A stretch of DNA of 64,000 nucleotides from Marisediminitalea oceani (GTDB lineage Bacteria > Pseudomonadota > Gammaproteobacteria > Enterobacterales > Alteromonadaceae). The translations under genes and the position numbers were made by a program. The notes below the pieces were generated by a model. It did no database searches. It was given only the letters and a program-made list of their open reading frames with translations, and was not told the origin of the DNA. Where the stretch lies: positions 1 to 64,000 of the forward strand of contig NZ_RCUA01000010.1 of the NCBI RefSeq assembly GCF_003731635.1, read 5' to 3'. Positions 1 through 64,000 of the stretch are shown here, one piece after another. Every line of letters starts with the position of its first letter. Position 1 is the stretch's first letter.

Positions 1-297
1 CTGCAGCTAATATACACCGTCAGACCGGCCTACGAGCCGGGATCTCCTTAACCGACTGTCTACCCGTAAATATTCTTTTGAATGAGTAAAACTGTTCAGA
101 AGATCCCCGCTCAAGAGCATGCGGGGATGACGGAGGCGGTGCATGCAGGGATGACAGGGTCATAAGGGATGAGGAAAGTAACGAATGATGAGTTAATAGA
201 AACGTTAGCCCCGATTACATAAGTTGTTTGGCAAAACTACTTATAACCTTCCTGACGAAAATGTTATGATTATCGTTATTATTAATCTCTCTGGGTT
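1..297. repeat. REP-like hairpins in the non-coding left edge
   Basis: No gene is visible here. Two short palindromes occur: CCGGC/GCCGG arms at 25-29 and 36-40, and ATCCCCGC/GCGGGGAT arms at 103-110 and 121-128, the second followed by GATGACGG-type sequence. The first resembles the ACCGGC...GCCGGT hairpins of the repeat array near 56 kb. I read them as dispersed repetitive extragenic palindromes at the 3' end of a gene left of the window. The stretch just before 298 should hold the degS promoter, but I cannot assign it firmly. Confidence 0.5.
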
Positions 298-1401
298 GTG
301 GCAGGCCCAACGTCAAGCAGAATAAGAATTAACGTGGCGAGCAGACAACTCTTTTCATATATTTTTCGTTCAGTCTTTTTAGGGCTGGTAGTGGCATTAC
401 TTATCCTGTTTCTGGTGCCGGATTTACGCCAGGGTACCGGCTTTGGCACCAGTTGGTTAGCGCAAACGCCACAAAGTGCCAAGCGTGAAACATATTATCC
501 GGCCCTGAGTCGCGCCGCTCCTGCTGTGGTTAACATCTACAGCGTCAGTATTGAGAATAACCCCAATTATTATAATCAGGCGCGGCAACGCACCAGTCTG
601 GGATCTGGCGTTATCATGACCGAATCCGGTTATATCCTTACCTGCCATCACGTTATTAAAGACGCCAACAGTATTTTCGTAGCGCTGCAGGATAACCGGG
701 TCGCCGAAGCGCAAATTATCGGTTCCGACCAGCTTACCGATTTAGCCGTACTCAAAGTGAACGAAAATAACCTGCATGTTATCCCCCAGTTAGAGGAGCC
801 GGATTTACGTGTGGGTGATGTGGTTATGGCCATTGGTAACCCTTATAACCTCGGTCAAACCATCACGCAGGGTATCGTAAGCCGCGCCGGCAGAACCGGT
901 CTTTCCAACAGTTACGTTGATTTTATTCAGACCGATGCGGTACTTAACCAGGGTAACTCTGGTGGTGCACTGGTCGACAGCAACGGCTACCTGGTAGGTA
1001 TTACCAACGCTAATTTCCAGGTCCGTGATGAACGTCGCGGCACTTACATCGTCGACGGTATCAACTTCGCGGTTCCTTACGAGCTTGCAGTACGGGTGAT
1101 GGAATCGATTATCACCAATGGCAAAGTCACCCGTGGCCAGTTAGGTTTTATCGGTGAAGAGTTACGCGGCGGCCCCGGCATTGAGGTAAAAGCAGTAGCA
1201 GCCAATTCGCCCGCTGCGCAGGCCGGTTTACGCCCGGGCGACATAATTATGTCAATTGATGGCATTCGCCTTGAGAGCGCCTCTAAAGCACTGGATATGA
1301 TAGCGGAAACCCAACCCGGCACTGTGCTGGAACTGGAAGTCAGCCGCAATGCCAGCTTGTTTACTATGCAGGTCACCGTGGCAGAACTTCAACTTCAGTA
1401 G
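298..1401 (+). CDS. degS: DegS-type periplasmic serine endoprotease
   Basis: A trypsin-like protease of the HtrA/DegS family, anchored in the inner membrane. In known DegS, unfolded outer-membrane proteins bind the PDZ domain and the protease then cuts the anti-sigma factor RseA, releasing sigma-E. The 367-residue protein has one N-terminal membrane anchor (about residues 20-41). The catalytic triad is visible as His118 (CHHVIKD), Asp148 (LTDLAVLK) and Ser221 (QGNSGGAL). A single C-terminal PDZ domain covers about 275-365, as in DegS and unlike the two PDZ domains of DegP/DegQ. The start is GTG; another in-frame GTG at 334 would give a more usual short cytoplasmic tail, so the start is uncertain. 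degQ, the common neighbour, would lie outside the window. Confidence 0.93.
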   Translation: MAGPTSSRIRINVASRQLFSYIFRSVFLGLVVALLILFLVPDLRQGTGFGTSWLAQTPQSAKRETYYPALSRAAPAVVNIYSVSIENNPNYYNQARQRTSLGSGVIMTESGYILTCHHVIKDANSIFVALQDNRVAEAQIIGSDQLTDLAVLKVNENNLHVIPQLEEPDLRVGDVVMAIGNPYNLGQTITQGIVSRAGRTGLSNSYVDFIQTDAVLNQGNSGGALVDSNGYLVGITNANFQVRDERRGTYIVDGINFAVPYELAVRVMESIITNGKVTRGQLGFIGEELRGGPGIEVKAVAANSPAAQAGLRPGDIIMSIDGIRLESASKALDMIAETQPGTVLELEVSRNASLFTMQVTVAELQLQ

Positions 1402-1483
1402 TGTTTTACTAAAAAACTTACGCTGTTTTTGAATTACTCATCTATTATTTAGGTAATGGATCTGCAGTTCAGGAACAATTTTA

Positions 1484-1957
1484 ATGGTAGAAGTGATTAC
1501 CAGGGTCGACTCCAGCCCAAGCCTTAAATACGGGAGTTACTCCATTCATATCAGTGGTAACCTGTTGTTGTTGTTTTTTCGTGGCACCTGGTCGGAAAAA
1601 TGTGCGGCAGATTATATTCGCGACGTTTCCCGATTCCGCCACGAGCAAGGTCTTAATCACTTTGCATCCATAGCTATTATCAGTGAATGGCAACTGGGCA
1701 CGCCCGAAGCGATTAATATGGTGTCTAATGTGATCCGCCGAGGCGCAGAGATGTGCATGGTGGCGCAATTTCTTCTTGCAGAAGGTAACAACCATCTATC
1801 GTTACATATCGCACGGCAAAATGTTGAAAAGGCTTTTCCCGGTGCCATTACCGGCGCTGCTCTGGATGACTTCCTACCCGCTCTCGACAAACATGGAATT
1901 CATTTTGACGAACAGCGGGTACGAAATATTCTGGCCGCTAATGACCGGTGTGATTAG
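1484..1957 (+). CDS. Conserved hypothetical protein, 157 aa
   Basis: I do not recognise this gene. The ATG is preceded by AGGA at a suitable distance. The product is small and soluble, without signal peptide or membrane segment. Its pattern (a strand with GNLLLLFFRGTW, a helix with AADYIRDV, then a strand with FASIAIISEW) is loosely like STAS/SpoIIAA-like folds, but I see no diagnostic motif. It sits alone between degS and the convergent murA, with only 13 bp to the murA stop codon. Such a domain could act in protein-protein regulation, but that is a guess from the secondary-structure pattern. Confidence 0.7.
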   Translation: MVEVITRVDSSPSLKYGSYSIHISGNLLLLFFRGTWSEKCAADYIRDVSRFRHEQGLNHFASIAIISEWQLGTPEAINMVSNVIRRGAEMCMVAQFLLAEGNNHLSLHIARQNVEKAFPGAITGAALDDFLPALDKHGIHFDEQRVRNILAANDRCD

Positions 1958-1970
1958 CAGGTAACGCAGG

Positions 1971-3233
1971 TTATTCGCTAACCCGCGATACTACTGCGCC
2001 CAAACCACCTAGCTTGTGCTCGATGGCTTCGTAGCCACGATCCAGGTGATAAATGCGGCTGATATGGGTTTCACCCTCGGCGACAAGTCCGGCAATGATC
2101 AGACTGGCTGATGCTCTTAGGTCGGTTGCCATTACGGGCGCGCCTTTCAACGAAGACTCACCTTTACTTACCGCACTGTTAGTTTCCAGCGCGATTTCCG
2201 CGCCCATGCGCTGTAACTCAGGCACATGCATAAAACGGTTTTCAAAGATGGTTTCTGTAATCACGCCGGTGCCTTTTGCAACGGCATTAAGCGCCACAAA
2301 CTGCGCCTGCATATCGGTAGGAAAGCCCGGGTGAGGCGCGGTTTTTACTTTTACAGCAGTTAACGGCGTGGTGCGACGGTCCAGCTCAATCCAGTCTTTA
2401 CCGGTTGTAATCACTGCCCCGGCCTGTTGCAGTTTGGATAGCACAGCATCAAGTGTTTCTGGTGCCGCATTTAAGCATTTAACATGGCCGCCGGTTACAG
2501 CCGCGGCAACCAGGTAGGTTCCGGTTTCAATGCGATCCGGCAATACCGCGTAATCGCAGCCGTTTAGAGCTTCAACACCATGAATTCGAATCTTATCGGT
2601 ACCGGCGCCTGAGATACGTGCGCCCATGCTGTTCAGGCAGTTGGCCAGATCAACAATTTCCGGCTCCCGGGCGGCGTTTTCGATAACTGTTTCGCCATCG
2701 GCCAGGGCCGCGGCCATCATCAAATTTTCGGTAGCCCCAACACTCACGATATCCATGAAGATACGCGCGCCTTTCAGGCGACCATCAACACTGGCACGTA
2801 CATAGCCTTCATCTACATTGATAACAGCGCCCATTTTTTCCAGGCCTTCCAGGTGCAGATTAACCGGTCTGGCACCAATGGCACAGCCACCGGGTAAAGA
2901 CACATTGGCCGTGCCTAATCTGGCCAGCAGCGGGCCGAGCACCAGAATGGATGCGCGCATAGTACGCACTAATTCATAAGAAGCGGTATCACTGGAGAGT
3001 TCAGCAGCATGCAACAGTACGGTATTGGTGTCCTGTTGCTCTACGCCTACGCCTAAGTCTTTCAACAGCGCCAGCGTGGTGCTGATATCTTTAAGTTGAG
3101 GAACGTTGCTGTACCTGCAGGGCTGTGCCGTTAGCAAGCTGGTCATTAATAATGGCAAGGCGGCGTTTTTAGCGCCAGAAATAACCACTTCGCCATTCAA
3201 GGGCGGACTTTTTTTAATAATGAGTTTATCCAC
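1971..3233 (-). CDS. murA: UDP-N-acetylglucosamine 1-carboxyvinyltransferase
   Basis: MurA transfers enolpyruvate from phosphoenolpyruvate to UDP-GlcNAc, the first committed step of peptidoglycan synthesis, in the cytoplasm. At 420 residues it has normal length. The N-terminal KNAALP motif and the active-site loop [10 protein letters not shown] are present; Cys117 is the residue that fosfomycin alkylates in characterised MurA. The start codon is GTG with AGGA six bases upstream. It is the last gene of the mla-ibaG-murA run, 18 bp after ibaG, the order known from E. coli. Confidence 0.97.
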
Positions 3234-3251
3234 TGGTGAATCCTGCGTGGG

Positions 3252-3509
3252 TTATTGCGGCATATTAAACTGACGCTCGCGCTGCCAGTCTTTTTCAGTA
3301 AAGGTTTTAATCGATACAGCATGCATTGAACCATCGGCAATGAATGCATTTAGAGGAGCGTATACCGCTTGCTGGCGTTTCACCCGGCTCATTTCTGCAA
3401 AGGCATCGCTCACCGCAATTACGGTAAAGTGTGAGCCGTCACCTTTGACATAAACTTCGGCTAAGTCGAGTTTTTCTTTCAGTAAGCTTTCAATTTCTTT
3501 AGTGTCCAT
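3252..3509 (-). CDS. ibaG: BolA-family protein IbaG
   Basis: An 85-residue BolA/IbaG protein. The family has a KH-like fold and, with monothiol glutaredoxins, binds [2Fe-2S] clusters. The sequence shows the typical ESLLKEKLDLAEVYVKGDGSHF start with a histidine that is a candidate cluster ligand, followed by the RVKRQQAVYAPL segment of BolA-like proteins. It lies between mlaB and murA, its usual place in gammaproteobacteria (formerly yrbA). The start is ATG. Confidence 0.92.
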   Translation of the reverse strand: MDTKEIESLLKEKLDLAEVYVKGDGSHFTVIAVSDAFAEMSRVKRQQAVYAPLNAFIADGSMHAVSIKTFTEKDWQRERQFNMPQ

Positions 3510-3530
3510 GACTCTCCGGCAGTATGGTTT

Positions 3531-3824
3531 TTACCCGACCGGCAATACGTCGTCGAGTTCGCTGATTTTTGCCAATTTAAGCATTTTTTCCGGCAGGTTG
3601 CACAAGGTAATTTTAACCCCTTGCGCATTTCCCTCGCGAATGGCATTGAGTGTCCATGCAAGGCCGGCACTGTCGACTCGCTGCACATCCTGAAAGTCCA
3701 GTTCGCAATGTTTAGCAGCGCGCAGGCGCTGCTGTTCACTATTGCCCAGCGAAGACCACCATTCCTGGCTCAGAGTCTGACGATCCAGAGCGCCGTTGAG
3801 CTTGATGGTTTGTTTATCGGCCAC
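3531..3824 (-). CDS. mlaB: STAS-domain subunit of the Mla phospholipid transporter
   Basis: MlaB is the small cytoplasmic STAS protein that stabilises the MlaF ATPase in the MlaFEDB inner-membrane complex. The 97-residue product has the STAS signature around VDSAGLAWTLNAI, where the serine matches the conserved STAS Ser/Thr. The GTG start is 2 bp after the mlaC stop codon, so translation is probably coupled. Confidence 0.9.
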   Translation of the reverse strand: MADKQTIKLNGALDRQTLSQEWWSSLGNSEQQRLRAAKHCELDFQDVQRVDSAGLAWTLNAIREGNAQGVKITLCNLPEKMLKLAKISELDDVLPVG

Positions 3825-3826
3825 TA

Positions 3827-4498
3827 TTAATCTGCCTCACGGGTACTGCCATCCAGAGATTTCAGCTGGATAGGCTTAGCGATGCGCTCGCGCATGATTT
3901 CAATTACTTTTTCAATGCCTTCAGTACGCATTACCGGCTCATACTGCTTGATTTCGTTTTGCAGCATGCTGATACCTTCGGCAACCATGTCGTAAGCTTT
4001 CCACTCTTTATCCTTTTTACGCACTTTAAAAGCCACTTTAATGTCCGGACGTTCGCCATCACGGATAAGTGCACGTACGGTTACCGTTTTATCCCCTTCA
4101 AATTCCTGTGGTGGGGAAAACAGCACTTCCTGGTCATCGTAATAGCTCAGTGCATCAGCATAGCTGGTTACCAGATACTGACGAAACACACGAATGTATT
4201 CGATCAGTGTCTCGCGATCGGTTTTCTTCATATCGAAATATTTGCCCAGTACTTTAAACGCACTGTACTGGTAATCGATGTAGGGCATCAGTTCTTCGTC
4301 CATAATGTCGCGAAGGATTTCAGGGTTAGCGGCAATTTCCTGCTTTGAGGACTTAATACGCTCAAAGGTACGGTTACCGACCTGCTCCACCATTTTATAC
4401 GGGTCCTGGCTATTGACCTCTGGCAAAGAATCCTGAGCACTTACCGGCAGGACAACCATCACCAGTAATGTAAAAAATGCGGCTAATTTTGCTTTCAA
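3827..4498 (-). CDS. mlaC: Periplasmic phospholipid-binding protein MlaC
   Basis: MlaC carries phospholipids across the periplasm between the outer-membrane MlaA-porin complex and the inner-membrane MlaFEDB complex. The 223-residue protein has a signal peptide (about residues 1-21, ending VSAQ) and the family's tail with GISMLQNEIKQY and YRSQF-like helices. The start codon is TTG, supported by a strong AGGAG seven bases upstream. It follows mlaD in the operon with a 57-bp gap, the largest in the unit. Confidence 0.94.
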   Translation of the reverse strand: MKAKLAAFFTLLVMVVLPVSAQDSLPEVNSQDPYKMVEQVGNRTFERIKSSKQEIAANPEILRDIMDEELMPYIDYQYSAFKVLGKYFDMKKTDRETLIEYIRVFRQYLVTSYADALSYYDDQEVLFSPPQEFEGDKTVTVRALIRDGERPDIKVAFKVRKKDKEWKAYDMVAEGISMLQNEIKQYEPVMRTEGIEKVIEIMRERIAKPIQLKSLDGSTREAD

Positions 4499-4555
4499 CT
4501 TCTCTCTCCTAACCTGACAATGCGATGCTTATTAATAAAGACCGGCTTGTTGTCA

Positions 4556-5026
4556 CTATTCTTCACTATTGCGGCTGAACAGGAACTGACCAATCAGTTC
4601 TTCCAGCACTAACGCTGAACTGGTGTCCTCGATATAGTCACCTTCAGCCAGATTCTCAACCCCATCGATGGTAAATCCGGGTTCAAAACCAATATATTGT
4701 TCGCCGAGTAAACCAGAGGTCAAAATTGACGCCGAACTGGTTTCCGGAAACTCGTTGTATTCACTCTGGATAGTTAACTCAACGACCGGACTATAATCGT
4801 CTTTATCCAGCTTGATTGCATTTACGCGACCAATGGTAACGCCGCCCACTTTTACCGGTGAACGAACTTTCAGGCCACCAATGTTTTCAAACTTGGCATA
4901 CAGGGTGTAGGTATCACCGTCGGTTACCACCGTCTGATTAGCTACCTTTAACGCCAGCAGTAACAAGGCTGCGATAGTCATTAAGACAAACACACCTACC
5001 ATTAATTCCGTTTTATAACGATTCAT
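4556..5026 (-). CDS. mlaD: MCE-domain subunit MlaD
   Basis: MlaD forms a hexameric ring in the inner membrane whose hydrophobic pore passes phospholipids between MlaE and MlaC. The 156-residue product has one N-terminal membrane helix (about 8-27) and a single MCE domain (about 38-117) with VRSPVKVGGVTIGRV and GLLGEQYIGFEPG, both typical. Length matches the family. It is 14 bp downstream of mlaE. Confidence 0.96.
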   Translation of the reverse strand: MNRYKTELMVGVFVLMTIAALLLLALKVANQTVVTDGDTYTLYAKFENIGGLKVRSPVKVGGVTIGRVNAIKLDKDDYSPVVELTIQSEYNEFPETSSASILTSGLLGEQYIGFEPGFTIDGVENLAEGDYIEDTSSALVLEELIGQFLFSRNSEE

Positions 5027-5040
5027 CGTACCCAGCCCCC

Positions 5041-5817
5041 TTATTCAATACCAAACATCAGGGCGGTGAGCACGAAGTCCAACCCTAATACTGCCAATGA
5101 CGAAAACACCACGGTTTGTGTGGTTGCCTGACTGATACCTTCTGAGGTTGGTATCGAATCATATCCTTTAAATATGGCAATCCAGGTCACAACCAGGGCA
5201 AATACGAGGCTTTTTATCACCCCATTTATGACATCTTTGTCCCAATCGACGGTTGCCTGCATAATTGACCAGTAACTGCCGGCATCAACGCCCAGCCAGT
5301 CAACGCCAACCAAGTGGCCGCCAAGTATGCCTACTGCAGAGAAAATGAGTGCCAGCATAGGCATGGCTATCATACCGGCCCAAAAGCGTGGCGCGACCAC
5401 ACGGCGCAGCGGATCCACCGCCATCATTTCCAGACTGCTTAATTGTTCAGTGGCTTTCATTAAGCCAATTTCGGCGGTAAGCGCAGAACCTGCGCGGCCT
5501 GCAAATAACAGGGCGGTTACCACGGGCCCTAACTCACGCAGCAGCGACAGCGCTACCATGGGACCCAGGCTGCCTTCTGCACCGTAGTCGGTAAGAATGG
5601 TGTAGCCCTGTAATGCCATAACCATGCCGATAAACAGGCCTGACACAATAATAATTGCCAGTGACTGCACACCCACCACATAAAGCTGGCGGATGGTTAG
5701 CGGGATATTTTTCAGGCTGGGCGCAGCAAACAGCGCGCCGAACAGCATTAATCCAGCCCGGCCGGAGGCAGCTACCCGTTCCAGAGTGTGGCGACCGGTT
5801 TGTTGTATCCAGTTCAA
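5041..5817 (-). CDS. mlaE: ABC transporter permease MlaE
   Basis: MlaE is the membrane permease of the Mla system. The 258-residue protein has about five hydrophobic segments and the family core with [22 protein letters not shown] split over residues about 106-128. The start codon is TTG and overlaps the mlaF stop as TTGA, so the two genes are translationally coupled. Confidence 0.95.
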
Positions 5818-6626
5818 TCGCTTTCTCCCAAAAATGCTGCTCGTAAATCATCCGCCGGATAGTGAAACGGTACCGGACCATCTGCCTTGCCCTGCAGAAA
5901 TTGTTGTACCAACTCTGAATCACTACCTTTGATTTGCTCGGCGGTGCCCTCCCCGATAACCCGCTGGTCGGCGAGAATATAGATATAATCGGCGATAGTC
6001 AGTACCTCGGTAACATCGTGGGTTACCACAATACTGGTGAGGTTAAGGGCATCGTTAAGCTCGCGGATCAGCTTTACCAGCACGCCCATGGAAATCGGGT
6101 CCTGGCCGGCAAATGGCTCATCGTACATAATTAAATCCGGATCCAAAGCAATTGCTCTGGCCAGCGCTGCCCGTCGGGCCATACCGCCGGATAGTTCACT
6201 GGGCATCATTTGCGCTGCCCCTCGTAACCCTACAGCCTGCAGCTTAAGAGCAACGATAGTGGCGATGATAGATTCTGATAATTTTGTGTGCTCGCGCAGC
6301 GGAAAAGCGACATTATCAAACACGGTCATGTCGGTGAACAATGCGCCACTCTGGAACAGCATGCTCATGCGACGACGATTATGATAAAGCGCTTTGCGAC
6401 TCATTGCCGGGATGGACTCACCGTCAAAGGTAATATCGCCACCGTCAGGAATGAGTTGTCCGCCTATCAGCTTAAGCAACGTGGTTTTACCTATTCCACT
6501 CGGGCCCATCACGGCAGTGATTTTGCCTTTGGGCACACGCAGTGAGATGCCGTCATAAATAACGCGCTCCCCACGGGAAAAGGTCATATTTTTTACGTCG
6601 ACTAAATAGTCCATGTTACTTTGCAT
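5814..6626 (-). CDS. mlaF: ABC transporter ATPase MlaF
   Basis: MlaF powers phospholipid movement through MlaE. Visible motifs are Walker [11 protein letters not shown] (near residue 42), signature [16 protein letters not shown] (near 144), Walker [14 protein letters not shown] and the switch His in VVTHDV. The 270-residue length is normal. It is the first gene of the minus-strand operon mlaFEDCB-ibaG-murA, so the operon promoter should lie in the 6627-7245 gap. Confidence 0.96.
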
Positions 6627-7245
6627 TTCCTGTGCAGGCCTTAGCCCTGAAGCCTGGTTACACTACCCGACTTCGGTTTATCTGTTCCGCGTTCATTGTA
6701 TGACGGTTTGCTTATTCTGCCTAAACCGAAAAGGTTACAATTTATATCACGAACGCCACTGCAGGATATAGCCTACCAGCGAAGTATATTAGATTTTCAT
6801 TATCCTGTTATTCGCCCGGAATTTCCGTTTTATTTAACGAATAACATTGTTCTATGCTGTAGAATAGAAGCTGAATCTTCGCTGAAGCTGTTACCAACTT
6901 AAGTGCAGAGGATTCTACCATAGTATAAGTCGATTACATACATTCATGTAGGTATATTTAATAACCAGTTGCGCATAGCGTTTAATTCAGCGTCTAATCA
7001 ATTACTTGCCAATTGCTATCAAATAGCACCACGGTTAACTCTGTGACACTCTACACAAGCATACGTTCCATGACGATGCGACTTGAGCACAGAAAAGCTC
7101 CGTCTTTAGCCATTAAAACGCCCCGCAGGTTTATAAAGTTCACTTGATATATATCGCCCCGCCTTTAATAAGACCGTGTTTACGCGTTTTTCTGTCAGGC
7201 TAAACATAGGAATAAGCGCATTTTTTTGCGAGAATACAACTTTCG
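6627..7245. other. 619-bp divergent intergenic region, mlaF / calcium exchanger
   Basis: This gap separates the minus-strand mla operon from the plus-strand kds-lpt-rpoN operon, so it should carry promoters for both. It is AT-richer than its surroundings and has no convincing ORF, RNA gene or terminator. The only short ORFs lack ribosome-binding sites and homology that I recognise. Confidence 0.7.
7144..7171 (+). promoter_or_regulatory. Possible sigma-70 promoter of the yrbG-kds-lpt operon
   Basis: TTGATA at 7144-7149 and TAATAA at 7166-7171 with a 16-bp spacer resemble -35 and -10 boxes about 75 bp before the first start codon. This is pattern matching only. Confidence 0.3.
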
Positions 7246-8220
7246 ATGGAAGCAGGTTTTGTTGTGATACTTCAGGTAGCTATTTTTCTGGCCGGACTCG
7301 CGGTACTAAGCTGGAGTGCCGACAAATTTGTTTACGGCGCTTCTGCCCTGGCCAGGAACATCGGCATCTCTCCCATGATGATTGGTCTGACGATTGTGGC
7401 CATGGGTTCGTCGGCACCGGAGATTGTGGTTTCAGCGGTGGCGTCGATCAACGGTAATCCAAACACCGCAGTCGGTAATGCGCTGGGTTCCAATATTACC
7501 AATATTGGCCTGGTACTTGGTATTACTGCCCTAATCAAGCCCTTGCTGGTATCGTCGACAACCCTGAAACGGGAGTTCCCGTTATTGCTGGTAATCAACC
7601 TGATTGCTGTTTACTTCCTGTATGACGGTGAATTGTCTTCGTTGGAAGGCATCATTCTTATTCTGCTGTTTATTTTTGTGTTAGCCGGGATGGCCTGGAT
7701 TTCTCTGCTGGTCGACAAAGGCGATCCGCTGATGAATGAAACCAGCGATGAAATTCCCAACGCAGTGGAAACCTCACATGCCGTGCTCTGGATAGGTCTG
7801 GGGTTAGTGCTGTTGCCGGTGAGCGCTCAGTTTATGGTAGACTCCGCCGTGCATATTGCACGGTACTTTGGCATGAGCGATTTGGTGATCGGATTAACCA
7901 TTATTGCCCTGGGCACCAGTTTACCAGAACTAGCGGCCAGTGTAGCCGGTGTGTTGAAAGGCGAAGACGACCTCGCCCTGGGTAATGTCATCGGCTCTAA
8001 TATTTTTAATTTGCTGGCGGTACTCGGCATGCCTGGGCTAATTGCACCAGGTATCCTTGATGAAAACGCCGCACATCGGGACGCGCTGGTGATGCTGGGA
8101 CTGACCCTGCTATTATTAGTGTTTAGTTTTAATTTCCGTGGGACACGACGAATCAACCGTGTCGAGGCGGCCCTGCTAGCAGGCTGCTACCTGGGTTATC
8201 AGTATTGGTTATTTGCCTAA
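7246..8220 (+). CDS. yrbG: Calcium/sodium antiporter, CaCA family (YrbG-like)
   Basis: An inner-membrane exchanger of the CaCA family with about ten membrane segments. The two inverted alpha-repeats are plain: GSSAPEIVVSAVASINGNP with AVGNALGSNITNIGL in the first half, and ALGTSLPELAASVAGVLKG with ALGNVIGSNIFNLLAVLG in the second. The acidic residues in both repeats are cation ligands in characterised members. The 324-residue length is typical. It precedes kdsD with a 1-bp stop/start overlap (TAATG), as in E. coli. The substrate cannot be confirmed from sequence. Confidence 0.92.
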   Translation: MEAGFVVILQVAIFLAGLAVLSWSADKFVYGASALARNIGISPMMIGLTIVAMGSSAPEIVVSAVASINGNPNTAVGNALGSNITNIGLVLGITALIKPLLVSSTTLKREFPLLLVINLIAVYFLYDGELSSLEGIILILLFIFVLAGMAWISLLVDKGDPLMNETSDEIPNAVETSHAVLWIGLGLVLLPVSAQFMVDSAVHIARYFGMSDLVIGLTIIALGTSLPELAASVAGVLKGEDDLALGNVIGSNIFNLLAVLGMPGLIAPGILDENAAHRDALVMLGLTLLLLVFSFNFRGTRRINRVEAALLAGCYLGYQYWLFA

Positions 8221-9200
8221 TGACATCACAACAACAATCTTCCTTTATTGAATCAGCCAGGCGCGTTGTCGCAATCGAACAAGCCGCCATTGCCGCGCTG
8301 GGCGAACGCTTTGATGAGCGTTTTGTGAAAGCCTGCGAGCTACTTAAAAACTGTCAGGGTAAGGTGGTAGTAAGTGGCATGGGTAAATCAGGTCATGTGG
8401 GTAACAAAATTGCCGCCACCCTCGCCAGCACTGGTACGCCGGCATTTTTTATGCACCCGGGCGAAGCCAATCACGGCGATCTGGGCATGCTCGGTTCTAA
8501 CGATGTGCTGTTAGCCATTTCCAACTCTGGCGAAACCGGTGAACTACTCAATTTGCTGCCCGTAGTAAAACGCCTGAATGTGCCGGTGATAGCCATGACC
8601 AACCGCGCAGACAGCACCCTGGGCAAACATGCCGACGTGGTACTCGACATTGGCGTAGAACAGGAAGCCTGTACGCTGGGCCTGGCGCCAACCACCAGCA
8701 CCACCGTAACGCTGGTAATGGGCGATGCCCTGGCGGTGGCCCTGCTGGACGCCAATGGCTTTACCTCAGATGACTTCGCGCTCTCGCACCCTGGCGGTAG
8801 CCTGGGCCGTAAATTACTGCTTACCGTTGCAGACATTATGCTGACCGGTGATGAAATTCCACTGGTCCCCGAGCAGGCAACAGTCTCTGAAGCATTACTG
8901 GAGATATCCCGTAAAGGCCTGGGCCTAACCGGCATTACCGATACAGAGCGCAACCTGCTGGGCGTATTTACCGACGGGGATTTACGCCGCTTGCTGGATG
9001 CCCGGGTGGATATCCACAATACCCGCGTAGAAGAAGTAATGACCCGTGGGTGTAAAACCTCGCGCGGTGAAGACCTCGCCGTTGAGGCTCTTAACTTAAT
9101 GGAACAATATAAAATCAGCGCCCTGTTGGTGGTTGATGATAACAACCAGCCAGTGGGTGCGTTTAACATGCACATGCTGTTAAAAGCGGGAGTACTGTAA
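8220..9200 (+). CDS. kdsD: D-arabinose 5-phosphate isomerase
   Basis: KdsD converts ribulose 5-phosphate to arabinose 5-phosphate, the first step toward KDO for the LPS core. The protein (326 residues from this start) has an N-terminal SIS sugar-isomerase domain with GMGKSGHVGNKIAATLASTG and SNSGETGEL, and two C-terminal CBS domains (about 205-326). I chose the ATG at 8220, which overlaps the previous stop codon; an in-frame start at 8205 lies inside the exchanger gene and is unlikely. Confidence 0.96.
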   Translation: MTSQQQSSFIESARRVVAIEQAAIAALGERFDERFVKACELLKNCQGKVVVSGMGKSGHVGNKIAATLASTGTPAFFMHPGEANHGDLGMLGSNDVLLAISNSGETGELLNLLPVVKRLNVPVIAMTNRADSTLGKHADVVLDIGVEQEACTLGLAPTTSTTVTLVMGDALAVALLDANGFTSDDFALSHPGGSLGRKLLLTVADIMLTGDEIPLVPEQATVSEALLEISRKGLGLTGITDTERNLLGVFTDGDLRRLLDARVDIHNTRVEEVMTRGCKTSRGEDLAVEALNLMEQYKISALLVVDDNNQPVGAFNMHMLLKAGVL

Positions 9201-9754
9201 TGAGCATGGTAAAAACCCTGTATACTGAACTTCCCCATGCTTTTTACCAGCAACTGCAACAGATTAAGCTGTTGGTTTGCGATGTGGATGGCGTATTCTC
9301 AGATGGACGCATTTATCTGGGCAATCAGGGCGAAGAATTAAAGGCCTTCCATACCCGCGATGGCTATGGCGTTAAAGCATTGGTAAATGCTGGCATTGAA
9401 GTGGCGGTTATTACCGGCCGGCGTTCAGCTATCGTTAAGGACCGTATGACATCATTAAAGGTGTCACACATTATTCAGGGTGAAGAAAACAAGGCCGATG
9501 CGTTGGCTGAGTTAATCACCTCGCTGGGGCTTAGCCGTGAACAGGTAGCTGCTATTGGTGATGATATGCCGGATACCGGCATGTATACCCACAGCGCGGT
9601 TAACATTGCGGTGAAGGATGCGCACCCACAGGTTATTGCGCAGGCAAACTGGGTAACCACCCTGCCGGGCGGCTTTGGAGCGGTAAGGGAAGTGTGTGAC
9701 ACCCTGCTGCAGGCCAATGATAAGTTAAAAGGCATTCTAGGAGCCAGTGTATGA
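9200..9754 (+). CDS. kdsC: KDO 8-phosphate phosphatase
   Basis: KdsC removes phosphate from KDO 8-phosphate in the LPS core pathway. The 184-residue HAD-family protein has the nucleophile motif VCDVDGVFSDG (Asp28, Asp30), a TGR motif and the GDDMPD acidic motif. It lacks a large cap domain, as is usual for tetrameric KdsC. It overlaps kdsD by 1 bp and lptC by 4 bp (ATGA). Confidence 0.96.
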   Translation: MSMVKTLYTELPHAFYQQLQQIKLLVCDVDGVFSDGRIYLGNQGEELKAFHTRDGYGVKALVNAGIEVAVITGRRSAIVKDRMTSLKVSHIIQGEENKADALAELITSLGLSREQVAAIGDDMPDTGMYTHSAVNIAVKDAHPQVIAQANWVTTLPGGFGAVREVCDTLLQANDKLKGILGASV

Positions 9755-10314
9755 GTAAAGTAGGGCTGAGCATTGCCTGCCTGTTTATTCTGGCCACACT
9801 GCTTTACCTGCCCGGGTTTCTGGCTGAAGAACCAGTGATCACTCCGGATCAGGATGTACTGGCTATTACACCGAGTTATAAAGCCCGTAACCTGACCACC
9901 ACGTTATATAACGAACAGGGTCAGCGCGTACACGAAGTGTTTTCTTCCACCATGGAAAACTACGAGCAACTGGGCTTTGTGCTGTTTTTAGCGCCGCAGT
10001 ACACCATTTACCAGGAGTCTGGCGAGCCGCCCTGGCAGGTAGTCGCCGACGAAGGGACGTTGTATGATAACAACATGATACAACTGGAAAATAACGTAGT
10101 GATTGTGAGTAAGGACCAGGCTGACTTTGTACAGCGGGTAACCACAGACTACCTTGAGATAGATTTGGACCAACAAACCATGGTGTCCGACGCCAGGGTG
10201 GAAATTTCGGGGCCTGATTTCCTGATATTTAGTAACGGACTTCGCGCCAACCTATTGAATAAAACTTATGAGTTGAATCAACATGTGCAAACGACTTATT
10301 CCCCTGCTAACTAG
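9751..10314 (+). CDS. lptC: LPS export protein LptC
   Basis: LptC is the bitopic inner-membrane protein that receives LPS from LptB2FG and hands it to LptA. The 187-residue product has one N-terminal membrane helix (about 5-24) and a periplasmic OstA-like jellyroll domain. It overlaps kdsC by 4 bp and lptA by 32 bp, consistent with tight coupling. lptF and lptG are not in this window, as expected. Confidence 0.92.
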   Translation: MSKVGLSIACLFILATLLYLPGFLAEEPVITPDQDVLAITPSYKARNLTTTLYNEQGQRVHEVFSSTMENYEQLGFVLFLAPQYTIYQESGEPPWQVVADEGTLYDNNMIQLENNVVIVSKDQADFVQRVTTDYLEIDLDQQTMVSDARVEISGPDFLIFSNGLRANLLNKTYELNQHVQTTYSPAN

Positions 10315-10855
10315 CCTGTCGCTGGCGCTCGCGCCGGCTGTGGTCATGGCAGCCAAGTCTGATTTCAAAAAAGACATCGAGGTGTTTTCCGAATCCCAGT
10401 TCCTCGACGGTAAAAATAAAAAGTCGATCCTGATTGATAATGTTCAGGTTACTCAGGGCTCGTTGAGCATTAAGGCCGACCGGGTAGAAGTAGAAGCTGG
10501 CGGTGGCAAGGGCAAGGAAATATTTATCGCTACTGGCAAACCTGCTGTATACAGCCAGACTCTGGACGATGGCCGGGTTGTGGAAGCCCGTGCATTTGAG
10601 ATCCGTTATGAAGTGGCGAATCGCACTATTTCGCTGGCCGGTGATGCCGAATTGAATCAGAATACCAGTGTCGTAAAAGGTGAAACCATCGTTTACGACA
10701 TGGAAAAAGAACAACTTAAAGCCACCGGTGACGGCAGCGGCAGTGAAGATGGCCGGGTGCGTACCGTATTTAGTCTGGAAGATATTGAAGCCGTACGCAA
10801 CGAAAGCAAGGCCAGCGATAGCACAGATGATCAACAGGATGACGACAACGAATGA
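10283..10855 (+). CDS. lptA: LPS periplasmic bridge protein LptA
   Basis: LptA polymerises into the bridge that carries LPS across the periplasm to LptD. The 190-residue product has a signal peptide (about 1-23, ending VVMAAK) and an OstA domain with [19 protein letters not shown] and [15 protein letters not shown] charged Asp/Gln-rich tail follows ([12 protein letters not shown]). The gene starts inside lptC and overlaps lptB by 4 bp. Confidence 0.94.
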
Positions 10856-11577
10856 CCACCCTGACCGCCACCCACTTAGCTAAGTCGTATAAGTCCCGGC
10901 AGGTAGTAAGGGATGTCAGCGTTGAGGTGTCTGCCGGCCAGATTGTTGGCCTGCTTGGCCCCAATGGCGCAGGTAAAACCACCACCTTTTACATGATTGT
11001 AGGCCTGGTGGCGCTGGATAAGGGCGATATTCGCATCGACGAGATGGATCTGACCCGCCAGCCCATGCACGAACGTGCCCGCAACGGGATTGGCTATTTA
11101 CCCCAGGAAGCCTCTATTTTCAGAAAGTTAACGGTTTTTGACAATATCATGGCAATATTGCAGACACGCAAAGACCTTTCTTCTGCCGAACAGCAAAATG
11201 AAGCAGACGCCCTACTTGATGAATTCAATATCAACCATATACGTAATAGTACAGGGATGAGTTTGTCGGGAGGAGAGCGGCGACGGGTAGAAATTGCCCG
11301 GGCACTGGCGGCGAATCCGAAATTTATTTTGCTCGATGAACCCTTTGCGGGAGTTGACCCAATTTCGGTTAATGATATAAAGAAGATCATACAACATCTT
11401 CGTGACCGCGGAATTGGTATCCTGATTACTGACCACAACGTCCGGGAAACCCTCGACGTCTGTGAGAAAGCCTATATTGTGAGTCAGGGCGAATTAATTG
11501 CCCAGGGCACTGCCGAACAGGTTTTAAGTAATCAAAAGGTCAAGGATGTATACCTGGGTGAGCAATTCAGGCTATAG
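10852..11577 (+). CDS. lptB: LPS export ABC ATPase LptB
   Basis: LptB dimers power extraction of LPS from the inner membrane by LptFG. Motifs are Walker [15 protein letters not shown], signature [15 protein letters not shown], Walker [14 protein letters not shown] and switch His in ITDHNV. The 241-residue length is the family norm. It lies between lptA and rpoN, 67 bp before rpoN, as in many gammaproteobacteria. Confidence 0.97.
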
Positions 11578-11644
11578 TTAGATACATAAAGACAACAAGT
11601 TTTGTCCCTATCAATAACAAGCAAGGCGTTAAGAACAGAAGTAG

Positions 11645-13123
11645 ATGAAACCATCTTTACAGCTCAAATTTAGTCAACAACTTACTATGACGCCACAATT
11701 GCAGCAGGCGATTAAACTGCTGCAACTATCTACCCTGGATTTACAACAGGAAATCCAGGAAGCGCTCGATTCGAATCCGTTACTAGAAGTTGATGACAAC
11801 AGCGACAACGATACGGTTGAGAAAAGTAAACTCGATGCTGAAGCTGATGCCGCAGCAACCGCCAGCACCGATACCAGCATGGACACTAACGAGGCCCTCG
11901 AGAAAAACGAGTTGCCCGACGAATTACCCATCGACAGCACCTGGGATGAATATTATTCGGCCTCTTCAGCGCCAGCTCCCGGCCCTGCATCCAATGACGA
12001 TGAAAATGTTTTTCAGGGTGAAACCACCGACAATATTCAGGACCACCTGCTCTGGCAAATGCGCCTCACGCCCTTCAGTGATGTAGACCGTGCCATTGCC
12101 ATTGCCATTATTGATTCGATTGACGAGTCAGGATATTTAACCGTAACAGTTGAAGATATCCTGCAGAGCGTCAATACTGAAGATATGGAAGAGCCGGTTG
12201 AAGTCGACGAAATTGAATGCGTGCTTAAGCGGATCCAGATGTTCGACCCGATTGGTTCAGGCTCACGTACCCCGCAGGAGTGTCTACTGGTCCAGTTAAA
12301 ACAATTTGCTCCCGACACGCCATGGCTTAAGGAAGCAAAAATCCTTATCGAAGACTATGCCGACCTGCTGGGCAGCAAGGACTACCGCACCTTAATGCGT
12401 AAGTCGCGCCTGAAGGAAGACGATTTGCGTGAAGCAATGCGCTTACTGCAAACCCTTAATCCGCGTCCGGGCAGTGCCTTAATTACTCAGGAGCCTGAGT
12501 ACGTTATTCCCGACGTATCGGTAACCAAGAAAAAAGGCCGTTGGGTGGTTGAACTCAACCCCGACAGTCTGCCTAAACTGAGCGTAAACCAGCAATATGC
12601 TGCGATGAGCCGTCAGGCTCGCAACAGCTCAGATTCGCAGTTTATTCGCTCGCATATGCAGGAAGCCAAATGGTTCATCAAGAGCCTGGAGTCGCGTAAC
12701 GAAACCTTGCTCAAAGTTGCTAACTGCATTGTGCAGCAGCAAATGGGCTTTTTCGAACACGGCCCGGAAATGATGAAGCCTATGGTCCTCAATGACGTAG
12801 CCGAGATGGTTGATATGCATGAATCTACCATTTCGCGGGTAACCACCCAAAAGTATATGCACACCCCCCGCGGTATTTTTGAGTTGAAATATTTCTTCTC
12901 CAGCCACGTTGCCACCGAGTCTGGCGGAGAATGTTCATCCACTGCCATCCGCGCTCTGATTAAAAAACTGGTTGCCGCCGAGAAGCCCAGTAAACCACTA
13001 AGCGACAGCAAAATTGCTCAATTGTTGGCCGAACAAGGTATTAAAGTTGCCCGGCGGACAATAGCAAAATACCGGGAATCCTTGTCGATTCCGCCGTCTA
13101 ACCAACGCAAGAGCCTTATTTAG
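11645..13123 (+). CDS. rpoN: RNA polymerase sigma-54 factor
   Basis: RpoN directs RNA polymerase to -24/-12 promoters and needs AAA+ activators such as NtrC. The 492-residue protein has the Gln/Leu-rich activator-interacting region I (residues 1-50), an acidic region II (about 55-120), the core-binding domain, and near the C terminus the RpoN box [11 protein letters not shown] candidate target, the narK promoter, lies about 5 kb away in this window. It is followed by hpf, ptsN, rapZ and ptsO. Confidence 0.98.
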
Positions 13124-13147
13124 GCCGAAATATAAGGAAGACGAACT

Positions 13148-13435
13148 ATGCAAATAAATCTTACAGGTCATCACATCGAGATAACCGATTCTTTGCGTAA
13201 TTATGTTGATACCAAGTTTAGTAAACTGGAGCGCCACTTTGATCACATATCCAATGTGCATGTGATCCTCAACGTGGAAAAGCTTGCTCAGAAAGCCGAA
13301 GCCACGATGCATTTAAGTGGTGCGGAAGTATTTGCCTCGTCAGAAAATCAAGATATGTATGCCGCGATAGACAGTATGGTCGACAAACTGGATCGCCAGG
13401 TAATCAAGCATAAGGAAAAGCTTAAAAAGCACTAG
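13148..13435 (+). CDS. hpf: Short ribosome hibernation promoting factor
   Basis: HPF binds the 30S decoding centre and, in the short form, stabilises 100S ribosome dimers together with RMF in stationary phase. At 95 residues it is the short form, with the family start MQINLTGHHIEITDSLRNYV. A clear AAGGAAG ribosome-binding site precedes the ATG. It lies directly after rpoN, its standard place. Confidence 0.96.
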   Translation: MQINLTGHHIEITDSLRNYVDTKFSKLERHFDHISNVHVILNVEKLAQKAEATMHLSGAEVFASSENQDMYAAIDSMVDKLDRQVIKHKEKLKKH

Positions 13436-13450
13436 GCCCAAGATAACCTT

Positions 13451-13909
13451 ATGAATATTCAAGCCTTAGTTAGCCTGGATCGCACTGAATGTGCGGTCCA
13501 GTGCAACAGTAAAAAACGAATTTTAGAAATCATCAGCGATATAGCTGCCGAAACCAACGCCGAAATTCAAAAAGAAGACGCGCTTAACGCCCTGCTCAGT
13601 CGCGAAAAAATGGGCAGCACCGGCATTGGTAATGGTATAGCGTTGCCGCATGGCAGACTGGCTAATCTTTCCAAAGTGACTGCCGTGGTAGTCACCACCA
13701 CCCCAGCCATTGCCTTTGACGCCATTGATGATAAACCGGTTGATATCTTTTTTGCCATTCTGGTACCAGAAAACCAGACCGAGGGGCATTTACAGACCCT
13801 CGCCACTATCGCCGGCAAGTTAAGCCAGAAAAGCATTGTAAAAACCATCCGTAACGCCGAATCGAAGGAACAGGTTATCGCCGCACTATGCGACGAGGCT
13901 GCACAGTAG
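13451..13909 (+). CDS. ptsN: Nitrogen PTS EIIA component
   Basis: PtsN is the terminal phosphoacceptor of the nitrogen PTS (PtsP-PtsO-PtsN) and regulates potassium and nitrogen-linked functions by protein contacts rather than sugar uptake. The 152-residue EIIA domain carries the phosphorylated histidine in GIALPHGRL (His67). It sits between hpf and rapZ. Confidence 0.96.
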   Translation: MNIQALVSLDRTECAVQCNSKKRILEIISDIAAETNAEIQKEDALNALLSREKMGSTGIGNGIALPHGRLANLSKVTAVVVTTTPAIAFDAIDDKPVDIFFAILVPENQTEGHLQTLATIAGKLSQKSIVKTIRNAESKEQVIAALCDEAAQ

Positions 13910-13933
13910 TCCGGCAGGGAGTCTGACAAAACC

Positions 13934-14779
13934 ATGAAACTCATTATTATCAGCGGGCGCTCCGGCTCCGGCAAATCCGTTGCGCTAAGGGCCCTGGAAG
14001 ATTTAGGCTACTACTGCGTTGATAACATTCCGGTGAATCTGCTCCCCACCCTCACCCATACCGTGGTCGACGAATACGATCAGGTAGCCGTGAGTATCGA
14101 TGTGCGTAACCTGCCAAAGGATCCCGACGAATTAGTCGAGATCCTAGACTATCTGCCCTCGTCATGGTCGATGACCATCGTGTATCTTGATGCCAGCGAT
14201 GACATGCTGGTGAAGCGCTTTAGTGAAACCCGCCGCCTGCATCCGCTGGCGAAACTTAACAAGTCACTGGCCGATGCCATTCTGGCAGAAAAAGAACTGC
14301 TAGCGCCTATTGTGGAGCGTGCTGACCTGTATATCGACACCGACCGCTTGTCGATTCATCAGTTGGCCGAGCTTATCCGGGAGCGAATTCTGGGTAAGAA
14401 AAGCTCAAGACTGGTGCTGGTATTTGAATCCTTTGGCTTTAAGCACGGTATCCCGAAAGACGCAGATTACGTGTTTGATGTGCGGTTTTTACCTAACCCG
14501 CACTGGGAACCTGATTTGAAGCATTTAACCGGGCTGGATTCACCGGTTGAGGCCTTTCTGGGCTCTCAACCGATTGTCACCAAGTTTATCTGGCAAATCC
14601 AAAACCTGCTCGATACCTGGATGCCGCACCTGGAACGGAATAATCGCAGCTATGTAACCATTGCTATAGGCTGTACCGGAGGCCAGCACCGCTCGGTGTT
14701 TGTAGCCCAGTCACTGGCCAAAATATACAGCGATAAGCATCCGGATGTGCAAATCCGTCACCGGGAGTTAAACCGATAA
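13934..14779 (+). CDS. rapZ: RNase adapter protein RapZ
   Basis: RapZ guides RNase E to the GlmZ small RNA in enterobacteria and so controls glucosamine 6-phosphate synthesis; the role in this organism is inferred. The 281-residue protein has Walker A GRSGSGKS at residues 8-15 and the C-terminal domain with GCTGGQHRSV and VQIRHREL. The stop overlaps the ptsO start by 1 bp (TAATG). Confidence 0.96.
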   Translation: MKLIIISGRSGSGKSVALRALEDLGYYCVDNIPVNLLPTLTHTVVDEYDQVAVSIDVRNLPKDPDELVEILDYLPSSWSMTIVYLDASDDMLVKRFSETRRLHPLAKLNKSLADAILAEKELLAPIVERADLYIDTDRLSIHQLAELIRERILGKKSSRLVLVFESFGFKHGIPKDADYVFDVRFLPNPHWEPDLKHLTGLDSPVEAFLGSQPIVTKFIWQIQNLLDTWMPHLERNNRSYVTIAIGCTGGQHRSVFVAQSLAKIYSDKHPDVQIRHRELNR

Positions 14780-15051
14780 TGCGCGTAGAAAAAACTCTTA
14801 CCATCGTTAATAAACTTGGCCTGCATGCCAGAGCGGCCACACAGTTAGTGCAACTGGCCAATCAGTTTGATGCTGAAATCACCCTTAAGAAGGGGGATAA
14901 AGAAGCTAATGCCAACAGTGTGCTGGGGTTAATGCTGATGGAAAGTCACCAGGGCGAACAGGTTGATGTGATCAGCGAAGGCCCGGATGCCGAAGCCGCC
15001 ATGGCGGCGGTAGAAAACCTGATTGTTGGCCGCTTTAACGAAGACGAATAG
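14779..15051 (+). CDS. ptsO: Nitrogen PTS phosphocarrier NPr
   Basis: PtsO is the HPr-like carrier passing phosphate from PtsP to PtsN. The 90-residue protein has the active-site motif KLGLHARAATQ with His16. The regulatory serine region is present as ANANSVLGLMLM. It ends the operon and converges on the kinase gene with an 18-bp gap; I see no strong terminator between them. Confidence 0.96.
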   Translation: MRVEKTLTIVNKLGLHARAATQLVQLANQFDAEITLKKGDKEANANSVLGLMLMESHQGEQVDVISEGPDAEAAMAAVENLIVGRFNEDE

Positions 15052-15069
15052 TCTCTGCGATCATAGCAG

Positions 15070-16782
15070 CTAACCACTGATTGACTGCCAAACAATAATC
15101 ACAAACAAAATAGCGCTGATTAATTGCCACACCAGTACCGGATTGCGTTCGATTAGCGGCTTTGTTACCTCCCCAGAGATAATTTCAGCGGGATTACACA
15201 ACGCGGTTTCGAAATCCGAAAAGGCCTCAAAGCGTTTACTTTCTTCAGGGTGAGTTATTTTCTTCAGGCAAATATCCAGCCATGCAGGCAAATCTGCTCT
15301 AGTCTTTCGAACACTCTGATACCTATATTCATCTGTACTTGCAGGAATATAGTCTTTAAAACCAAACGGCGCATAGGGTAATTTACCGGTAAACATTTCG
15401 TAAACGATCACCCCAAGAGAAAACATGTCCGCTTTAAAGCTACTCCGGTTGTGAATCAGAAACTCTGGAGCAATGTAGTGCACTGAGCCTACCGGGTACT
15501 TTTCTTGTTGTTGCTCGCCGGTTTCCAGTAACGACGACACCTGAACCGTACCAAAATCGATAAGCTTCACCTCGCCGTGTTCGGTTATCATAATGTTTTC
15601 AGGTTTCAGATCCCGATGCACCATGTCATTACGCTGAAATGCCCTTAACGCCTTTACCACTTGTAAAACTATACGGCGCACCTGATCCAGTGATGGTGCT
15701 GGATGATCTATCATCCATTGCCTTAATGATTGCCCCTCAATGTATTCGCAGACATGAAAGATAAAATGGGTATTGGCTGGTCTTGGTAATATTTTCATGA
15801 CGTAGGGGCTGTCCATATTCCGCCCTACCCACTCCTCACGCAAAAAGCCCTGCATAAAATCGGCATCATCCCCATGCTTTACCGTTGGCGCTTTAAGGCC
15901 GTAAATCTGCCCACTGGTTTCGTCGACTACTTTGTATAAACAGGAGCGTGTTCCGTTAAATACCTGCTCAATTACCCGAAAACCTTCCAGTTTATGACCT
16001 ACCTCCAGTGGTGGCGGGATAACCATTTCACTGGCGATTACACCCAGTTCGTTAAGGTTAGCTTCAGGGAGTGCTTCTACCATTGCAATAAAACAAGTGA
16101 CGTTATCATTGCTCCCGGCATCCAGCGCAGCATCAACAATGTCTCGTGCAGCCTGTTCCGGGTTGTGCATATCCCTGAGCTTTTTGGCAAGCGTTTTGGC
16201 GCCCAGAAAATCATGTACCCCATCGGTCGTGAGTAAATAAACTTCGCCCTGTCGTAAAGCGAAAGAAGCAAAGTCAACATCAAGCTTAGCATCCAGTCCT
16301 ATCGCTCTGGTTAAAATATTTTTACTGCGTTGTTTTATGACATGATCGGTGGATAACTGCTCAAGTAAACCCTCCTGATATCGATAAATCCGACTATCCC
16401 CAACATGCATAAGAAAGCCAGTGGCTGATTTGAATATAAGGCAACTCAGCGTAGTTAACATTTGGCTGCCTCCGCCCTGAGCATAATCAAACTGCCCGTA
16501 ACACCAGCGATTTAAACTGGTTAGAATCTTCCCTACCGAACGTTTAACCGACCAGCTTGACGGTGCCTGAATATAATCATAGATAAAGGTGTTTACCGCT
16601 GTGTGCGAGGCATCTTTAGCTTTAGTACAAGCCGATACGCCATCGGCAATAGCGATTACCGCCCCTTTATCTTTGAGTTGAGTACCCTCACCATGCCAGG
16701 CCGCGAACGCATCCTGGTTTTCAAATTTAATACCCTGTGAGGTATAACCACCATAGTGAATTTTTAGTGCTGACATGCTCAT
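15070..16782 (-). CDS. Bifunctional PP2C phosphatase / Ser-Thr protein kinase, membrane-anchored
   Basis: A 570-residue fusion. Residues about 8-235 form a PP2C-type phosphatase with ENQDAF, ADGVS (Asp47), HVGDSRIYR, TTDGVHD and SNDNVT, all expected metal-binding motifs. Residues about 265-520 form an intact Hanks-type kinase: the Lys in YGLKAP (297), HRDLKPEN (389-396), DFG (409-411) and an APE motif. A C-terminal membrane helix (about 545-568) anchors it, leaving both enzymes in the cytoplasm. Proteins of this architecture are found beside nitrate transporters in nitrate-assimilating bacteria, and here narK lies 74 bp upstream on the same strand. The likely job is control of nitrate uptake or assimilation by reversible phosphorylation; the target is unknown. 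A second in-frame ATG is at 16776. Confidence 0.93.
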   Translation of the reverse strand: MSMSALKIHYGGYTSQGIKFENQDAFAAWHGEGTQLKDKGAVIAIADGVSACTKAKDASHTAVNTFIYDYIQAPSSWSVKRSVGKILTSLNRWCYGQFDYAQGGGSQMLTTLSCLIFKSATGFLMHVGDSRIYRYQEGLLEQLSTDHVIKQRSKNILTRAIGLDAKLDVDFASFALRQGEVYLLTTDGVHDFLGAKTLAKKLRDMHNPEQAARDIVDAALDAGSNDNVTCFIAMVEALPEANLNELGVIASEMVIPPPLEVGHKLEGFRVIEQVFNGTRSCLYKVVDETSGQIYGLKAPTVKHGDDADFMQGFLREEWVGRNMDSPYVMKILPRPANTHFIFHVCEYIEGQSLRQWMIDHPAPSLDQVRRIVLQVVKALRAFQRNDMVHRDLKPENIMITEHGEVKLIDFGTVQVSSLLETGEQQQEKYPVGSVHYIAPEFLIHNRSSFKADMFSLGVIVYEMFTGKLPYAPFGFKDYIPASTDEYRYQSVRKTRADLPAWLDICLKKITHPEESKRFEAFSDFETALCNPAEIISGEVTKPLIERNPVLVWQLISAILFVIIVWQSISG

Positions 16783-16797
16783 CTCACAAATATAAAA

Positions 16798-16825
16798 GCA
16801 CCTGCCTTAAGGAGAAAGCAGGTGC
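16798..16825 (-). terminator. Terminator-like hairpin between narK and the kinase/phosphatase gene
   Basis: Arms GCACCTGC and GCAGGTGC (8 bp, perfect) enclose 12 bases, and on the minus strand the hairpin is followed by TTTTATATTT. It lies after the narK stop and just before the kinase start, so it may lower kinase expression relative to narK rather than end the operon. Confidence 0.6.
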
Positions 16826-16856
16826 CCAAACCACTTACGCTGGTTAGCTGTAAACG

Positions 16857-18323
16857 CTATCCGACCTGAATAAGTTCAACAGTGCCATCTTCATTTACCT
16901 CGGTAATTGCACCACTGGGCTCCTTCATCAGCAATAATGTAATAAAACCGAACGCTGCCGTACCACTAATCACCAGAAAAAAGGTACTGGCATCCACAAA
17001 TGAGTACACTGTCAGATAAGTGACTGCGCCGACGTTTCCGTAGGCTCCGGTCATACCGGCAATTTGCCCGGTAAGACGACGTTTAATTAATGGTACTACT
17101 GCAAACACAGCACCTTCTCCGGACTGAACGAAAAATGAGCACGCCATAACCGCCAGTACAGCCAGCCAAATTGGCCAGTTTGCGTCAATGAAGCTTAAAG
17201 TAAAGTAACCACCAGCTAAACCGGCGGTTAAGATCAGCAGTGTTTTCTTACGACCAAACTTATCTGAGATAATGCCCCCTCCAGGTCGGGACATCAGATT
17301 CATAAAAGCGTACATTCCCGCCAGTAAACCGGCTGTAGCCATTGATAATTCGAAGGTTTCAGCAAAAAAAGCCGGTAACATCGACACTACCGCCAGTTCA
17401 GAACCAAAAGTTGCAAAATAAAGAATGTTAAGCACCGCGACTTGCTTAAACTGGTATTGATGTTCAGTAGGCACCGGTTTGGTAAATAGCGAACGATTCA
17501 CCTTAAAATTCGAGTAGGCGTCGAAGCAGTAAATTCCGAACAGCGCCAGGTAAATCATAGTACAAACGTTAGCGCTAAGCATATCAACGCCACTGGGAGA
17601 CAGTTTCCAGTTAAGTAGCGCCAGCGCCAGGTACATTGGTGTTTTCATTACCAGCAGGAAGTAAAAGTCGCCCTTGCTGGTCACTTCCATTCCGCCTAGA
17701 TTCTTTGGCTTAAAATAAGTTGAGCCTTTGGGTGTATCCCTGACGTTGGTGTAATAAATAACACTAAAAATTAAACATAGCACGCCGGTAAGAGCGACGG
17801 CGTAACGCCATCCGTCATCACCGCCGAATAGCACCGCCAGGGTGGGCAATGTAAATGCCGCTGCGGCAGAGCCAAAATTTCCCCAACCACCATAAACGCC
17901 TTCTGCAGTACCCAGTTCTTTGGGGGGGAACCACTCACTGACCATTCGAATACCAATGACAAACCCAGCCCCGATAAAGCCCAGTGCAAACCGGGCAATA
18001 GCTAACTGGATAAAGTCGCTGGCAAAGGCAAACATAAAACAAGGTATTGCACAAATGGCCAGAAGTGAAGAGTAAACTAAACGTGGGCCATATTTATCAG
18101 TTAAGGCACCAATAATAACCCGGGCCGGAATAGTCAGTGCCACATTAAGGATCAGCAAGGTTTTCCATTCTTCTATACTCAGCCCCATGTCATTCATAAT
18201 GACCTGTTTCAGCGGCGCCATATTAAACCACACCATAAAAGTAACGAAGAAAACCATCCAGGAAAGATGAAGAATTTTCATTTTCCCGCTAAAGGAAAAT
18301 ATATTGAATTTATCTGCGCTCAT
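16857..18323 (-). CDS. narK: NarK/NasA-type nitrate/nitrite transporter (MFS)
   Basis: A 488-residue major facilitator protein of the nitrate/nitrite porter family with about 12 membrane helices. Nitrate-signature stretches are visible: GAGFVIGIRMVSEWFPP followed by GVYGGWGNFGSAAAAF in the first half, and RPGGGIISDKFGRKK then GMTGAYGNVGAV in the second. The arginines in these helices bind the anion in studied NarK proteins. It lies directly upstream of the phosphatase/kinase and has an unusual control region: a sigma-54 promoter, NtrC-like sites and a leader terminator. No nitrate or nitrite reductase gene is next to it. An assimilatory role is more likely than a respiratory one, given the promoter and the kinase partner. 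Confidence 0.93.
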   Translation of the reverse strand: MSADKFNIFSFSGKMKILHLSWMVFFVTFMVWFNMAPLKQVIMNDMGLSIEEWKTLLILNVALTIPARVIIGALTDKYGPRLVYSSLLAICAIPCFMFAFASDFIQLAIARFALGFIGAGFVIGIRMVSEWFPPKELGTAEGVYGGWGNFGSAAAAFTLPTLAVLFGGDDGWRYAVALTGVLCLIFSVIYYTNVRDTPKGSTYFKPKNLGGMEVTSKGDFYFLLVMKTPMYLALALLNWKLSPSGVDMLSANVCTMIYLALFGIYCFDAYSNFKVNRSLFTKPVPTEHQYQFKQVAVLNILYFATFGSELAVVSMLPAFFAETFELSMATAGLLAGMYAFMNLMSRPGGGIISDKFGRKKTLLILTAGLAGGYFTLSFIDANWPIWLAVLAVMACSFFVQSGEGAVFAVVPLIKRRLTGQIAGMTGAYGNVGAVTYLTVYSFVDASTFFLVISGTAAFGFITLLLMKEPSGAITEVNEDGTVELIQVG

Positions 18324-18335
18324 GAAATTGTGTCC

Positions 18336-18377
18336 TAAAAAACAAAAAGCCCGCGCTCTGTAAACAGAGTGCGGGCT
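18336..18377 (-). terminator. Intrinsic terminator in the narK leader (attenuator)
   Basis: On the minus strand a 13-bp stem (arms 18365-18377 and 18348-18360, one G-U pair, TTTA loop) is followed by TTTTTGTTTTTT. The U-tract ends right before the AGGA ribosome-binding site of narK, so the terminator lies between promoter and gene. Position and strength suggest that narK is controlled by transcription antitermination, as in nas operons controlled by NasR or NasS/NasT. Confidence 0.8.
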
Positions 18378-18406
18378 TCATTACCAAATCAATTTCCCAA
18401 AACTAG

Positions 18407-18422
18407 TGCAAAAAATACGCCA
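18407..18422 (-). promoter_or_regulatory. Sigma-54 promoter of narK
   Basis: On the minus strand the sequence reads TGGCGTATTTTTTGCA. It has the invariant GG and GC dinucleotides with exactly 10 bases between them, and matches the TGGC-N8-TTGCA form of the consensus. Transcription would begin near 18396, about 73 bases before the narK ATG. Confidence 0.8.
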
Positions 18423-18485
18423 TATAAAAACAACCATAAAATCATAGGGGTAAATTATAAACTTGCGTAACCCCAGCTCTTTTAT

Positions 18486-18519
18486 GCACCATAAAAGAGC
18501 GAGATAACCAATTAAGTGC
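18486..18519 (-). promoter_or_regulatory. Two NtrC-like enhancer sites upstream of narK
   Basis: Minus-strand 15-mers GCACTTAATTGGTTA (18505-18519) and GCTCTTTTATGGTGC (18486-18500) each resemble the NtrC site GCACC-N5-GGTGC, with one good half-site apiece. They lie about 65-100 bp upstream of the -24 element, a normal enhancer distance. The second is also part of a perfect 10-bp inverted repeat (18476-18500). Neither half-match is decisive alone. Confidence 0.5.
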
Positions 18520-18601
18520 AACGCCTTGAATAGTAATAACCCTACTTAATACAGGTCTACAAAGCCAATACTTCTCTTTTCCTCACGCCCTGTTACGCAT
18601 T

Positions 18602-19639
18602 CTACGACAAAATATTCGCCCCCTGCTCTGGTGCTCTGGCTTGTTCTGCCTGGCGGCGGATATCGTCATTTTCACTGGAGACATCGTCATGCGCGGCTGA
18701 GTGTTTCTCTGGGGTTGCCGCGGGTTTGCTGACGATGCGTTGTTTAACCGGTGCTTTTTGCTCGCTAACCTGCTCCTGACTATTCACCATCGTCACCGGC
18801 ACGCCCTGCGGGAAAATCACTTCACGTGCGTCATCCGGCATACTGATACCCTGAACGGTAAACAGCTCTACCAGGTCGCGCATTAATACCGATGCCATTT
18901 TAATTACACTGGTACTTTCTACGTCGATCCAGAAATACACTTTGAGATTTACCGTCGCCGAGCCAAGCTCATCAACCAGCACTAATGGCTCAGGTTCTTT
19001 AAGTACGTTAGGGTGCTCACCAATGAGCTGTAACGCCAACCGCTGAGCCTGCTGACAATCCGCATCGTAGCCTATGCCTAAGGTAAACTGGCCACGCATT
19101 TTAGGGTTTGCGGTGAGATTTTTAATGGTCCCTTTGTAAATCACAGCATTGGGGATCTGAATATGATTGCCATCGAAGTCTACCAGCGTGGTAGCCCGCG
19201 TGGTGACTTTCTGAACCACCCCGGTATAACTATTTATTTGCACCACGTCATCAATGCGGAACGGGCGCTGCACTGTTAATAGCAAACTGGCTATCATGTT
19301 TTCCGCGATATCCCGAAAGGCAAATCCCAGAATGAGCCCCAGCACACCAGTACCGCTCATTATCGCCACGGCAAACTCGGTAAGGCCGGAAAGTTTCAAA
19401 AAGATATACAGTGCAAGCAGAATAAGAACCAGGCTCACCGCGCGCTGGCTTACCGAACGCAACAGCGGGCTGGAAGAAAGGTAACGAACAGGTCTAATCA
19501 AAGCTTGTGAAACACGTCCGGCGAGCCACAAGGTCAGCATCAATATAACTAACCCCAATGCAATAGCAGGCAGCTTCACGATAAAAGCCTGCCAGTATGC
19601 CTCTAACGAGGTAACCAGTTCACTGGTAGAGGATCCCAT
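18602..19639 (-). CDS. Small-conductance mechanosensitive channel, MscS family
   Basis: A 345-residue MscS channel of the inner membrane that would release solutes on osmotic downshock. Three N-terminal membrane helices (about 20-120) are followed by the beta domain with GFAFRDIAENMIASLLL and QRPFRIDDVVQI, which are MscS hallmarks. The C-terminal 60 residues are an unusual polar tail rich in Glu, Gln and Ala with no predicted fold. No operon partner is obvious; the next minus-strand gene upstream is 115 bp away. Confidence 0.92.
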   Translation of the reverse strand: MGSSTSELVTSLEAYWQAFIVKLPAIALGLVILMLTLWLAGRVSQALIRPVRYLSSSPLLRSVSQRAVSLVLILLALYIFLKLSGLTEFAVAIMSGTGVLGLILGFAFRDIAENMIASLLLTVQRPFRIDDVVQINSYTGVVQKVTTRATTLVDFDGNHIQIPNAVIYKGTIKNLTANPKMRGQFTLGIGYDADCQQAQRLALQLIGEHPNVLKEPEPLVLVDELGSATVNLKVYFWIDVESTSVIKMASVLMRDLVELFTVQGISMPDDAREVIFPQGVPVTMVNSQEQVSEQKAPVKQRIVSKPAATPEKHSAAHDDVSSENDDIRRQAEQARAPEQGANILS

Positions 19640-19754
19640 TAATCTATTCCTTTGCGCTGTTCCTGCTAGTTAATAATCGCTTTTCCCATGAATAGATCAG
19701 AAATGCCAGGGCCCCCTGGCATCACACAGTTCATTGCGTTGTTACTCCGATATA

Positions 19755-20207
19755 TTACCGTTTGAAGAGCCGCACCCCGAGCTTCGTCAACACAAACACA
19801 GCTCCACCGGTAAGCGCCCCTATCCATGCTGCGTGGATAGGTACAAAGATTAGTGCCAACGCAGAAGTTGAGGATGTGTGGGCCGTGGTATACAGTGAAT
19901 GCTGCATACCCCAATAGCCGCAAAAATGAATTGCCGCAATGGCCAATAAGGCCAGCCAGAGAGCGAGCTTGCCTGGCACGGAACGTTTCAGACTGGTCGT
20001 TAGCCCCACCAGCAGCAGAGCACCGTAGGGAATGGCTCTGAATGCTGCGGCAAATAGCAGACTGTCGATAGTTAAAAACCGCGTAACCCTGGCAAATCCT
20101 TCTGCCACGCCGTAATCGCCAACGAATATTGCCAGTACCCAGTCCACCAGGGTTTCATTAATAACAACGAAGGCGATAATTAGCACTATCCAGAAACTTT
20201 TACCCAT
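19755..20207 (-). CDS. Hypothetical inner-membrane protein, about 150 aa
   Basis: I do not recognise a named family. The product has four hydrophobic stretches (about 4-30, 50-70, 80-100 and 118-140) and ends with basic residues (VRLFKR). The ATG at 20207 is preferred; a GTG one codon upstream is also possible. It belongs to a minus-strand cluster with a YiaA/YiaB-like protein, a DUF2145 protein and a small secreted protein, all downstream of a divergent regulator gene. Confidence 0.75.
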   Translation of the reverse strand: MGKSFWIVLIIAFVVINETLVDWVLAIFVGDYGVAEGFARVTRFLTIDSLLFAAAFRAIPYGALLLVGLTTSLKRSVPGKLALWLALLAIAAIHFCGYWGMQHSLYTTAHTSSTSALALIFVPIHAAWIGALTGGAVFVLTKLGVRLFKR

Positions 20208-20267
20208 CACTCAATCCTTGTTTAGTTTATTACCTGAATATCGATAGTAAGTAGCCAGCAGGGCGAC

Positions 20268-20741
20268 TTACTCAGCATCCGGAACGAAAGTGGTTGCCTG
20301 TCTCGTGGTTGATTGATTAGTGGCGGTCTCGGATTTCGCCTCAGCACAATCCCGCACGTTCTTTTGCACGGTAATAGCGGCAAACATACTCAATACAAAG
20401 GCCATCCCGAAAAAGCCCTTTTCACTGAGTGCCAGTTGCGCGTTGTACAACCCCACAATTAACAGAGCGATAGCGGCCACAGTAGCTACGCCACAAGCGA
20501 TAAAGTAGGCACGGGTTACTTCAATCCCAGCCATTTTATCGCGGATGGTTTTCTGTAAAGACACCACTGCGAAAAGCCCCAGTAGCATTACGGTCAGGTA
20601 GTAGCCTTTTTCATTAAGCTGCATATAAGCGTTAAATAAACCAATCAGATAACTGGCAACCCCAATAATCAGCGCCGCTACTGCAGCAATCCGAAAAGCC
20701 TTGGTAGGTGTATTTGTCATTGTCTGAGCTGAGTATTCCAT
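20268..20741 (-). CDS. YiaA/YiaB-like inner-membrane protein
   Basis: A 157-residue membrane protein built from two similar halves. Each half has two helices with related sequence: YLIGLFNAYMQLNEKGYY and LLIVGLYNAQLALSEKGFF, then VVSLQKTIRDK and AITVQKNVRDC. This duplicated pattern is that of the YiaA/YiaB family, whose function is unknown. An AAGGA site supports the ATG. It lies 14 bp after the DUF2145 gene, so the two are probably cotranscribed. Confidence 0.82.
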   Translation of the reverse strand: MEYSAQTMTNTPTKAFRIAAVAALIIGVASYLIGLFNAYMQLNEKGYYLTVMLLGLFAVVSLQKTIRDKMAGIEVTRAYFIACGVATVAAIALLIVGLYNAQLALSEKGFFGMAFVLSMFAAITVQKNVRDCAEAKSETATNQSTTRQATTFVPDAE

Positions 20742-20755
20742 GATGATATCCTTGA

Positions 20756-21547
20756 TTAAATAGCTTGAGTGCGGCCGTTGGCATAGAGCACTACGGCATG
20801 TTGAGACAAGTTAAACTGCGTTAAATAGTGGCTAATAGTGGTAAAGGTAGCTGTGCGAACCCGCCCTTTGTGATCAGAAGTAGTTACACCGTCTGTCACC
20901 ATACTGCCTACCGCCAGCTTTAGCGGGCTGATGTGGACTCGCTGAGGCTTAAAATAGGCGACGTTATTGGCTTTAATTCGCTTTTTATCCGCGGTTTGGT
21001 ACAGGGCCGCCTGCAGCATATCCAGGGTGAATTCAGTACAGTTCTGGCGCTCGCTGTTAAATGGATTGGCTATCACCGAATAACGGGGATTGTGCAAACC
21101 AAGGTGCTTTTGTTCACTGATTAGCGCTATGAGCCGTTCCTGCACCGCCGGGGTTGGTATTACAATGCCAGCCTTAAGCGTTTGGGCGCCCCAGAAAAAA
21201 TCCACCGGGTAATCAACAATGATGTCGCTGCGACCCGGATCGTCGGCGCGCTGATAGAGATTGTGAATAGCGTATCCGTATTCGGTACTCCCATCATCCA
21301 GGCTGATAGCAGAGTAAATCGCTACCGCTGTATGGGTAAAATGAATACCTTTTGGCAGATCTTTTTGCTGACGGCCGACCCGACCGATAATAAAGGCATG
21401 AGCCTGATGCTCTGCCGCATAGCGCTCTACTTGCTTGGCAAAGTCAATGATCTGCTCAGGTTGAAACACCGATTTTGACGGGGTCTGACTGCCGGCCTGG
21501 GCGCCGGCAGTAAGTATAATCAATAGTACTGCAATAATGACTCGCAT
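20756..21547 (-). CDS. DUF2145-like secreted protein
   Basis: A 263-residue exported protein with a signal peptide (about 1-18, ending AGAQAGS). The body, with FIIGRVGRQQKDLPKGIHFTH, a GYAIHNLYQ segment, a PVDFFWG segment and RQNCTEFTLDML, matches my recollection of DUF2145, a family without known function. His, Cys and Asn in FTHTAVAIY and QNCTEF look like a papain/NlpC-like catalytic layout, which is inference. AGGAG lies six bases before the ATG. Confidence 0.78.
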   Translation of the reverse strand: MRVIIAVLLIILTAGAQAGSQTPSKSVFQPEQIIDFAKQVERYAAEHQAHAFIIGRVGRQQKDLPKGIHFTHTAVAIYSAISLDDGSTEYGYAIHNLYQRADDPGRSDIIVDYPVDFFWGAQTLKAGIVIPTPAVQERLIALISEQKHLGLHNPRYSVIANPFNSERQNCTEFTLDMLQAALYQTADKKRIKANNVAYFKPQRVHISPLKLAVGSMVTDGVTTSDHKGRVRTATFTTISHYLTQFNLSQHAVVLYANGRTQAI

Positions 21548-21598
21548 AACCTGCTCCTTGTCGAATTAACCCTTAGGGCGAACCCTGAGGGTGAACCC

Positions 21599-21940
21599 TT
21601 ACTGTTTTACCGTTTGTTCTACCACGACTTCTGAGGGCGGTGGGTCGCGCGTGATCACGCGGGTAGTAATAGTGAGAGGTTTAGTGTTTCGCTGATGTTT
21701 GGCATGCAGCGCTTTAACCGAGTGGTGGGTTGAGTCGGCGACAGCCACCACGCTCATGCCGGTAACAATCACCGGTGCTGCTACTACGGCACTGGCTACC
21801 GATGCCGTTGACGCAGCACCTTCCACACTGGCCAGTACACTGTGTTTACTGGCCTGACCGCTGTGATCAACAGAATCAGCCGCCATAGCTCCCTGACTAA
21901 CAACAACACTGGTAAGTAACGCAATAACTAATTTCTTCAT
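21599..21940 (-). CDS. Small secreted hypothetical protein, 113 aa
   Basis: A short exported protein with a clear signal peptide (about 1-20, ending GAMAAD). The mature part has a Ser/Ala/Val-rich hydrophobic middle (roughly residues 38-70) and a polar tail. I recognise no domain. The ATG at 21940 has AGGA eight bases upstream, better than the in-frame ATG at 21946. It heads the minus-strand cluster with the DUF2145 and YiaA/YiaB-like genes and faces the regulator gene at 22056. Confidence 0.72.
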   Translation of the reverse strand: MKKLVIALLTSVVVSQGAMAADSVDHSGQASKHSVLASVEGAASTASVASAVVAAPVIVTGMSVVAVADSTHHSVKALHAKHQRNTKPLTITTRVITRDPPPSEVVVEQTVKQ

Positions 21941-22014
21941 GGTCATATTCCTTCATTGGTTGGTTCCCCTTCAAGCTAATCCCCGGTAGAAAATAAGTAA
22001 ACTCAATTAAAATT

Positions 22015-22031
22015 TGTAGTATATTCCTACA
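22015..22031. promoter_or_regulatory. Palindrome in the divergent promoter region (possible operator)
   Basis: TGTAG and CTACA arms, 7 bases apart, lie 25 bp before the HTH regulator gene and about 75 bp before the small secreted protein. They could be the regulator's own binding site. Confidence 0.35.
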
Positions 22032-22055
22032 CCAAAGGTATCGGAATTTAATACT

Positions 22056-22790
22056 ATGAGTCAGATTAAGCAGGTAACACAGCGTTTAAAGCAATTACTT
22101 AAGGAACAGGGAATGACCTATAAATCCCTGTCTGAACAACTGCAACTGAGTGAAGCGAGTATAAAACGGTGCTTCTCACAACAGAGTTTTACCCTGGAGC
22201 GCCTGGAGCAGGTTTGTGAGGCTTTAGGACTCACCCTGAGCGATGTGTTTATTCAGGTTGCCCAAACTCAGCCTCGGGTTTCCCAACTATCGGAAGCGCA
22301 GGAGCGCGAACTGCTGGAGAATCCGCGCTTGCTGTTGGCCGCGGTGTGTGTGCGCGACGGCTGGCAATTTAACGAGATAATTGACTACTACGCTATCAGC
22401 GAGCCTGAAGCCGTGCGCCTGATGGTAAAACTGGATCGCCTGAAGTTGATTGAATTTCTGCCCGGTAATCGCTATCGCCTGTTGATTGCCCAGGACTTTC
22501 GGTGGATCCCCGGCGGCCCTCTGGAAAGGTTTATGGAACAGGAAGTAATGGTCAAGTTTATGGCGCCAAAGAAAAACGAACCCTGGGCTTTTCGTTTTTA
22601 CCTGCGCGGGCGCTATTCGGCAAGCTCGGTGGAAATTATTCAGCGCCGGCTCAATCAGCTAACCCGGGAGGCGGCCGAGCTCAATGAAGAAGATGCCCGC
22701 TTACCCATAAACGAACGAACGCATATGGGCTTGCTCATGGCAATGCGCCCCTGGGAACCGTCCCTATTTGAGGCGATGCGCCGGGAATAA
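22056..22790 (+). CDS. Cro/CI-type HTH transcriptional regulator
   Basis: The 244-residue protein has an N-terminal Xre-type helix-turn-helix (about 6-65; YKSLSEQLQLSEASIKRCF). A second segment (about 85-145; FNEIIDYYAISEPEAVRLMVKLDRLKLI) looks like a winged helix. The C-terminal 90 residues have no motif I know. It is divergent from the secreted DUF2145 cluster, 115 bp away, which makes that cluster its most likely target. Confidence 0.85.
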   Translation: MSQIKQVTQRLKQLLKEQGMTYKSLSEQLQLSEASIKRCFSQQSFTLERLEQVCEALGLTLSDVFIQVAQTQPRVSQLSEAQERELLENPRLLLAAVCVRDGWQFNEIIDYYAISEPEAVRLMVKLDRLKLIEFLPGNRYRLLIAQDFRWIPGGPLERFMEQEVMVKFMAPKKNEPWAFRFYLRGRYSASSVEIIQRRLNQLTREAAELNEEDARLPINERTHMGLLMAMRPWEPSLFEAMRRE

Positions 22791-23051
22791 GCAATATGGC
22801 CTCTTCATGCACCGCCTGAAGGCTATTGTTTTCTACCAATTAAAGTAACAAGGACTCCCAACGCCAGGCGAACCTATTTTTTGATATTTCCCGGGCATGA
22901 TACTCACTAAATTGTCATAACCTTTAGCTATACAAATCACATTAAAACTCGCCAGACAGAATAAAAAAGCGCCAGTTAACATTTTAATCCATGACAGAAA
23001 TCAGCCTCTGAGTTACCCTTACAGGCATAGCGATATTCTTAAGGATTACGG

Positions 23052-24410
23052 GTGGCAGAAGCGATTGAAGCGAATTATGCGCGTGGACAATTACGTGCCA
23101 TCAATCAGGCGCTGTCTGAGGGTCGCTTTGTTTCTGTGCGCAAGCAACTGCACGAAATGCCCCCCAGCGACGTCGCGCTGATTCTTGAGTCCAGCCCCAC
23201 TAAAACCCGTGATGACCTGTGGGAATTACTCGACAGTGATTTTCACGGCGATGTTATCGAAGAGCTCTCCGAAGAAGTCCGTAACGGTATTATTGCCAAA
23301 ATGATGCCCGCCAAGGTGGTCGATGCCCTCGAAGACATGGACACCGACGATCTTGCCGAAACCCTGTCGAGCCTGCCGGAAGAAGTGTTGCAGGATGTCT
23401 TGCAGTCTATGGATGCCCAGGACCGCCATCGTGCAGAACAAGCCATGTCCTACGGTGAGGAAACCGCTGGTTTCATCATGAACACCGACACCATTACGCT
23501 GCGTCCGGAAGTCTCCATTGATGTGGTGCTGCGGTATCTGCGTCTGAAAGGTGAGCTGCCGGAAAATACCGATACGTTTTACGTTGTCAGCCGCACCGAT
23601 AATCTGGTTGGCATTGTGCCTGTAGCGCGGCTACTCACTACCGATCCGGAAGCCAAGGTGTCTGATGTCATGGACGAAGAGCCGGAAGCTATTCCGGTGA
23701 ATATGCCCGATGACGAAGTGGCCAGCATGTTTGAACGGTATAACTGGCTATCGGCACCGGTAGTCGACGACAAGCACCGTCTGGTAGGCCGGATCACCAT
23801 TGATGACGTGGTGGATATTATTCGTGAAGACGCCGAACACTCGATGATGAGTATGGCCGGTCTGGATGATGAAGAAGATACCTTCGCCCCGGTGTGGCAA
23901 AGTACCCGGCGACGCTCGGTATGGCTCGGCGTTAACCTGCTTACCGCCCTGATGGCCGCTGCTGTAAGCGATTTATTTGAAGCGACGCTGAGTCAACTGG
24001 CGGTACTGGCCATTCTTAATACCATTGTGCCCAGTATGGGTGGCGTGGCAGGTAACCAAACCCTCACCTTAGTGATCCGCGGTATGGCTCTGGGCCACGT
24101 AAACCCGTCTAACTCGCGCTGGCTGATCACCAAGGAGTTTGCCATCGGTCTGCTCAATGGTGTGATCTGGGCAGTCCTGATTGCTACCGTGATTGCCGCA
24201 TGGAAACAAGACCTTACACTCGGTATTATCATTGCCTTCGCGATGCTTATGAACATGATTGCCGCTGCGCTGTCAGGCGCTACACTACCTATTGTGATGA
24301 AAAAACTGCGTATCGATCCTGCCCTGGCAGGCAGTGTCATTCTGACAACCATCACCGACGTTGTGGGTATCTTTGCATTTTTAGGCACCGCAACCCTGTT
24401 TCTGGTGTAG
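23052..24410 (+). CDS. mgtE: Magnesium transporter MgtE
   Basis: MgtE is a magnesium-gated channel for Mg2+ uptake in the inner membrane. The 452-residue protein has the N domain (about 20-130, LPEEVLQDVLQSMD), two CBS domains (about 135-260) and five C-terminal membrane helices with the pore motif PSMGGVAGNQTLTLVIRG. The start is GTG with AAGGA seven bases upstream. It appears to be a single gene. Confidence 0.96.
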   Translation: MAEAIEANYARGQLRAINQALSEGRFVSVRKQLHEMPPSDVALILESSPTKTRDDLWELLDSDFHGDVIEELSEEVRNGIIAKMMPAKVVDALEDMDTDDLAETLSSLPEEVLQDVLQSMDAQDRHRAEQAMSYGEETAGFIMNTDTITLRPEVSIDVVLRYLRLKGELPENTDTFYVVSRTDNLVGIVPVARLLTTDPEAKVSDVMDEEPEAIPVNMPDDEVASMFERYNWLSAPVVDDKHRLVGRITIDDVVDIIREDAEHSMMSMAGLDDEEDTFAPVWQSTRRRSVWLGVNLLTALMAAAVSDLFEATLSQLAVLAILNTIVPSMGGVAGNQTLTLVIRGMALGHVNPSNSRWLITKEFAIGLLNGVIWAVLIATVIAAWKQDLTLGIIIAFAMLMNMIAAALSGATLPIVMKKLRIDPALAGSVILTTITDVVGIFAFLGTATLFLV

Positions 24411-24521
24411 CGGCACCGCGCCCCGTCTGCACTTACTGTATAACAACCAATAATTAAAATAGTGTGCCGTTATCATCCGCCGCTGAGAGATGTGCGGCGC
24501 ATCTGTCAAAGGAGAGAATAC

Positions 24522-26714
24522 ATGGAACTGATCCGCTCTTTGAGCATGGCCGTGGCCACCGCACTCGCGCTAAGCGGCTGCATGACACCGCAAAACACCA
24601 CTACAGAGGAAGCCGCCAGTGCGGTACCCCCTGCCGCCTCTGCCACCACTGAAGATCCTTACCTGTGGTTGGAAGAAGTAGAAGGCGACAGGGCACTTAG
24701 CTGGGTGCGTAACCAGAACCAGCGCACCCTGAGCGACCTTCAGGCGAATCCAATTTATGCCGACCTGAATGAGCAGGCGCTCGAAGTAGTTAACTCATCT
24801 GAGCGTATTCCCTACGGTACTATCCGCGATGGCTATGTTTACAACTTCTGGCAGGATGCAACGAATATAAGGGGCCTCTGGCGCCGCACCACGCTCGAAA
24901 GCTATGCCAGCGAAGCCCCCCAATGGGAAACGATCCTCGACTTCGACAAACTGGCCGAAAGCGAAAATAAAAACTGGGTGTATAAAGGCGCTAACTGTTA
25001 CACCGCCAAGGCAAAAGCCGATTACAAATGCCTGATTAGCTTATCCAATGGCGGCAAAGACGCGGTGGTGATCCGTGAGTTTGACCTTGCCAGCAAGAGC
25101 TTTGTGAGTGACGGCTTTACCCTGCCCGAGGCCAAATCCGGAGTGGCCTGGGTTGATTATAATACACTTTTGGTCGCGACTGACTGGGGCGGCGATGGCA
25201 GTACGTTAACGGCTTCCGGCTACCCGTCTACCGTTAAGCGCTGGCAACGCGGTACATCACTTAGCGAAGCCACACCTTTGTTTAGCGGCAATAAAACCGA
25301 TGTTGGCGTATTCCCTTACACCCAGGAGCGGGATGACGGAACCCGTCTGGAAGGGGTGGTGGTTGCCCCCACTTTCTTTACCCGCGAAAATTATATTTTC
25401 CCGGCCGGTAAAGATGCAGTGCGCCTGCCGCTGCCAGATAAAGCCGATATCGTTGGCTTATTTGAAGGGCAACTGATATTTACCATCAAACAAGACTGGA
25501 CCGTGGAAGCCGGTGGCGGTGCCACCCATTATTCTACCGGTAGCTTGCTGGCGATGCCTTTCACTGAAGCAGGCGAAATCACCCCTGAAACTGTGCCCGA
25601 GGTGATCTTTGAACCTAACGATCGTCAGGCCATCGAAGGTGTTTCGATGACTCAGGGACAACTGCTGATGACCTTAAGCGACAATGTGGTAGGTAAAGTG
25701 TTTGCCATCACCAAAGCCAGTAATCAATGGCAACGGGAACGACTCGACTTGCCTGCCAATGGCACTCTGTCGGTCTCTTTTGCCGATAAGGATGAAGCCA
25801 CGGTACTGATCAATTACGAAGGCTTCCTGACGCCCGATTCATTAATGAGTTACTCACCGCAAAGCGGCGAAATTAAAACGTTAAAGAGCCTGCCAAGCTG
25901 GTTTAACGCTGACGACCTGGTAGTAGAGCAAAAAGAAGCAAAATCGAAAGACGGCACTATGGTTCCATTTTTCGTGATCCATAAAAAAGGCATTAAGCAC
26001 GATGGCAAAACGCCTACCCTGCTGTATGGCTATGGCGGCTTTCAAATCTCTATGCGACCCAGCTACAGTGGCTTAAGAGGCAAGCTGTGGTTAGAACGGG
26101 GCGGTGCTTTTGTGCTGGCGAATATTCGTGGCGGCGGTGAATTCGGGCCTAAGTGGCATCAGGCCGGTCTGAAAACCAACCGTCAGGTGGTTTATGACGA
26201 CTTTATCGCAGTAGGCGAATGGCTGATTGATCACAAGCTGACGTCTCCTGAACATCTGGGGATCCAGGGCGGCTCTAACGGTGGCCTGTTAATGGGTGTT
26301 ATGCTCACTCAACGCCCCGATTTGTGGAATGCAGTGATTGTGCAGGTGCCGCTACTCGATATGTTGCGTTTCCACCTGCTGCTGGCCGGCGCCAGCTGGG
26401 TGGGTGAATACGGCTCACCAGAAGTGCCCGAAGAGCGCGAATGGCTGGAAAAAATGTCGCCCTACCACAACTTTGATGCCGATGCGGATTACCCGGAACC
26501 GTTCTTTGTGACCTCCACCAAGGATGACAGGGTACATCCCGGACACGCCCGTAAGATGGCTAAATTGTTTGAAGCCGCAGGCAAGCCGTTTTTGTACTAC
26601 GAGAACATCGACGGTGGTCACTCAGCAGCGGCTAACCAGCAGGAAACCGCTAAGCGGGTAGCACTTGAATTTACCTACCTGACTGAGAAACTGATGGCTG
26701 AAAGCGCAGATTAA
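24522..26714 (+). CDS. Prolyl oligopeptidase family serine peptidase, lipoprotein
   Basis: An S9A-family peptidase with an N-terminal propeller that filters substrates and a C-terminal alpha/beta hydrolase. The chosen ATG follows AAAGGAGAG and starts a lipoprotein signal (lipobox ALSGC, Cys20), so the enzyme is exported; the GTG at 24462 lacks a good site. The triad is visible: Ser585 in GGSNGG, Asp in DDRVHP (about 668-669) and His700 in GGHSAA. The 730-residue length is normal. It would cut proline-containing oligopeptides in the periplasm or at the outer membrane. Confidence 0.93.
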   Translation: MELIRSLSMAVATALALSGCMTPQNTTTEEAASAVPPAASATTEDPYLWLEEVEGDRALSWVRNQNQRTLSDLQANPIYADLNEQALEVVNSSERIPYGTIRDGYVYNFWQDATNIRGLWRRTTLESYASEAPQWETILDFDKLAESENKNWVYKGANCYTAKAKADYKCLISLSNGGKDAVVIREFDLASKSFVSDGFTLPEAKSGVAWVDYNTLLVATDWGGDGSTLTASGYPSTVKRWQRGTSLSEATPLFSGNKTDVGVFPYTQERDDGTRLEGVVVAPTFFTRENYIFPAGKDAVRLPLPDKADIVGLFEGQLIFTIKQDWTVEAGGGATHYSTGSLLAMPFTEAGEITPETVPEVIFEPNDRQAIEGVSMTQGQLLMTLSDNVVGKVFAITKASNQWQRERLDLPANGTLSVSFADKDEATVLINYEGFLTPDSLMSYSPQSGEIKTLKSLPSWFNADDLVVEQKEAKSKDGTMVPFFVIHKKGIKHDGKTPTLLYGYGGFQISMRPSYSGLRGKLWLERGGAFVLANIRGGGEFGPKWHQAGLKTNRQVVYDDFIAVGEWLIDHKLTSPEHLGIQGGSNGGLLMGVMLTQRPDLWNAVIVQVPLLDMLRFHLLLAGASWVGEYGSPEVPEEREWLEKMSPYHNFDADADYPEPFFVTSTKDDRVHPGHARKMAKLFEAAGKPFLYYENIDGGHSAAANQQETAKRVALEFTYLTEKLMAESAD

Positions 26715-26746
26715 GCCTGCTGATTTTCACCAGAAAAGCCCACAAG

Positions 26747-26776
26747 AAAGCCCGTTACGTTAACGGGCTTTTTTCA
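26747..26776 (+). terminator. Rho-independent terminator after the prolyl oligopeptidase gene
   Basis: A perfect 11-bp stem (AAAGCCCGTTA / TAACGGGCTTT) with a CGT loop is followed by a T-run. It lies 33 bp after the stop codon. Confidence 0.9.
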
Positions 26777-26806
26777 TTTTAATGGCTAATCAATGACCCC
26801 AGTCCC

Positions 26807-27520
26807 CTAAGCGGATTGGGATAACTGTAAACAGTCGCTATTAAATTTGTAGCCTACGCCCCACACCGTCTCGACAAGATGAGCGCCGCCTTTGGTTTTA
26901 CCCAACTTGGCACGCAGGCGGTTCACATGACTGGCCACTGTGTGTTCAAAGCCCCCATAATGATACCCCCAGACTGACGTTAACAACTGCTCTCTGGAAA
27001 ATACCTGATCCGGGTGACTGGCTAAAAAATGCAGCAACGAGAATTCCTTTGCGGTAAGCGCTAATGCCTGGCCGTCCAGCTCGGCTCGATGATAGCTGTT
27101 ATCAATATAGAAGCGACCGATGCGAACCGGGTGCTCACTGCTTTTATCCTCTGTAGTTCGACCGGCTGCGCGGCGTAACTGAACCCTTATCCGGGCCTGT
27201 ACTTCGGCCGGATTAAACGGATATTCAATGTAATCCTGTGCACCGAGTTCAAGGCTGACAATACGCTCTGAATCACAGCCCTGATGGGCCATAACGATGA
27301 TTGCGCTATCGGGTAACTTAGTCTGAAGCTGGGCAATCAGCTCAAAGTGTTCGGCAAGCTTGCTGTAGCTGTCGATAATGATTACCGGGTAGCGTTTTTG
27401 CAAGCAACGCTGAATGACTCCGGATGAAGTGCATACCAGTTCACAGTTTTCGCTGATCCGCTCAACGCAAGTAAGTAGCGGCCGACAATGATGACGATTA
27501 TCGCTGACAATTAGAATCAT
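26807..27520 (-). CDS. OmpR/PhoB-family response regulator with a degenerate receiver
   Basis: The 237-residue protein has a receiver domain (1-118) and a C-terminal winged helix (about 135-230) with LTAKEFSLLHFLASHPDQVFS and VASHVNRLRAKLGK. The phospho-acceptor Asp50 (IIIDSYS) is present, but other conserved receiver residues are changed: the first acidic pair reads SDN, the switch Thr appears to be Ala78, and the conserved Lys of KPF is Tyr100 (EYPFNP). Phosphorylation-dependent switching is therefore doubtful. No sensor kinase gene is adjacent. It follows two spondin-domain genes on the same strand, 105 bp away, with an elaborate hairpin just before its ribosome-binding site. Confidence 0.88.
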   Translation of the reverse strand: MILIVSDNRHHCRPLLTCVERISENCELVCTSSGVIQRCLQKRYPVIIIDSYSKLAEHFELIAQLQTKLPDSAIIVMAHQGCDSERIVSLELGAQDYIEYPFNPAEVQARIRVQLRRAAGRTTEDKSSEHPVRIGRFYIDNSYHRAELDGQALALTAKEFSLLHFLASHPDQVFSREQLLTSVWGYHYGGFEHTVASHVNRLRAKLGKTKGGAHLVETVWGVGYKFNSDCLQLSQSA

Positions 27521-27528
27521 TCCCTCTC

Positions 27529-27587
27529 CCGGTCTGTTGCCTGACTGCAGACGCAGTCAGCGTACCTGTTATTAATCAACAGACCGG
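27529..27587 (-). other. Nested double hairpin in the leader of the response regulator gene
   Basis: Outer arms CCGGTCTGTTG (27529-27539) and CAACAGACCGG (27577-27587) are perfect 11-bp complements. Inside them CTGACTGC (27541-27548) and GCAGTCAG (27553-27560) form an 8-bp stem. On the minus-strand transcript the structure ends just before the GAGAGGGA ribosome-binding site. There is no U-run, so it is not a plain terminator. Confidence 0.6.
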
Positions 27588-27625
27588 AAGACAGGAAACT
27601 TTATTCCACTTTTTTACTACCGTGA

Positions 27626-28333
27626 TTATTCAACCCGGGTAATGGTGAGTTTTACCGCTGGATTATCAAAACGATGCGCAGCGGTAAGAACCGACATCGT
27701 CAGGCCGTCGTCAGCCGACACCACGCCAGGGTGAAAGCTCACCAAATCGGCATCGTCCCGTTCCGCATTATAGCCTTCCCCGCCATCGGCAGGGCCGGGA
27801 ATAGTGCCTGCAACCTCGCTGTTGGCTTCTGTACCTGCATCGAGGACTGGCAATACCATAGTCATGCTCTGGTTCACTTCAAGTTCACCCAAAGCATGGC
27901 CGGTAATACCGGCAAACGAGTCGTTGGTGTTAACCAGCATGGTAGCAACGCTGATAAACGTATCAGGTTCATTGACCACCGTAACAGTTATGGCTTCACT
28001 GCTACCCGGCGCGATGGGTCCTGCACCTGATGCCGATGCCATTACCCCTTCTGAGGCAGTAAAATCGCTATTATCACCACCCTCAGCAAGTACTTCTAAT
28101 GCCGCCGAAGCTGACATACCAACTTCCCACATAACCGCATCACCATGCAGCGCTACACCCACCGGCGAAAGCGGTTGTCCCTGCGTCAGGTTTTGAACTG
28201 TCACCTCATAGGAATACGAGACATCAGCAGGTGGTACCGGGGCTGGCTCGTCATCATCGTTATGATCACATGCAGTCAGGGCCAGGCAGCTTAACGCTAG
28301 CATTGAAAGCCCAAATCGTTTTTGTATAACCAT
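27626..28333 (-). CDS. Spondin-domain lipoprotein
   Basis: A 235-residue exported protein with a lipobox (ALTAC, Cys22) and then a low-complexity Asp/Pro linker. The rest matches the bacterial Spondin_N-like domain: YEVTVQNLTQGQPLSPVGVA, LAEGGDNSDF, an ATMLVNTNDSFAGI segment, DAGTEANSEV and a HPGVV segment near the end. Eukaryotic spondin domains act in extracellular matrix and bind calcium; the bacterial role is unknown. It lies 8 bp after a second spondin gene, with GGAGG before its ATG. Confidence 0.88.
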   Translation of the reverse strand: MVIQKRFGLSMLALSCLALTACDHNDDDEPAPVPPADVSYSYEVTVQNLTQGQPLSPVGVALHGDAVMWEVGMSASAALEVLAEGGDNSDFTASEGVMASASGAGPIAPGSSEAITVTVVNEPDTFISVATMLVNTNDSFAGITGHALGELEVNQSMTMVLPVLDAGTEANSEVAGTIPGPADGGEGYNAERDDADLVSFHPGVVSADDGLTMSVLTAAHRFDNPAVKLTITRVE

Positions 28334-28341
28334 GGGACCTC

Positions 28342-29055
28342 CTACTCAGATACTGTAACGGTGACCATGGCAACAGGGTTTAACCAGCGCTGGACGGTAT
28401 TGGAAATATCAGACATACCAGCCTCGGTATCATTGTCGCCAAGGTTTCCGGGGTGAATATGTACCGTGGCATTGGTAACTTCGCTGGTTACGCCACTACC
28501 ACCTGTGCCCACCAGGTCCTCAAGCGGTGGTGGAACAGGCAGACCCGGTGCGCCAGGTGCGCCGCCGCCGCGAATTTCATCGTTGGCTTCAGTGCCCGCA
28601 TCATAGGCATTAATATACACGGTATAAGTACCCGGCTCTTCAGGGATCATCCAGCTATTCAGGCCAATAAAGCCATCATTAGTGGGCAGCATCATGGCAA
28701 CAATAGACAATGCAGTATTGCCGTCCATGGTCGACAAAGTCGTTGTCGTCGCTGCAGTAGGCATTAATAAACCACCGGCGGGATTTGCTACGGTATCGGC
28801 ACTTAATGCATCGACTGCCGTTTCAAAACCAGAAATATCACCGCCTTCGGCCATCGCCTGCAGCTCTGTGCTGGCGGCTTCGCCTACATTGAAAAGCTGC
28901 TGTTCGGGGCTATGGGCCGTAATTAAAATAGGCGTAAAATAAATACCGCGAGTGAGGTTTTGCACGGTTACTTCAAGCTCGGCGGCCTGAGCGAATCCGC
29001 TCATTGCAGTCAGGCCGGTGGCGACCATCAAGGGTGTCAGTTGCTTTAGTTTCAT
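28342..29055 (-). CDS. Spondin-domain secreted protein
   Basis: A 237-residue paralogue of the next gene, with an ordinary signal peptide (about 1-24, ending AQAAE) instead of a lipobox. The same motifs appear in order: VTVQNLTRGIYFTPILI, AEGGDISGFE, an AMMLPTNDGFIGL segment, DAGTEANDEI and HIHPGNLGD. The DAGTEAND and NDGF acidic stretches could bind calcium. It is first in the spondin-spondin-regulator operon. Confidence 0.88.
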   Translation of the reverse strand: MKLKQLTPLMVATGLTAMSGFAQAAELEVTVQNLTRGIYFTPILITAHSPEQQLFNVGEAASTELQAMAEGGDISGFETAVDALSADTVANPAGGLLMPTAATTTTLSTMDGNTALSIVAMMLPTNDGFIGLNSWMIPEEPGTYTVYINAYDAGTEANDEIRGGGAPGAPGLPVPPPLEDLVGTGGSGVTSEVTNATVHIHPGNLGDNDTEAGMSDISNTVQRWLNPVAMVTVTVSE

Positions 29056-29247
29056 AAATATTCCTTTTGCGCTTAATCATTCTCAGGCCTCGATAGTTCG
29101 CTGGATTAGTTGTATACACCGCCAGATACCGAGGATTAGAAAATCGGAGCCACGCCTGAGCGCGTTATCAACCGTTCTTCATAGCGCTAAGCATGGCCGA
29201 CAAAGTTCGCAAAAGTTTCACAGAAAAATCACAATTTTCAGGCATAA

Positions 29248-29273
29248 AAAAACCGGCGATTAAGCCGGTTTTT
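29248..29273 (-). terminator. Terminator after sspB (also works on the opposite strand)
   Basis: A 10-bp stem AAAAACCGGC / GCCGGTTTTT with a 6-base loop is flanked by A- and T-runs on both sides. It lies 24 bp after the sspB stop codon. Confidence 0.88.
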
Positions 29274-29296
29274 AAAGTTTATCTATTCACGCCAGA

Positions 29297-29743
29297 TTAT
29301 TTAATGACCTTCAGATTTGGTTTACCACGAGGTTTTGGTGGCGTCTGAGGCGGCACCTCAGCGTCTGTTTTGGCTTCTTCCAGAACCGGAGCGCTGTCGT
29401 CTGCTTCGGGCTCATCAGCCGGCATGCCCTCAGGGGCAAATACCGTACCAGCGCCATTCTCGCGCGCGTAGATAGCCAGAACCGCCTCACAAGGCATACT
29501 CAGGCTGCGCGGCTGGCCACTAAAACGGGCCTGAAACGACAAACCATCTTTATCCAGATAGAAATTAACACAGGCAGACGGCGAGATGTTCAGCACAATC
29601 TGACCGTCTTTAACAAATTCCTGTGGCACATCAACCAGATTATTTGTGGCGTCTACAACAATGTAGGGCGTAAGATCGTTATCAACAATCCAGTCGAAAA
29701 ACGCTTTCAACAAATACGGTTGGTTGGAGGTCATTTGACTCAT
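29297..29743 (-). CDS. sspB: ClpXP protease specificity-enhancing factor
   Basis: SspB binds ssrA-tagged proteins and delivers them to ClpXP. The 148-residue protein has the folded N-terminal substrate-binding domain (about 5-110), a flexible acidic linker, and a C-terminal ClpX-docking peptide (PNLKVIK), like the LRVVK tail in E. coli. It overlaps sspA by 4 bp (ATGA). Confidence 0.96.
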   Translation of the reverse strand: MSQMTSNQPYLLKAFFDWIVDNDLTPYIVVDATNNLVDVPQEFVKDGQIVLNISPSACVNFYLDKDGLSFQARFSGQPRSLSMPCEAVLAIYARENGAGTVFAPEGMPADEPEADDSAPVLEEAKTDAEVPPQTPPKPRGKPNLKVIK

Positions 29744-30372
29744 AACGGGTTATGAATTTCGCGTTCTTGATCAGTCAGCGACGCTTTGAACGAGCTTCTT
29801 GAGAAGATACGGTTCATGTAAGCGTGGATGTCTTTAGCGCCACCACCGTTTAGCTCAATGCCCAGGGCAGGTAAACGCCATAACAGCGGCGCCAGGTAGC
29901 AATCTACCAGACTGAATTCTTCGCTCATAAAGTAAGGCATTTCGGCAAACACCGGCGCCAGGCTTAACAGCGCTTCGCGTAAATCGTTGCGGGCAGTTTC
30001 CACATCACCTTCGCCACGGAAGATTTGCGCTGCCAGGCTGTACCAGTCCTGTTCGATGCGGTGCATCATCAGGCGGCTCTGACCACGGGATACCGGATAA
30101 ACAGGCATCAGCGGCGGATGAGGAAAACGCTCATCAAGGTATTCCATGATGATGTGAGACTTATACAGCACTAATTCACGATCAACCAAAGTGGGCACTG
30201 TTCCATAAGGGTTCAGCTCCATCAGGTCTTCAGGCAGTTTGGTGGGATCAGTGTAGCTGATCTCAACGCCAACGCCTTTTTCGGCCAATACAATACGAAC
30301 CTGATGACTATAGATGTCAATCGTGTCTGAGAACAACGTCATGATTGAACGCTTATTCGCGGCTACGGCCAT
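29740..30372 (-). CDS. sspA: Stringent starvation protein A
   Basis: SspA is a glutathione-S-transferase-like protein that binds RNA polymerase and modulates transcription under starvation and acid stress. The 210-residue product starts MAVAANKRSIMTLFS, nearly identical to the E. coli protein, which fixes the start. The thioredoxin-like half is followed by the GST helical half with FSLVDCYLAPLLWRL. The operon sspA-sspB is usual in gammaproteobacteria, and petABC lies just upstream. Confidence 0.97.
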   Translation of the reverse strand: MAVAANKRSIMTLFSDTIDIYSHQVRIVLAEKGVGVEISYTDPTKLPEDLMELNPYGTVPTLVDRELVLYKSHIIMEYLDERFPHPPLMPVYPVSRGQSRLMMHRIEQDWYSLAAQIFRGEGDVETARNDLREALLSLAPVFAEMPYFMSEEFSLVDCYLAPLLWRLPALGIELNGGGAKDIHAYMNRIFSRSSFKASLTDQEREIHNPL

Positions 30373-30440
30373 TCATTCTCCTCCGAGATACATTAAATCG
30401 AGCATGGTTGAACGCTAATTTGCGGCCAACATAAACTAAA

Positions 30441-30462
30441 AAAAGGGGGCGAGAGGCCCCCT
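30441..30462 (-). terminator. Terminator of the petABC operon
   Basis: AGGGGGC / GCCCCCT arms (7 bp) enclose GAGAG; on the minus strand a T-run follows. It lies 31 bp after the cytochrome c1 stop codon and before sspA. Confidence 0.85.
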
Positions 30463-30492
30463 GTCATTTATTATACTATAAAACCCTGACGA

Positions 30493-31227
30493 TTAGTGAA
30501 CGTCTCGCCAGAATTCTTTCTTAAGCATGAACACAAATACAAACAGTACCAGGATGAAGATCAGTACCCATTTACCAATGGATTCGGACTCCAGACGGAA
30601 CGGTTCGCCGGTATATTCCAGGTAGTTAACCAGATCCAGAATAGCCTGGTCGTATTCTTCGGTTGTCAGTGCACCGTCACCGTCGGTTTTAATACCGGCG
30701 TGACGCATTACTGTTTCACCATCTACCATTGCTTCTTCTTCAACCATGCGCGGCGTACCTTGCAGTGGTTGCAGCACGTGCGGCATACCTACTTCAGGGA
30801 ATACCGTGTTGTTTACGCCAAACGGACGCGACTCATCCACGTAGAAAGAACGCAGGTAAGTGTAAATCCAGTCTGCGCCACGAACACGGGCAACCAGAGT
30901 CAGATCCGGCGGCGCCGCACCAAACCACTGAGCTGCAGATTCTGCTGGCATAGAGCGCTCAATGTAGTCTGAGATTTTCTCACCGGTGAACTGCAGGTTT
31001 TCTTCTGCCAGTTCTTCCGGAATGCCCAGGTCGTTGAACGTACGCTGGTAGCGCTGATACTGCTGGCCGTGACAACCAAGGCAGTAGTTCATGAATAATT
31101 TCGCACCACGCTGCAACGACGCTTTGTCGCTCAAATCGTAGTTAGCTTTGTCCAGGTGGACGTTGCCGCCAGCGGCCAGAGCCATCCCAGGCAACAGCAA
31201 CGCCAGTACACAAATTAGTTTTCTCAT
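30493..31227 (-). CDS. petC: Cytochrome c1 of the bc1 complex
   Basis: Cytochrome c1 passes electrons from the Rieske protein to a soluble or membrane cytochrome c in the periplasm. The 244-residue protein has a signal peptide (1-18), the heme motif CLGCH (Cys49, Cys52, His53), a conserved Met region near PEVGMPHVLQ and a C-terminal membrane anchor (about 215-236). It overlaps cytochrome b by 4 bp. Confidence 0.96.
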   Translation of the reverse strand: MRKLICVLALLLPGMALAAGGNVHLDKANYDLSDKASLQRGAKLFMNYCLGCHGQQYQRYQRTFNDLGIPEELAEENLQFTGEKISDYIERSMPAESAAQWFGAAPPDLTLVARVRGADWIYTYLRSFYVDESRPFGVNNTVFPEVGMPHVLQPLQGTPRMVEEEAMVDGETVMRHAGIKTDGDGALTTEEYDQAILDLVNYLEYTGEPFRLESESIGKWVLIFILVLFVFVFMLKKEFWRDVH

Positions 31228-32489
31228 TTAGGGATCCTCGCTGGTACAGGCTTAGTTGTTTCATTTTTACTGTAGATAAACAGCAGGATGAAGAAACCGA
31301 AATACATCACTGTTAAGATTTGCGACGCAGTAATTTTCCAGTTTTCCTGAGGCGTACCGCCTAAGTAACCTAAGAAAATAAACACACCGGCAAACACAAG
31401 CAGGTTCAGCTTATGCAGACCGCTGCGATAGCGCCATGACTTAACTGTACCGCGGTCGAACCAAGGTAACAGGAACAGGAAGATAATCGCACCAAACATC
31501 GCGATAACCCCAAACAGCTTATCCGGAACCGCTTTCAGAATCGCGTAGAACGGCGTGAAGTACCATACCGGGAAGATGTGAGCAGGCGTTTTCAGCGGGT
31601 TAGCAATTTCAAAGTTTGGATGCTCAAGGAATTTACCGCCCATTTCCGGCGCAAAGAACATGATGTAAGTAAACGCCGCCAGGAAAATACAGAACGCTAC
31701 CAGGTCTTTCAACACGATGTGCGGGAAGAACGGTACGATATCATCTGCGATGTCATACTTGCTGGTGTAGTACTCGTGAATTTCGAACTTGGTTTTTTCG
31801 TCTTCTGACAGGCTGCCTTTCTTATGCTTGATTGCCACGCCATCAGGGTTGTTAGAACCCACTTCGTGCAGTGCAATGATATGCAGGAACACTAAAATAA
31901 CGATAACCAGTGGCAGTGCAATAACGTGCAGTGCAAAGAAACGGTTTAGTGTGGCACCAGAGATAACGTAGTCACCCTGAATCCATTGTACTAAGTCCGG
32001 GCCAATCACCGGAATGGCACTGAACAGTGATACGATTACCTGTGCCCCCCAGTAAGACATCTGACCCCATGGCAATACGTATCCCATGAAGGCTTCAGCC
32101 ATCAGGGCCAGGTAAATCAGCATACCGAAGATCCACAGCAGCTCACGTGGCTTCTGGTAAGAACCGTAGATCATGCCACGGAACATGTGCATGTATACCA
32201 CGATAAAGAACGCTGACGCGCCGGTGCTGTGCATATAACGGATGATCCATCCGTAATCGATTTCACGCATGATGTATTCAACCGACGCGAAGGCGCCTTC
32301 GGCAGTTGGGTTGAAGTTCATGGTTAACCAGATACCGGTGACGATTTGGTTTACTAATACAATGGTGGCCAGAAACCCGAACACGTACCAGAAGTTCATG
32401 TTACGTGGTGCCGGATACTGGATAGCGTGCATGTTGGCCACACGCATCATTGGGATACGTGCTTCAATCCAGGCTAGAAATGCTTGCAT
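31224..32489 (-). CDS. petB: Cytochrome b of the bc1 complex
   Basis: The membrane core of ubiquinol:cytochrome c oxidoreductase, with the Qo and Qi sites. The 421-residue protein has eight hydrophobic helices, heme-ligand histidines in helices B and D (around RYMHSTGASAFF and FFALHVIALPL), and the PEWY-type Qo loop read here as PVWYFTPFYAIL. I chose the ATG at 32489, with GGAGG nine bases upstream, over an in-frame start at 32516 that would overlap the Rieske gene. The order is Rieske, cytochrome b, cytochrome c1. Confidence 0.96.
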   Translation of the reverse strand: MQAFLAWIEARIPMMRVANMHAIQYPAPRNMNFWYVFGFLATIVLVNQIVTGIWLTMNFNPTAEGAFASVEYIMREIDYGWIIRYMHSTGASAFFIVVYMHMFRGMIYGSYQKPRELLWIFGMLIYLALMAEAFMGYVLPWGQMSYWGAQVIVSLFSAIPVIGPDLVQWIQGDYVISGATLNRFFALHVIALPLVIVILVFLHIIALHEVGSNNPDGVAIKHKKGSLSEDEKTKFEIHEYYTSKYDIADDIVPFFPHIVLKDLVAFCIFLAAFTYIMFFAPEMGGKFLEHPNFEIANPLKTPAHIFPVWYFTPFYAILKAVPDKLFGVIAMFGAIIFLFLLPWFDRGTVKSWRYRSGLHKLNLLVFAGVFIFLGYLGGTPQENWKITASQILTVMYFGFFILLFIYSKNETTKPVPARIPK

Positions 32490-32490
32490 G

Positions 32491-33123
32491 TTACGCAACC
32501 TCCGCTTCTGAACCAATGATCACTGTTGTGTCGTCAACAAACTGATACGGTGGAACAACCAGATTTAATGGCGCTGGAACGTTTTGGAAAACGCGACCGG
32601 CCATATCGAATTTAGAACCGTGGCACGGGCAGAAGAAGCCTTCTGGCACGCCTTCAACGTATTCTTCAAACGCACCATCTTTCATGTGTTGTGGAGAGCA
32701 ACCAAGATGCGTACAAATACCTACCAGGATGAGGTATTCCTCTTTCATTGAGCGGTACTGGTTCTGCGCAAATGCAGGTTGTTGCTCATTTTCAGAGTTA
32801 GGGTCACGTAACTGATCTTCGTGTTGACCAAGTTCTGCCAGGATTTCAGGCGTACGACGTACGATCCATACCGGCTTGCTTCGCCACATAACACGAATCA
32901 GCTGGCCAGGTTCGATTGCGCTGATATCAACTTCTACATCAGCACCGGCCGCTTTCGCTTTTGCACTCGGATTCCAGGACGCAACGAAAGGTACAGCTGC
33001 ACCTACTACACCCACACCACCAACAACCGATGTCGCAACGGTTAAAAACCGACGACGCGGATTATCTTGCGGTTTGTTATCACTCAGCGCAGACTCTTTT
33101 GCATCTACAGATACATTGCTCAT
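32491..33123 (-). CDS. petA: Rieske iron-sulfur subunit of the bc1 complex
   Basis: Carries electrons from quinol at the Qo site to cytochrome c1. The protein (210 residues from this start) has a twin-arginine-like N terminus (NPRRRFLTVATSVVG), one membrane helix and the cluster motifs CTHLGC and CPCHGSKFD that bind the [2Fe-2S] centre. The start at 33123 has GGAG eight bases upstream; an in-frame ATG at 33168 falls inside a terminator-like hairpin and is rejected. It is the first gene of petABC. Confidence 0.96.
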   Translation of the reverse strand: MSNVSVDAKESALSDNKPQDNPRRRFLTVATSVVGGVGVVGAAVPFVASWNPSAKAKAAGADVEVDISAIEPGQLIRVMWRSKPVWIVRRTPEILAELGQHEDQLRDPNSENEQQPAFAQNQYRSMKEEYLILVGICTHLGCSPQHMKDGAFEEYVEGVPEGFFCPCHGSKFDMAGRVFQNVPAPLNLVVPPYQFVDDTTVIIGSEAEVA

Positions 33124-33152
33124 CCACTTTTCTCCAGGTTTTGGATAATATG

Positions 33153-33185
33153 AAAACCCGCAAATCACCGCCCCAGGCGGGTTTT
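33153..33185 (-). terminator. Terminator-like hairpin just before petA
   Basis: Arms AAAACCCGC and GCGGGTTTT (9 bp) enclose 15 bases. The hairpin sits 30 bp before the petA start on the same strand. It could stop read-through from rplM-rpsI, or act in the petA leader. The T-run is short, so terminator strength is uncertain. Confidence 0.5.
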
Positions 33186-33490
33186 ACAGGCTTTCATTAA
33201 ACTTGTCGTGTCCGTATCGCCAGACCGTTTCAGCGAGGTGGCGATTTAGCACGAAAGATTGTCATAATTTTCGACCGAAAATGATAAAAGAAAACCCCCT
33301 CAAAACACAAGGAATTACTGGAATTAACTGGATAAATATTTGCGCCAAATCAGGCCGGGAAAGCTGCCTGAGACGAAAGTCGTAGTCAGATTTACGGCTC
33401 TACACAATATTTTTACATTTAATTATCACAATTGTGCATCAGGCGCTTCGCGCTTTGCCCGAAAGCGTAAAAATCCCTGTACGTGAGGCA
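33186..33490. other. Intergenic region upstream of petABC
   Basis: About 300 bp without a supported gene between two hairpins. It should carry the petABC promoter, unless transcription begins within the hairpin region. I see no clear promoter boxes or RNA gene; the short ORFs on both strands lack ribosome-binding sites. Confidence 0.6.
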
Positions 33491-33493
33491 TAA

Positions 33494-33519
33494 AAAAACC
33501 CGGCATAAGCCGGGTTTTT
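33494..33519 (-). terminator. Terminator of the rplM-rpsI operon
   Basis: An 11-bp stem AAAAACCCGGC / GCCGGGTTTTT with an ATAA loop, flanked by A- and T-runs, lies 19 bp after the rpsI stop codon. Confidence 0.92.
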
Positions 33520-33537
33520 GCATTCTGTAAAAACGTA

Positions 33538-33930
33538 TTAACGTTTTGAGAATTGTGGTTTCTTACGTGCTTTATGAAGACCCACTTTCTTACGTTCAAC
33601 GCGACGAGCGTCACGAGTAACGAAGCCTGCTTTACGCAGCGCTGGGCGAAGTGCTTCATCATATTCCATCAGTGCACGGGTGATACCGTGACGGATTGCA
33701 CCAGCCTGACCGTTTGAACCACCACCTTTAACAGTGATGTACAGGTCAAACTTTTCAGTCATTTCTACCAGTTCCAGTGGCTGACGAACAACCATGCACT
33801 CGGTTTCACGACCAAAGTACTCGTCAAGAGCACGTGAGTTTACTGTGATGTTTCCTGTACCTGGACGCAGGAATACACGAGCAGTAGAACTTTTGCGACG
33901 GCCAGTGCCGTAATATTGAGTATCTGCCAT
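33538..33930 (-). CDS. rpsI: 30S ribosomal protein S9
   Basis: Ribosomal protein S9 (130 residues); its C-terminal tail reaches the P-site tRNA. The family start [16 protein letters not shown] and the tail [15 protein letters not shown] are both present. It follows rplM by 12 bp in the conserved rplM-rpsI operon. Confidence 0.98.
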
Positions 33931-33942
33931 GTGATAAGCTCC

Positions 33943-34371
33943 TTAAATGTCCAATACTTGAGGCTGTTGAGCAGTGTGCTTGTGTTCAGCACCTGCGTAA
34001 ACTTTGAGCTTACGGAACATTGCACGGCCCAGAGGACCTTTTGGCAACATACCTTTAACCGCTTTTTCAAGCACCATTTCTGGCTTGTGAGCAAGCAGCT
34101 TCTCAAAGTTAGTCTCTTTAAGACCACCAGGATAACCGGTGTGAGCGTAGTACATTTTGCCCTTCGCTTTGTTACCAGTTACAGTAATTTTCTCAGCGTT
34201 GATAACTACAATGTAGTCACCAGTGTCAACGTGAGGAGTATACTCAGGCTTATGCTTACCACGTAAACGCAGTGCGATTTCAGAAGCCAAGCGACCCAGA
34301 GTTTTGTCTGTGGCGTCTACCACATACCAGTCACGGGCTACCGTTTCTGGCTTTGCAACAAAAGTTTTCAT
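33943..34371 (-). CDS. rplM: 50S ribosomal protein L13
   Basis: Ribosomal protein L13, an early assembly protein of the large subunit. From the ATG at 34371 it has 142 residues and starts [10 protein letters not shown] like E. coli L13; a GTG four codons upstream is less likely. The motifs [12 protein letters not shown] and [18 protein letters not shown] are typical. In E. coli L13 can repress its own operon by binding the leader; nothing specific can be seen here. Confidence 0.98.
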
Positions 34372-34641
34372 TTTAAAATTCACCGAAATAATTCGTCGTT
34401 ACTTTGGTTATGACCGCTACCGTTTGATTAATAGCGCTTCAAACCTACCTAAAATCAATCTATTGACCCCTTCGAGTCTGATGATTCTTCCACCTTCCCA
34501 CAGGTGGGTGTAACTGGGCAGGGCGCGAATTATACAGCATTTGCACAAAAAGCATACCCCTAATAAGGCAAAAAATTAAATTGGCGCAAGCTTTATTCGT
34601 CGACTAATCTTGATAGCGAAGTCAATCATATATTGCTGTTT

Positions 34642-35544
34642 ATGAAACCCTTTTCATTTTTACTTTTGCTCCCCCTGGTATTCAGCCCGGCAGGCTTCGC
34701 TAACAATGCGCCAGAAAAAGTAATTTTCACACGCGCCTTTGCTGATGAAGCATACGGGTATTATCACGCACAGGTGCTGAGGCGGTTACTGGAATTAACG
34801 CCAGAGTTTGGCGCAGCGGTGGCAGAGCCACACCCCCAACCTATGCCCCAGGCCAGGCAAATCATTAAGCTTCAGAGTGGCGAAGCCCATGTAATGTGGA
34901 GTGCTACATCAGCGGCGCGTGAAAAAAAGTTACTCACGGTTCGTTTTCCATTGCTGCAGGGCCTGGCCGGCTACCGGGTGCTGGTGATCCATAAATTCAA
35001 ACAAGGCAGCTATCCTGCAGATGTAACAGAATCAACGCTGCAGTCATACCTCGGTGTACAAGGTGCAGACTGGCCCGATTTAACCGTACTCAAACACAAT
35101 GGTTACAAGGTTGAAGGGCTGCCTTGGAGTCTGTGGTTTGCCAATATGTTTATTGCCGTAGAAAAAGGGCTGGTAGATTATTTCCCGCGCAATGTTATCG
35201 AAGTTTCAAACGATCTGAAGCGACACGCCGATAAGTCAGTCAAACTTGAGGACAACGTGCTATTGCGCTACCCCAGTTACGAGTATTTTTTTGTATCACC
35301 AAAACATCCGGAACTGTTAAAGCGGCTGTATACCGGGCTGCTAAGAATGCTGGATAACGGTGAGCTTAAAAGCTATTTTGACAAGCACTATAATCATCGC
35401 CGGGCACTACAACTGGCGACTCAGGATTCCCGCACCATCTTCGAGCTGGAAAACCCCGGTATTATGCAGACATTTGAAAATCCACTATGGAGCCTGAGTC
35501 CGGCTCCCATGCGCGCCTACCTTAAAGCACGGGTTGCAGAGTAA
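34642..35544 (+). CDS. Periplasmic solute-binding-like protein
   Basis: A 300-residue exported protein (signal peptide about 1-21, ending GFANN). The layout (IKLQSGEAHVMWSATSAAREKKLL, then AVEKGLVDYFPRNV and LKSYFDKHYNH) is that of distant family 3 solute-binding proteins, which bind amino acids and related ligands. No transporter permease or ATPase gene is adjacent, so it may act as a sensor partner or in redox or envelope stress rather than uptake. Ligand unknown. Start is the ATG at 34642; the TTG three codons upstream is also open. Confidence 0.8.
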   Translation: MKPFSFLLLLPLVFSPAGFANNAPEKVIFTRAFADEAYGYYHAQVLRRLLELTPEFGAAVAEPHPQPMPQARQIIKLQSGEAHVMWSATSAAREKKLLTVRFPLLQGLAGYRVLVIHKFKQGSYPADVTESTLQSYLGVQGADWPDLTVLKHNGYKVEGLPWSLWFANMFIAVEKGLVDYFPRNVIEVSNDLKRHADKSVKLEDNVLLRYPSYEYFFVSPKHPELLKRLYTGLLRMLDNGELKSYFDKHYNHRRALQLATQDSRTIFELENPGIMQTFENPLWSLSPAPMRAYLKARVAE

Positions 35545-35559
35545 CAAAGAAAAAAGCCC

Positions 35560-36375
35560 TCAGGCACTGGTTTCTTTATGTTTTACCCGTTGCCATAGTT
35601 GCTCAAGTTCATCCAGCGAGTGCGCTTCAAGACCGCCCTTTTCATCTTTGGCCATCGCTTCAACCACGGCAAACCGTCTGGCGAATTTATTACTGGCCCT
35701 GCGTAGGGCAGCGTCGGCATCTACATTACAATGCCGTGCCAGGTTAACCATGGCAAAGAGTGCATCACCAATTTCAGCTTCGAGGGCCTGCTGATCGCGC
35801 TTAGGCGCATCCAGCTCTGCCTGTATTTCCGCTACTTCCTCGCGCACTTTATCAGCCACCGGGGCTACATCAGGCCAGTCAAAACCCACTCGCGCGCATT
35901 TCTTTTGAATTTTCTGAGCGTACATTAACGCCGGCAGACCGGTGGGAACACTGTCCAGTAAGGCTTTTGGGGCGTTTTTACGCTCCTGTGCCTTAATAGC
36001 CTCCCATTGCTCCGCTAAGCCGGCGTCGTCGGTGGTCGCCTCGCCAAAAACATGGGGATGGCGGCGCACCATCTTATCGCTGATCGCATTGGCGATATCG
36101 GTAAAGTCGAATTGCTTTGATTCATTGCCAATTTGCGCGTAAAAAACGATTTGAAACAGCAGATCACCGAGCTCATCCTTAATCTCATCCGGTGCCCCAC
36201 GTTCTATAGCATCTGCTGCCTCATAGGCTTCCTCGATGGTGTAACGGGTAAGCGACTGCATGGTTTGCTGCACATCCCACGGACACCCTGATTGCGGGTC
36301 GCGCAGGCGCGCCATGATATCAAGTAAGCGGGCTAGCGCCGCCTCCGGTTCAGTTGGTTTTTCGTCTGACATCAA
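35560..36375 (-). CDS. mazG: Nucleoside triphosphate pyrophosphohydrolase MazG
   Basis: MazG hydrolyses (d)NTPs to monophosphates and, in E. coli, lowers ppGpp levels. The 271-residue protein has two MazG domains; the first shows CPWDVQQTMQSLTRYTIEEAYEAADA and DELGDLLFQIVFYAQI with the EExxE and ExxD metal-binding residues. The start (two adjacent ATGs, 36375 and 36372) lies inside the end of relA, giving a 26-bp overlap. The mazEF genes found between relA and mazG in E. coli are absent. Confidence 0.96.
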   Translation of the reverse strand: MMSDEKPTEPEAALARLLDIMARLRDPQSGCPWDVQQTMQSLTRYTIEEAYEAADAIERGAPDEIKDELGDLLFQIVFYAQIGNESKQFDFTDIANAISDKMVRRHPHVFGEATTDDAGLAEQWEAIKAQERKNAPKALLDSVPTGLPALMYAQKIQKKCARVGFDWPDVAPVADKVREEVAEIQAELDAPKRDQQALEAEIGDALFAMVNLARHCNVDADAALRRASNKFARRFAVVEAMAKDEKGGLEAHSLDELEQLWQRVKHKETSA

Positions 36376-38530
36376 TGATGTCCTTCAGTTGTCGCAAGCG
36401 GTTCGTCAGGCGGCTCAGGGCTTCCACATCAGAGACTTCCACCGAGACTGAAATCAGTGCCGTGTGGCTGTTTTTATCGCTCAGACTGTTTACACCGAGC
36501 AGGGCTACGCCCTCGTTGGCCAGTACCGTGGTGATGTCGCGTAACAGACCGGTGCGGTCGTTACATTCGATATCCAGATTGGCTTCGTAGCCTACGTTCA
36601 GATCTTCTGACCAGCTTACCTCAATTTGCCGTTCCGGATGCTGATTAAGCAAGTTTTGTAGTTGCTCACAGCTGTCTTTGTGCACGCTTACGCCACGCCC
36701 CTGAGTGATATAACCCAAAATATGGTCACCGGGCACCGGCTGACAGCAGTTGGCCAGCTGGCTCATCAGGTTACCAACGCCCTGCACTACCACGCTATCA
36801 GGCTTATTTTTGCCCCGCGCAGCTTTGCGGGTTTTAACCTTAGGACTCAGTTCTTCAACTTCTGGCGGTGGCGCCGATAATTGTTGCAGGTGATGTACCA
36901 CAGACATTACCCGCACATCGCCGGCGCCTATGGCGGCAAACAGTTCGTCTGTACTTGGTACATTAAAGCGCTCACAGGCATCGGCCGCCATTTTAACCGG
37001 CAGACCAGCGCGCTGGAGTTCGCGCTCCAACAATTCTTTACCCGCTTGCTGATTTTTCTCTTTATCCTGTTTCTTGAAGAAACTGTGGATCGTCGCCCGG
37101 GCCCGTGATGAATGAACATAGCCTAAACCGGGATGTAACCAGTCTCGCGACGGGTTGGGCTCTTTGCCGGTCAGGATCCCAACCTGATCGCCGCTTTGCA
37201 GCTGATAGGTAAACGGCACAATACGGCCGTTGATCTTGGCGCCGATACAGCGATGGCCAACGTTGCTGTGAATGTAATAGGCAAAATCCACCGGCGTGGA
37301 ACCCTGAGGTAAATCAATGACATCGCCGCGCGGCGTAAAGACATACACGCGGTCGTCAAATACCTGGCTGCGTAGTTCTTCAACCAGATCGCCCGACTCA
37401 GCCACCTCTTCCTGCCATTGCAGAATTTTACGTAACCAGTTAATCCGTTCATCGTAGCCAGAAACCTTACCGGCACTGCCCTCTTTGTATTTCCAGTGAG
37501 CCGCCACACCCAGTTCTGCATCCTGATGCATTTTCTGGGTACGGATCTGGATCTCTACCGGCTTTCCTTGCGGGCCGACTATTACCGTATGAATCGACTG
37601 ATAACCATTGGGTTTAGGCGTGGCAATATAGTCGTCAAACTCTTTGGGAATATGCTTGAAGTGAGCATGCACGGTACCCAGCGCCGCGTAGCAATCCTGC
37701 AATCGCTCGGCAATGATCCGCACCGCCCGGATATCAAACAGCTGCTCGAAGGTCAGGCGCTTTTTCTGCATCTTTTTCCAGATGCTGTAGATGTGTTTTG
37801 GCCGTCCGTAAACCTCGGCCTTGATGTGTTCGTTATTGAGGAGATCCTGCAGCGAGCCCACCACATTGTCGATATATTCCGCGCGTTCCCGCCGTTTACC
37901 ATCCAGCTGTTTGGCTATCTGTTTATAAGTGGTTGGGTGCAAATAGCGAAAGGCTAAATCTTCCAGTTCCCATTTTAACTGACCAATGCCAAGGCGGTTA
38001 GCCAGCGGAGCGTAAATGGTGGCACACTCCCGGGCAACCATAACCCGGGTTTCTTCATCGGCTTTTTTGACCTGTTGCAGAGCGCAGATCCGCTCAGCCA
38101 TTTTGATCACCACCGCCCGTACGTCTTCCACCATGGCAAGCAGCATGCGACGGATACTGTCAATGTGTTGCTCATCAGGTGCAGAGAGCTTACTTTCGGA
38201 TTGCTTGCGATTATGCAGCATCCGAATCGCTTCCATCCGACGAACCCCCACTACCAGCTGTTCTATTTCAGTACCAAAGTTTTCTGCCACCTCAGCATCA
38301 GATAAATCATGCTGCTGACAATAGGGATAAACCAGCGCGGCCTGCAGCGTTGCATCGTCCATATTGAGCTGGTGAAGGATCTCCACCATCTCCTGCCCGA
38401 CCAGCAGTTTATCCGGCATATGCGAAATATCGCGCAGCTTCTGAGCGGTACTTTCAGACAGATTAAGACTGGCCAGCCATTCTTCAAATGGCGGCCGGTG
38501 TTCTTCATGTACTGTGCGGGTTGAAACCAT
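36350..38530 (-). CDS. relA: GTP pyrophosphokinase RelA
   Basis: RelA makes (p)ppGpp on ribosomes stalled by uncharged tRNA. The 726-residue protein has an N-terminal HD-like region lacking the His-Asp metal motif (as in monofunctional RelA), a synthetase domain (about 230-390; KPNGYQSIHTVIVGPQGKPVEIQIRT), a TGS domain (about 405-465; VYVFTPRGDVIDLPQG), a zinc-finger/CC region with ANCCQPVPGDHILGYI and a C-terminal ACT domain. It lies between rlmD and mazG, the conserved order. Confidence 0.97.
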   Translation of the reverse strand: MVSTRTVHEEHRPPFEEWLASLNLSESTAQKLRDISHMPDKLLVGQEMVEILHQLNMDDATLQAALVYPYCQQHDLSDAEVAENFGTEIEQLVVGVRRMEAIRMLHNRKQSESKLSAPDEQHIDSIRRMLLAMVEDVRAVVIKMAERICALQQVKKADEETRVMVARECATIYAPLANRLGIGQLKWELEDLAFRYLHPTTYKQIAKQLDGKRRERAEYIDNVVGSLQDLLNNEHIKAEVYGRPKHIYSIWKKMQKKRLTFEQLFDIRAVRIIAERLQDCYAALGTVHAHFKHIPKEFDDYIATPKPNGYQSIHTVIVGPQGKPVEIQIRTQKMHQDAELGVAAHWKYKEGSAGKVSGYDERINWLRKILQWQEEVAESGDLVEELRSQVFDDRVYVFTPRGDVIDLPQGSTPVDFAYYIHSNVGHRCIGAKINGRIVPFTYQLQSGDQVGILTGKEPNPSRDWLHPGLGYVHSSRARATIHSFFKKQDKEKNQQAGKELLERELQRAGLPVKMAADACERFNVPSTDELFAAIGAGDVRVMSVVHHLQQLSAPPPEVEELSPKVKTRKAARGKNKPDSVVVQGVGNLMSQLANCCQPVPGDHILGYITQGRGVSVHKDSCEQLQNLLNQHPERQIEVSWSEDLNVGYEANLDIECNDRTGLLRDITTVLANEGVALLGVNSLSDKNSHTALISVSVEVSDVEALSRLTNRLRQLKDIIDVRRKTN

Positions 38531-38539
38531 ATTTACCTC

Positions 38540-39898
38540 TTACCCTTTAGCCACTCGTTCGAGTAACGCCATCAACTCAATATGCTGGGTATACGGGAAC
38601 ATTTCCATTATGCCGAGTTTCACAATCCGATACCCTGCTTGCAGCAGCGGTGCCAGATCGCGATTAAAGGTTGCCGGATTGCAAGATACGTACACGACTG
38701 ACTCAACTCTGGCTTTGGCAATTTGCTGGCAGGCTTCCATAGCCCCTTCCCGGGATGGATCCAGCAACACTTTATGATATTTTTTTATTGCCAGAGCGTT
38801 AAGTTCTGCCTCGTTACTTAAATCGGCAGTGCGCCACTGAATATTAGTAATGCCTTGTTGTCGGGCAATTTTTTCGCCTTTTTGCACCATTGTGGAAACC
38901 CCTTCCACCGCAGTAACACTGGCGCAACGCTGTGCCAGGGGCAGGGAAAAGTTACCTAAACCGCTAAACAGATCGAGTACGTTGTGCTGCGCTTCTGGCG
39001 CCAGCCAGTCGAGCGCTTGCTCAACCATGGCCAGATTTACCTCTGCATTAACCTGAATAAAATCTTCGGTGGTAACCGCCAGTGATAAATCATGCGCCGT
39101 CGCGCACAGCAATTCGTCCACCGGCGCATGCAGCGTCTCGCTGTGCTCGCCTGAATCCAGGCGCAACAAGAGTGTTTGCGCTTCAGCAAATGCCACCAAC
39201 AAGGCCCGATCATCAGCCGATAAAGCTCTGGTACAACGAAGCGTAACGCCAATTCCATTATACCCTTTTAGCAGGCTGATATGGCCAATAGCGGTGCGCC
39301 CGGATAGCTGCTCAACCAGATCATGTAACGGCGGTAGCAGTTCATTCAATTCTGGTTCCAGCACCGGGCACTGCCTGACATTGACAACTTTATCGCTTTT
39401 TGACGCTCTGAATCCCAGCGCCAGGGGCTTACCTTTGCGGGCATCAATAGCGAGGCGCGTTTTTCGCCGATACGTATCGCGGGGACTGCGTAAAGGTGCC
39501 ACCCAGGGTAGTTCGTTTAAAGAGTGAGTGAGCCTGATTTGCTCATCCAGCGCCTGTTGTCGCCAGGCGAGCGCAGCGTCGCGCTCAACGTGCTGCAACT
39601 GGCAGCCGCCACATTGCTCGTATACCGGGCAGAAAGGCGTTTGCCGCGCCGGGGCAGGTTCAAGCACTTTGGTTACATGGCCTTCACAGACTTGTTTTTT
39701 ACTGCGCGTAATGGCTACCTGACAGGTTTCACCGGGCAGCGCGCCGTCAACAAACAGCACCGGCTGATGGGTTCGGCAAACACCGCGCCCGCGGGGATCC
39801 CACTTTTCCAGCGTCACCGTTGCAGACGATACCTGAGCAGGCCCTTTTCGTTTTCCGCCGGTGCGACGCTTACCGCCGCCCTGATAAATGCTAACCAT
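38540..39898 (-). CDS. rlmD: 23S rRNA (uracil-1939-C5) methyltransferase
   Basis: RlmD (RumA) methylates U1939 of 23S rRNA using S-adenosylmethionine. The 452-residue protein has an N-terminal TRAM domain, an iron-sulfur cysteine cluster with CGGCQLQH, the SAM-binding DLFSGLGNFSLPLA, and the catalytic Cys in YVSCNPATFNRDL. It lies 9 bp before relA on the same strand. Confidence 0.96.
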   Translation of the reverse strand: MVSIYQGGGKRRTGGKRKGPAQVSSATVTLEKWDPRGRGVCRTHQPVLFVDGALPGETCQVAITRSKKQVCEGHVTKVLEPAPARQTPFCPVYEQCGGCQLQHVERDAALAWRQQALDEQIRLTHSLNELPWVAPLRSPRDTYRRKTRLAIDARKGKPLALGFRASKSDKVVNVRQCPVLEPELNELLPPLHDLVEQLSGRTAIGHISLLKGYNGIGVTLRCTRALSADDRALLVAFAEAQTLLLRLDSGEHSETLHAPVDELLCATAHDLSLAVTTEDFIQVNAEVNLAMVEQALDWLAPEAQHNVLDLFSGLGNFSLPLAQRCASVTAVEGVSTMVQKGEKIARQQGITNIQWRTADLSNEAELNALAIKKYHKVLLDPSREGAMEACQQIAKARVESVVYVSCNPATFNRDLAPLLQAGYRIVKLGIMEMFPYTQHIELMALLERVAKG

Positions 39899-39907
39899 TA
39901 CCTTGCC

Positions 39908-40288
39908 TCACCGTGTTTCCAGGATCACCGTAGCCACGGCGTAATGTTGTTCATCAGATAAACTTAAGTGAGCACACACTATACCTTTTAGCCTACATTT
40001 TTCGGCAAACTCACCGCTGTAATGCAGCACTGGTGCACCCCCTTCGTTATTGCTGACACAAAGCTGTTGCCAGCTAATGCCCCGGCCTATTCCGGTTCCC
40101 AGCGCTTTCACCGCCGCTTCTTTCGCGGCAAATCGTTTAGCCAGATACCTGACCGGCTGATTGTGAGAGGTATAAATGTCCCATTCATCCGGCGTCAGCA
40201 CCCGTCGCGCGAGGCGATCCCGGGAGCCATCCTCCATTTCAAAACGGGCAATTTCAACGATATCAGTTCCCAAGCCTGCAATGGCCAT
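39908..40288 (-). CDS. acpS: Holo-[acyl-carrier-protein] synthase
   Basis: AcpS transfers the phosphopantetheine arm of CoA to acyl carrier protein. The 126-residue protein shows the two motifs of the family: GLGTDIVEIARF (metal-binding Asp8) and KRFAAKEAAVKALG with the metal-binding Glu. It follows pdxJ by 18 bp. Confidence 0.97.
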   Translation of the reverse strand: MAIAGLGTDIVEIARFEMEDGSRDRLARRVLTPDEWDIYTSHNQPVRYLAKRFAAKEAAVKALGTGIGRGISWQQLCVSNNEGGAPVLHYSGEFAEKCRLKGIVCAHLSLSDEQHYAVATVILETR

Positions 40289-40306
40289 GGTCAGCTCCGG
40301 TGGTAA

Positions 40307-41053
40307 TTAGCCGATACTTGCCTGTACACGCGCTTCCTGCATAAGGCTGCGCATATCAGCCACGGCTTTGTGCAAACCGTCAAACGCGGCACGGGCGATG
40401 ATGGCATGACCGATATTAAGCTCAATAAGCTGTGGGATAGCCGCAATGGGTTTTACATTGTGATAGTGCAATCCATGACCTGCGTTTACCTTCAGCCCCA
40501 GGTTATCGGCATACTCAACACCACTGCGAATTTGCGCCAGGTGCTCCAGTTGCTCTGCTTCACTGGTTGCATCGGCGTAGTGGCCGGTATGTATTTCGAT
40601 ATATGGTGCCCCGGTTGCTTTTGCGGCATCAAGCTGGCGTTCATCGCCATCGATAAACAGGGAAACCAGGATATTGGCTTCGGCCAGACGCTGGCAGGCA
40701 TCTGTCATACGACTCAGATTACCGGCCACATCGAGCCCGCCTTCGGTGGTTAACTCTTCACGCTTTTCCGGCACCAGGCAACAAAATACAGGTTTAACCT
40801 GTTCGGCAATACCGAGCATTTCTTCGGTGACGGCCATTTCCAGATTGAGCCGGGTATTAATCGTTTGTGCCAGCAAGGTAACGTCGCGGTCTTTAATGTG
40901 GCGACGGTCTTCCCGAAGATGCACGGTTATGCCGTCTGCGCCTGCGCGTTCTGCGATATCCGCAGCATGCACCGGATCGGGGTAAGAGGTACCACGCGCA
41001 TTTCGCAGCGTAGCGATATGATCAATATTAACGCCAAGCAGAATATCTTTCAT
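40307..41053 (-). CDS. pdxJ: Pyridoxine 5'-phosphate synthase
   Basis: PdxJ condenses 1-deoxyxylulose 5-phosphate with 3-amino-2-oxopropyl phosphate to make pyridoxine 5'-phosphate. The 248-residue TIM barrel has [16 protein letters not shown] at the N terminus, [16 protein letters not shown], and the conserved [12 protein letters not shown] loop. pdxA, which supplies the other precursor, is also in this window at 50.5 kb. Confidence 0.97.
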
Positions 41054-41108
41054 TCCCAGGGTCCTGGATTACATTACAAACTGAAGTGGCGCGTATTGTA
41101 GCAGTGAT

Positions 41109-41807
41109 TCAGCGGGAGGCCAAAAAGAGCTCACGACTTTTCAATGGCTTGTCACCCACAAAGGGATGCAGAGCCAACCGGCATAAACGCTTTGCCGCCT
41201 TTAATCCCGGCGGGCTGAAATCCTGTTCAGCCAGCATCAGTAGTTCGGTACCGGAAAAACTGAGTTTGCTTGCCTGTTTAACCTGACAAAAGCCCAGCTC
41301 AGGCACCAGTTCATAGTGAAAAGTGGGTTCGATGGGATCATTGGAAGCCGCGTCGGTGGTGAAGTCTGGCATCACACCAAGCTCTTGCAACAGTGCCAGT
41401 TCATATTGACGCAGGATATATTCGGCAGCCGCCTGTTCCGGCTGCAATGCTGCCAGAGCTGTTGCGTAGGCGCTGAACAGCTCTGCCGCCTCGACACCGC
41501 CGGGCAATACCCGGTTAGTGATCTCATTGACATACAGGGCACAATAAAGTGCATTTCCGGTAAGCATGCGCAGAGCGCCATTGCTCTCTAATTGGGTTAG
41601 GTTTTTTAAATCGCTTTTGCCACTTAGCTGTACCCGCAATGCCTGGAAGGGTTGCAGCAGACTTCGGCGATCAGATTTGGCGCTGCGCACACCACGGGCT
41701 ACGGCGCTGACGCGGCCGAGTTCGAGGGTAAAGAAATCAACAATAAAGCTGGTTTCACGATAGGGGCGTCGATGCAAAACATAGGCATTCAACCAGCTGT
41801 TAGCCAT
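41109..41807 (-). CDS. recO: DNA repair protein RecO
   Basis: RecO works with RecR to load RecA on SSB-coated single-stranded DNA. The 232-residue protein has the N-terminal OB domain (YVLHRRPYRETSFIVDFFT) and the helical C-terminal half with a DF.PPGLKAAKRLCRLALHPFVGDKPL pattern. It lies 55 bp before pdxJ and 2 bp after a small unknown gene. Confidence 0.95.
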   Translation of the reverse strand: MANSWLNAYVLHRRPYRETSFIVDFFTLELGRVSAVARGVRSAKSDRRSLLQPFQALRVQLSGKSDLKNLTQLESNGALRMLTGNALYCALYVNEITNRVLPGGVEAAELFSAYATALAALQPEQAAAEYILRQYELALLQELGVMPDFTTDAASNDPIEPTFHYELVPELGFCQVKQASKLSFSGTELLMLAEQDFSPPGLKAAKRLCRLALHPFVGDKPLKSRELFLASR

Positions 41808-41809
41808 GA

Positions 41810-42079
41810 TTATGCCCGCTTGATCCGCACAACTTTCATTTGTTCAAACTCCATACCAGCAACCGTTTCCACAGTGCGGTAGTAGGTCATATTCACCCGC
41901 GCGCCCTGCAGTGACTGATAGGGTTTGGTGCGTTTAAACACAAAGGGCGCATCGACATTTTCAATCATTACGGTATGACGAACCCAGTCACCATCCTGAC
42001 GCTGCACATGAGAAACCACTTTCATGTTCTCACTGTGAGTCAGTGACTGATGTCGTTTTAGCAGCTTATCCACACTCAT
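41810..42079 (-). CDS. Conserved small hypothetical protein, 89 aa
   Basis: I do not recognise this gene. The 89-residue product is basic and soluble, without signal peptide or membrane segment. A beta-rich pattern (KVVSHVQRQDGDWVRHTVMI, then DAPFVFKRTKPYQSLQGARVNMTYY) suggests a small compact domain. It is tightly packed between recJ (16 bp) and recO (2 bp), so it is probably cotranscribed with both and could have a role linked to DNA or RNA, which is inference from context only. Confidence 0.75.
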   Translation of the reverse strand: MSVDKLLKRHQSLTHSENMKVVSHVQRQDGDWVRHTVMIENVDAPFVFKRTKPYQSLQGARVNMTYYRTVETVAGMEFEQMKVVRIKRA

Positions 42080-42095
42080 AGCAATTCTTTACCTG

Positions 42096-43820
42096 TCAGG
42101 CCAGGGGAGCCAGAGCTTCCACCAGCAATTGCAGCGATTCCCTGCCCCGATAGTAATTCACATCCAGCTGATACGCCAATTGCACCTGCTTAACATTAGG
42201 ATCAGGCCAGACATCCGGATCAATATTAAACGCGATGGCGTCAAACTCCTCGCCGCTGTCGGGGTGTGCAAGCACCATCTTAAGGTGACGCTCGCCGACA
42301 ATGCGCTGTTGAATCAGCTGGAAAATGCCGTCAAATAACGGCGGCTGAAAGCCCTGGCCGAAAGGACCGGCCTGGCGCAATACCTGTGCAGTGGGCAAAT
42401 TAAGGATATGTGGCTCCAGTTCGCCATCACTGAGGATGATGTTCGGGTCGTCAATGTCAGCCAGAGCCGCTTTAACATGACTGGTAAAGGCGGCGGTAAA
42501 GGCGGAAAGATTGGCAGTCTGGATTGATAACCCGGCGGCTGCCGCGTGCCCGCCAAATTTATCAATCAGGCCCGGCTGAGCGGTACTTACGGCCTCCAGA
42601 ATGTCGCGGATATGCACCCCGGCAATGGAGCGCGCAGAGCCTTTTATGGTTTCGTCATCCTGTTTGGCAAAGACAATGGTAGGTCGTTTATATTCATCTT
42701 TCAGCCGACCCGCCACGATCCCGATTACGCCCTGGTGAAAATGCTCATCGAAAAGTACGATAGCATCCGGCGGTGCACTGCTGTCGAGTTGCACCGATGC
42801 CAGCGTTTCCTGGGCCTGCTGTTTCATTTCCTGTTCAATGGTTCGCCGCTGCTGGTTAAGCCGGTCGAGCTCCGTCGCCCGCGCCCGGGCTTCCATGGTA
42901 TCACTGCAAAGCAGACACTCTATCCCGGCAGCCATATCATCCAGACGACCAGCGGCATTCAGCCGGGGGCCAATCACAAAGCCCAGATCCGTTGCGGTCA
43001 ATCGGCTGGCATGACGCTGAGCCACGTCCAGTAAGGCGGTAATTCCCGGCCGACATTGCCCGGCACGGATCCGTTGCAGGCCCTGATGAACTAAAATACG
43101 GTTATTCTGATCAAGCGGCACCACGTCCGCTACCGTGCCTACGGCCACAATATCGAGTAAATTAGCTAAATTAGGCACCTGCAGGCCCTGCCGGGTAAAC
43201 CAGTCGCGCCCTTCCAGTTCAGCCCGCAGTGCCAGCATAAGGTAAAACGCCACGCCAACGCCGGCGAGGTTCTTCGACGCAAAATCACAATCCGGCTGAT
43301 TAGGATTAACGATAGCAGTAGCCGCGGGCAACGTTTCGCCGGGTAAATGGTGATCAGTTACTATTACTTCCATGCCCAGCTCGTTGGCCCGCTGAACCCC
43401 TGCGTGGCAGGAAATGCCATTATCAACGGTGATAATTAACGGCGTTCCCCGCTCGGCCGCTACCTCAACAATCTGTGGCGAAAGCCCGTAACCAAAATCA
43501 AACCGGTTAGGTACCAGGTAATCCACCTGGGTTGCTCCCATCTGCCCCAATGCCAGCATACACAGCGCGGTGCTGGTAGCGCCATCGGCATCAAAGTCGC
43601 CGATAATGGTAATCGGTTGCTGCTCAATAATGGCATTAGCGATGCGCGCCGCGGCTTTGTCGCAGCCCAGTAAGTCGCGATAATGCAGCAGTGACCGGGC
43701 ACCAGTATTTAATTGCTCGGCAGACTGAATAGAACGGCCACGGTAAACCCGCTCAAGAACCGGATGTAGTGCCGTGTCAAAAGTATCGGTTAACGGCCGG
43801 CGCCTGATGTGTAAACTCAT
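42096..43820 (-). CDS. recJ: Single-stranded-DNA-specific exonuclease RecJ
   Basis: RecJ is the 5'-3' exonuclease for single-stranded DNA in RecFOR recombination, mismatch repair and base-excision repair. The 574-residue DHH/DHHA1 protein shows IIGDFDADGATSTAL (DHH motif I), TVDNGISCHAG, VTDHHLPGETLP with the metal-binding His pair, and the DHHA1 GGHAAAAGLSI. Its place beside dsbC and xerD matches E. coli (xerD-dsbC-recJ). Confidence 0.97.
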   Translation of the reverse strand: MSLHIRRRPLTDTFDTALHPVLERVYRGRSIQSAEQLNTGARSLLHYRDLLGCDKAAARIANAIIEQQPITIIGDFDADGATSTALCMLALGQMGATQVDYLVPNRFDFGYGLSPQIVEVAAERGTPLIITVDNGISCHAGVQRANELGMEVIVTDHHLPGETLPAATAIVNPNQPDCDFASKNLAGVGVAFYLMLALRAELEGRDWFTRQGLQVPNLANLLDIVAVGTVADVVPLDQNNRILVHQGLQRIRAGQCRPGITALLDVAQRHASRLTATDLGFVIGPRLNAAGRLDDMAAGIECLLCSDTMEARARATELDRLNQQRRTIEQEMKQQAQETLASVQLDSSAPPDAIVLFDEHFHQGVIGIVAGRLKDEYKRPTIVFAKQDDETIKGSARSIAGVHIRDILEAVSTAQPGLIDKFGGHAAAAGLSIQTANLSAFTAAFTSHVKAALADIDDPNIILSDGELEPHILNLPTAQVLRQAGPFGQGFQPPLFDGIFQLIQQRIVGERHLKMVLAHPDSGEEFDAIAFNIDPDVWPDPNVKQVQLAYQLDVNYYRGRESLQLLVEALAPLA

Positions 43821-43917
43821 AAATTAGCTATGATTCGTTGCTGGAACTGAAAAGAAATCTGACTGGTGAAGCAACCGGATACCTGTGAGGCACGGTATCC
43901 GGTGATTGGTAAATAAA

Positions 43918-44649
43918 TTAACCGGCGATCTGTTTAAGCGCCGATAGCAGCTGTTCTGGAGGCTGGTAGCCTGGAATGATACTGCCATCGCTGAGTACGA
44001 TGTTAGGTGTACCATTTACGCCAATCTTACGACCAAAACGAAATTGCTCGGCGATATCGTTATCACAGCTGTTAGGCGTTACGCTGCTGCCTGATTTGGC
44101 ATTGGTCATGGCTTTTTTCGGATCGGCAGAACACCAAACCGATACCATTTGACGATAGACCGGGCTGTTCAGGCCAGCACGAGGATACGCCAGATATCTA
44201 ACGGTAATGCCTTCTTCGTTGTACTGAGCAATCTGCTCGTGCAGCTTACGGCAGTATCCGCAGGTAGTGTCGGTGAACACGGTCACAACATATTGTTCGT
44301 CTTCTGCTTTAAATTCAATGTAAGAATCATCAAATTGCTTTAAACCATCCAGGCGCATTTCTGACAGCGCGGTTTCGGTTTCGTTACGCATTTCTTCGTC
44401 GAGATTGTAAACCCGTGCCTGGAGTAAATAGGTACCATCCGCGCTTACGTAGAACAGGCCGTTTTCGGTACTTATTTGCAGTAAGCCATCAACAGGTGAG
44501 TCGGCGATGGCATCTACCCGCCACTTCAGCGTGGTTTCGATTTTCGCTTTAACGCTCTCTTTATCTGCCGCATCGGCCAGTACATTTGCAGTTGCAGCTA
44601 CCGAAACAACACTCAGCACTGCCAGTAAACTGCGAAGAAACACTTTCAT
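43918..44649 (-). CDS. dsbC: Thiol:disulfide isomerase DsbC
   Basis: DsbC corrects wrong disulfides in the periplasm and is kept reduced by DsbD. The 243-residue protein has a signal peptide (about 1-25), an N-terminal dimerisation domain and a thioredoxin fold with active site CGYC (Cys130, Cys133) and a cis-proline segment near GVNGTPNIVLSDG. A second cysteine pair is present near residues 173 and 194. LptD, in this window, depends on disulfide formation, so the two may be linked functionally. Confidence 0.96.
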   Translation of the reverse strand: MKVFLRSLLAVLSVVSVAATANVLADAADKESVKAKIETTLKWRVDAIADSPVDGLLQISTENGLFYVSADGTYLLQARVYNLDEEMRNETETALSEMRLDGLKQFDDSYIEFKAEDEQYVVTVFTDTTCGYCRKLHEQIAQYNEEGITVRYLAYPRAGLNSPVYRQMVSVWCSADPKKAMTNAKSGSSVTPNSCDNDIAEQFRFGRKIGVNGTPNIVLSDGSIIPGYQPPEQLLSALKQIAG

Positions 44650-44845
44650 TTAATCACTCCTGAAAACCACTCGGATTATGGCCTTTACGGCCTCTGGGGT
44701 GCTGAAATTGCAGCACATTGTTTTCTTTAAGACCGGCATTTAACCGTAAAATTCGCTCTAGTGTATCAAAAAATCCCGCTCTGGCGATGATTGCCATCGA
44801 CAATTACCCCCACGCTCATCGAATCGGCCCTGCCGATGGATTGTC

Positions 44846-45760
44846 TTATCCCCTAGGATGATGCTCTGTAATCAGGTTTTGAAGTCTCTCTGTGGCAACA
44901 TGGGTATAAATTTGCGTGGTTGACAGATCGCTGTGGCCCAATAGCATTTGCACCACCCGCAGGTCGGCACCATGATTGAGTAGATGGGTTGCGAAGGCAT
45001 GACGCAGCGTATGGGGAGACAATTCCGTACGGATCCCGGCCTTTACTGCATAGTGCTTAATGCGATGCCAGAAAGTCTGGCGGGTCATCTGTACCCCACG
45101 GTTACTGACAAACACCACGTCGGTCTGATGCTTTAACAATTGCGGGCGAGCACTGTGTAAATAATCCTGGAGCGCATCTAACGCATTTTCACCCAGCGGT
45201 ACCAGGCGCTCTTTATTGCCTTTCCCCATCACCCGCACCAGACCTTGCTGCAAACTGACTTCAGACAGCCGCAGGCCAATCAGCTCACTGACCCGCAGGC
45301 CGGTAGCATAAAGCACTTCGAGCATGCATTTATCGCGACATTCAATGGGTTCTTCCACCTCAGGCGCATCGAGCAAAGCCTCAACATCGGCCTCACTCAG
45401 GGTACCCGGTAACTTTTTGGCCGCCTTGGGGATTGCCAGTTGACTGACCGGATTATCCTTACGCTGGTTGTCGGTAACCAGATAGCGGTAAAACTGCCGC
45501 ATAGCGCTGATGTTGCGCTGAGTACTGCGCGCCGACAGTCCGCGCTGCTCGCGAAACATCAGGTAGTCCTGCATGTCGGTGAGACTGGCCTGCTTCAGAC
45601 TGATAGAACGACTGGTCAGGAAGCCCGCCACATGACACAGATCCCGGCGATAACTCTGCTGAGTATTATCGCTTAAGCCTTTTTCGAGCCACAGCATTTC
45701 GATAAAGGCTTCTATCAGGTCAAGATCGGCCTCGCCGGGTGGCGGCATTTTCTGACTCAT
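44846..45760 (-). CDS. xerD: Tyrosine recombinase XerD
   Basis: XerD acts with XerC at dif to resolve chromosome dimers under FtsK control. The 304-residue protein has the SAM-like N-terminal domain and the catalytic residues R (TGLRVSELIGLRL), H-x-x-R (HTLRHAFATHLL), H (LLGHSDLSTTQ) and the nucleophile Tyr in IYTHV. The start overlaps the djlA stop by 4 bp. Integrases of the same family are usually longer, and the position beside dsbC supports XerD. Confidence 0.95.
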   Translation of the reverse strand: MSQKMPPPGEADLDLIEAFIEMLWLEKGLSDNTQQSYRRDLCHVAGFLTSRSISLKQASLTDMQDYLMFREQRGLSARSTQRNISAMRQFYRYLVTDNQRKDNPVSQLAIPKAAKKLPGTLSEADVEALLDAPEVEEPIECRDKCMLEVLYATGLRVSELIGLRLSEVSLQQGLVRVMGKGNKERLVPLGENALDALQDYLHSARPQLLKHQTDVVFVSNRGVQMTRQTFWHRIKHYAVKAGIRTELSPHTLRHAFATHLLNHGADLRVVQMLLGHSDLSTTQIYTHVATERLQNLITEHHPRG

Positions 45761-46593
45761 TTAAAACCGCGCCGCTCTTTTATCAGCTCGTAGGCAGCCT
45801 GAATATCCTGGGCTTTATTTTTGGCGATTTCCATCGCCTGTTCCGGCAACCCTTTAGAGGCCAGTTTGTCCGGGTGATGCTCAGACATTCGCTTACGATA
45901 AGCACGTTTGATAGCCTTTTCATCATCGCTGGCCGTTACCCCTAACACGGCATAGGCATCTTCCAGAGACGGCCCACTGCTTTGCTGAGTACCCTGACGT
46001 TGGTGACTACCGCGCCCCTGACTTCTAAAGCGCACCTCGGCCTCAAACATGGCAATAAGATAATCGAGATCGCGACGCACAAACCCCAGCGCTTTAGCGA
46101 CTTTCTCCAACACCCGGTATTCTTCGTTGGCCAGCCGGCCATCGGCAAATGCCGCCTGAATTAGAATTTCCAGAAATACCTGCAGTATGTCCCGGCGGCC
46201 ATGACAGGATTCGTATAATTGCTTAAGAATATCGGCAATAGGAAAGTCCCGCGATTTACCTTCCCGGAAAGCCTGTTGCGCTTCCTGACGAGCCTGCCCC
46301 TGCAATTGCATGTCGTCCATCAGACGTGAAGCGACCTTTATTTCTGCTTCTGTGACTTTACCGTCAGATTTTGCCAGGTGGCCCAGAGCCGCAAACAGAC
46401 TATGGAAAAATATGGCCTGTTGTTGCAACGCATCCTGACTGGAGAAAAAGCGTCCGAAACCGCCCATCCGGCCGAAATCCTGACTGTAGCCCTTGTCGAA
46501 CATGTAGCCGACAAAGAACCCCAGAATGGCGCCCGGTATTTTTAAAAACATCATTCCGAAAATTAAACCCAGTAATCTGCCCCAAATCGGCAT
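45757..46593 (-). CDS. djlA: DnaJ-like membrane co-chaperone DjlA
   Basis: DjlA is an inner-membrane J-domain protein that stimulates DnaK and, when overproduced in E. coli, induces capsule through Rcs. The 278-residue protein from this start has one N-terminal membrane helix with a GxxxG pattern (about 5-30), a TerB-like central domain (about 45-170) and a C-terminal J domain with HHPDK. I chose the ATG at 46593, with GGGGGA upstream, over a TTG five codons earlier. Confidence 0.94.
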   Translation of the reverse strand: MPIWGRLLGLIFGMMFLKIPGAILGFFVGYMFDKGYSQDFGRMGGFGRFFSSQDALQQQAIFFHSLFAALGHLAKSDGKVTEAEIKVASRLMDDMQLQGQARQEAQQAFREGKSRDFPIADILKQLYESCHGRRDILQVFLEILIQAAFADGRLANEEYRVLEKVAKALGFVRRDLDYLIAMFEAEVRFRSQGRGSHQRQGTQQSSGPSLEDAYAVLGVTASDDEKAIKRAYRKRMSEHHPDKLASKGLPEQAMEIAKNKAQDIQAAYELIKERRGFK

Positions 46594-46752
46594 GCATTCC
46601 CCCTGCAACTGCGACGCCCCGCGCCGAACTGGTTGATAAACAGGCGTAACAACCAGTAAAAAGATAAGATGTTAAGCACTATAACCAATGGTTATTCGCT
46701 TGAGAAGTCGCCCACATCATTGCTTTAAAGCAAATAAATGGGGATAAGATAT

Positions 46753-46779
46753 GAATTTTTCGATTTTTTTAGGGTCTGC
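46753..46779 (+). promoter_or_regulatory. Possible sigma-E promoter upstream of lptD
   Basis: GAATTT at 46753-46758 and TCTGC at 46775-46779, 16 bases apart, resemble the sigma-E pattern GAACTT-N16-TCTGA. lptD and surA are sigma-E targets in E. coli. The match is imperfect. Confidence 0.3.
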
Positions 46780-46882
46780 TGTTGGTAATTGGCGGCGAAG
46801 TGCATAGAATTAGCGCCTTATCAGAACTGACATCGGCGCCCCTACCAGCCGAATAATCCTTAGAAGCACCGAGAATAATAAT

Positions 46883-49198
46883 TTGCTGTCGAAAACTACA
46901 CAACTTGCTCAGCAGCATGGCCAACGAAACACCCGGGCACCCAGACAACCAATCAGCCGCCACCGGCGCATGAATGGCGCCCTGGTTTGGCTTGCTTTGG
47001 CAGGTTTAAACAGTCTTGCCTGGCAGGCAAATGCGCAGACCGCCATTAATAACAATGCGCTTTGTATGGCCGTACCGGCGCCCTTTGACAGCTCGCAATT
47101 GCTTCAAAGAAAGCAGGTTCAGGTTACTGCCGACGCCGCAGAAATCCGCGAAAACCAGTTTGCCCTGTTTGAAGGGGATGTGGATATTGTAACCGACAGT
47201 GCCATTATTCACGCCAACACGGCTGAGGTTACCGATAATGGCCGCGCCTTATCGGCCAGTGGTGACGTGAGTTATCGCAGTCCTGCTCTTACTGTCAGCA
47301 GCGACTTGCTGTCGGTGGACTCGGTTGAGCAAACCTTAAAGCTGGAAAATACGCAGTATCAGCTTACCGGTTTTGTAGGCCATGGTGCCGCCGGTGAGAT
47401 TGATATAGGTACTCAGCAAGGTATCGCCCTGCGTGATGTCAGCTTTACCACCTGCCCGCTGGACCAGCAGGACTGGCGGCTTGAAGCCTCCGAAATCAGT
47501 ATTGAACCCGGCGACACCCTCGGTGAAGCGCGTCATACCCGCTTTTATCTGGGCGATGTGCCGGTGCTGTATTTGCCCTATTTCGCTTTTCCGGTCAGTA
47601 ACCAACGCCAAACCGGCTTGCTGTTTCCGATCATCAGCAGTTCCAGCGCTACCGGGGTAGATTATGAGCAGCCGTTTTACTGGAATATTGCGCCCAATTA
47701 TGACATGACCATCTCGCCGCGGCTGATGACTAACCGTGGCCTGCAGTTAAAAACGGAATTCCGCTATCTGACCAACTCCTCCGGTGGTCAGATGCACCTC
47801 GAATATTTAAATAATGATACAAAACTGGCCAGCGACGACAGCCGCTATTTTTACCGTTTACAGCATCACGGCATGTTATCGGATAACTGGCAGCTCAACG
47901 TGGATTTCAACGGCATCAGCGACAACAACTATGTGGTTGACCTGGGCTCGGACTTTTACAATCGCTCGGATACTACTATCAACCGTACCATTGGCTTGGA
48001 TTATTACAGTCAGTCGCTGGATATGAGCCTGTACTTACGTGATTTTGAAACCCTGGGCGACTTCGATGCCATTTACCGCGCCCTGCCGGAAGCAAAGCTC
48101 CAATGGCGTAACAGCCTCGGTGAGTTACTGACTTTTAAGGTGGACTCTGAGCTGGCGTACTTTGATAATGCCCAGGATACCAGGCCGGACGCCCTGCGCT
48201 GGCATCTGGCTCCCACCGTTGCGCTTCCCTATCAGCGTTACTGGGGTGAGGTTACGGCTGAACTAACGGCCATGAATACCTATTACAAACAAACCAACAT
48301 TGCCAACACCGAACTGGACGAAGAGGTGAACCGCACCCTGTATCAGGGCCGACTGTTCAGCACCCTTTACCTGGAAAAGAACGACCAGCTGTTTGGCAAT
48401 GATGTCACCATTACTTTTGAGCCCAAGGTTCAGTATCTGTATACCTCCTATGAAGACCAGAGCAATATTGGTTTATACGACACCACTGCGCTGTTAACCG
48501 ATGTAAACGGACTATTTCGCGGCCAGGAATTTACCGGTCTTGACCGTATCAGTGACAATGACCAGATTACGGTGGGTGCAACCTCACGCATAATTGATGA
48601 CAACAACAGGGAACAATTTGTTATCAGTCTGGGTCAGATATTCTACCTGTCGGACTCGCAGGTCACCACGGCAGTGGACGATCGCAACCGTTCGGCACTG
48701 GCCGGCGAACTGGACTGGCGTTTTGATGACAGCTGGTTTGTTCATTCGGCAGTGCAAATTGCCACCGACAATGACAAGGTTGAACGCAGCAGTATGGCGC
48801 TGGAATATCGTCTCGACGCCACACGGCTGGTACAACTGAGTCACCGGTTTGTGCGCGATCTGTCGGGTGAAACTATCGATCAGTTCGGTGTATCAGCGAG
48901 CTGGCCGATTGGCGAAAACTGGCAGGTAGTCGGGCGTTCTTATCGCGATTTAGAGCGAGACAGAAGCATCGAAAACTATTTTGGGTTACAGTATGAGTCC
49001 TGCTGCTGGGCAGTACGGATTGTTGCCCAGCGAAGTCTGAGTAACCGTTACGACGTAACGGGCCAGCAAAATACCAATGAGTTTGACTCAAGTATTGCTC
49101 TGCAATTTATTTTTAAAGGGATCGGTTCATCCCGGTCGAATCGGGCTATGCTCGAAGACGGCATGTTCGGCTATCGACAGCCTTACGTGTTAAATTAA
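46883..49198 (+). CDS. lptD: LPS-assembly outer-membrane protein LptD
   Basis: LptD, with LptE, inserts LPS into the outer leaflet of the outer membrane. The protein has an OstA-like N-terminal periplasmic domain (about 80-200) and a C-terminal barrel of the LptD family. Disulfide cysteines are kept: one near the mature N terminus (Cys61), one in FTTCPLD and a pair in YESCCWAVRIV. The annotated start is a TTG; the ATG at 46970 begins a standard signal peptide (ending WQANAQ) and may be the true start, but neither has a strong ribosome-binding site. It heads lptD-surA-pdxA-rsmA-apaG-apaH, the E. coli order. Confidence 0.95.
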   Translation: MLSKTTQLAQQHGQRNTRAPRQPISRHRRMNGALVWLALAGLNSLAWQANAQTAINNNALCMAVPAPFDSSQLLQRKQVQVTADAAEIRENQFALFEGDVDIVTDSAIIHANTAEVTDNGRALSASGDVSYRSPALTVSSDLLSVDSVEQTLKLENTQYQLTGFVGHGAAGEIDIGTQQGIALRDVSFTTCPLDQQDWRLEASEISIEPGDTLGEARHTRFYLGDVPVLYLPYFAFPVSNQRQTGLLFPIISSSSATGVDYEQPFYWNIAPNYDMTISPRLMTNRGLQLKTEFRYLTNSSGGQMHLEYLNNDTKLASDDSRYFYRLQHHGMLSDNWQLNVDFNGISDNNYVVDLGSDFYNRSDTTINRTIGLDYYSQSLDMSLYLRDFETLGDFDAIYRALPEAKLQWRNSLGELLTFKVDSELAYFDNAQDTRPDALRWHLAPTVALPYQRYWGEVTAELTAMNTYYKQTNIANTELDEEVNRTLYQGRLFSTLYLEKNDQLFGNDVTITFEPKVQYLYTSYEDQSNIGLYDTTALLTDVNGLFRGQEFTGLDRISDNDQITVGATSRIIDDNNREQFVISLGQIFYLSDSQVTTAVDDRNRSALAGELDWRFDDSWFVHSAVQIATDNDKVERSSMALEYRLDATRLVQLSHRFVRDLSGETIDQFGVSASWPIGENWQVVGRSYRDLERDRSIENYFGLQYESCCWAVRIVAQRSLSNRYDVTGQQNTNEFDSSIALQFIFKGIGSSRSNRAMLEDGMFGYRQPYVLN

Positions 49199-49254
49199 AT
49201 GCGCCGGTATCCCGCAAAGGAACACGGCAGTATTAACAACAAGCAAGAGAGTTT

Positions 49255-50538
49255 ATGAAGTATTTTATTCGGGGTTTGTTTTTAAGTCTGGTAATGAGCT
49301 TACCAGTCATGGCCCAAACCGAGCTACTCGACAAAGTGGCGGTGATTGTTGATCAGGGTGTGGTACTGGAAAGTGAAGTACGGGCACTGGTTAATGAAGT
49401 AAAAGCAGACGCGGCAGCCAAAGATCAGCGCCTGCCTTCTGACGAAGCCCTGCGCACTCAGGCTATTGAGCGCCTGATACTGAAAAACCTGCAACTGCAA
49501 ATGGCAGAGCGCATGGGGATCCGGGTAAGTGATCCACAGCTTGACCAGACCATTGCCAACATCGCTGCCGGTGAAGGCGCAACTGTTGAGCAACTGCGTG
49601 ATGAAATTACCCGTCAGGGCATTGCCTACAATGACTACCGCGAACAGGTTCGCGAGGAAATCATTATGGGTGAAGTACGTCGCGCTAACGTGCGCCGTCG
49701 AATCTACATCACTTCGCAGGAAATCGCTAACCTGGTAGACCTGATGGAACAACAGGGTTCTGCTCAGGCAGAGTATGAACTTGGTCACATTCTGATTGGT
49801 TTCCCGCCGGAAACCACTGATGCCGACGTAGCCGATGCCCGCGAACGTGCTGATAAAGTACTTAACCTGCTGGATGAAGGCTCTGAGTTTTCCCGTCTGG
49901 CCATTGCCGCCTCTTCAGGCTCTGAAGCGTTGGACGGCGGTAACATGGGTTGGATGAACATTAACGCCATGCCCACTCTGTTTGCCGAAGCGGTACAGGG
50001 CAAGCGCAAAGGTGAGGTTATCGGCCCAATTCGTAGTGGTGCCGGTTTCCACATCCTGAAAATTCTCGATACCCGCGGTATTGAGGTTGTGGAAGTAGAA
50101 GAAGTTAACGCCCGACACATTCTGATCCAGCCGTCCATTATTCTCAGTGAAGAGCGTGCCCGCAGTATGCTGGTTGAGTTTAAGGAACAGGTGCAGGCTG
50201 GCGACGCCGACTTTGCCGAGCTGGCAAAAGAGCACTCAGCAGACCCAGGTTCTGCCCTGCGTGGTGGTGAGCTGGGGTGGTCAGATCCAAGCATCTATGT
50301 GCCCGAATTTAAAGAAGCACTGGCTAATTTGGAGCCCGGAGAGTACAGTGAACCTGTACGTACGCAACACGGTTGGCATTTAATTCAGTTGCTCGACCGT
50401 CGTATCGACGATGCCACAGAACAACGCAAGGAAGATAAAGCCCACCAGCTACTGTTTAACCGTAAATTTGCGGAAGAGAGTGAGAACTGGTTACGTGAAA
50501 TGCGTGACTCGGCTTATATCGAAGTCCTTAGTGATTAA
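49255..50538 (+). CDS. surA: Periplasmic chaperone and peptidyl-prolyl isomerase SurA
   Basis: SurA escorts outer-membrane proteins, including LptD, to the BAM complex. The 427-residue protein has a signal peptide (about 1-20, ending PVMAQ), the N-terminal chaperone region, two parvulin domains (about 172-275 and 283-385; the second shows ADPGSALRGGELGWSDP) and the C-terminal helix. It lies 56 bp after lptD. Confidence 0.97.
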   Translation: MKYFIRGLFLSLVMSLPVMAQTELLDKVAVIVDQGVVLESEVRALVNEVKADAAAKDQRLPSDEALRTQAIERLILKNLQLQMAERMGIRVSDPQLDQTIANIAAGEGATVEQLRDEITRQGIAYNDYREQVREEIIMGEVRRANVRRRIYITSQEIANLVDLMEQQGSAQAEYELGHILIGFPPETTDADVADARERADKVLNLLDEGSEFSRLAIAASSGSEALDGGNMGWMNINAMPTLFAEAVQGKRKGEVIGPIRSGAGFHILKILDTRGIEVVEVEEVNARHILIQPSIILSEERARSMLVEFKEQVQAGDADFAELAKEHSADPGSALRGGELGWSDPSIYVPEFKEALANLEPGEYSEPVRTQHGWHLIQLLDRRIDDATEQRKEDKAHQLLFNRKFAEESENWLREMRDSAYIEVLSD

Positions 50539-50553
50539 AATTAAGGTCTGACT

Positions 50554-51537
50554 ATGACACCGCTTAAAATTGCCATAACGCCAGGCGAACCCGCTGGCGT
50601 TGGCCCCGATCTGGTTATCGAACTGGCACAACAGGAATGGCCGGCACAATTGGTTATTTTTGCCGACGAAACCATGATGCAGGAACGCGCTGCGGCATTA
50701 AACATGCCGCTTAAGCTGATACCATACCCCCATGGCGAAACACGAATTCAGGCGCAGGGAGAACTGTTTATTCAGGCGATTCCTACTGCCGTGCCGGTTG
50801 AGCCCGGCGTATTGAGCAGCGATAACGGCCACTACGTGGTAGAAACCCTGCGTCAGGCTTGCCAAGCCAACATCGAAGGCGACTTTGACGCTGTGGTCAC
50901 CGGGCCGGTAAACAAAGGCATTATCAATAAAGCGGGAATTTCCTTTAGCGGCCACACTGAGTATTTCGCCCACCAGTCTAATACCATTGATGTGGTGATG
51001 CTGCTGGCAACCGAAGGTTTGAATGTGGCTCTGGCTACTACCCACATTCCGCTGGAATATGTATCCCGGGCTATCACCCGCGAGCGCCTGCACAAGGTCA
51101 TTCATATCATTCATACCGATCTGAAGCTTAAATTTAATATCACCAGGCCGCATATCTATGTGTGTGGTCTTAATCCGCATGCCGGTGAAGACGGCCACAT
51201 TGGCCGCGAAGAAATCGAAACCATTAGCCCTGCACTGGACGAACTGCGCGCTGAAGGTATTCACCTCACCGGGCCCTTGCCTGCTGATACCATTTTCCAG
51301 CCTAAATACCTGGAAGATGCCGATGTCGTTTTGGCCATGTATCACGACCAGGGACTTCCCGTGCTAAAATATAAGGGCTTTGGTGCGGCGGTGAATATTA
51401 CTTTGGGTCTGCCGTTTATTCGCACCTCAGTAGATCATGGTACTGCGCTGGATCTGGCCGCAAAAGGTCAGGCCGACAGCGGCAGTTTTACCAAAGCATT
51501 GAACAAAGCAATTGAACTGGCTCATCATCAACAATGA
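50554..51537 (+). CDS. pdxA: 4-hydroxythreonine 4-phosphate dehydrogenase
   Basis: PdxA oxidises 4-phosphohydroxy-threonine in vitamin B6 synthesis; its product feeds PdxJ. The 327-residue protein shows [13 protein letters not shown], a [23 protein letters not shown] stretch with a metal-ligand His, [14 protein letters not shown] and [14 protein letters not shown] with a further metal ligand. It overlaps rsmA by 4 bp. Confidence 0.97.
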
Positions 51538-52352
51538 ATAAAACCCATTTAGGCCATACCGCCCGTAAGCGGTTTGGCCAGAATTTTTTAAACGACACCT
51601 TTGTGATAGAGCAAATTGTCGATGCCATTAATCCGCAGGACGGCGAGAATCTCGTTGAAATTGGCCCTGGTCTGGGCGCGCTTACCGATCCGGTTTGTGA
51701 GCGGGTTAGCGCGCTGACGGTGATTGAACTGGACCGGGATCTGGCCAAACGCCTGCGTCATCACCCGTTTCATGGCAGCAAGCTGACCATTGTTGAACAG
51801 GACGCCCTGACCGTAGACTTTAACGATTTAGCCAAACCTGATGCGCCTTTGCGGGTCTTTGGTAATCTGCCTTACAACATTTCCACGCCTATCATGTTTC
51901 ACCTGTTTTCCCACGCAGGGATCATTGGCGACATGCATTTTATGCTGCAAAAGGAAGTGGTTAACCGTTTGGCTGCCAGCCCTGGTAATAAAAATTACGG
52001 CCGTTTATCGGTTATGGCGCAGTATTACTGTAAGGTTCAACCGGTACTCAATGTACCGCCAGGTGCCTTTGTGCCGCCACCGAAGGTGGAGTCGGCCGTG
52101 GTCCGTCTTTCCCCCCATCAAACCCCGGTGGTGACGGTTAGTGATGTAAAAATGCTTGAACGTGTTTGCACGATGGCGTTTAATCAACGCAGAAAGACCA
52201 TACGTAATAGTCTGAAAGACTGTATTGACGAAGCACAGTTAGAAGCGCTTGGCCTTGATCCAACCCGACGGGCTGAGACACTGTCGCTCGATGATTTTGC
52301 AACCATTGCGAATTGGGTGAGTGAACATGACAGCACCGAAGACCGAACATAA
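51534..52352 (+). CDS. rsmA: 16S rRNA dimethyladenosine transferase
   Basis: RsmA (KsgA) dimethylates A1518 and A1519 in 16S rRNA during 30S maturation. The 272-residue protein has [11 protein letters not shown] at the N terminus, SAM-binding [11 protein letters not shown] and the catalytic [12 protein letters not shown]. It lies between pdxA and apaG, its standard place. Confidence 0.97.
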
Positions 52353-52725
52353 TCCGGCCGACCTGGTAACCGTAAGAGTAGTAACGCGGCACTTACCAGA
52401 GCATTTGCCCTCAGACAGCGATAAATATGCCTTTGCGTATCAGATTACTGTGATCAATCACAATAGCTTCGCGGTAAAGCTGACTCACCGCTACTGGCTG
52501 GTAACTGATGCAAATGGCAAAGAAACCGAAGTCAGCGGCGAAGGTGTGGTAGGTAAACAACCCACCATTGAACCCGGTGACAGCTTTCAATATACCAGTG
52601 GCTCCGTAATTGATACGGAGGTAGGCACTATGCAGGGATATTACGATATGAAAACCGCCGACGGCGATGTTTTCAGAGTACCCATAGAGCCGTTCCGCCT
52701 CGCGCTACCCAATATCATCAACTAA
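52327..52725 (+). CDS. apaG: ApaG protein
   Basis: A 132-residue ApaG-domain protein with an immunoglobulin-like fold, function not settled; linked to Co2+/Mg2+ effects in enterobacteria. It shows [30 protein letters not shown] and [20 protein letters not shown] segments, all typical. The gene begins inside the 3' end of rsmA (26-bp overlap); the ATG at 52327 is preferred over a GTG at 52321. Confidence 0.95.
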
Positions 52726-52734
52726 CTTATAGTA

Positions 52735-53541
52735 ATGGCATCATATGTAATTGGCGACATTCAGGGGTGTTACGCCGGGCTTCGCCGTTTGCTCGACAGC
52801 GTTAGCTTTGAGCCCGGCCGCGATAGCCTGTATGCCGTGGGCGATCTGATTGCCCGTGGTGAGGACTCACTGAGTACGCTGCGTTATCTGCGTTCATTAG
52901 GCAGCAGCTTTTTCAGCGTGCTGGGTAATCACGACCTGCATTTTTTATCGGTGTCGCAAGGAATAAAAAAAGCCAAGCGTAGTGATAACCTTGAGCCTCT
53001 GTTGAAAGCTCCGGATATTGAGGAGCTCACCGCCTGGCTAAGGCAGTGGCCGCTGGCAATGGCTCTTGATGAAAAGCATACCATGGTGCATGCCGGTTTA
53101 TATCCGGGCTGGTCGACAACTCAGTTACTGACGTACAGTCAGGAAATCGCCGAACAACTCAAAAGCGTAAAGTGGTGCCAGCTACTCGAAAACATGTACG
53201 GCGATGGCCCGCCGAAGTGGAATGACAAACTCAGCGGTAAACAGCGGCAACGATTTATCATCAATGCCACCACCCGAATGCGCTTTGTCCGCCCCTCACT
53301 GGCCCTTAACTTATCGGTAAAATCAGCGCCAAAGGATGCACCTTCTTCACTGCGCCCCTGGTTTGACATCCCCAATCAGCAGTTAAAAGCCGAAGAACGC
53401 ATTTTATTCGGCCACTGGGCGGCACTGCAGGGCAACACTTCTTCTAACCAGTTTGTAGCTCTCGATACAGGTTACGTCTGGGGCAACACCATGACCCTCT
53501 GGCACAAAGAAACCAACGAATGCATTTCGGTATCTGCGTAA
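52735..53541 (+). CDS. apaH: Bis(5'-nucleosyl)-tetraphosphatase, symmetrical
   Basis: ApaH splits Ap4A to two ADP and removes NpnN caps from RNA in E. coli. The 268-residue calcineurin-like enzyme has its metal-binding motifs: GDIQG, VGDLIARG, LGNHDLHFL and MVHAG, plus FGHWA near the C terminus. It closes the lptD operon. Confidence 0.96.
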   Translation: MASYVIGDIQGCYAGLRRLLDSVSFEPGRDSLYAVGDLIARGEDSLSTLRYLRSLGSSFFSVLGNHDLHFLSVSQGIKKAKRSDNLEPLLKAPDIEELTAWLRQWPLAMALDEKHTMVHAGLYPGWSTTQLLTYSQEIAEQLKSVKWCQLLENMYGDGPPKWNDKLSGKQRQRFIINATTRMRFVRPSLALNLSVKSAPKDAPSSLRPWFDIPNQQLKAEERILFGHWAALQGNTSSNQFVALDTGYVWGNTMTLWHKETNECISVSA

Positions 53542-53860
53542 CCTTGTCTCAACGACTATACTAATGGGCAACCATTGATTAAATAATTTAACTATTGGCA
53601 AAACTGTCCGATAAGGAATAGTGAGCTGATACAAAAATCCGCTGAAAAAGTTCTAATACTTTTGTATCAGTTTTAAAAGATTGGTATAACTAATCTTGCG
53701 GGGGAACCAGCTCCTCTGCAACAGATTATCCGGTTTATTGCTTGCTTTGAGGGGATGCAACGCTGCAATACTAAAGGAACCGGTTAACACCAGACTCCGA
53801 ACAGGCACAGTTCATATTTGTTTGGAACGCCAAAACTATAATAATGCTCTGGGAGCTACA
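53542..53860. other. 319-bp leader region of the chemoreceptor gene
   Basis: No gene is supported. An 11-bp inverted repeat CTGATACAAAA / TTTTGTATCAG lies at 53626-53636 and 53660-53670. Further on, 53730-53783 can fold into nested stems: CCGGTT/AACCGG, then ATTGC/GCAAT, then TTGC/GCAA. CCTC at 53713-53716 could also pair with GAGG in the apical loop. An in-frame start at 53696 would add 55 residues to the receptor but lacks a good ribosome-binding site. Confidence 0.55.
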
Positions 53861-55885
53861 ATGAATTTAACGGTAAAAGCACGGGTTGTTCTCGGCTTCT
53901 TCACGATAAGTGTGCTGCTGCTAATCATCAGCGGAGTGTCTCTGATTAACCTTCGTTCTCTACAAAATGATGTAGGCGAAGTGAACACCGTGGCAGTACC
54001 CACAGTTATCGGCAGCAATACGCTTAAAGCCTCATTTTTAAATATGGGCCGTCTGGTTTTCGAAGCTTATGTGTCTGATGAACTGTCTACTGTCAAAGAA
54101 AAACAAACACAATTTGAAGAAGCCAGTCAGAATTTTACCAATGCGTACAGCGCACTGGCATCAACGGTAAAAAACGATCCGAAACTTAGCGCTGCTTTGC
54201 AAAACGTAAATGGTATCTCGCAGGAATACCTGGCCACAGTTAACGGTTTATATGCCAGCCACAACAGTTATTTGTCCCGCCGTAACGATGTTGAAGACCG
54301 CTTAATGGACGTTGAGGATAACGCTGACGACGCCTCCACCTACCTGCTCGATTTCAGCGACTTACGCGAAGTACAAAGCAATGCTAGTCTGCGCCGTGCC
54401 TCAGAGCTAGGCGGCGAATTGGAAACCCGCCTGCTTACGCTTATCACGGTAACGTCTGACTACATGAAAACCCAGACACTGGTTCGTGCCGACACCTTGG
54501 GTAACGAAGTAAAATTTGCCGTGGATGCCATTCGGGAACAGCTCGATGCCATGCTCAGCGCTGCTAATGGACAGGATTCATCCGGCACGCTGGAAGAAGT
54601 GGAGTCGCTGGTTAATGATGCTATCGATGCGGTAACCGGCAGCGATGGCGTGGTGCAATTGCATGTATCGCGCTTGGAACTGCGCAACCAGACTGAGAAG
54701 GCCCTTGGCAAATCTGAAGAAATGGCGGCCAACGCGGTAAGCGAGCTCGAACAGCTACTCAATCTGACCAATGCCAAAGTAAAAACGCTGGAAGAACAGG
54801 TGACCAGTAACGTAAGTTTTGGCACCACGCTGGTAGTGGTTATCGTTCTGGCCTCACTGATTATTGCCTTCTTTACCGGTTATAAAACCGTTAATGCCAT
54901 TACCATTCCGCTTAAAAAGGTCAACGACTTACTCAACATCGCCTCTTCCGGCGATCTGACCCATAATCTGGATGACTCCAGTAAAGATGAATTTGGCCAG
55001 TTGGCGAAAAACTGTAATAAGTTGATCCTCAGCCTTAAAGAGCTGATCCGCGGTATTAACGTGCGCGCCGAGCAACTCGCTGCGGCTTCAGAGCAAACCT
55101 CAGCCGTTACCACGCAAACCACTAAGTCTATCCAGGATCAGAAAGCGCAAATTGGCCTGGTAGCCACGGCAACCACAGAAATGCATTCCACTTCGCAGAT
55201 GGTCTCGCAAAATGCCGAAGATACGTTGCTTGAAATTCGTAATGCCGACCAGGAATCGAACAAGGTTCGTGACATTTCACTGGAGAACAAGGCCACCATT
55301 GAAGTACTTGCCCGCGATGTAGAAGACGCCGCTCAGGTTATTCACAAGCTTCATCAGGACAGCGCCAGCATCGGTAGCATCCTTGATGTTATTCGCGGCA
55401 TCGCCGATCAAACTAACCTGCTGGCACTGAACGCCGCCATTGAGGCAGCCCGTGCCGGTGAGCAAGGCCGGGGCTTTGCTGTGGTAGCCGACGAAGTTCG
55501 TACCCTGGCCAGCCGTACCCAGGAGTCGACTCAGGAAATCAACGCGATGATCGAAGTTCTGCAGGAAGGCGCAGAGAAAGCGGTATCGGTGATGGATCAG
55601 GGTAAACAACAAACCGCCAAGTGTGTTGAACAAACCGAACTGGCTACCCAGGCCCTCGACATTATTTCTGAGGCCGTTAAACGGGCTCACGATGTAAGTA
55701 GCCAGATTGAGCAATCAGCCCGTGAGCAGAACCTGGTATCACAGGATATTTCTGAGAAGCTGGAAACCATTGTTGGTATCGCAGAAGAGACCACGGTGGG
55801 TGCACAACAAACGTCAGAGTCGAGCGAAGAAGTCGCCCGGCTGGCCGAAGAACTGCAAAGCTCAATCCGACAGTTTAAGGTGTAA
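53861..55885 (+). CDS. Methyl-accepting chemotaxis protein
   Basis: A 674-residue transmembrane chemoreceptor that signals through CheW/CheA. It has an N-terminal helix (about 8-30), a long helical periplasmic domain (about 31-325), a second helix (about 330-350), a HAMP domain, and a cytoplasmic signalling hairpin. The tip motif [20 protein letters not shown] and [15 protein letters not shown] follow the consensus. The ATG at 53861 has GGGAG six bases upstream, and the protein then starts with a normal membrane helix. The ligand is unknown. It is a single gene with its own terminator. Confidence 0.94.
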
Positions 55886-55903
55886 AAACACTAACGTGTT
55901 TTT
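55884..55903 (+). terminator. Terminator overlapping the chemoreceptor stop codon
   Basis: An 8-bp stem AAAAACAC / GTGTTTTT with a TAAC loop begins inside the TAA stop codon and ends in a T-run. Confidence 0.75.
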
Positions 55904-55905
55904 AC

Positions 55906-56945
55906 ATCCCGGAAACGCCAAGGGCGTTATCCGGGATCCCCTGAACCGTCTGATTAACCTAATCAATCTCACGTTTTATACCCCGGAAGCTTCGCAGAAG
56001 CTATCCGGGGTCTCAATGTCATCCCGGAATTTTCGCAGAAAATATCCGGGCCCCCCTTTCCTGTTACCGTGGGTCTGAAAAGAGCGACATAAAAAGCGGG
56101 ACATTTTAAATGAGTCACGCTGCTCAGGAGATACCGGCTCAGAGGCCGGTATGACAGCTTATTTTTGACCGAAATACTTCTCCCTACCACCCCGGAAGCT
56201 TCGCAGAAAATATCCGGGACCTCCGTCTTTGTTATCGCAGGCTCAAAAGCTCTTCGAACGATTACGCAACGCTGTAGAAATTGAAATCAATGCCCGCATC
56301 AGCATTCTGTCGGGGTGCCGACTACACCCAGAGGGGAGGTGGCTCCCCTCTGGACTCCTGCCAGTTCTTTAATCGCGAAGTTGCATACTGGTGGCGGGCA
56401 GGTAAAACCTATCGCCCAGAGCGGGCGTCCTGCCCGCGCTGGCCGGAGCCGACATCCATGACGGCTCTACGCTTTTACTTGATCTGCGCGCCACCAGTAT
56501 TTCGCGATACAAAGAACCAAATTAAAAGCAGGATGTTTTAAATGAATCATGCTGCTCATGAGATACCGGCTCGGTGGCCGGTATGACAGATTTTTTTGAC
56601 CAGAATACTTTTCACAGTCATCCCGGAATTTTCGCAGAAAATATCCGGGCCCCCTTCCCTGTTGTCGTGGGTCTGAAACATCAGAATAAAAAACGGGATA
56701 TTTTAAATGAGTCATGCTGCTCAGGAGATACCGGCTCGGTGGCCGGTATGACAGATTTTTTTGACCGGAATACTTTTCACAGTCATCCCGGAATTTTCGC
56801 AGAAAATATCCGGGATCCCCTTCTCTGTTATCGTGGGTCTAAACGTCAAAATAAAAAGCGGGATGTTTTTCATAAGTCACGCAGCTCAGGAGATACCGGC
56901 TTGGAGGCCGGTATGACGGTACTTTTTATCGGGGTCTTCTTCCAC
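55906..56945. repeat. Intergenic array of hairpin repeats, about 165-bp period
   Basis: About 1 kb without genes. Two hairpin types alternate. Type 1 is a CCCGGA...TCCGGG palindrome, at 55906-55937, 55980-56011, 56021-56050, about 56190-56219, 56620-56649 and 56785-56814. Type 2 is TACCGGCT...GGCCGGTA, at 56132-56151, 56564-56583, 56729-56748 and 56894-56913. From 56021 on they form four direct units of about 165-168 bp that also share the linker (GGATGTTTTAAATGA-like, TTTTTGACCG-like). Unit 2 is interrupted by a foldback element. The type 2 hairpin also occurs at the left edge of the window. Confidence 0.85.
56249..56521. mobile_element. Foldback (MITE-like) insertion in the repeat array
   Basis: About 265 bp inserted into one repeat unit. 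Near its right side, imperfect inverted arms at 56365-56396 and 56489-56516 share TTCTTT, ATCGCGAA and ATACTGGTGGCG. Between or beside them lie smaller palindromes, including a perfect 10-bp stem at 56328-56353 (CCAGAGGGGA/TCCCCTCTGG). No transposase is encoded. Target-site duplication is not clear, so the borders are approximate. Confidence 0.5.
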
Positions 56946-56950
56946 TTTCT

Positions 56951-57547
56951 CTATTCTGTACCAAACACTTCAGCAATACTCCCGGCAATATCATGGCCGC
57001 CTTTATCACTGTCCCAGGTTACCGATATCACGCACCAACGCCTACCGTCGTTTACCAACTGGAAGGTATTAATACCTTTCGAGTAAGCCGGTTTGTTCGG
57101 TGATTCCCGCGATTCGTAGGCACTGATAACCGTTGCCATGTGTCCTACCTGAATGGTTTGATTGTAAGTCTCGGTTTCATAAAACCCCACATCCTTAAAC
57201 AGTAATTTATTGAGTTCCACAAACTCACTAGCAGTCAGTACTGAAATATCCGGCATCCCCTCGCGATGAAACAACGGTGTGATGGTCGCAGTGGGCGCAA
57301 ACAGCTCGTGGAGTAACTGCCAGTTACGTTCCTCGCCCGGCGCGCCAGACACCACGTCATATAAAGCCGGTACGATGTTAGGCAAGGTCTCAGCCTCACT
57401 TCGAAAAGGGCCACAAAAATGCGGTTCTTCCAGCACCACAGCGGCCTGCACCTCCTGCGGGACAAACAGGTTCAGAATCATCACTAACAGAGCCAGAACA
57501 ATGGCCAGTTTTGGTGCGCAGAAACAAGGTTTAAAACTAAATAGCAT
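56951..57547 (-). CDS. Secreted NTF2-like (SnoaL-type) protein
   Basis: A 198-residue exported protein with a hydrophobic signal or anchor (about 12-35, ending EVQAA). The body (WQLLHELFAPTATITPLFH, then VGHMATVISAYESRE and NTFQLVNDGRRWCVISVTWD) has the cone-shaped NTF2-like pattern of SnoaL/DUF4440 proteins. Such domains are enzymes or binding modules; no catalytic residue can be assigned. It stands alone beside the repeat array and divergent from the TonB-type gene. Confidence 0.8.
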   Translation of the reverse strand: MLFSFKPCFCAPKLAIVLALLVMILNLFVPQEVQAAVVLEEPHFCGPFRSEAETLPNIVPALYDVVSGAPGEERNWQLLHELFAPTATITPLFHREGMPDISVLTASEFVELNKLLFKDVGFYETETYNQTIQVGHMATVISAYESRESPNKPAYSKGINTFQLVNDGRRWCVISVTWDSDKGGHDIAGSIAEVFGTE

Positions 57548-57932
57548 CGTGTAATTTTCCGTGGCTAAATGATGTGAGCTAGCTTACAACCTGACTCAAT
57601 AGCATGTTGCACCGGGCGTCCAAAACTCTTAACCAATCGTATAATTTACACAAAGTGTGTCTCCACTGAACGTTATTCACAGTAGGCTTATCTTATTAAG
57701 CTCGTTTTTCGCCCGATAAATAGCTACCTTTACGCCGCTAATCAGTGCATTGTCGGACACACAAAAAACAATAATAATGCGGTCCGTCCACAGCTATAAC
57801 CTGCCACCAAGAGCAGAGCTGATCACTGGCTGCGTAGACAAAAATAACTCACGCTCAGCCCGCTCACTGATTAAGTACCTATTGCCTGAAAACGACCGTT
57901 ATTTTTTGTTGTTCTTCTTTGAAGGGAAATTA
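57548..57932. other. 385-bp divergent intergenic region
   Basis: This lies between the NTF2-like gene and the barrel gene. An ORF extends upstream in frame with the barrel gene from 57750, but the good ribosome-binding site and signal peptide begin at 57933. I see no terminator, RNA gene or clear promoter boxes. Confidence 0.6.
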
Positions 57933-60013
57933 ATGTCTAGTGATACCCGAAAAGGTCATAGGGGCCTTAAGGCAGTCGGTACACCGTTTAAATTATCGTT
58001 ACTCTCTGTCATTCTGACTACGTTGTCGGTTACCGGCACCACATCTGCACAAACCACAGCTTCGCCCGTGGCAAGACCCTCTGATGATGCGACCAATCAA
58101 AGCGCCAGGGAGCGCGATAGGATCTTGCTCAAGCGTAATCCCATTGCTTCTGAATATCAGGGTAACGATACCCCCGGGCGCTTTTTCAGCGCGGTGACCG
58201 ATGCCGAAGGCGTGGACTTTCGAGGTCAGTTTCGTTTATCAAAAGGCAGGGCCACCGCCCATGATGCAGAGCTTGAAGCCAATGTAAGTTATCAGGACGT
58301 GGCCCGCGAATATACCCCTGGTGGTAGTATTAAGCTGGCCAAAAGTTTTGACCGCTGGCGCTTACAGTTTAACGCCCAGAGAAACAGCCTGGAGCGAATA
58401 GTCGATTTTTATGAGGCACGCTGGCTATCCATTGATGCCCCGGAGGCACCTGAACAACAGGCTTTATTGCTGGGTTTCCCCCGCTACAGCCAGGACCAGT
58501 TTGATACCACCAGCACCAATATGCAGTGGCGCGCTGACTACGTACTTTCTGAACACACTTATTTTACCTACGAAGGCATGTCGACCAACTACGACGATAT
58601 CGCCACTCGTAACCGGCTGGAATACCAAATTGGCGCCGGAACCATTGATAGCGCCGAACTCAGTGATGACGGCTCCACCTTAAGCGATGTCAGCGTGTCC
58701 GACTCGCGTATTCGCCGTTACTTTCACAGAATGGAAACCGCCAGGGATATTCATCGCCATCGCCTCGGCGTCAATTACGAAACCGACACCAGCGCGTTTG
58801 AAGCTGGCGTCTACTTTAGCCGTTGGGTCAACGAGCGACTCTGGCTGCCCTGGAATTTTGTCGATCAGGGTCTGACAGCTAACTACTCTATTGACAGCCC
58901 TTACCTGCCGCTAATCCGGAGCAATTTAATTTTAACCCGGCTCAATCCTTTTTAGAGTCTATCCAGGATATCTATACCAGCGAAGAAACGGTGAGCTCAG
59001 CTTACATTGATGCATATCAGCAACGGGCATCCTGGTTCTGGCGTCTTGGCCTGCGTTATGAGAAAACCGAAACCAGCACTCGTGGTGCAGTGAGCGGGCC
59101 CACCGAAGCCGGTATTGCAAACCTTGGCGATCAGATCACCAGTGTGGACGTGGCCGGTCTGACTATCGAAGAAAACTTCAGCCACTTTGATGCGGCATTT
59201 GTGGAAGGCGGTAACAGCTATCAGCATCTGCTGCCATCTCTGGAATTACGCTACCAGTTATCCGCCTCCACCCGTTTAAAGTTTAATTATTTTGAGCAGC
59301 TAATGCGCCCGCAGTATTTTGATACGGTGCGTTACCGCCGCATTAATCCTCCCACCCGCACCATTACGGAAGGCTCACCGGACCTTGAGGCCACCACCAT
59401 TGTTAACTGGTTTGCCGGGCTCGAATATACTCACACCCGGGTAGGAAAACTCTATGCCGGGGTGTACTACAACGATATCGCGGACTTCTTCTATGATTCC
59501 AGGGTTACAGAAGAACTCGACGGCATTGTGTACGATGTAACCCGGGTGGAAAATGGCAAGGACGGCTTTATCCGCGGTGTGCAAACCTACTGGTCACAGC
59601 AGTTTACCGATACCGGGCTGGCTCTGATTGATATCAAAGCCTCTTACACCTACTCAGATACTCAAGCCAATCTGGCCGACCGCGCTATTGCCATGCCGGA
59701 GCGGGCTGAGCATCGCCTGATGCTTAACCTGTTGGTTAAGAATAATCAGTGGCAATATACCACTAATCTGGCCTGGCAAAGTGAGGCGCTGGATGATGTA
59801 GGCGCCGATGCCCAACAGGACACCATCAGAGAGAAAGTCCTTTCGTGGAACCAGTCTTTCAGCTGGCGCTTCAGTGAGCACCTGAGCACAAAATTCAGCC
59901 TGAATAATATTCTTAACTACCCGGACCGTTCTTATCTCAGCGAGCAAAAGCGGGTTATTAATAATCTGTACAGCGGTACCACAGCCAAATTGAGCTTACG
60001 CTACACCTTTTAG
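57933..60013 (+). pseudogene. TonB-dependent-receptor-like outer-membrane barrel, frameshifted, no plug domain
   Basis: Two adjacent reading frames encode one protein. The first (57933-58955) starts with AGGG before the ATG and a signal peptide (ending TTSAQT). The second continues in the -1 frame and ends SLRYTF with the terminal aromatic of outer-membrane proteins. The frames overlap between 58895 and 58955, best joined near 58910 (SPYLP to ANPEQF), where one base seems lost. The barrel resembles TonB-dependent receptors (AGVYYNDIADFFYDS, repeated beta-strands, KFSLNNILNYPDRSYL). Only about 65-75 residues separate the signal peptide from the first barrel strand, too few for the usual plug of about 120 residues. 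It may be a pseudogene, or a sequencing error in a plug-less barrel gene. Confidence 0.78.
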
Positions 60014-60045
60014 AGCGCCATCAGATTGTTCGACTGGCCGAGGGA

Positions 60046-60468
60046 TCACCAGCGAACTTTCTGACGCTGTTGTTTACGTTGACTATTGGCCTGCTTGGCA
60101 TCTTTGCGGCGGGCCTTCACGGCTCTGCTGACCCGGGTGGGACGGCGCTTTTTCTGCACTTTGGTGTTTTCCTTAATCCACTCCACTAAACGGGCAATGG
60201 CGTCCTCGCGATTCTGCTCCTGGGTCCTGAATTGTTGCGCCTTTATAATCATTACGCCGTCGGAGTTTACCCGACTATCATTACAGTTGAGCAGCTTCTC
60301 CTTAATGGGATCAGGTAAGGATGAGTTGTGGATATCAAAGCGTAAATGAATAGCACTGCTCACCTTATTTACGTTCTGCCCGCCACTGCCTTGGGCACGA
60401 ATGGCCTGCAGCTCTATTTCGCTTTCGGCAACAGCCAGTGTCGACGAGATCTCAATCATATTGCTCAT
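60046..60468 (-). CDS. arfB: Peptidyl-tRNA hydrolase ArfB
   Basis: ArfB (YaeJ) rescues ribosomes stalled without a stop codon. The 140-residue protein has the catalytic GGQ motif in RAQGSGGQNVNKV, as in release factor domain 3, and a basic C-terminal tail (RKDAKQANSQRKQQRQKVRW) that enters the mRNA channel in E. coli YaeJ. Convergent with the barrel gene. Confidence 0.95.
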   Translation of the reverse strand: MSNMIEISSTLAVAESEIELQAIRAQGSGGQNVNKVSSAIHLRFDIHNSSLPDPIKEKLLNCNDSRVNSDGVMIIKAQQFRTQEQNREDAIARLVEWIKENTKVQKKRRPTRVSRAVKARRKDAKQANSQRKQQRQKVRW

Positions 60469-60614
60469 ATATCCATCAACTGTGATTAATCCATACCGAA
60501 TAGTACCGCGAACGCATTATTTTTTATACCTTATGGCTTTTTAGCTACCCCGCATAAAAATATCAGTGTTACGATAGAAAGCGGTTAAGAAGTCTCCAAA
60601 GAGGTCCGCTCCAG

Positions 60615-62123
60615 GTGTTTCGCTGCTATACCCTTGTTCTCGGTTTGATGTGTGTAAGCTCACTGTTTATAGCTACTGCGTGTCAGTCTAAACAGCTTAC
60701 CGTGCTCTATGCAGCTGAACTGCCTCTTATCATTAATCCGCCGCATGGCAGCTACGCCAATTTAGCTACTCTGGTTAAGCAAACCAGAGACACTCAACAA
60801 CCCAGTCTGTTCTTATTTGGCGGCGGTAGCCTGGCCCCCAGCATGCTTTCATCCTTCGACCGTGGTGCGCATATTATCGATATCCTCAACACTATCGAAC
60901 CGGATGCCATGGGCGTAGCCAAGCGAGAGTTCAGTTACTTTGAGGATGAGCTGTCGTTACGCGCCTATGAGGCTGCTTTCCCGTTAGTATTGAGCAACGT
61001 GACCGATCCACTCACCCGGCGGGAACTCGAAGGTACCTGGCAGGATATCATTCTTGAAAGAGGGGGTGTCAGGGTTGGCATTCTTACGGTGATAGCGAGC
61101 GCTTCCTCAGAAGAGTACTTAATGCACCGGCTGCAGATTAACTCACCCTACGACACCATAGTCAGCCGTGCCAACGCGCTCAGGGAACGCGGCGCAGAAT
61201 TAGTTGTGCTGATGGTTTCAGACGAATTACCTTTTATTAATAAGCTATTGAGTCAATCGCAAGTCGATCTGGTGTTACGCAGCGATCCTTACTATGTTGA
61301 GCCGGTGGCGCCTGATGAAAAGCCGCGGCCAAACTATGTCATCGTCACCAGCGAAGCCGCCGCCGCGAAAGTGAGCATTGAGTGGCCACAAGGCAATCCT
61401 GCCGAGGCTCAGTACGAAGTGGTACAACTGCCCCTTAGCGACTACCCGAAAGATCCGGTGATTGCCGAACAGGTAGCCAGCTATGATAACCGGATTACCG
61501 CACTGCTTAGTGAACAGGTAGCCCGTCTTACCAGCGAAATGGATACTACGCGAAATGCCGTACGTACCCGTGAGAATGGCTTTGGAAACCTGGTGAGCGA
61601 TGCCTTAAAAGAAGCCAGTCACACCGACGTGGCAATCATCAACGGCGGCGCTATCCGAGGTGAGCGCAGTTATCGTGAGGGGCACCTGTTAACCCGTAAA
61701 GATATTACCAGCGAACTGCCGTTTCGAAATCATATCCGGGTACTGAGGATCACCGGAGCTGATTTAAAGTCAGCACTGGAAAACGGTGTGAGCAGGGTTG
61801 AAGACGCCTCAGGCCGTTTCCCACATGTTTCTGGTATGCAGTTCAAAGTGCAGCTTTCTGCTGCGCCGGGGAATCGAGTGAAAGAGCTCACTATTAACGG
61901 CACGCCTATGGAACCGGGCCGTATCTATTCGCTTGCCACTTCCGATTATCTGGCAAATGGCGGTGACGGATATGACAGCCTCAAACGCGGAACTGAAGTT
62001 CCCTTTAGCCAGCAGGTTACCCCACTGATTGCCGACATCGTAATCAGTGTTCTACGACGTCAGTCTACTCTGTCTGCCACTGCAACAGGCAGAGTCAGCT
62101 TTGTAAATGGCAAGGACAGCTGA
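60615..62123 (+). CDS. 5'-nucleotidase-like lipoprotein with a dead catalytic domain
   Basis: A 502-residue UshA-like protein. A lipobox-like ATAC (Cys23) suggests membrane anchoring in the periplasm. The N-terminal metallophosphatase fold is recognisable by alignment but its metal ligands are gone: TNDxHG reads YAAELPL (32-38), GGD reads GGGS (69-72), GNHE reads AKRE (102-105), the ATHMGH region reads MVSDELP, and GGHS reads LRSDPYY. The C-terminal 5'-nucleotidase domain is well kept: GFGNLVSDALKEA, INGGAIRGE, LPFRNHIRVLRITG and ANGGDGYDS. It should still bind a nucleotide-like ligand but not hydrolyse it. The start is GTG after AGAGG. The stop is 1 bp before a diguanylate cyclase gene, so the pair likely forms a sensor unit. 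Confidence 0.9.
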   Translation: MFRCYTLVLGLMCVSSLFIATACQSKQLTVLYAAELPLIINPPHGSYANLATLVKQTRDTQQPSLFLFGGGSLAPSMLSSFDRGAHIIDILNTIEPDAMGVAKREFSYFEDELSLRAYEAAFPLVLSNVTDPLTRRELEGTWQDIILERGGVRVGILTVIASASSEEYLMHRLQINSPYDTIVSRANALRERGAELVVLMVSDELPFINKLLSQSQVDLVLRSDPYYVEPVAPDEKPRPNYVIVTSEAAAAKVSIEWPQGNPAEAQYEVVQLPLSDYPKDPVIAEQVASYDNRITALLSEQVARLTSEMDTTRNAVRTRENGFGNLVSDALKEASHTDVAIINGGAIRGERSYREGHLLTRKDITSELPFRNHIRVLRITGADLKSALENGVSRVEDASGRFPHVSGMQFKVQLSAAPGNRVKELTINGTPMEPGRIYSLATSDYLANGGDGYDSLKRGTEVPFSQQVTPLIADIVISVLRRQSTLSATATGRVSFVNGKDS

Positions 62124-62124
62124 G

Positions 62125-63804
62125 ATGAACAGTCAGCAAGGGCGGCAGACTGCCAGCAAACGTCTTAAGTTCAGGGGATTATACTCGCTATCGGGGATCA
62201 TTAATTTGAGTCTGGTGACGCTGATCATCGCGGTAATGATCCTGGCATATACCACCTATTCCAAACTGTCATCATTCGAACAGTCCTTAAATTCAATGAT
62301 GGATAAATCGCTGCCCAGTGTTATTCAGTCGGGCAAACTGTATTCGCAAATGAACCTGTTGCTGAGTGGCACAGAGCAGTTATCCATGGCCAACTCAGAA
62401 GCCATGCGCAGGATAGCTACCAATGCCATCACCCGTCAGTTGCAAGGCCTGCACAAACTGTCGCTGGAAAATGAGCAAACCTACCACATTACGTCTCAGC
62501 TGAGTTCGGTAGAACGGGAACTGGATGAACTCAATGGGTTAGTAGAGCAACGTATCGCTATCAATAGCAGAATCGATCGATTAACTGCACAACTCTTCGA
62601 TCTGCAAGGCCAGATCAATACCGATCTGACTACCAACAGCACAACCACCGCCAGCACGTCCTGGTCATTATTATTCTCACGTATCATGCTGCTCTCAGCG
62701 GAGCTCACCAGCCTCGACCAGCTAAGCGAGATACGGCAGCGTCAGAGTAATCTGGATACCCTGTTTATTTCATTGTCTGAACTTGCCGATACGCTGCCGG
62801 CAGACCAACAACAAAGTGCACAGCTGGCCATTGCGGCCTTATCCGAAACCGTGTTACATCCCAATTCCGGCTTAATTGCGCTGCGTCAGTTGCAGTTAAA
62901 GATCCTCGGCCGGGTGCAAGGCAGAAGTAACTTTGTACGTAACCTGATTGCCGACTACGCCCGTTTAAATGAATTTGAATCTCATCAGCTAAATCAGGCT
63001 GTACTGGGCCGGGCGGCGAAAACCTCCCGACTAGTTGAGCAACAGGTAAAACAGGCCAGCCTGCTGTTTATTATTGTCCTGTTCGCTTATATTGGATTTG
63101 CCGTGTTTATCCAGCGGGTAGTAGTTAACCGGTTAAAAACCCTTAACAAACAGGTCCAGCAACGGTCCACCGGCGAGGGCCACCTCATCACCGTGAGCGG
63201 CAGGGACGAAATTACCGAGCTGGCACAGAGTTTTGAACGGTTTGCCACCACTATCGAATTACAAAAGAATACTCTGGAAGAAATGAGTCTGCGCGATGCA
63301 CTCACCGGTATAGCTAACCGCCGCGCTTTTGACGACTACTATTCCCAGGCACTCAATGTGGCTAACCGACAGCGCTGGCCACTGACCGTATTACTAATTG
63401 ATGTGGACTATTTTAAACAATATAACGATAACTATGGTCACAGTCAGGGCGACATTTGTTTAAAGCAAGTGGCCTCATTAGTTAAGCAACAGATGCCCCG
63501 TAAAACCGATATTTTAGCCCGCTACGGCGGCGAAGAATTTGCCGTACTGTTACCCGATACCAACGAACAAGGGGCGATAACGGTAGCCCGGAATATTCTG
63601 GATGCGTTTAAAAATGCGCAAATTCCCCACGACTTTAGCGGCGTTGCCGACCATGTCACCGTGAGCATTGGTATTTCTGTTGGTCAGCAACAGGATGGCA
63701 GGATCACGCTCCCCTCTGTAGAAGCTGCCGACAAAGCCCTCTACAAAGCTAAGCGAACGGGCCGTAATCGCTGGGTGAATGATGCAGATGACGACGAGCA
63801 ATAA
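62125..63804 (+). CDS. Membrane diguanylate cyclase with a large periplasmic sensor domain
   Basis: A 559-residue enzyme that makes cyclic di-GMP. It has an N-terminal helix (about 22-45), a long all-helical periplasmic region (about 46-315), a second helix (about 318-340), a HAMP-like linker and a GGDEF domain (about 395-550). The active site reads GGEEF, and the inhibitory I-site RKTD lies exactly five residues before it, so both synthesis and product feedback are expected. The periplasmic helices (SLPSVIQSGKLYSQMNLLLSG at the start) recall TorS-type sensors that listen to a binding protein. AAGGA eight bases upstream supports this ATG over one at 62107. Confidence 0.94.
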   Translation: MNSQQGRQTASKRLKFRGLYSLSGIINLSLVTLIIAVMILAYTTYSKLSSFEQSLNSMMDKSLPSVIQSGKLYSQMNLLLSGTEQLSMANSEAMRRIATNAITRQLQGLHKLSLENEQTYHITSQLSSVERELDELNGLVEQRIAINSRIDRLTAQLFDLQGQINTDLTTNSTTTASTSWSLLFSRIMLLSAELTSLDQLSEIRQRQSNLDTLFISLSELADTLPADQQQSAQLAIAALSETVLHPNSGLIALRQLQLKILGRVQGRSNFVRNLIADYARLNEFESHQLNQAVLGRAAKTSRLVEQQVKQASLLFIIVLFAYIGFAVFIQRVVVNRLKTLNKQVQQRSTGEGHLITVSGRDEITELAQSFERFATTIELQKNTLEEMSLRDALTGIANRRAFDDYYSQALNVANRQRWPLTVLLIDVDYFKQYNDNYGHSQGDICLKQVASLVKQQMPRKTDILARYGGEEFAVLLPDTNEQGAITVARNILDAFKNAQIPHDFSGVADHVTVSIGISVGQQQDGRITLPSVEAADKALYKAKRTGRNRWVNDADDDEQ

Positions 63805-63806
63805 TG

Positions 63807-63871
63807 AAATCAAGGGGTCAGAGTCAGTTAATTGCTAACAGATTAATTAACTGACTCTGACCCCTTGATTT
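63807..63871. repeat. Perfect 27-bp inverted repeat (REP/RAYT type)
   Basis: Arms 63807-63833 and 63845-63871 are exact reverse complements, with an 11-base loop. They contain AAGGGGTCAGAGTCA. A shorter copy of the arm (TGACCCC-TTTATTT, 63874-63887) follows. GGGGTCAGAGT is a motif I associate with REP elements mobilised by RAYT transposases; no such gene is in the window. Located between convergent genes, it could also act as a bidirectional terminator. Confidence 0.8.
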
Positions 63872-63907
63872 GCTGACCCCTTTATTTGGGTTTAGTCTGC
63901 TTGAATC

Positions 63908-64000
63908 TTATTCAAATAGCTCTTTATGCAGCACCGTAACAATCTCTGTGCTGTCGCCTTCATTGACCAGAAATGAGATATTGTGCGGGTTAGCACCAAA
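63908..64000 (-). CDS. lysC: Aspartate kinase, C-terminal end (partial)
   Basis: The last 30 codons of a gene that runs out of the window. The translated end PHNISFLVNEGDSTEI, then VTVLHKELFE and a stop, aligns with the C terminus of lysine-sensitive aspartokinase III (E. coli: HNLCFLV...VVQKLHSNLFE). This is the end of the second ACT domain. The enzyme phosphorylates aspartate, the first step toward lysine, threonine and methionine. Identification rests on a short stretch only. Confidence 0.75.
   Translation of the reverse strand, partial: FGANPHNISFLVNEGDSTEIVTVLHKELFE

Follow-up and report, generated by a model that had tools for sequence, protein, structure and literature searches.

To our knowledge, the extracellular signal has been identified for few of the enzymes that act on c-di-GMP. 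The polyamine receptor NspS-MbaA of Vibrio cholerae, as presented in PMC8079147 and PMC10914755, consists of a periplasmic ligand-binding protein and the membrane GGDEF protein that it binds, the gene of the former lying immediately upstream of that of the latter, and its output is c-di-GMP. The dCache_1PU purine sensors described in PMC11245519, such as the diguanylate cyclase VC2224, relay extracellular purine to c-di-GMP. The TMAO receptor TorT-TorS joins a periplasmic protein to a hybrid histidine kinase. In the 5'- and 3'-nucleotidase superfamily of UshA, CD73 and CpdB, the isolated C domain of CpdB is reported in PMC7922932 to be inactive yet to hold the substrate-binding site.

The window analysed here is a stretch of 64,000 nucleotides from Marisediminitalea oceani, whose last part carries two adjacent genes comparable with these systems (Table 1). 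As in NspS-MbaA, the gene of a periplasmic protein is directly 5' of a membrane GGDEF gene. Unlike NspS, a polyamine binding protein, the product of CDS 1 has a dead 5'-nucleotidase fold, and the output is GGDEF only, or in some related loci a histidine kinase, instead of the GGDEF-EAL of MbaA. With TorT-TorS the locus shares the sensor fold of TorS (3i9y), a HAMP domain and a separate periplasmic partner encoded alongside; however, the partners that resemble TorT (L143, L212, L216) belong to Peripla_BP and are encoded divergently, and TorS is a hybrid histidine kinase whereas the window protein is a GGDEF protein, two related loci (L110, L111) resembling TorS in output. The dCache_1PU sensors hold their ligand domain inside the cyclase, in contrast to the separate pseudoenzyme found here. 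CDS 1 shares the whole fold and the C-terminal pocket with UshA, CD73 and CpdB, but it has no metal site, has a partner gene and is not expected to be catalytic. The analogy to NspS-MbaA and TorT-TorS drawn in an earlier note on this DNA is supported.

Table 1. Features of the two-gene locus (positions in the window).
Feature	Position	Strand	Basis or remark
CDS 1 (P0001), secreted pseudo-5'-nucleotidase, 502 aa, two-domain UshA/CD73 fold, metal site lost	60615..62123	+	GTG start, TGA stop
Signal peptide region, residues 1-23, lipobox-like ATAC	60615..60683	+	sequence pattern
Dead metallophosphatase half, residues 25-265	60687..61409	+	8/8 UshA ligand positions replaced
KREF, residues 103-106, where active enzymes carry NHEF	60921..60932	+	alignment
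5_nucleotid_C nucleotide-binding domain (PF02872), contains R313	61524..61985	+	Pfam
CDS 2 (P0002), TorS-type sensor diguanylate cyclase, 559 aa	62125..63804	+	ATG at 62125
Periplasmic helical sensor region, residues 64-289	62314..62991	+	superposes on TorS sensor domain 3i9y
Best-conserved 20-residue stretch of sensor domain, residues 258-277	62896..62955	+	conservation and model
HAMP domain, residues 329-378	63109..63258	+	Pfam
GGDEF domain, residues 389-549	63289..63771	+	Pfam, E 7.2e-49
I-site RxxD, RKTD	63499..63510	+	sequence
A-site GGEEF	63526..63540	+	sequence

The gene coordinates given previously are correct, including the 1 bp between the stop of CDS 1 and the ATG of CDS 2. A longer CDS 2, starting at ATG 62107 and overlapping CDS 1 by 17 bp, is possible, and a 4-base overlap is the commonest spacing among 80 relatives (33/80). 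A scan for promoters and terminators gave no more sites than shuffled sequences.

The model of the CDS 1 protein (pLDDT 87.7) is still a two-domain 5'-nucleotidase, with 2z1a as best Foldseek match (E 1.8e-41) and 275 residues of its N-terminal half superposed on 3jyf_B at 2.5 A. Pfam detects neither a Metallophos nor a solute-binding-protein domain in it, 5_nucleotid_C (PF02872) being the sole match (E 5e-39). In MAFFT alignments, on which all residue counts rest, D41, H43, D84, N116, H117, H217, H252 and Q254 of E. coli UshA (L031) correspond to E, P, G, K, R, S, D and Y; we take these positions to be metal ligands (H or Q at 254), apart from H117, presumably catalytic. None of the eight is kept, in agreement with the earlier note, which found the metal-ligand motifs replaced. 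Among 84 dead sequences, 37 keep none of the eight, 43 keep one and 4 keep two. Loss of ligands with retention of the pocket is likewise the pattern in 121 phmmer homologues (the best 120 of 445 were examined). Close homologues with intact metal ligands, which had been named as a sign of local decay, were looked for in this set and not found: H117 occurs in 0/121, and the dead sequences cluster together. Judged by its residues, the CDS 1 protein can no longer hold its two metals, and names in public records such as 'bifunctional metallophosphatase/5'-nucleotidase' are probably wrong for the dead group. An identity as SoxB was rejected for the window protein (TIGR04486, 77.5 bits versus a cut-off of 550), and the four relatives scanned score better as 5'-nucleotidases than as SoxB.

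In the phmmer homologues, the residues that have replaced the former active-site ones are conserved in their own right (K 115/121, R 118/121, S 113/121). This could favour an enzyme of different, metal-free chemistry whose product is sensed by the cyclase, but no metal ligand set is left and we regard such an activity as very improbable.

The C-terminal nucleotide-binding domain reported earlier is indeed kept: besides the PF02872 match, CDS 1 retains all seven pocket residues (R313, R317, R348, F370, G400, Y445, D451), the counterparts of R375, R379, R410, F429, G458, F498 and D504, which we take to form the nucleotide pocket of UshA. In the 84 dead sequences the pocket is complete in 64, has six residues in 19 and five in 1. 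A receptor of the same build could bind another ligand, such as NAD, FAD, a nucleotide-sugar, a cyclic dinucleotide or some other aromatic compound that bears phosphate or sulfate. The fold family also includes NAD nucleotidase, CpdB-type enzymes and SoxB, and the family has gained basic residues (K103, R104, R371) within the former active site or close to it, so the ligand is perhaps no ordinary 5'-nucleotide and may carry extra negative charge. The position equivalent to N431 is variable as well (N in 38, S in 24, D in 10 of 84), which counts against the receptor reading favoured below. On the other side, F/Y370 and Y/F445, presumably a stacking pair, the arginines that we assume face the phosphate, and D451 are all as in active members, and we consider a ligand of another kind unlikely, although far from negligible. 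It is improbable that the CDS 1 protein has no ligand at all and serves the cyclase as a fixed subunit, structural or inhibitory, while the signal enters elsewhere. In favour of such a role, pairing and conservation are what the data show, and some pseudoenzymes do serve as scaffolds; but a pure scaffold would have no need of the five to seven pocket residues kept in 84/84 dead sequences, and the TorS-type relatives pair with ligand-binding proteins.

The earlier note called the CDS 1 product a lipoprotein. The window protein has the ATAC pattern, but a lipobox-like pattern is present in just 9/80 relatives, a crude signal-peptidase-I-like pattern being found in 73/80; the label is uncertain for the window protein and was rejected as a family trait.

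A genome survey, proposed in the earlier note, was run on 196 genomes. The dead nucleotidase and the sensor gene adjoin in 37/37 genomes that carry them, and the remaining 159 are without either part at the thresholds used; adjacency in all 37 excludes chance pairing (Fisher p 8e-41, relatedness among genomes ignored). GNHE is found in none of the 37 survey proteins; the window protein keeps 0/8 ligands and the other 36 keep 0-2/8, with a pocket of 7/7 in 29 and 6/7 in 7. In a scan of 80 loci, those kept out of 143 relatives, a P0002-like neighbour is downstream in 80/80; the contig scan patterns contained KREF and HIID, hence conservation of those residues in the 80 loci is partly built in. 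In an order sample the sensor profile finds the partner in 11/13, the other two having one truncated and one divergent partner. In one genome (G731) the pair is present but the GGDEF domain is missing. Wherever a partner was sought, the dead nucleotidase stands beside a single sensor family, the divergent and the truncated partner included. Nucleotidase and sensor trees have 46/75 splits in common (at most 2 in 200 shuffles). In a mirror-tree test the partial correlations showed nothing specific and were uninformative: nucleotidase distances follow those of the GGDEF domain (0.49 and 0.45) more closely than those of the sensor (0.24 and 0.32). Flanking genes gave no clue to the ligand, the flanks being varied and the commonest neighbour family present in 15 of the 75 clustered loci (of the 80, L032, L033, L042, L056 and L065 had lost their main ORF in the greedy ORF choice and were left out).

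The dead sequences form one group in the tree with 100/100 support (built from 26 of the 80 loci together with L178-L180 and with 37 rows of active sequences; midpoint root for drawing only), and the group spans several families and two phyla. dN/dS is 0.05-0.08 in the five usable pairs of seven, two being saturated, and 0.06-0.12 for the dead metallophosphatase half. An ordinary 5'-nucleotidase that decayed locally, by chance ahead of a cyclase gene, is ruled out by this purifying selection, by the single dead group and by the adjacency in the survey; nothing was found in its support.

In CDS 2, the active and inhibitory sites claimed to be intact are both present, and GG(D/E)EF is found in 75/80 partner ORFs and the I-site pattern in 69/80. 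The periplasmic domain is helical, as had been stated, and is moreover recognisable as a TorS sensor fold. In the VIA-align comparison of the cyclase model the TorS entry ranks 49, behind GGDEF entries. In sequence the sensor domain matches TorS weakly and has no match to Tsr, NarX or BarA. PF21689 scores 17.7 bits on P0002, below its cut-off of 27, and matches 9/48 sensor members at E <= 0.1 (best 3.9e-6); 4HB_MCP_1 is the nearer Pfam family for 3/48 (best 4.5e-5), which counts against the TorS type. With the sensor half as query, phmmer found just 24 proteins, and every one with listed domains is a GGDEF protein. Residues 258-277 are membrane-distal, on the helix running to TM2, and we infer that they are a candidate partner-binding site.

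We favour, at a probability of about 0.6, the reading that the two genes encode one receptor, in which the pseudo-nucleotidase binds a nucleoside or nucleotide and switches the GGDEF output. Of the nucleotide-sensing c-di-GMP switch proposed earlier, the dead enzyme, the intact pocket, the consistent pairing and the TorS fold stand; ligand binding, protein contact and control of c-di-GMP are what we infer. The secreted CDS 1 protein would bind its ligand in the periplasm, in the C-terminal pocket, without cutting it. Ligand-driven domain closure, or the plain difference between bound and free protein, may then alter docking on the membrane-distal part of the sensor domain, as fold and conservation suggest. 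The change would pass through TM2 and HAMP, a route known for HAMP receptors, and switch the GGDEF domain, the extracellular nucleotide being read out as cellular c-di-GMP. By analogy with norspermidine and NspS-MbaA, our guess is that the ligand raises c-di-GMP. The two-gene unit is conserved in marine bacteria, and the findings suggest that its pseudoenzyme has become a nucleotide detector. For a cyclase family of several marine gammaproteobacterial genera, the proposal names a class of ligands that can be tested and a ligand-binding subunit that can be purified on its own. It would also be a clean example of an enzyme fold that has taken the place of a periplasmic binding protein as receptor subunit, and relatives with intact metal sites are there to compare it with.

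Eight weak outside matches of the sensor profile were fetched; they include TorS proteins beside TorT-like binding proteins and one kinase beside a solute-binding protein. The neighbour scan, which left out L213-L215, found no binding protein among the ORFs scanned around L211. A second weak sensor match (G594 C42) was rejected, as it sits in a chemoreceptor-like ORF. More tentatively, the receptor class may have arisen once, when a periplasmic 5'-nucleotidase became a non-cutting nucleotide detector on TorS-fold sensors with swappable outputs, allowing marine bacteria to read extracellular nucleotides, for instance those of lysed cells, as c-di-GMP. The output is a histidine kinase in L101, L110, L111 and L180, and in the first three it is swapped on a conserved sensor. 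In Kordiimonas-type and Desulfamplus loci it is this kinase that the sensor carries. This histidine-kinase version of the pair had been overlooked in the earlier note.

The dead nucleotidase of UshA/CD73 fold (CDS 1) and the TorS-fold sensor diguanylate cyclase (CDS 2) lie exactly where the earlier note had placed them, and their one-base spacing is confirmed. CDS 1 has a single Pfam match, to 5_nucleotid_C (residues 304-457, E 5e-39), and CDS 2 matches GGDEF and HAMP, together with a TorS_sensor_domain match that falls below threshold (E 0.0026, 17.7 bits for a Pfam cut-off of 27). The closest named relatives by the dead nucleotidase protein include Alteromonas alba, A. lipolytica and uncultured Alteromonadaceae. 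A family search of the whole genome gave no second PF02872 protein and no ordinary UshA-type enzyme.

Coordinates of the gene pair and of nearby features in the window
Feature	Start	End	Strand	Remarks
CDS 1, dead nucleotidase, 502 aa	60615	62123	+	GTG start, TGA stop
CDS 2, sensor cyclase, 559 aa	62125		+	Start one base past the CDS 1 TGA
Alternative CDS 2 start	62107			In-frame ATG; overlaps CDS 1 if used
Inverted repeat	63807	63871		Perfect, 27-bp arms; just 3' of the cyclase gene
TonB-dependent-receptor-like gene	57750	60013		Upstream; ORFs 57750-58955 and 58991-60013
ORF with repeated peptide	56574	57086		

Alignment to E. coli UshA (L031, NC_000913) and active relatives, with UshA ligand motifs found at the expected residue numbers, allowed scoring of eight positions that we take to be metal ligands and of seven that presumably form the nucleotide-binding pocket. 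The window protein keeps 0/8 ligands and 7/7 pocket positions, bearing out the view that the metal site is replaced and the UshA-type C-terminal domain retained. Among the 84 dead sequences, made up of 80 named loci plus L178-L180 and the window protein, ligands kept number 0 in 37, 1 in 43 and 2 in 4, H43, H117 and H217 being absent from all 84; the 48 active sequences keep 7 or 8 (43 sequences), 6 (2) or 5 (3). The pocket is kept at 7/7 positions in 64 dead sequences, 6/7 in 19 and 5/7 in one, and at 7/7 in 22 and 6/7 in 26 active ones. In 121 phmmer sequences (the query and the 120 of 445 homologues listed), H117 is replaced by R in 118 sequences and by S in the other 3, K stands in place of N116 in 115, R379 and R410 are invariant, and F or Y always occupies the stacking positions F429 and F498. 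By these counts in the 84 dead and 121 phmmer sequences, metal-site loss is, at the level of sequence, characteristic of the family, which has conserved residues of its own at the replaced positions; the 118 R and 3 S at H117 argue against a local decay, in which close homologues would have intact ligands. K103, R104 and R371 add positive charge in or near the former active site, possibly compensating for the lost metals. The UshA H43 position is Y in 23/48 active rows, a replacement seen in many of the metal-intact relatives (L181-L210).

A survey of 196 genomes from the window's own family, using separate profile searches at E <= 1e-60 for the dead nucleotidase and at E <= 1e-8 for the sensor domain, found both in the same 37 genomes, and in 37/37 the genes are adjacent on one strand, nucleotidase first. 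Since some active relatives elsewhere also pass the nucleotidase threshold, the 36 non-window proteins were checked individually (the G001 sequence being taken from locus L149): GNHE occurs in 0/36, ligands kept are 0/8 in 9, 1/8 in 22 and 2/8 in 5, and the pocket is 7/7 in 29 and 6/7 in 7. The sole unpaired sensor match (genome G594, contig C42) lies within a chemoreceptor-like ORF.

At the level of the order, 13/247 genomes carry a dead nucleotidase, with an adjoining sensor by profile in 11/13, five of these 11 belonging also to the family draw; six further nucleotidases of this sample lack GNHE and keep 0-1 ligands. Of the other two genomes, G676 has as partner a GGDEF protein whose divergent helical N-terminal part is missed by the sensor profile. 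The G676 locus (L178:3653-7074), where the divergent dead nucleotidase adjoining the GGDEF protein has NQSEF in place of KREF, may represent a deep lineage within this system. In genome G731 the partner is a 289-aa sensor remnant (L179:4674-5543), kept to TM2 and devoid of GGDEF, with the dead nucleotidase still present.

A genome-contig scan found an ORF like the window's sensor directly downstream in 80/80 loci, with a GG(D/E)EF motif in 75/80 and kinases in 3/80. These loci include Alteromonas, Paraglaciecola, Rheinheimera, Arsukibacterium, Marinomonas, Nitrincola, Psychromonas, Pseudoalteromonas, Kordiimonas and Desulfamplus; within the window's genus, 12 of the 36 genomes listed, its own among them, have the dead gene. 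The partner GGDEF domain is broken by a stop near a contig end in L090 (7509-8956), and the partner is frameshifted ahead of GGDEF in L102 (7413-9021); both loci come from MAGs and these breaks may be assembly errors. No such sensor was found within flanks of about 1.5 kb at 46 loci of relatives without the dead motif (L013-L030, L115-L142; GNHE in 44, absent in L024 and L134; L013 and L121 are one gene), nor, for 30 wider GNHE relatives (L181-L210), in the ORFs downstream on the same strand, some of which are truncated where the contig stops.

The dead nucleotidases group together: in a 66-row maximum-likelihood tree, whose metal-intact rows were drawn from elsewhere in the phylum, 29 dead sequences stand on one side of one branch with support 100/100, L178 and L179 being long branches of unsure placement. 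Five usable pairs of close relatives give dN/dS of 0.05-0.08 for the whole nucleotidase gene and 0.06-0.12 for its dead half. For 78 pairs, the nucleotidase tree and the sensor tree have 46/75 splits in common, where 200 shuffles of the labels gave no more than 2; a supported split of the sensor tree conflicts with 4/51 supported nucleotidase splits. Distance-correlation tests between nucleotidase and partner gave no specific signal.

A histidine kinase replaces the cyclase downstream in Desulfamplus (L101), a Kordiimonadaceae MAG (L110) and Kordiimonas laminariae (L111, near-identical to L180 of G1071). The L110 and L111 kinases are hybrids that carry a receiver domain; they also show PAS- and Hpt-like matches, not all of which reach the cut-off. 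The three periplasmic parts, all outside the set used to build the sensor profile, match it with E 1.6e-36, 2.8e-34 and 1.1e-33 (six-sequence set). An exchangeable output on a conserved receptor pair is what a sensory function predicts. Eight weaker matches to the sensor profile (about 1e-8 to 1e-11) were followed in the order sample. L212, L216 and L218 encode proteins of 963-1010 aa; the domain scan, which covered L212 and L216, identifies these two as TorS proteins (PF21689, E about 1e-113), each beside a Peripla_BP protein, and L218 has the same layout. L217 is a kinase adjoining an SBP protein. L211, L213, L214 and L215 have 657-670 aa; L211 and L215 are kinases by domain scan, L211 lying beside a sigma-54 regulator. 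The neighbours of L212, L216 and L217, compared with that of L211, thus indicate that some, not all, of the nearest outside sensors operate beside periplasmic binding proteins.

The pair has the plan of systems joining a periplasmic binding protein to a membrane signalling enzyme, but here the ligand subunit is a pseudoenzyme. From the proposed nucleotide-sensing c-di-GMP switch, a real and widespread receptor-like unit (37/37 adjacent) stands. The analysis shows the genes with their motifs and predicted folds, as well as pairing, selection and output swap; we infer that the dead nucleotidase binds a nucleoside or nucleotide, docks and controls the cyclase, sign of control included. UshA-family enzymes rotate their domains to close around bound substrate, and such closure would give the dead nucleotidase a built-in ligand-dependent shape change. 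The C domain of CpdB alone is inactive, yet carries the substrate-binding site (PMC7922932). The NspS gene lies immediately upstream of mbaA; NspS detects extracellular norspermidine, upon which MbaA makes c-di-GMP, and the system serves lysis sensing (PMC8079147, PMC10914755). By analogy, and speculatively, nucleotides from lysed cells would be a reasonable signal for the pair. Purines control one diguanylate cyclase via an in-built dCache domain (PMC11245519). Searches of an open-access library brought up no description of a sensor that has an inactive nucleotidase as its partner, and 'nucleotidase' has 0 occurrences in the main text of review PMC8846402.

The inverted repeat following the cyclase gene (DNA fold z -12.7) may represent either a terminator or else a small mobile palindrome, and a partial further copy comes after it: GACCCCTTTATTTGG. 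The putative TonB-dependent-receptor-like gene, named by sequence reading, shows an apparent frameshift that splits it into two ORFs in different frames; it appears to be a pseudogene or an assembly error. The ORF encoding the repeated peptide AGMTDFF..NTFHSHPGIFAENIR is probably not a gene but a DNA repeat of the intergenic region.
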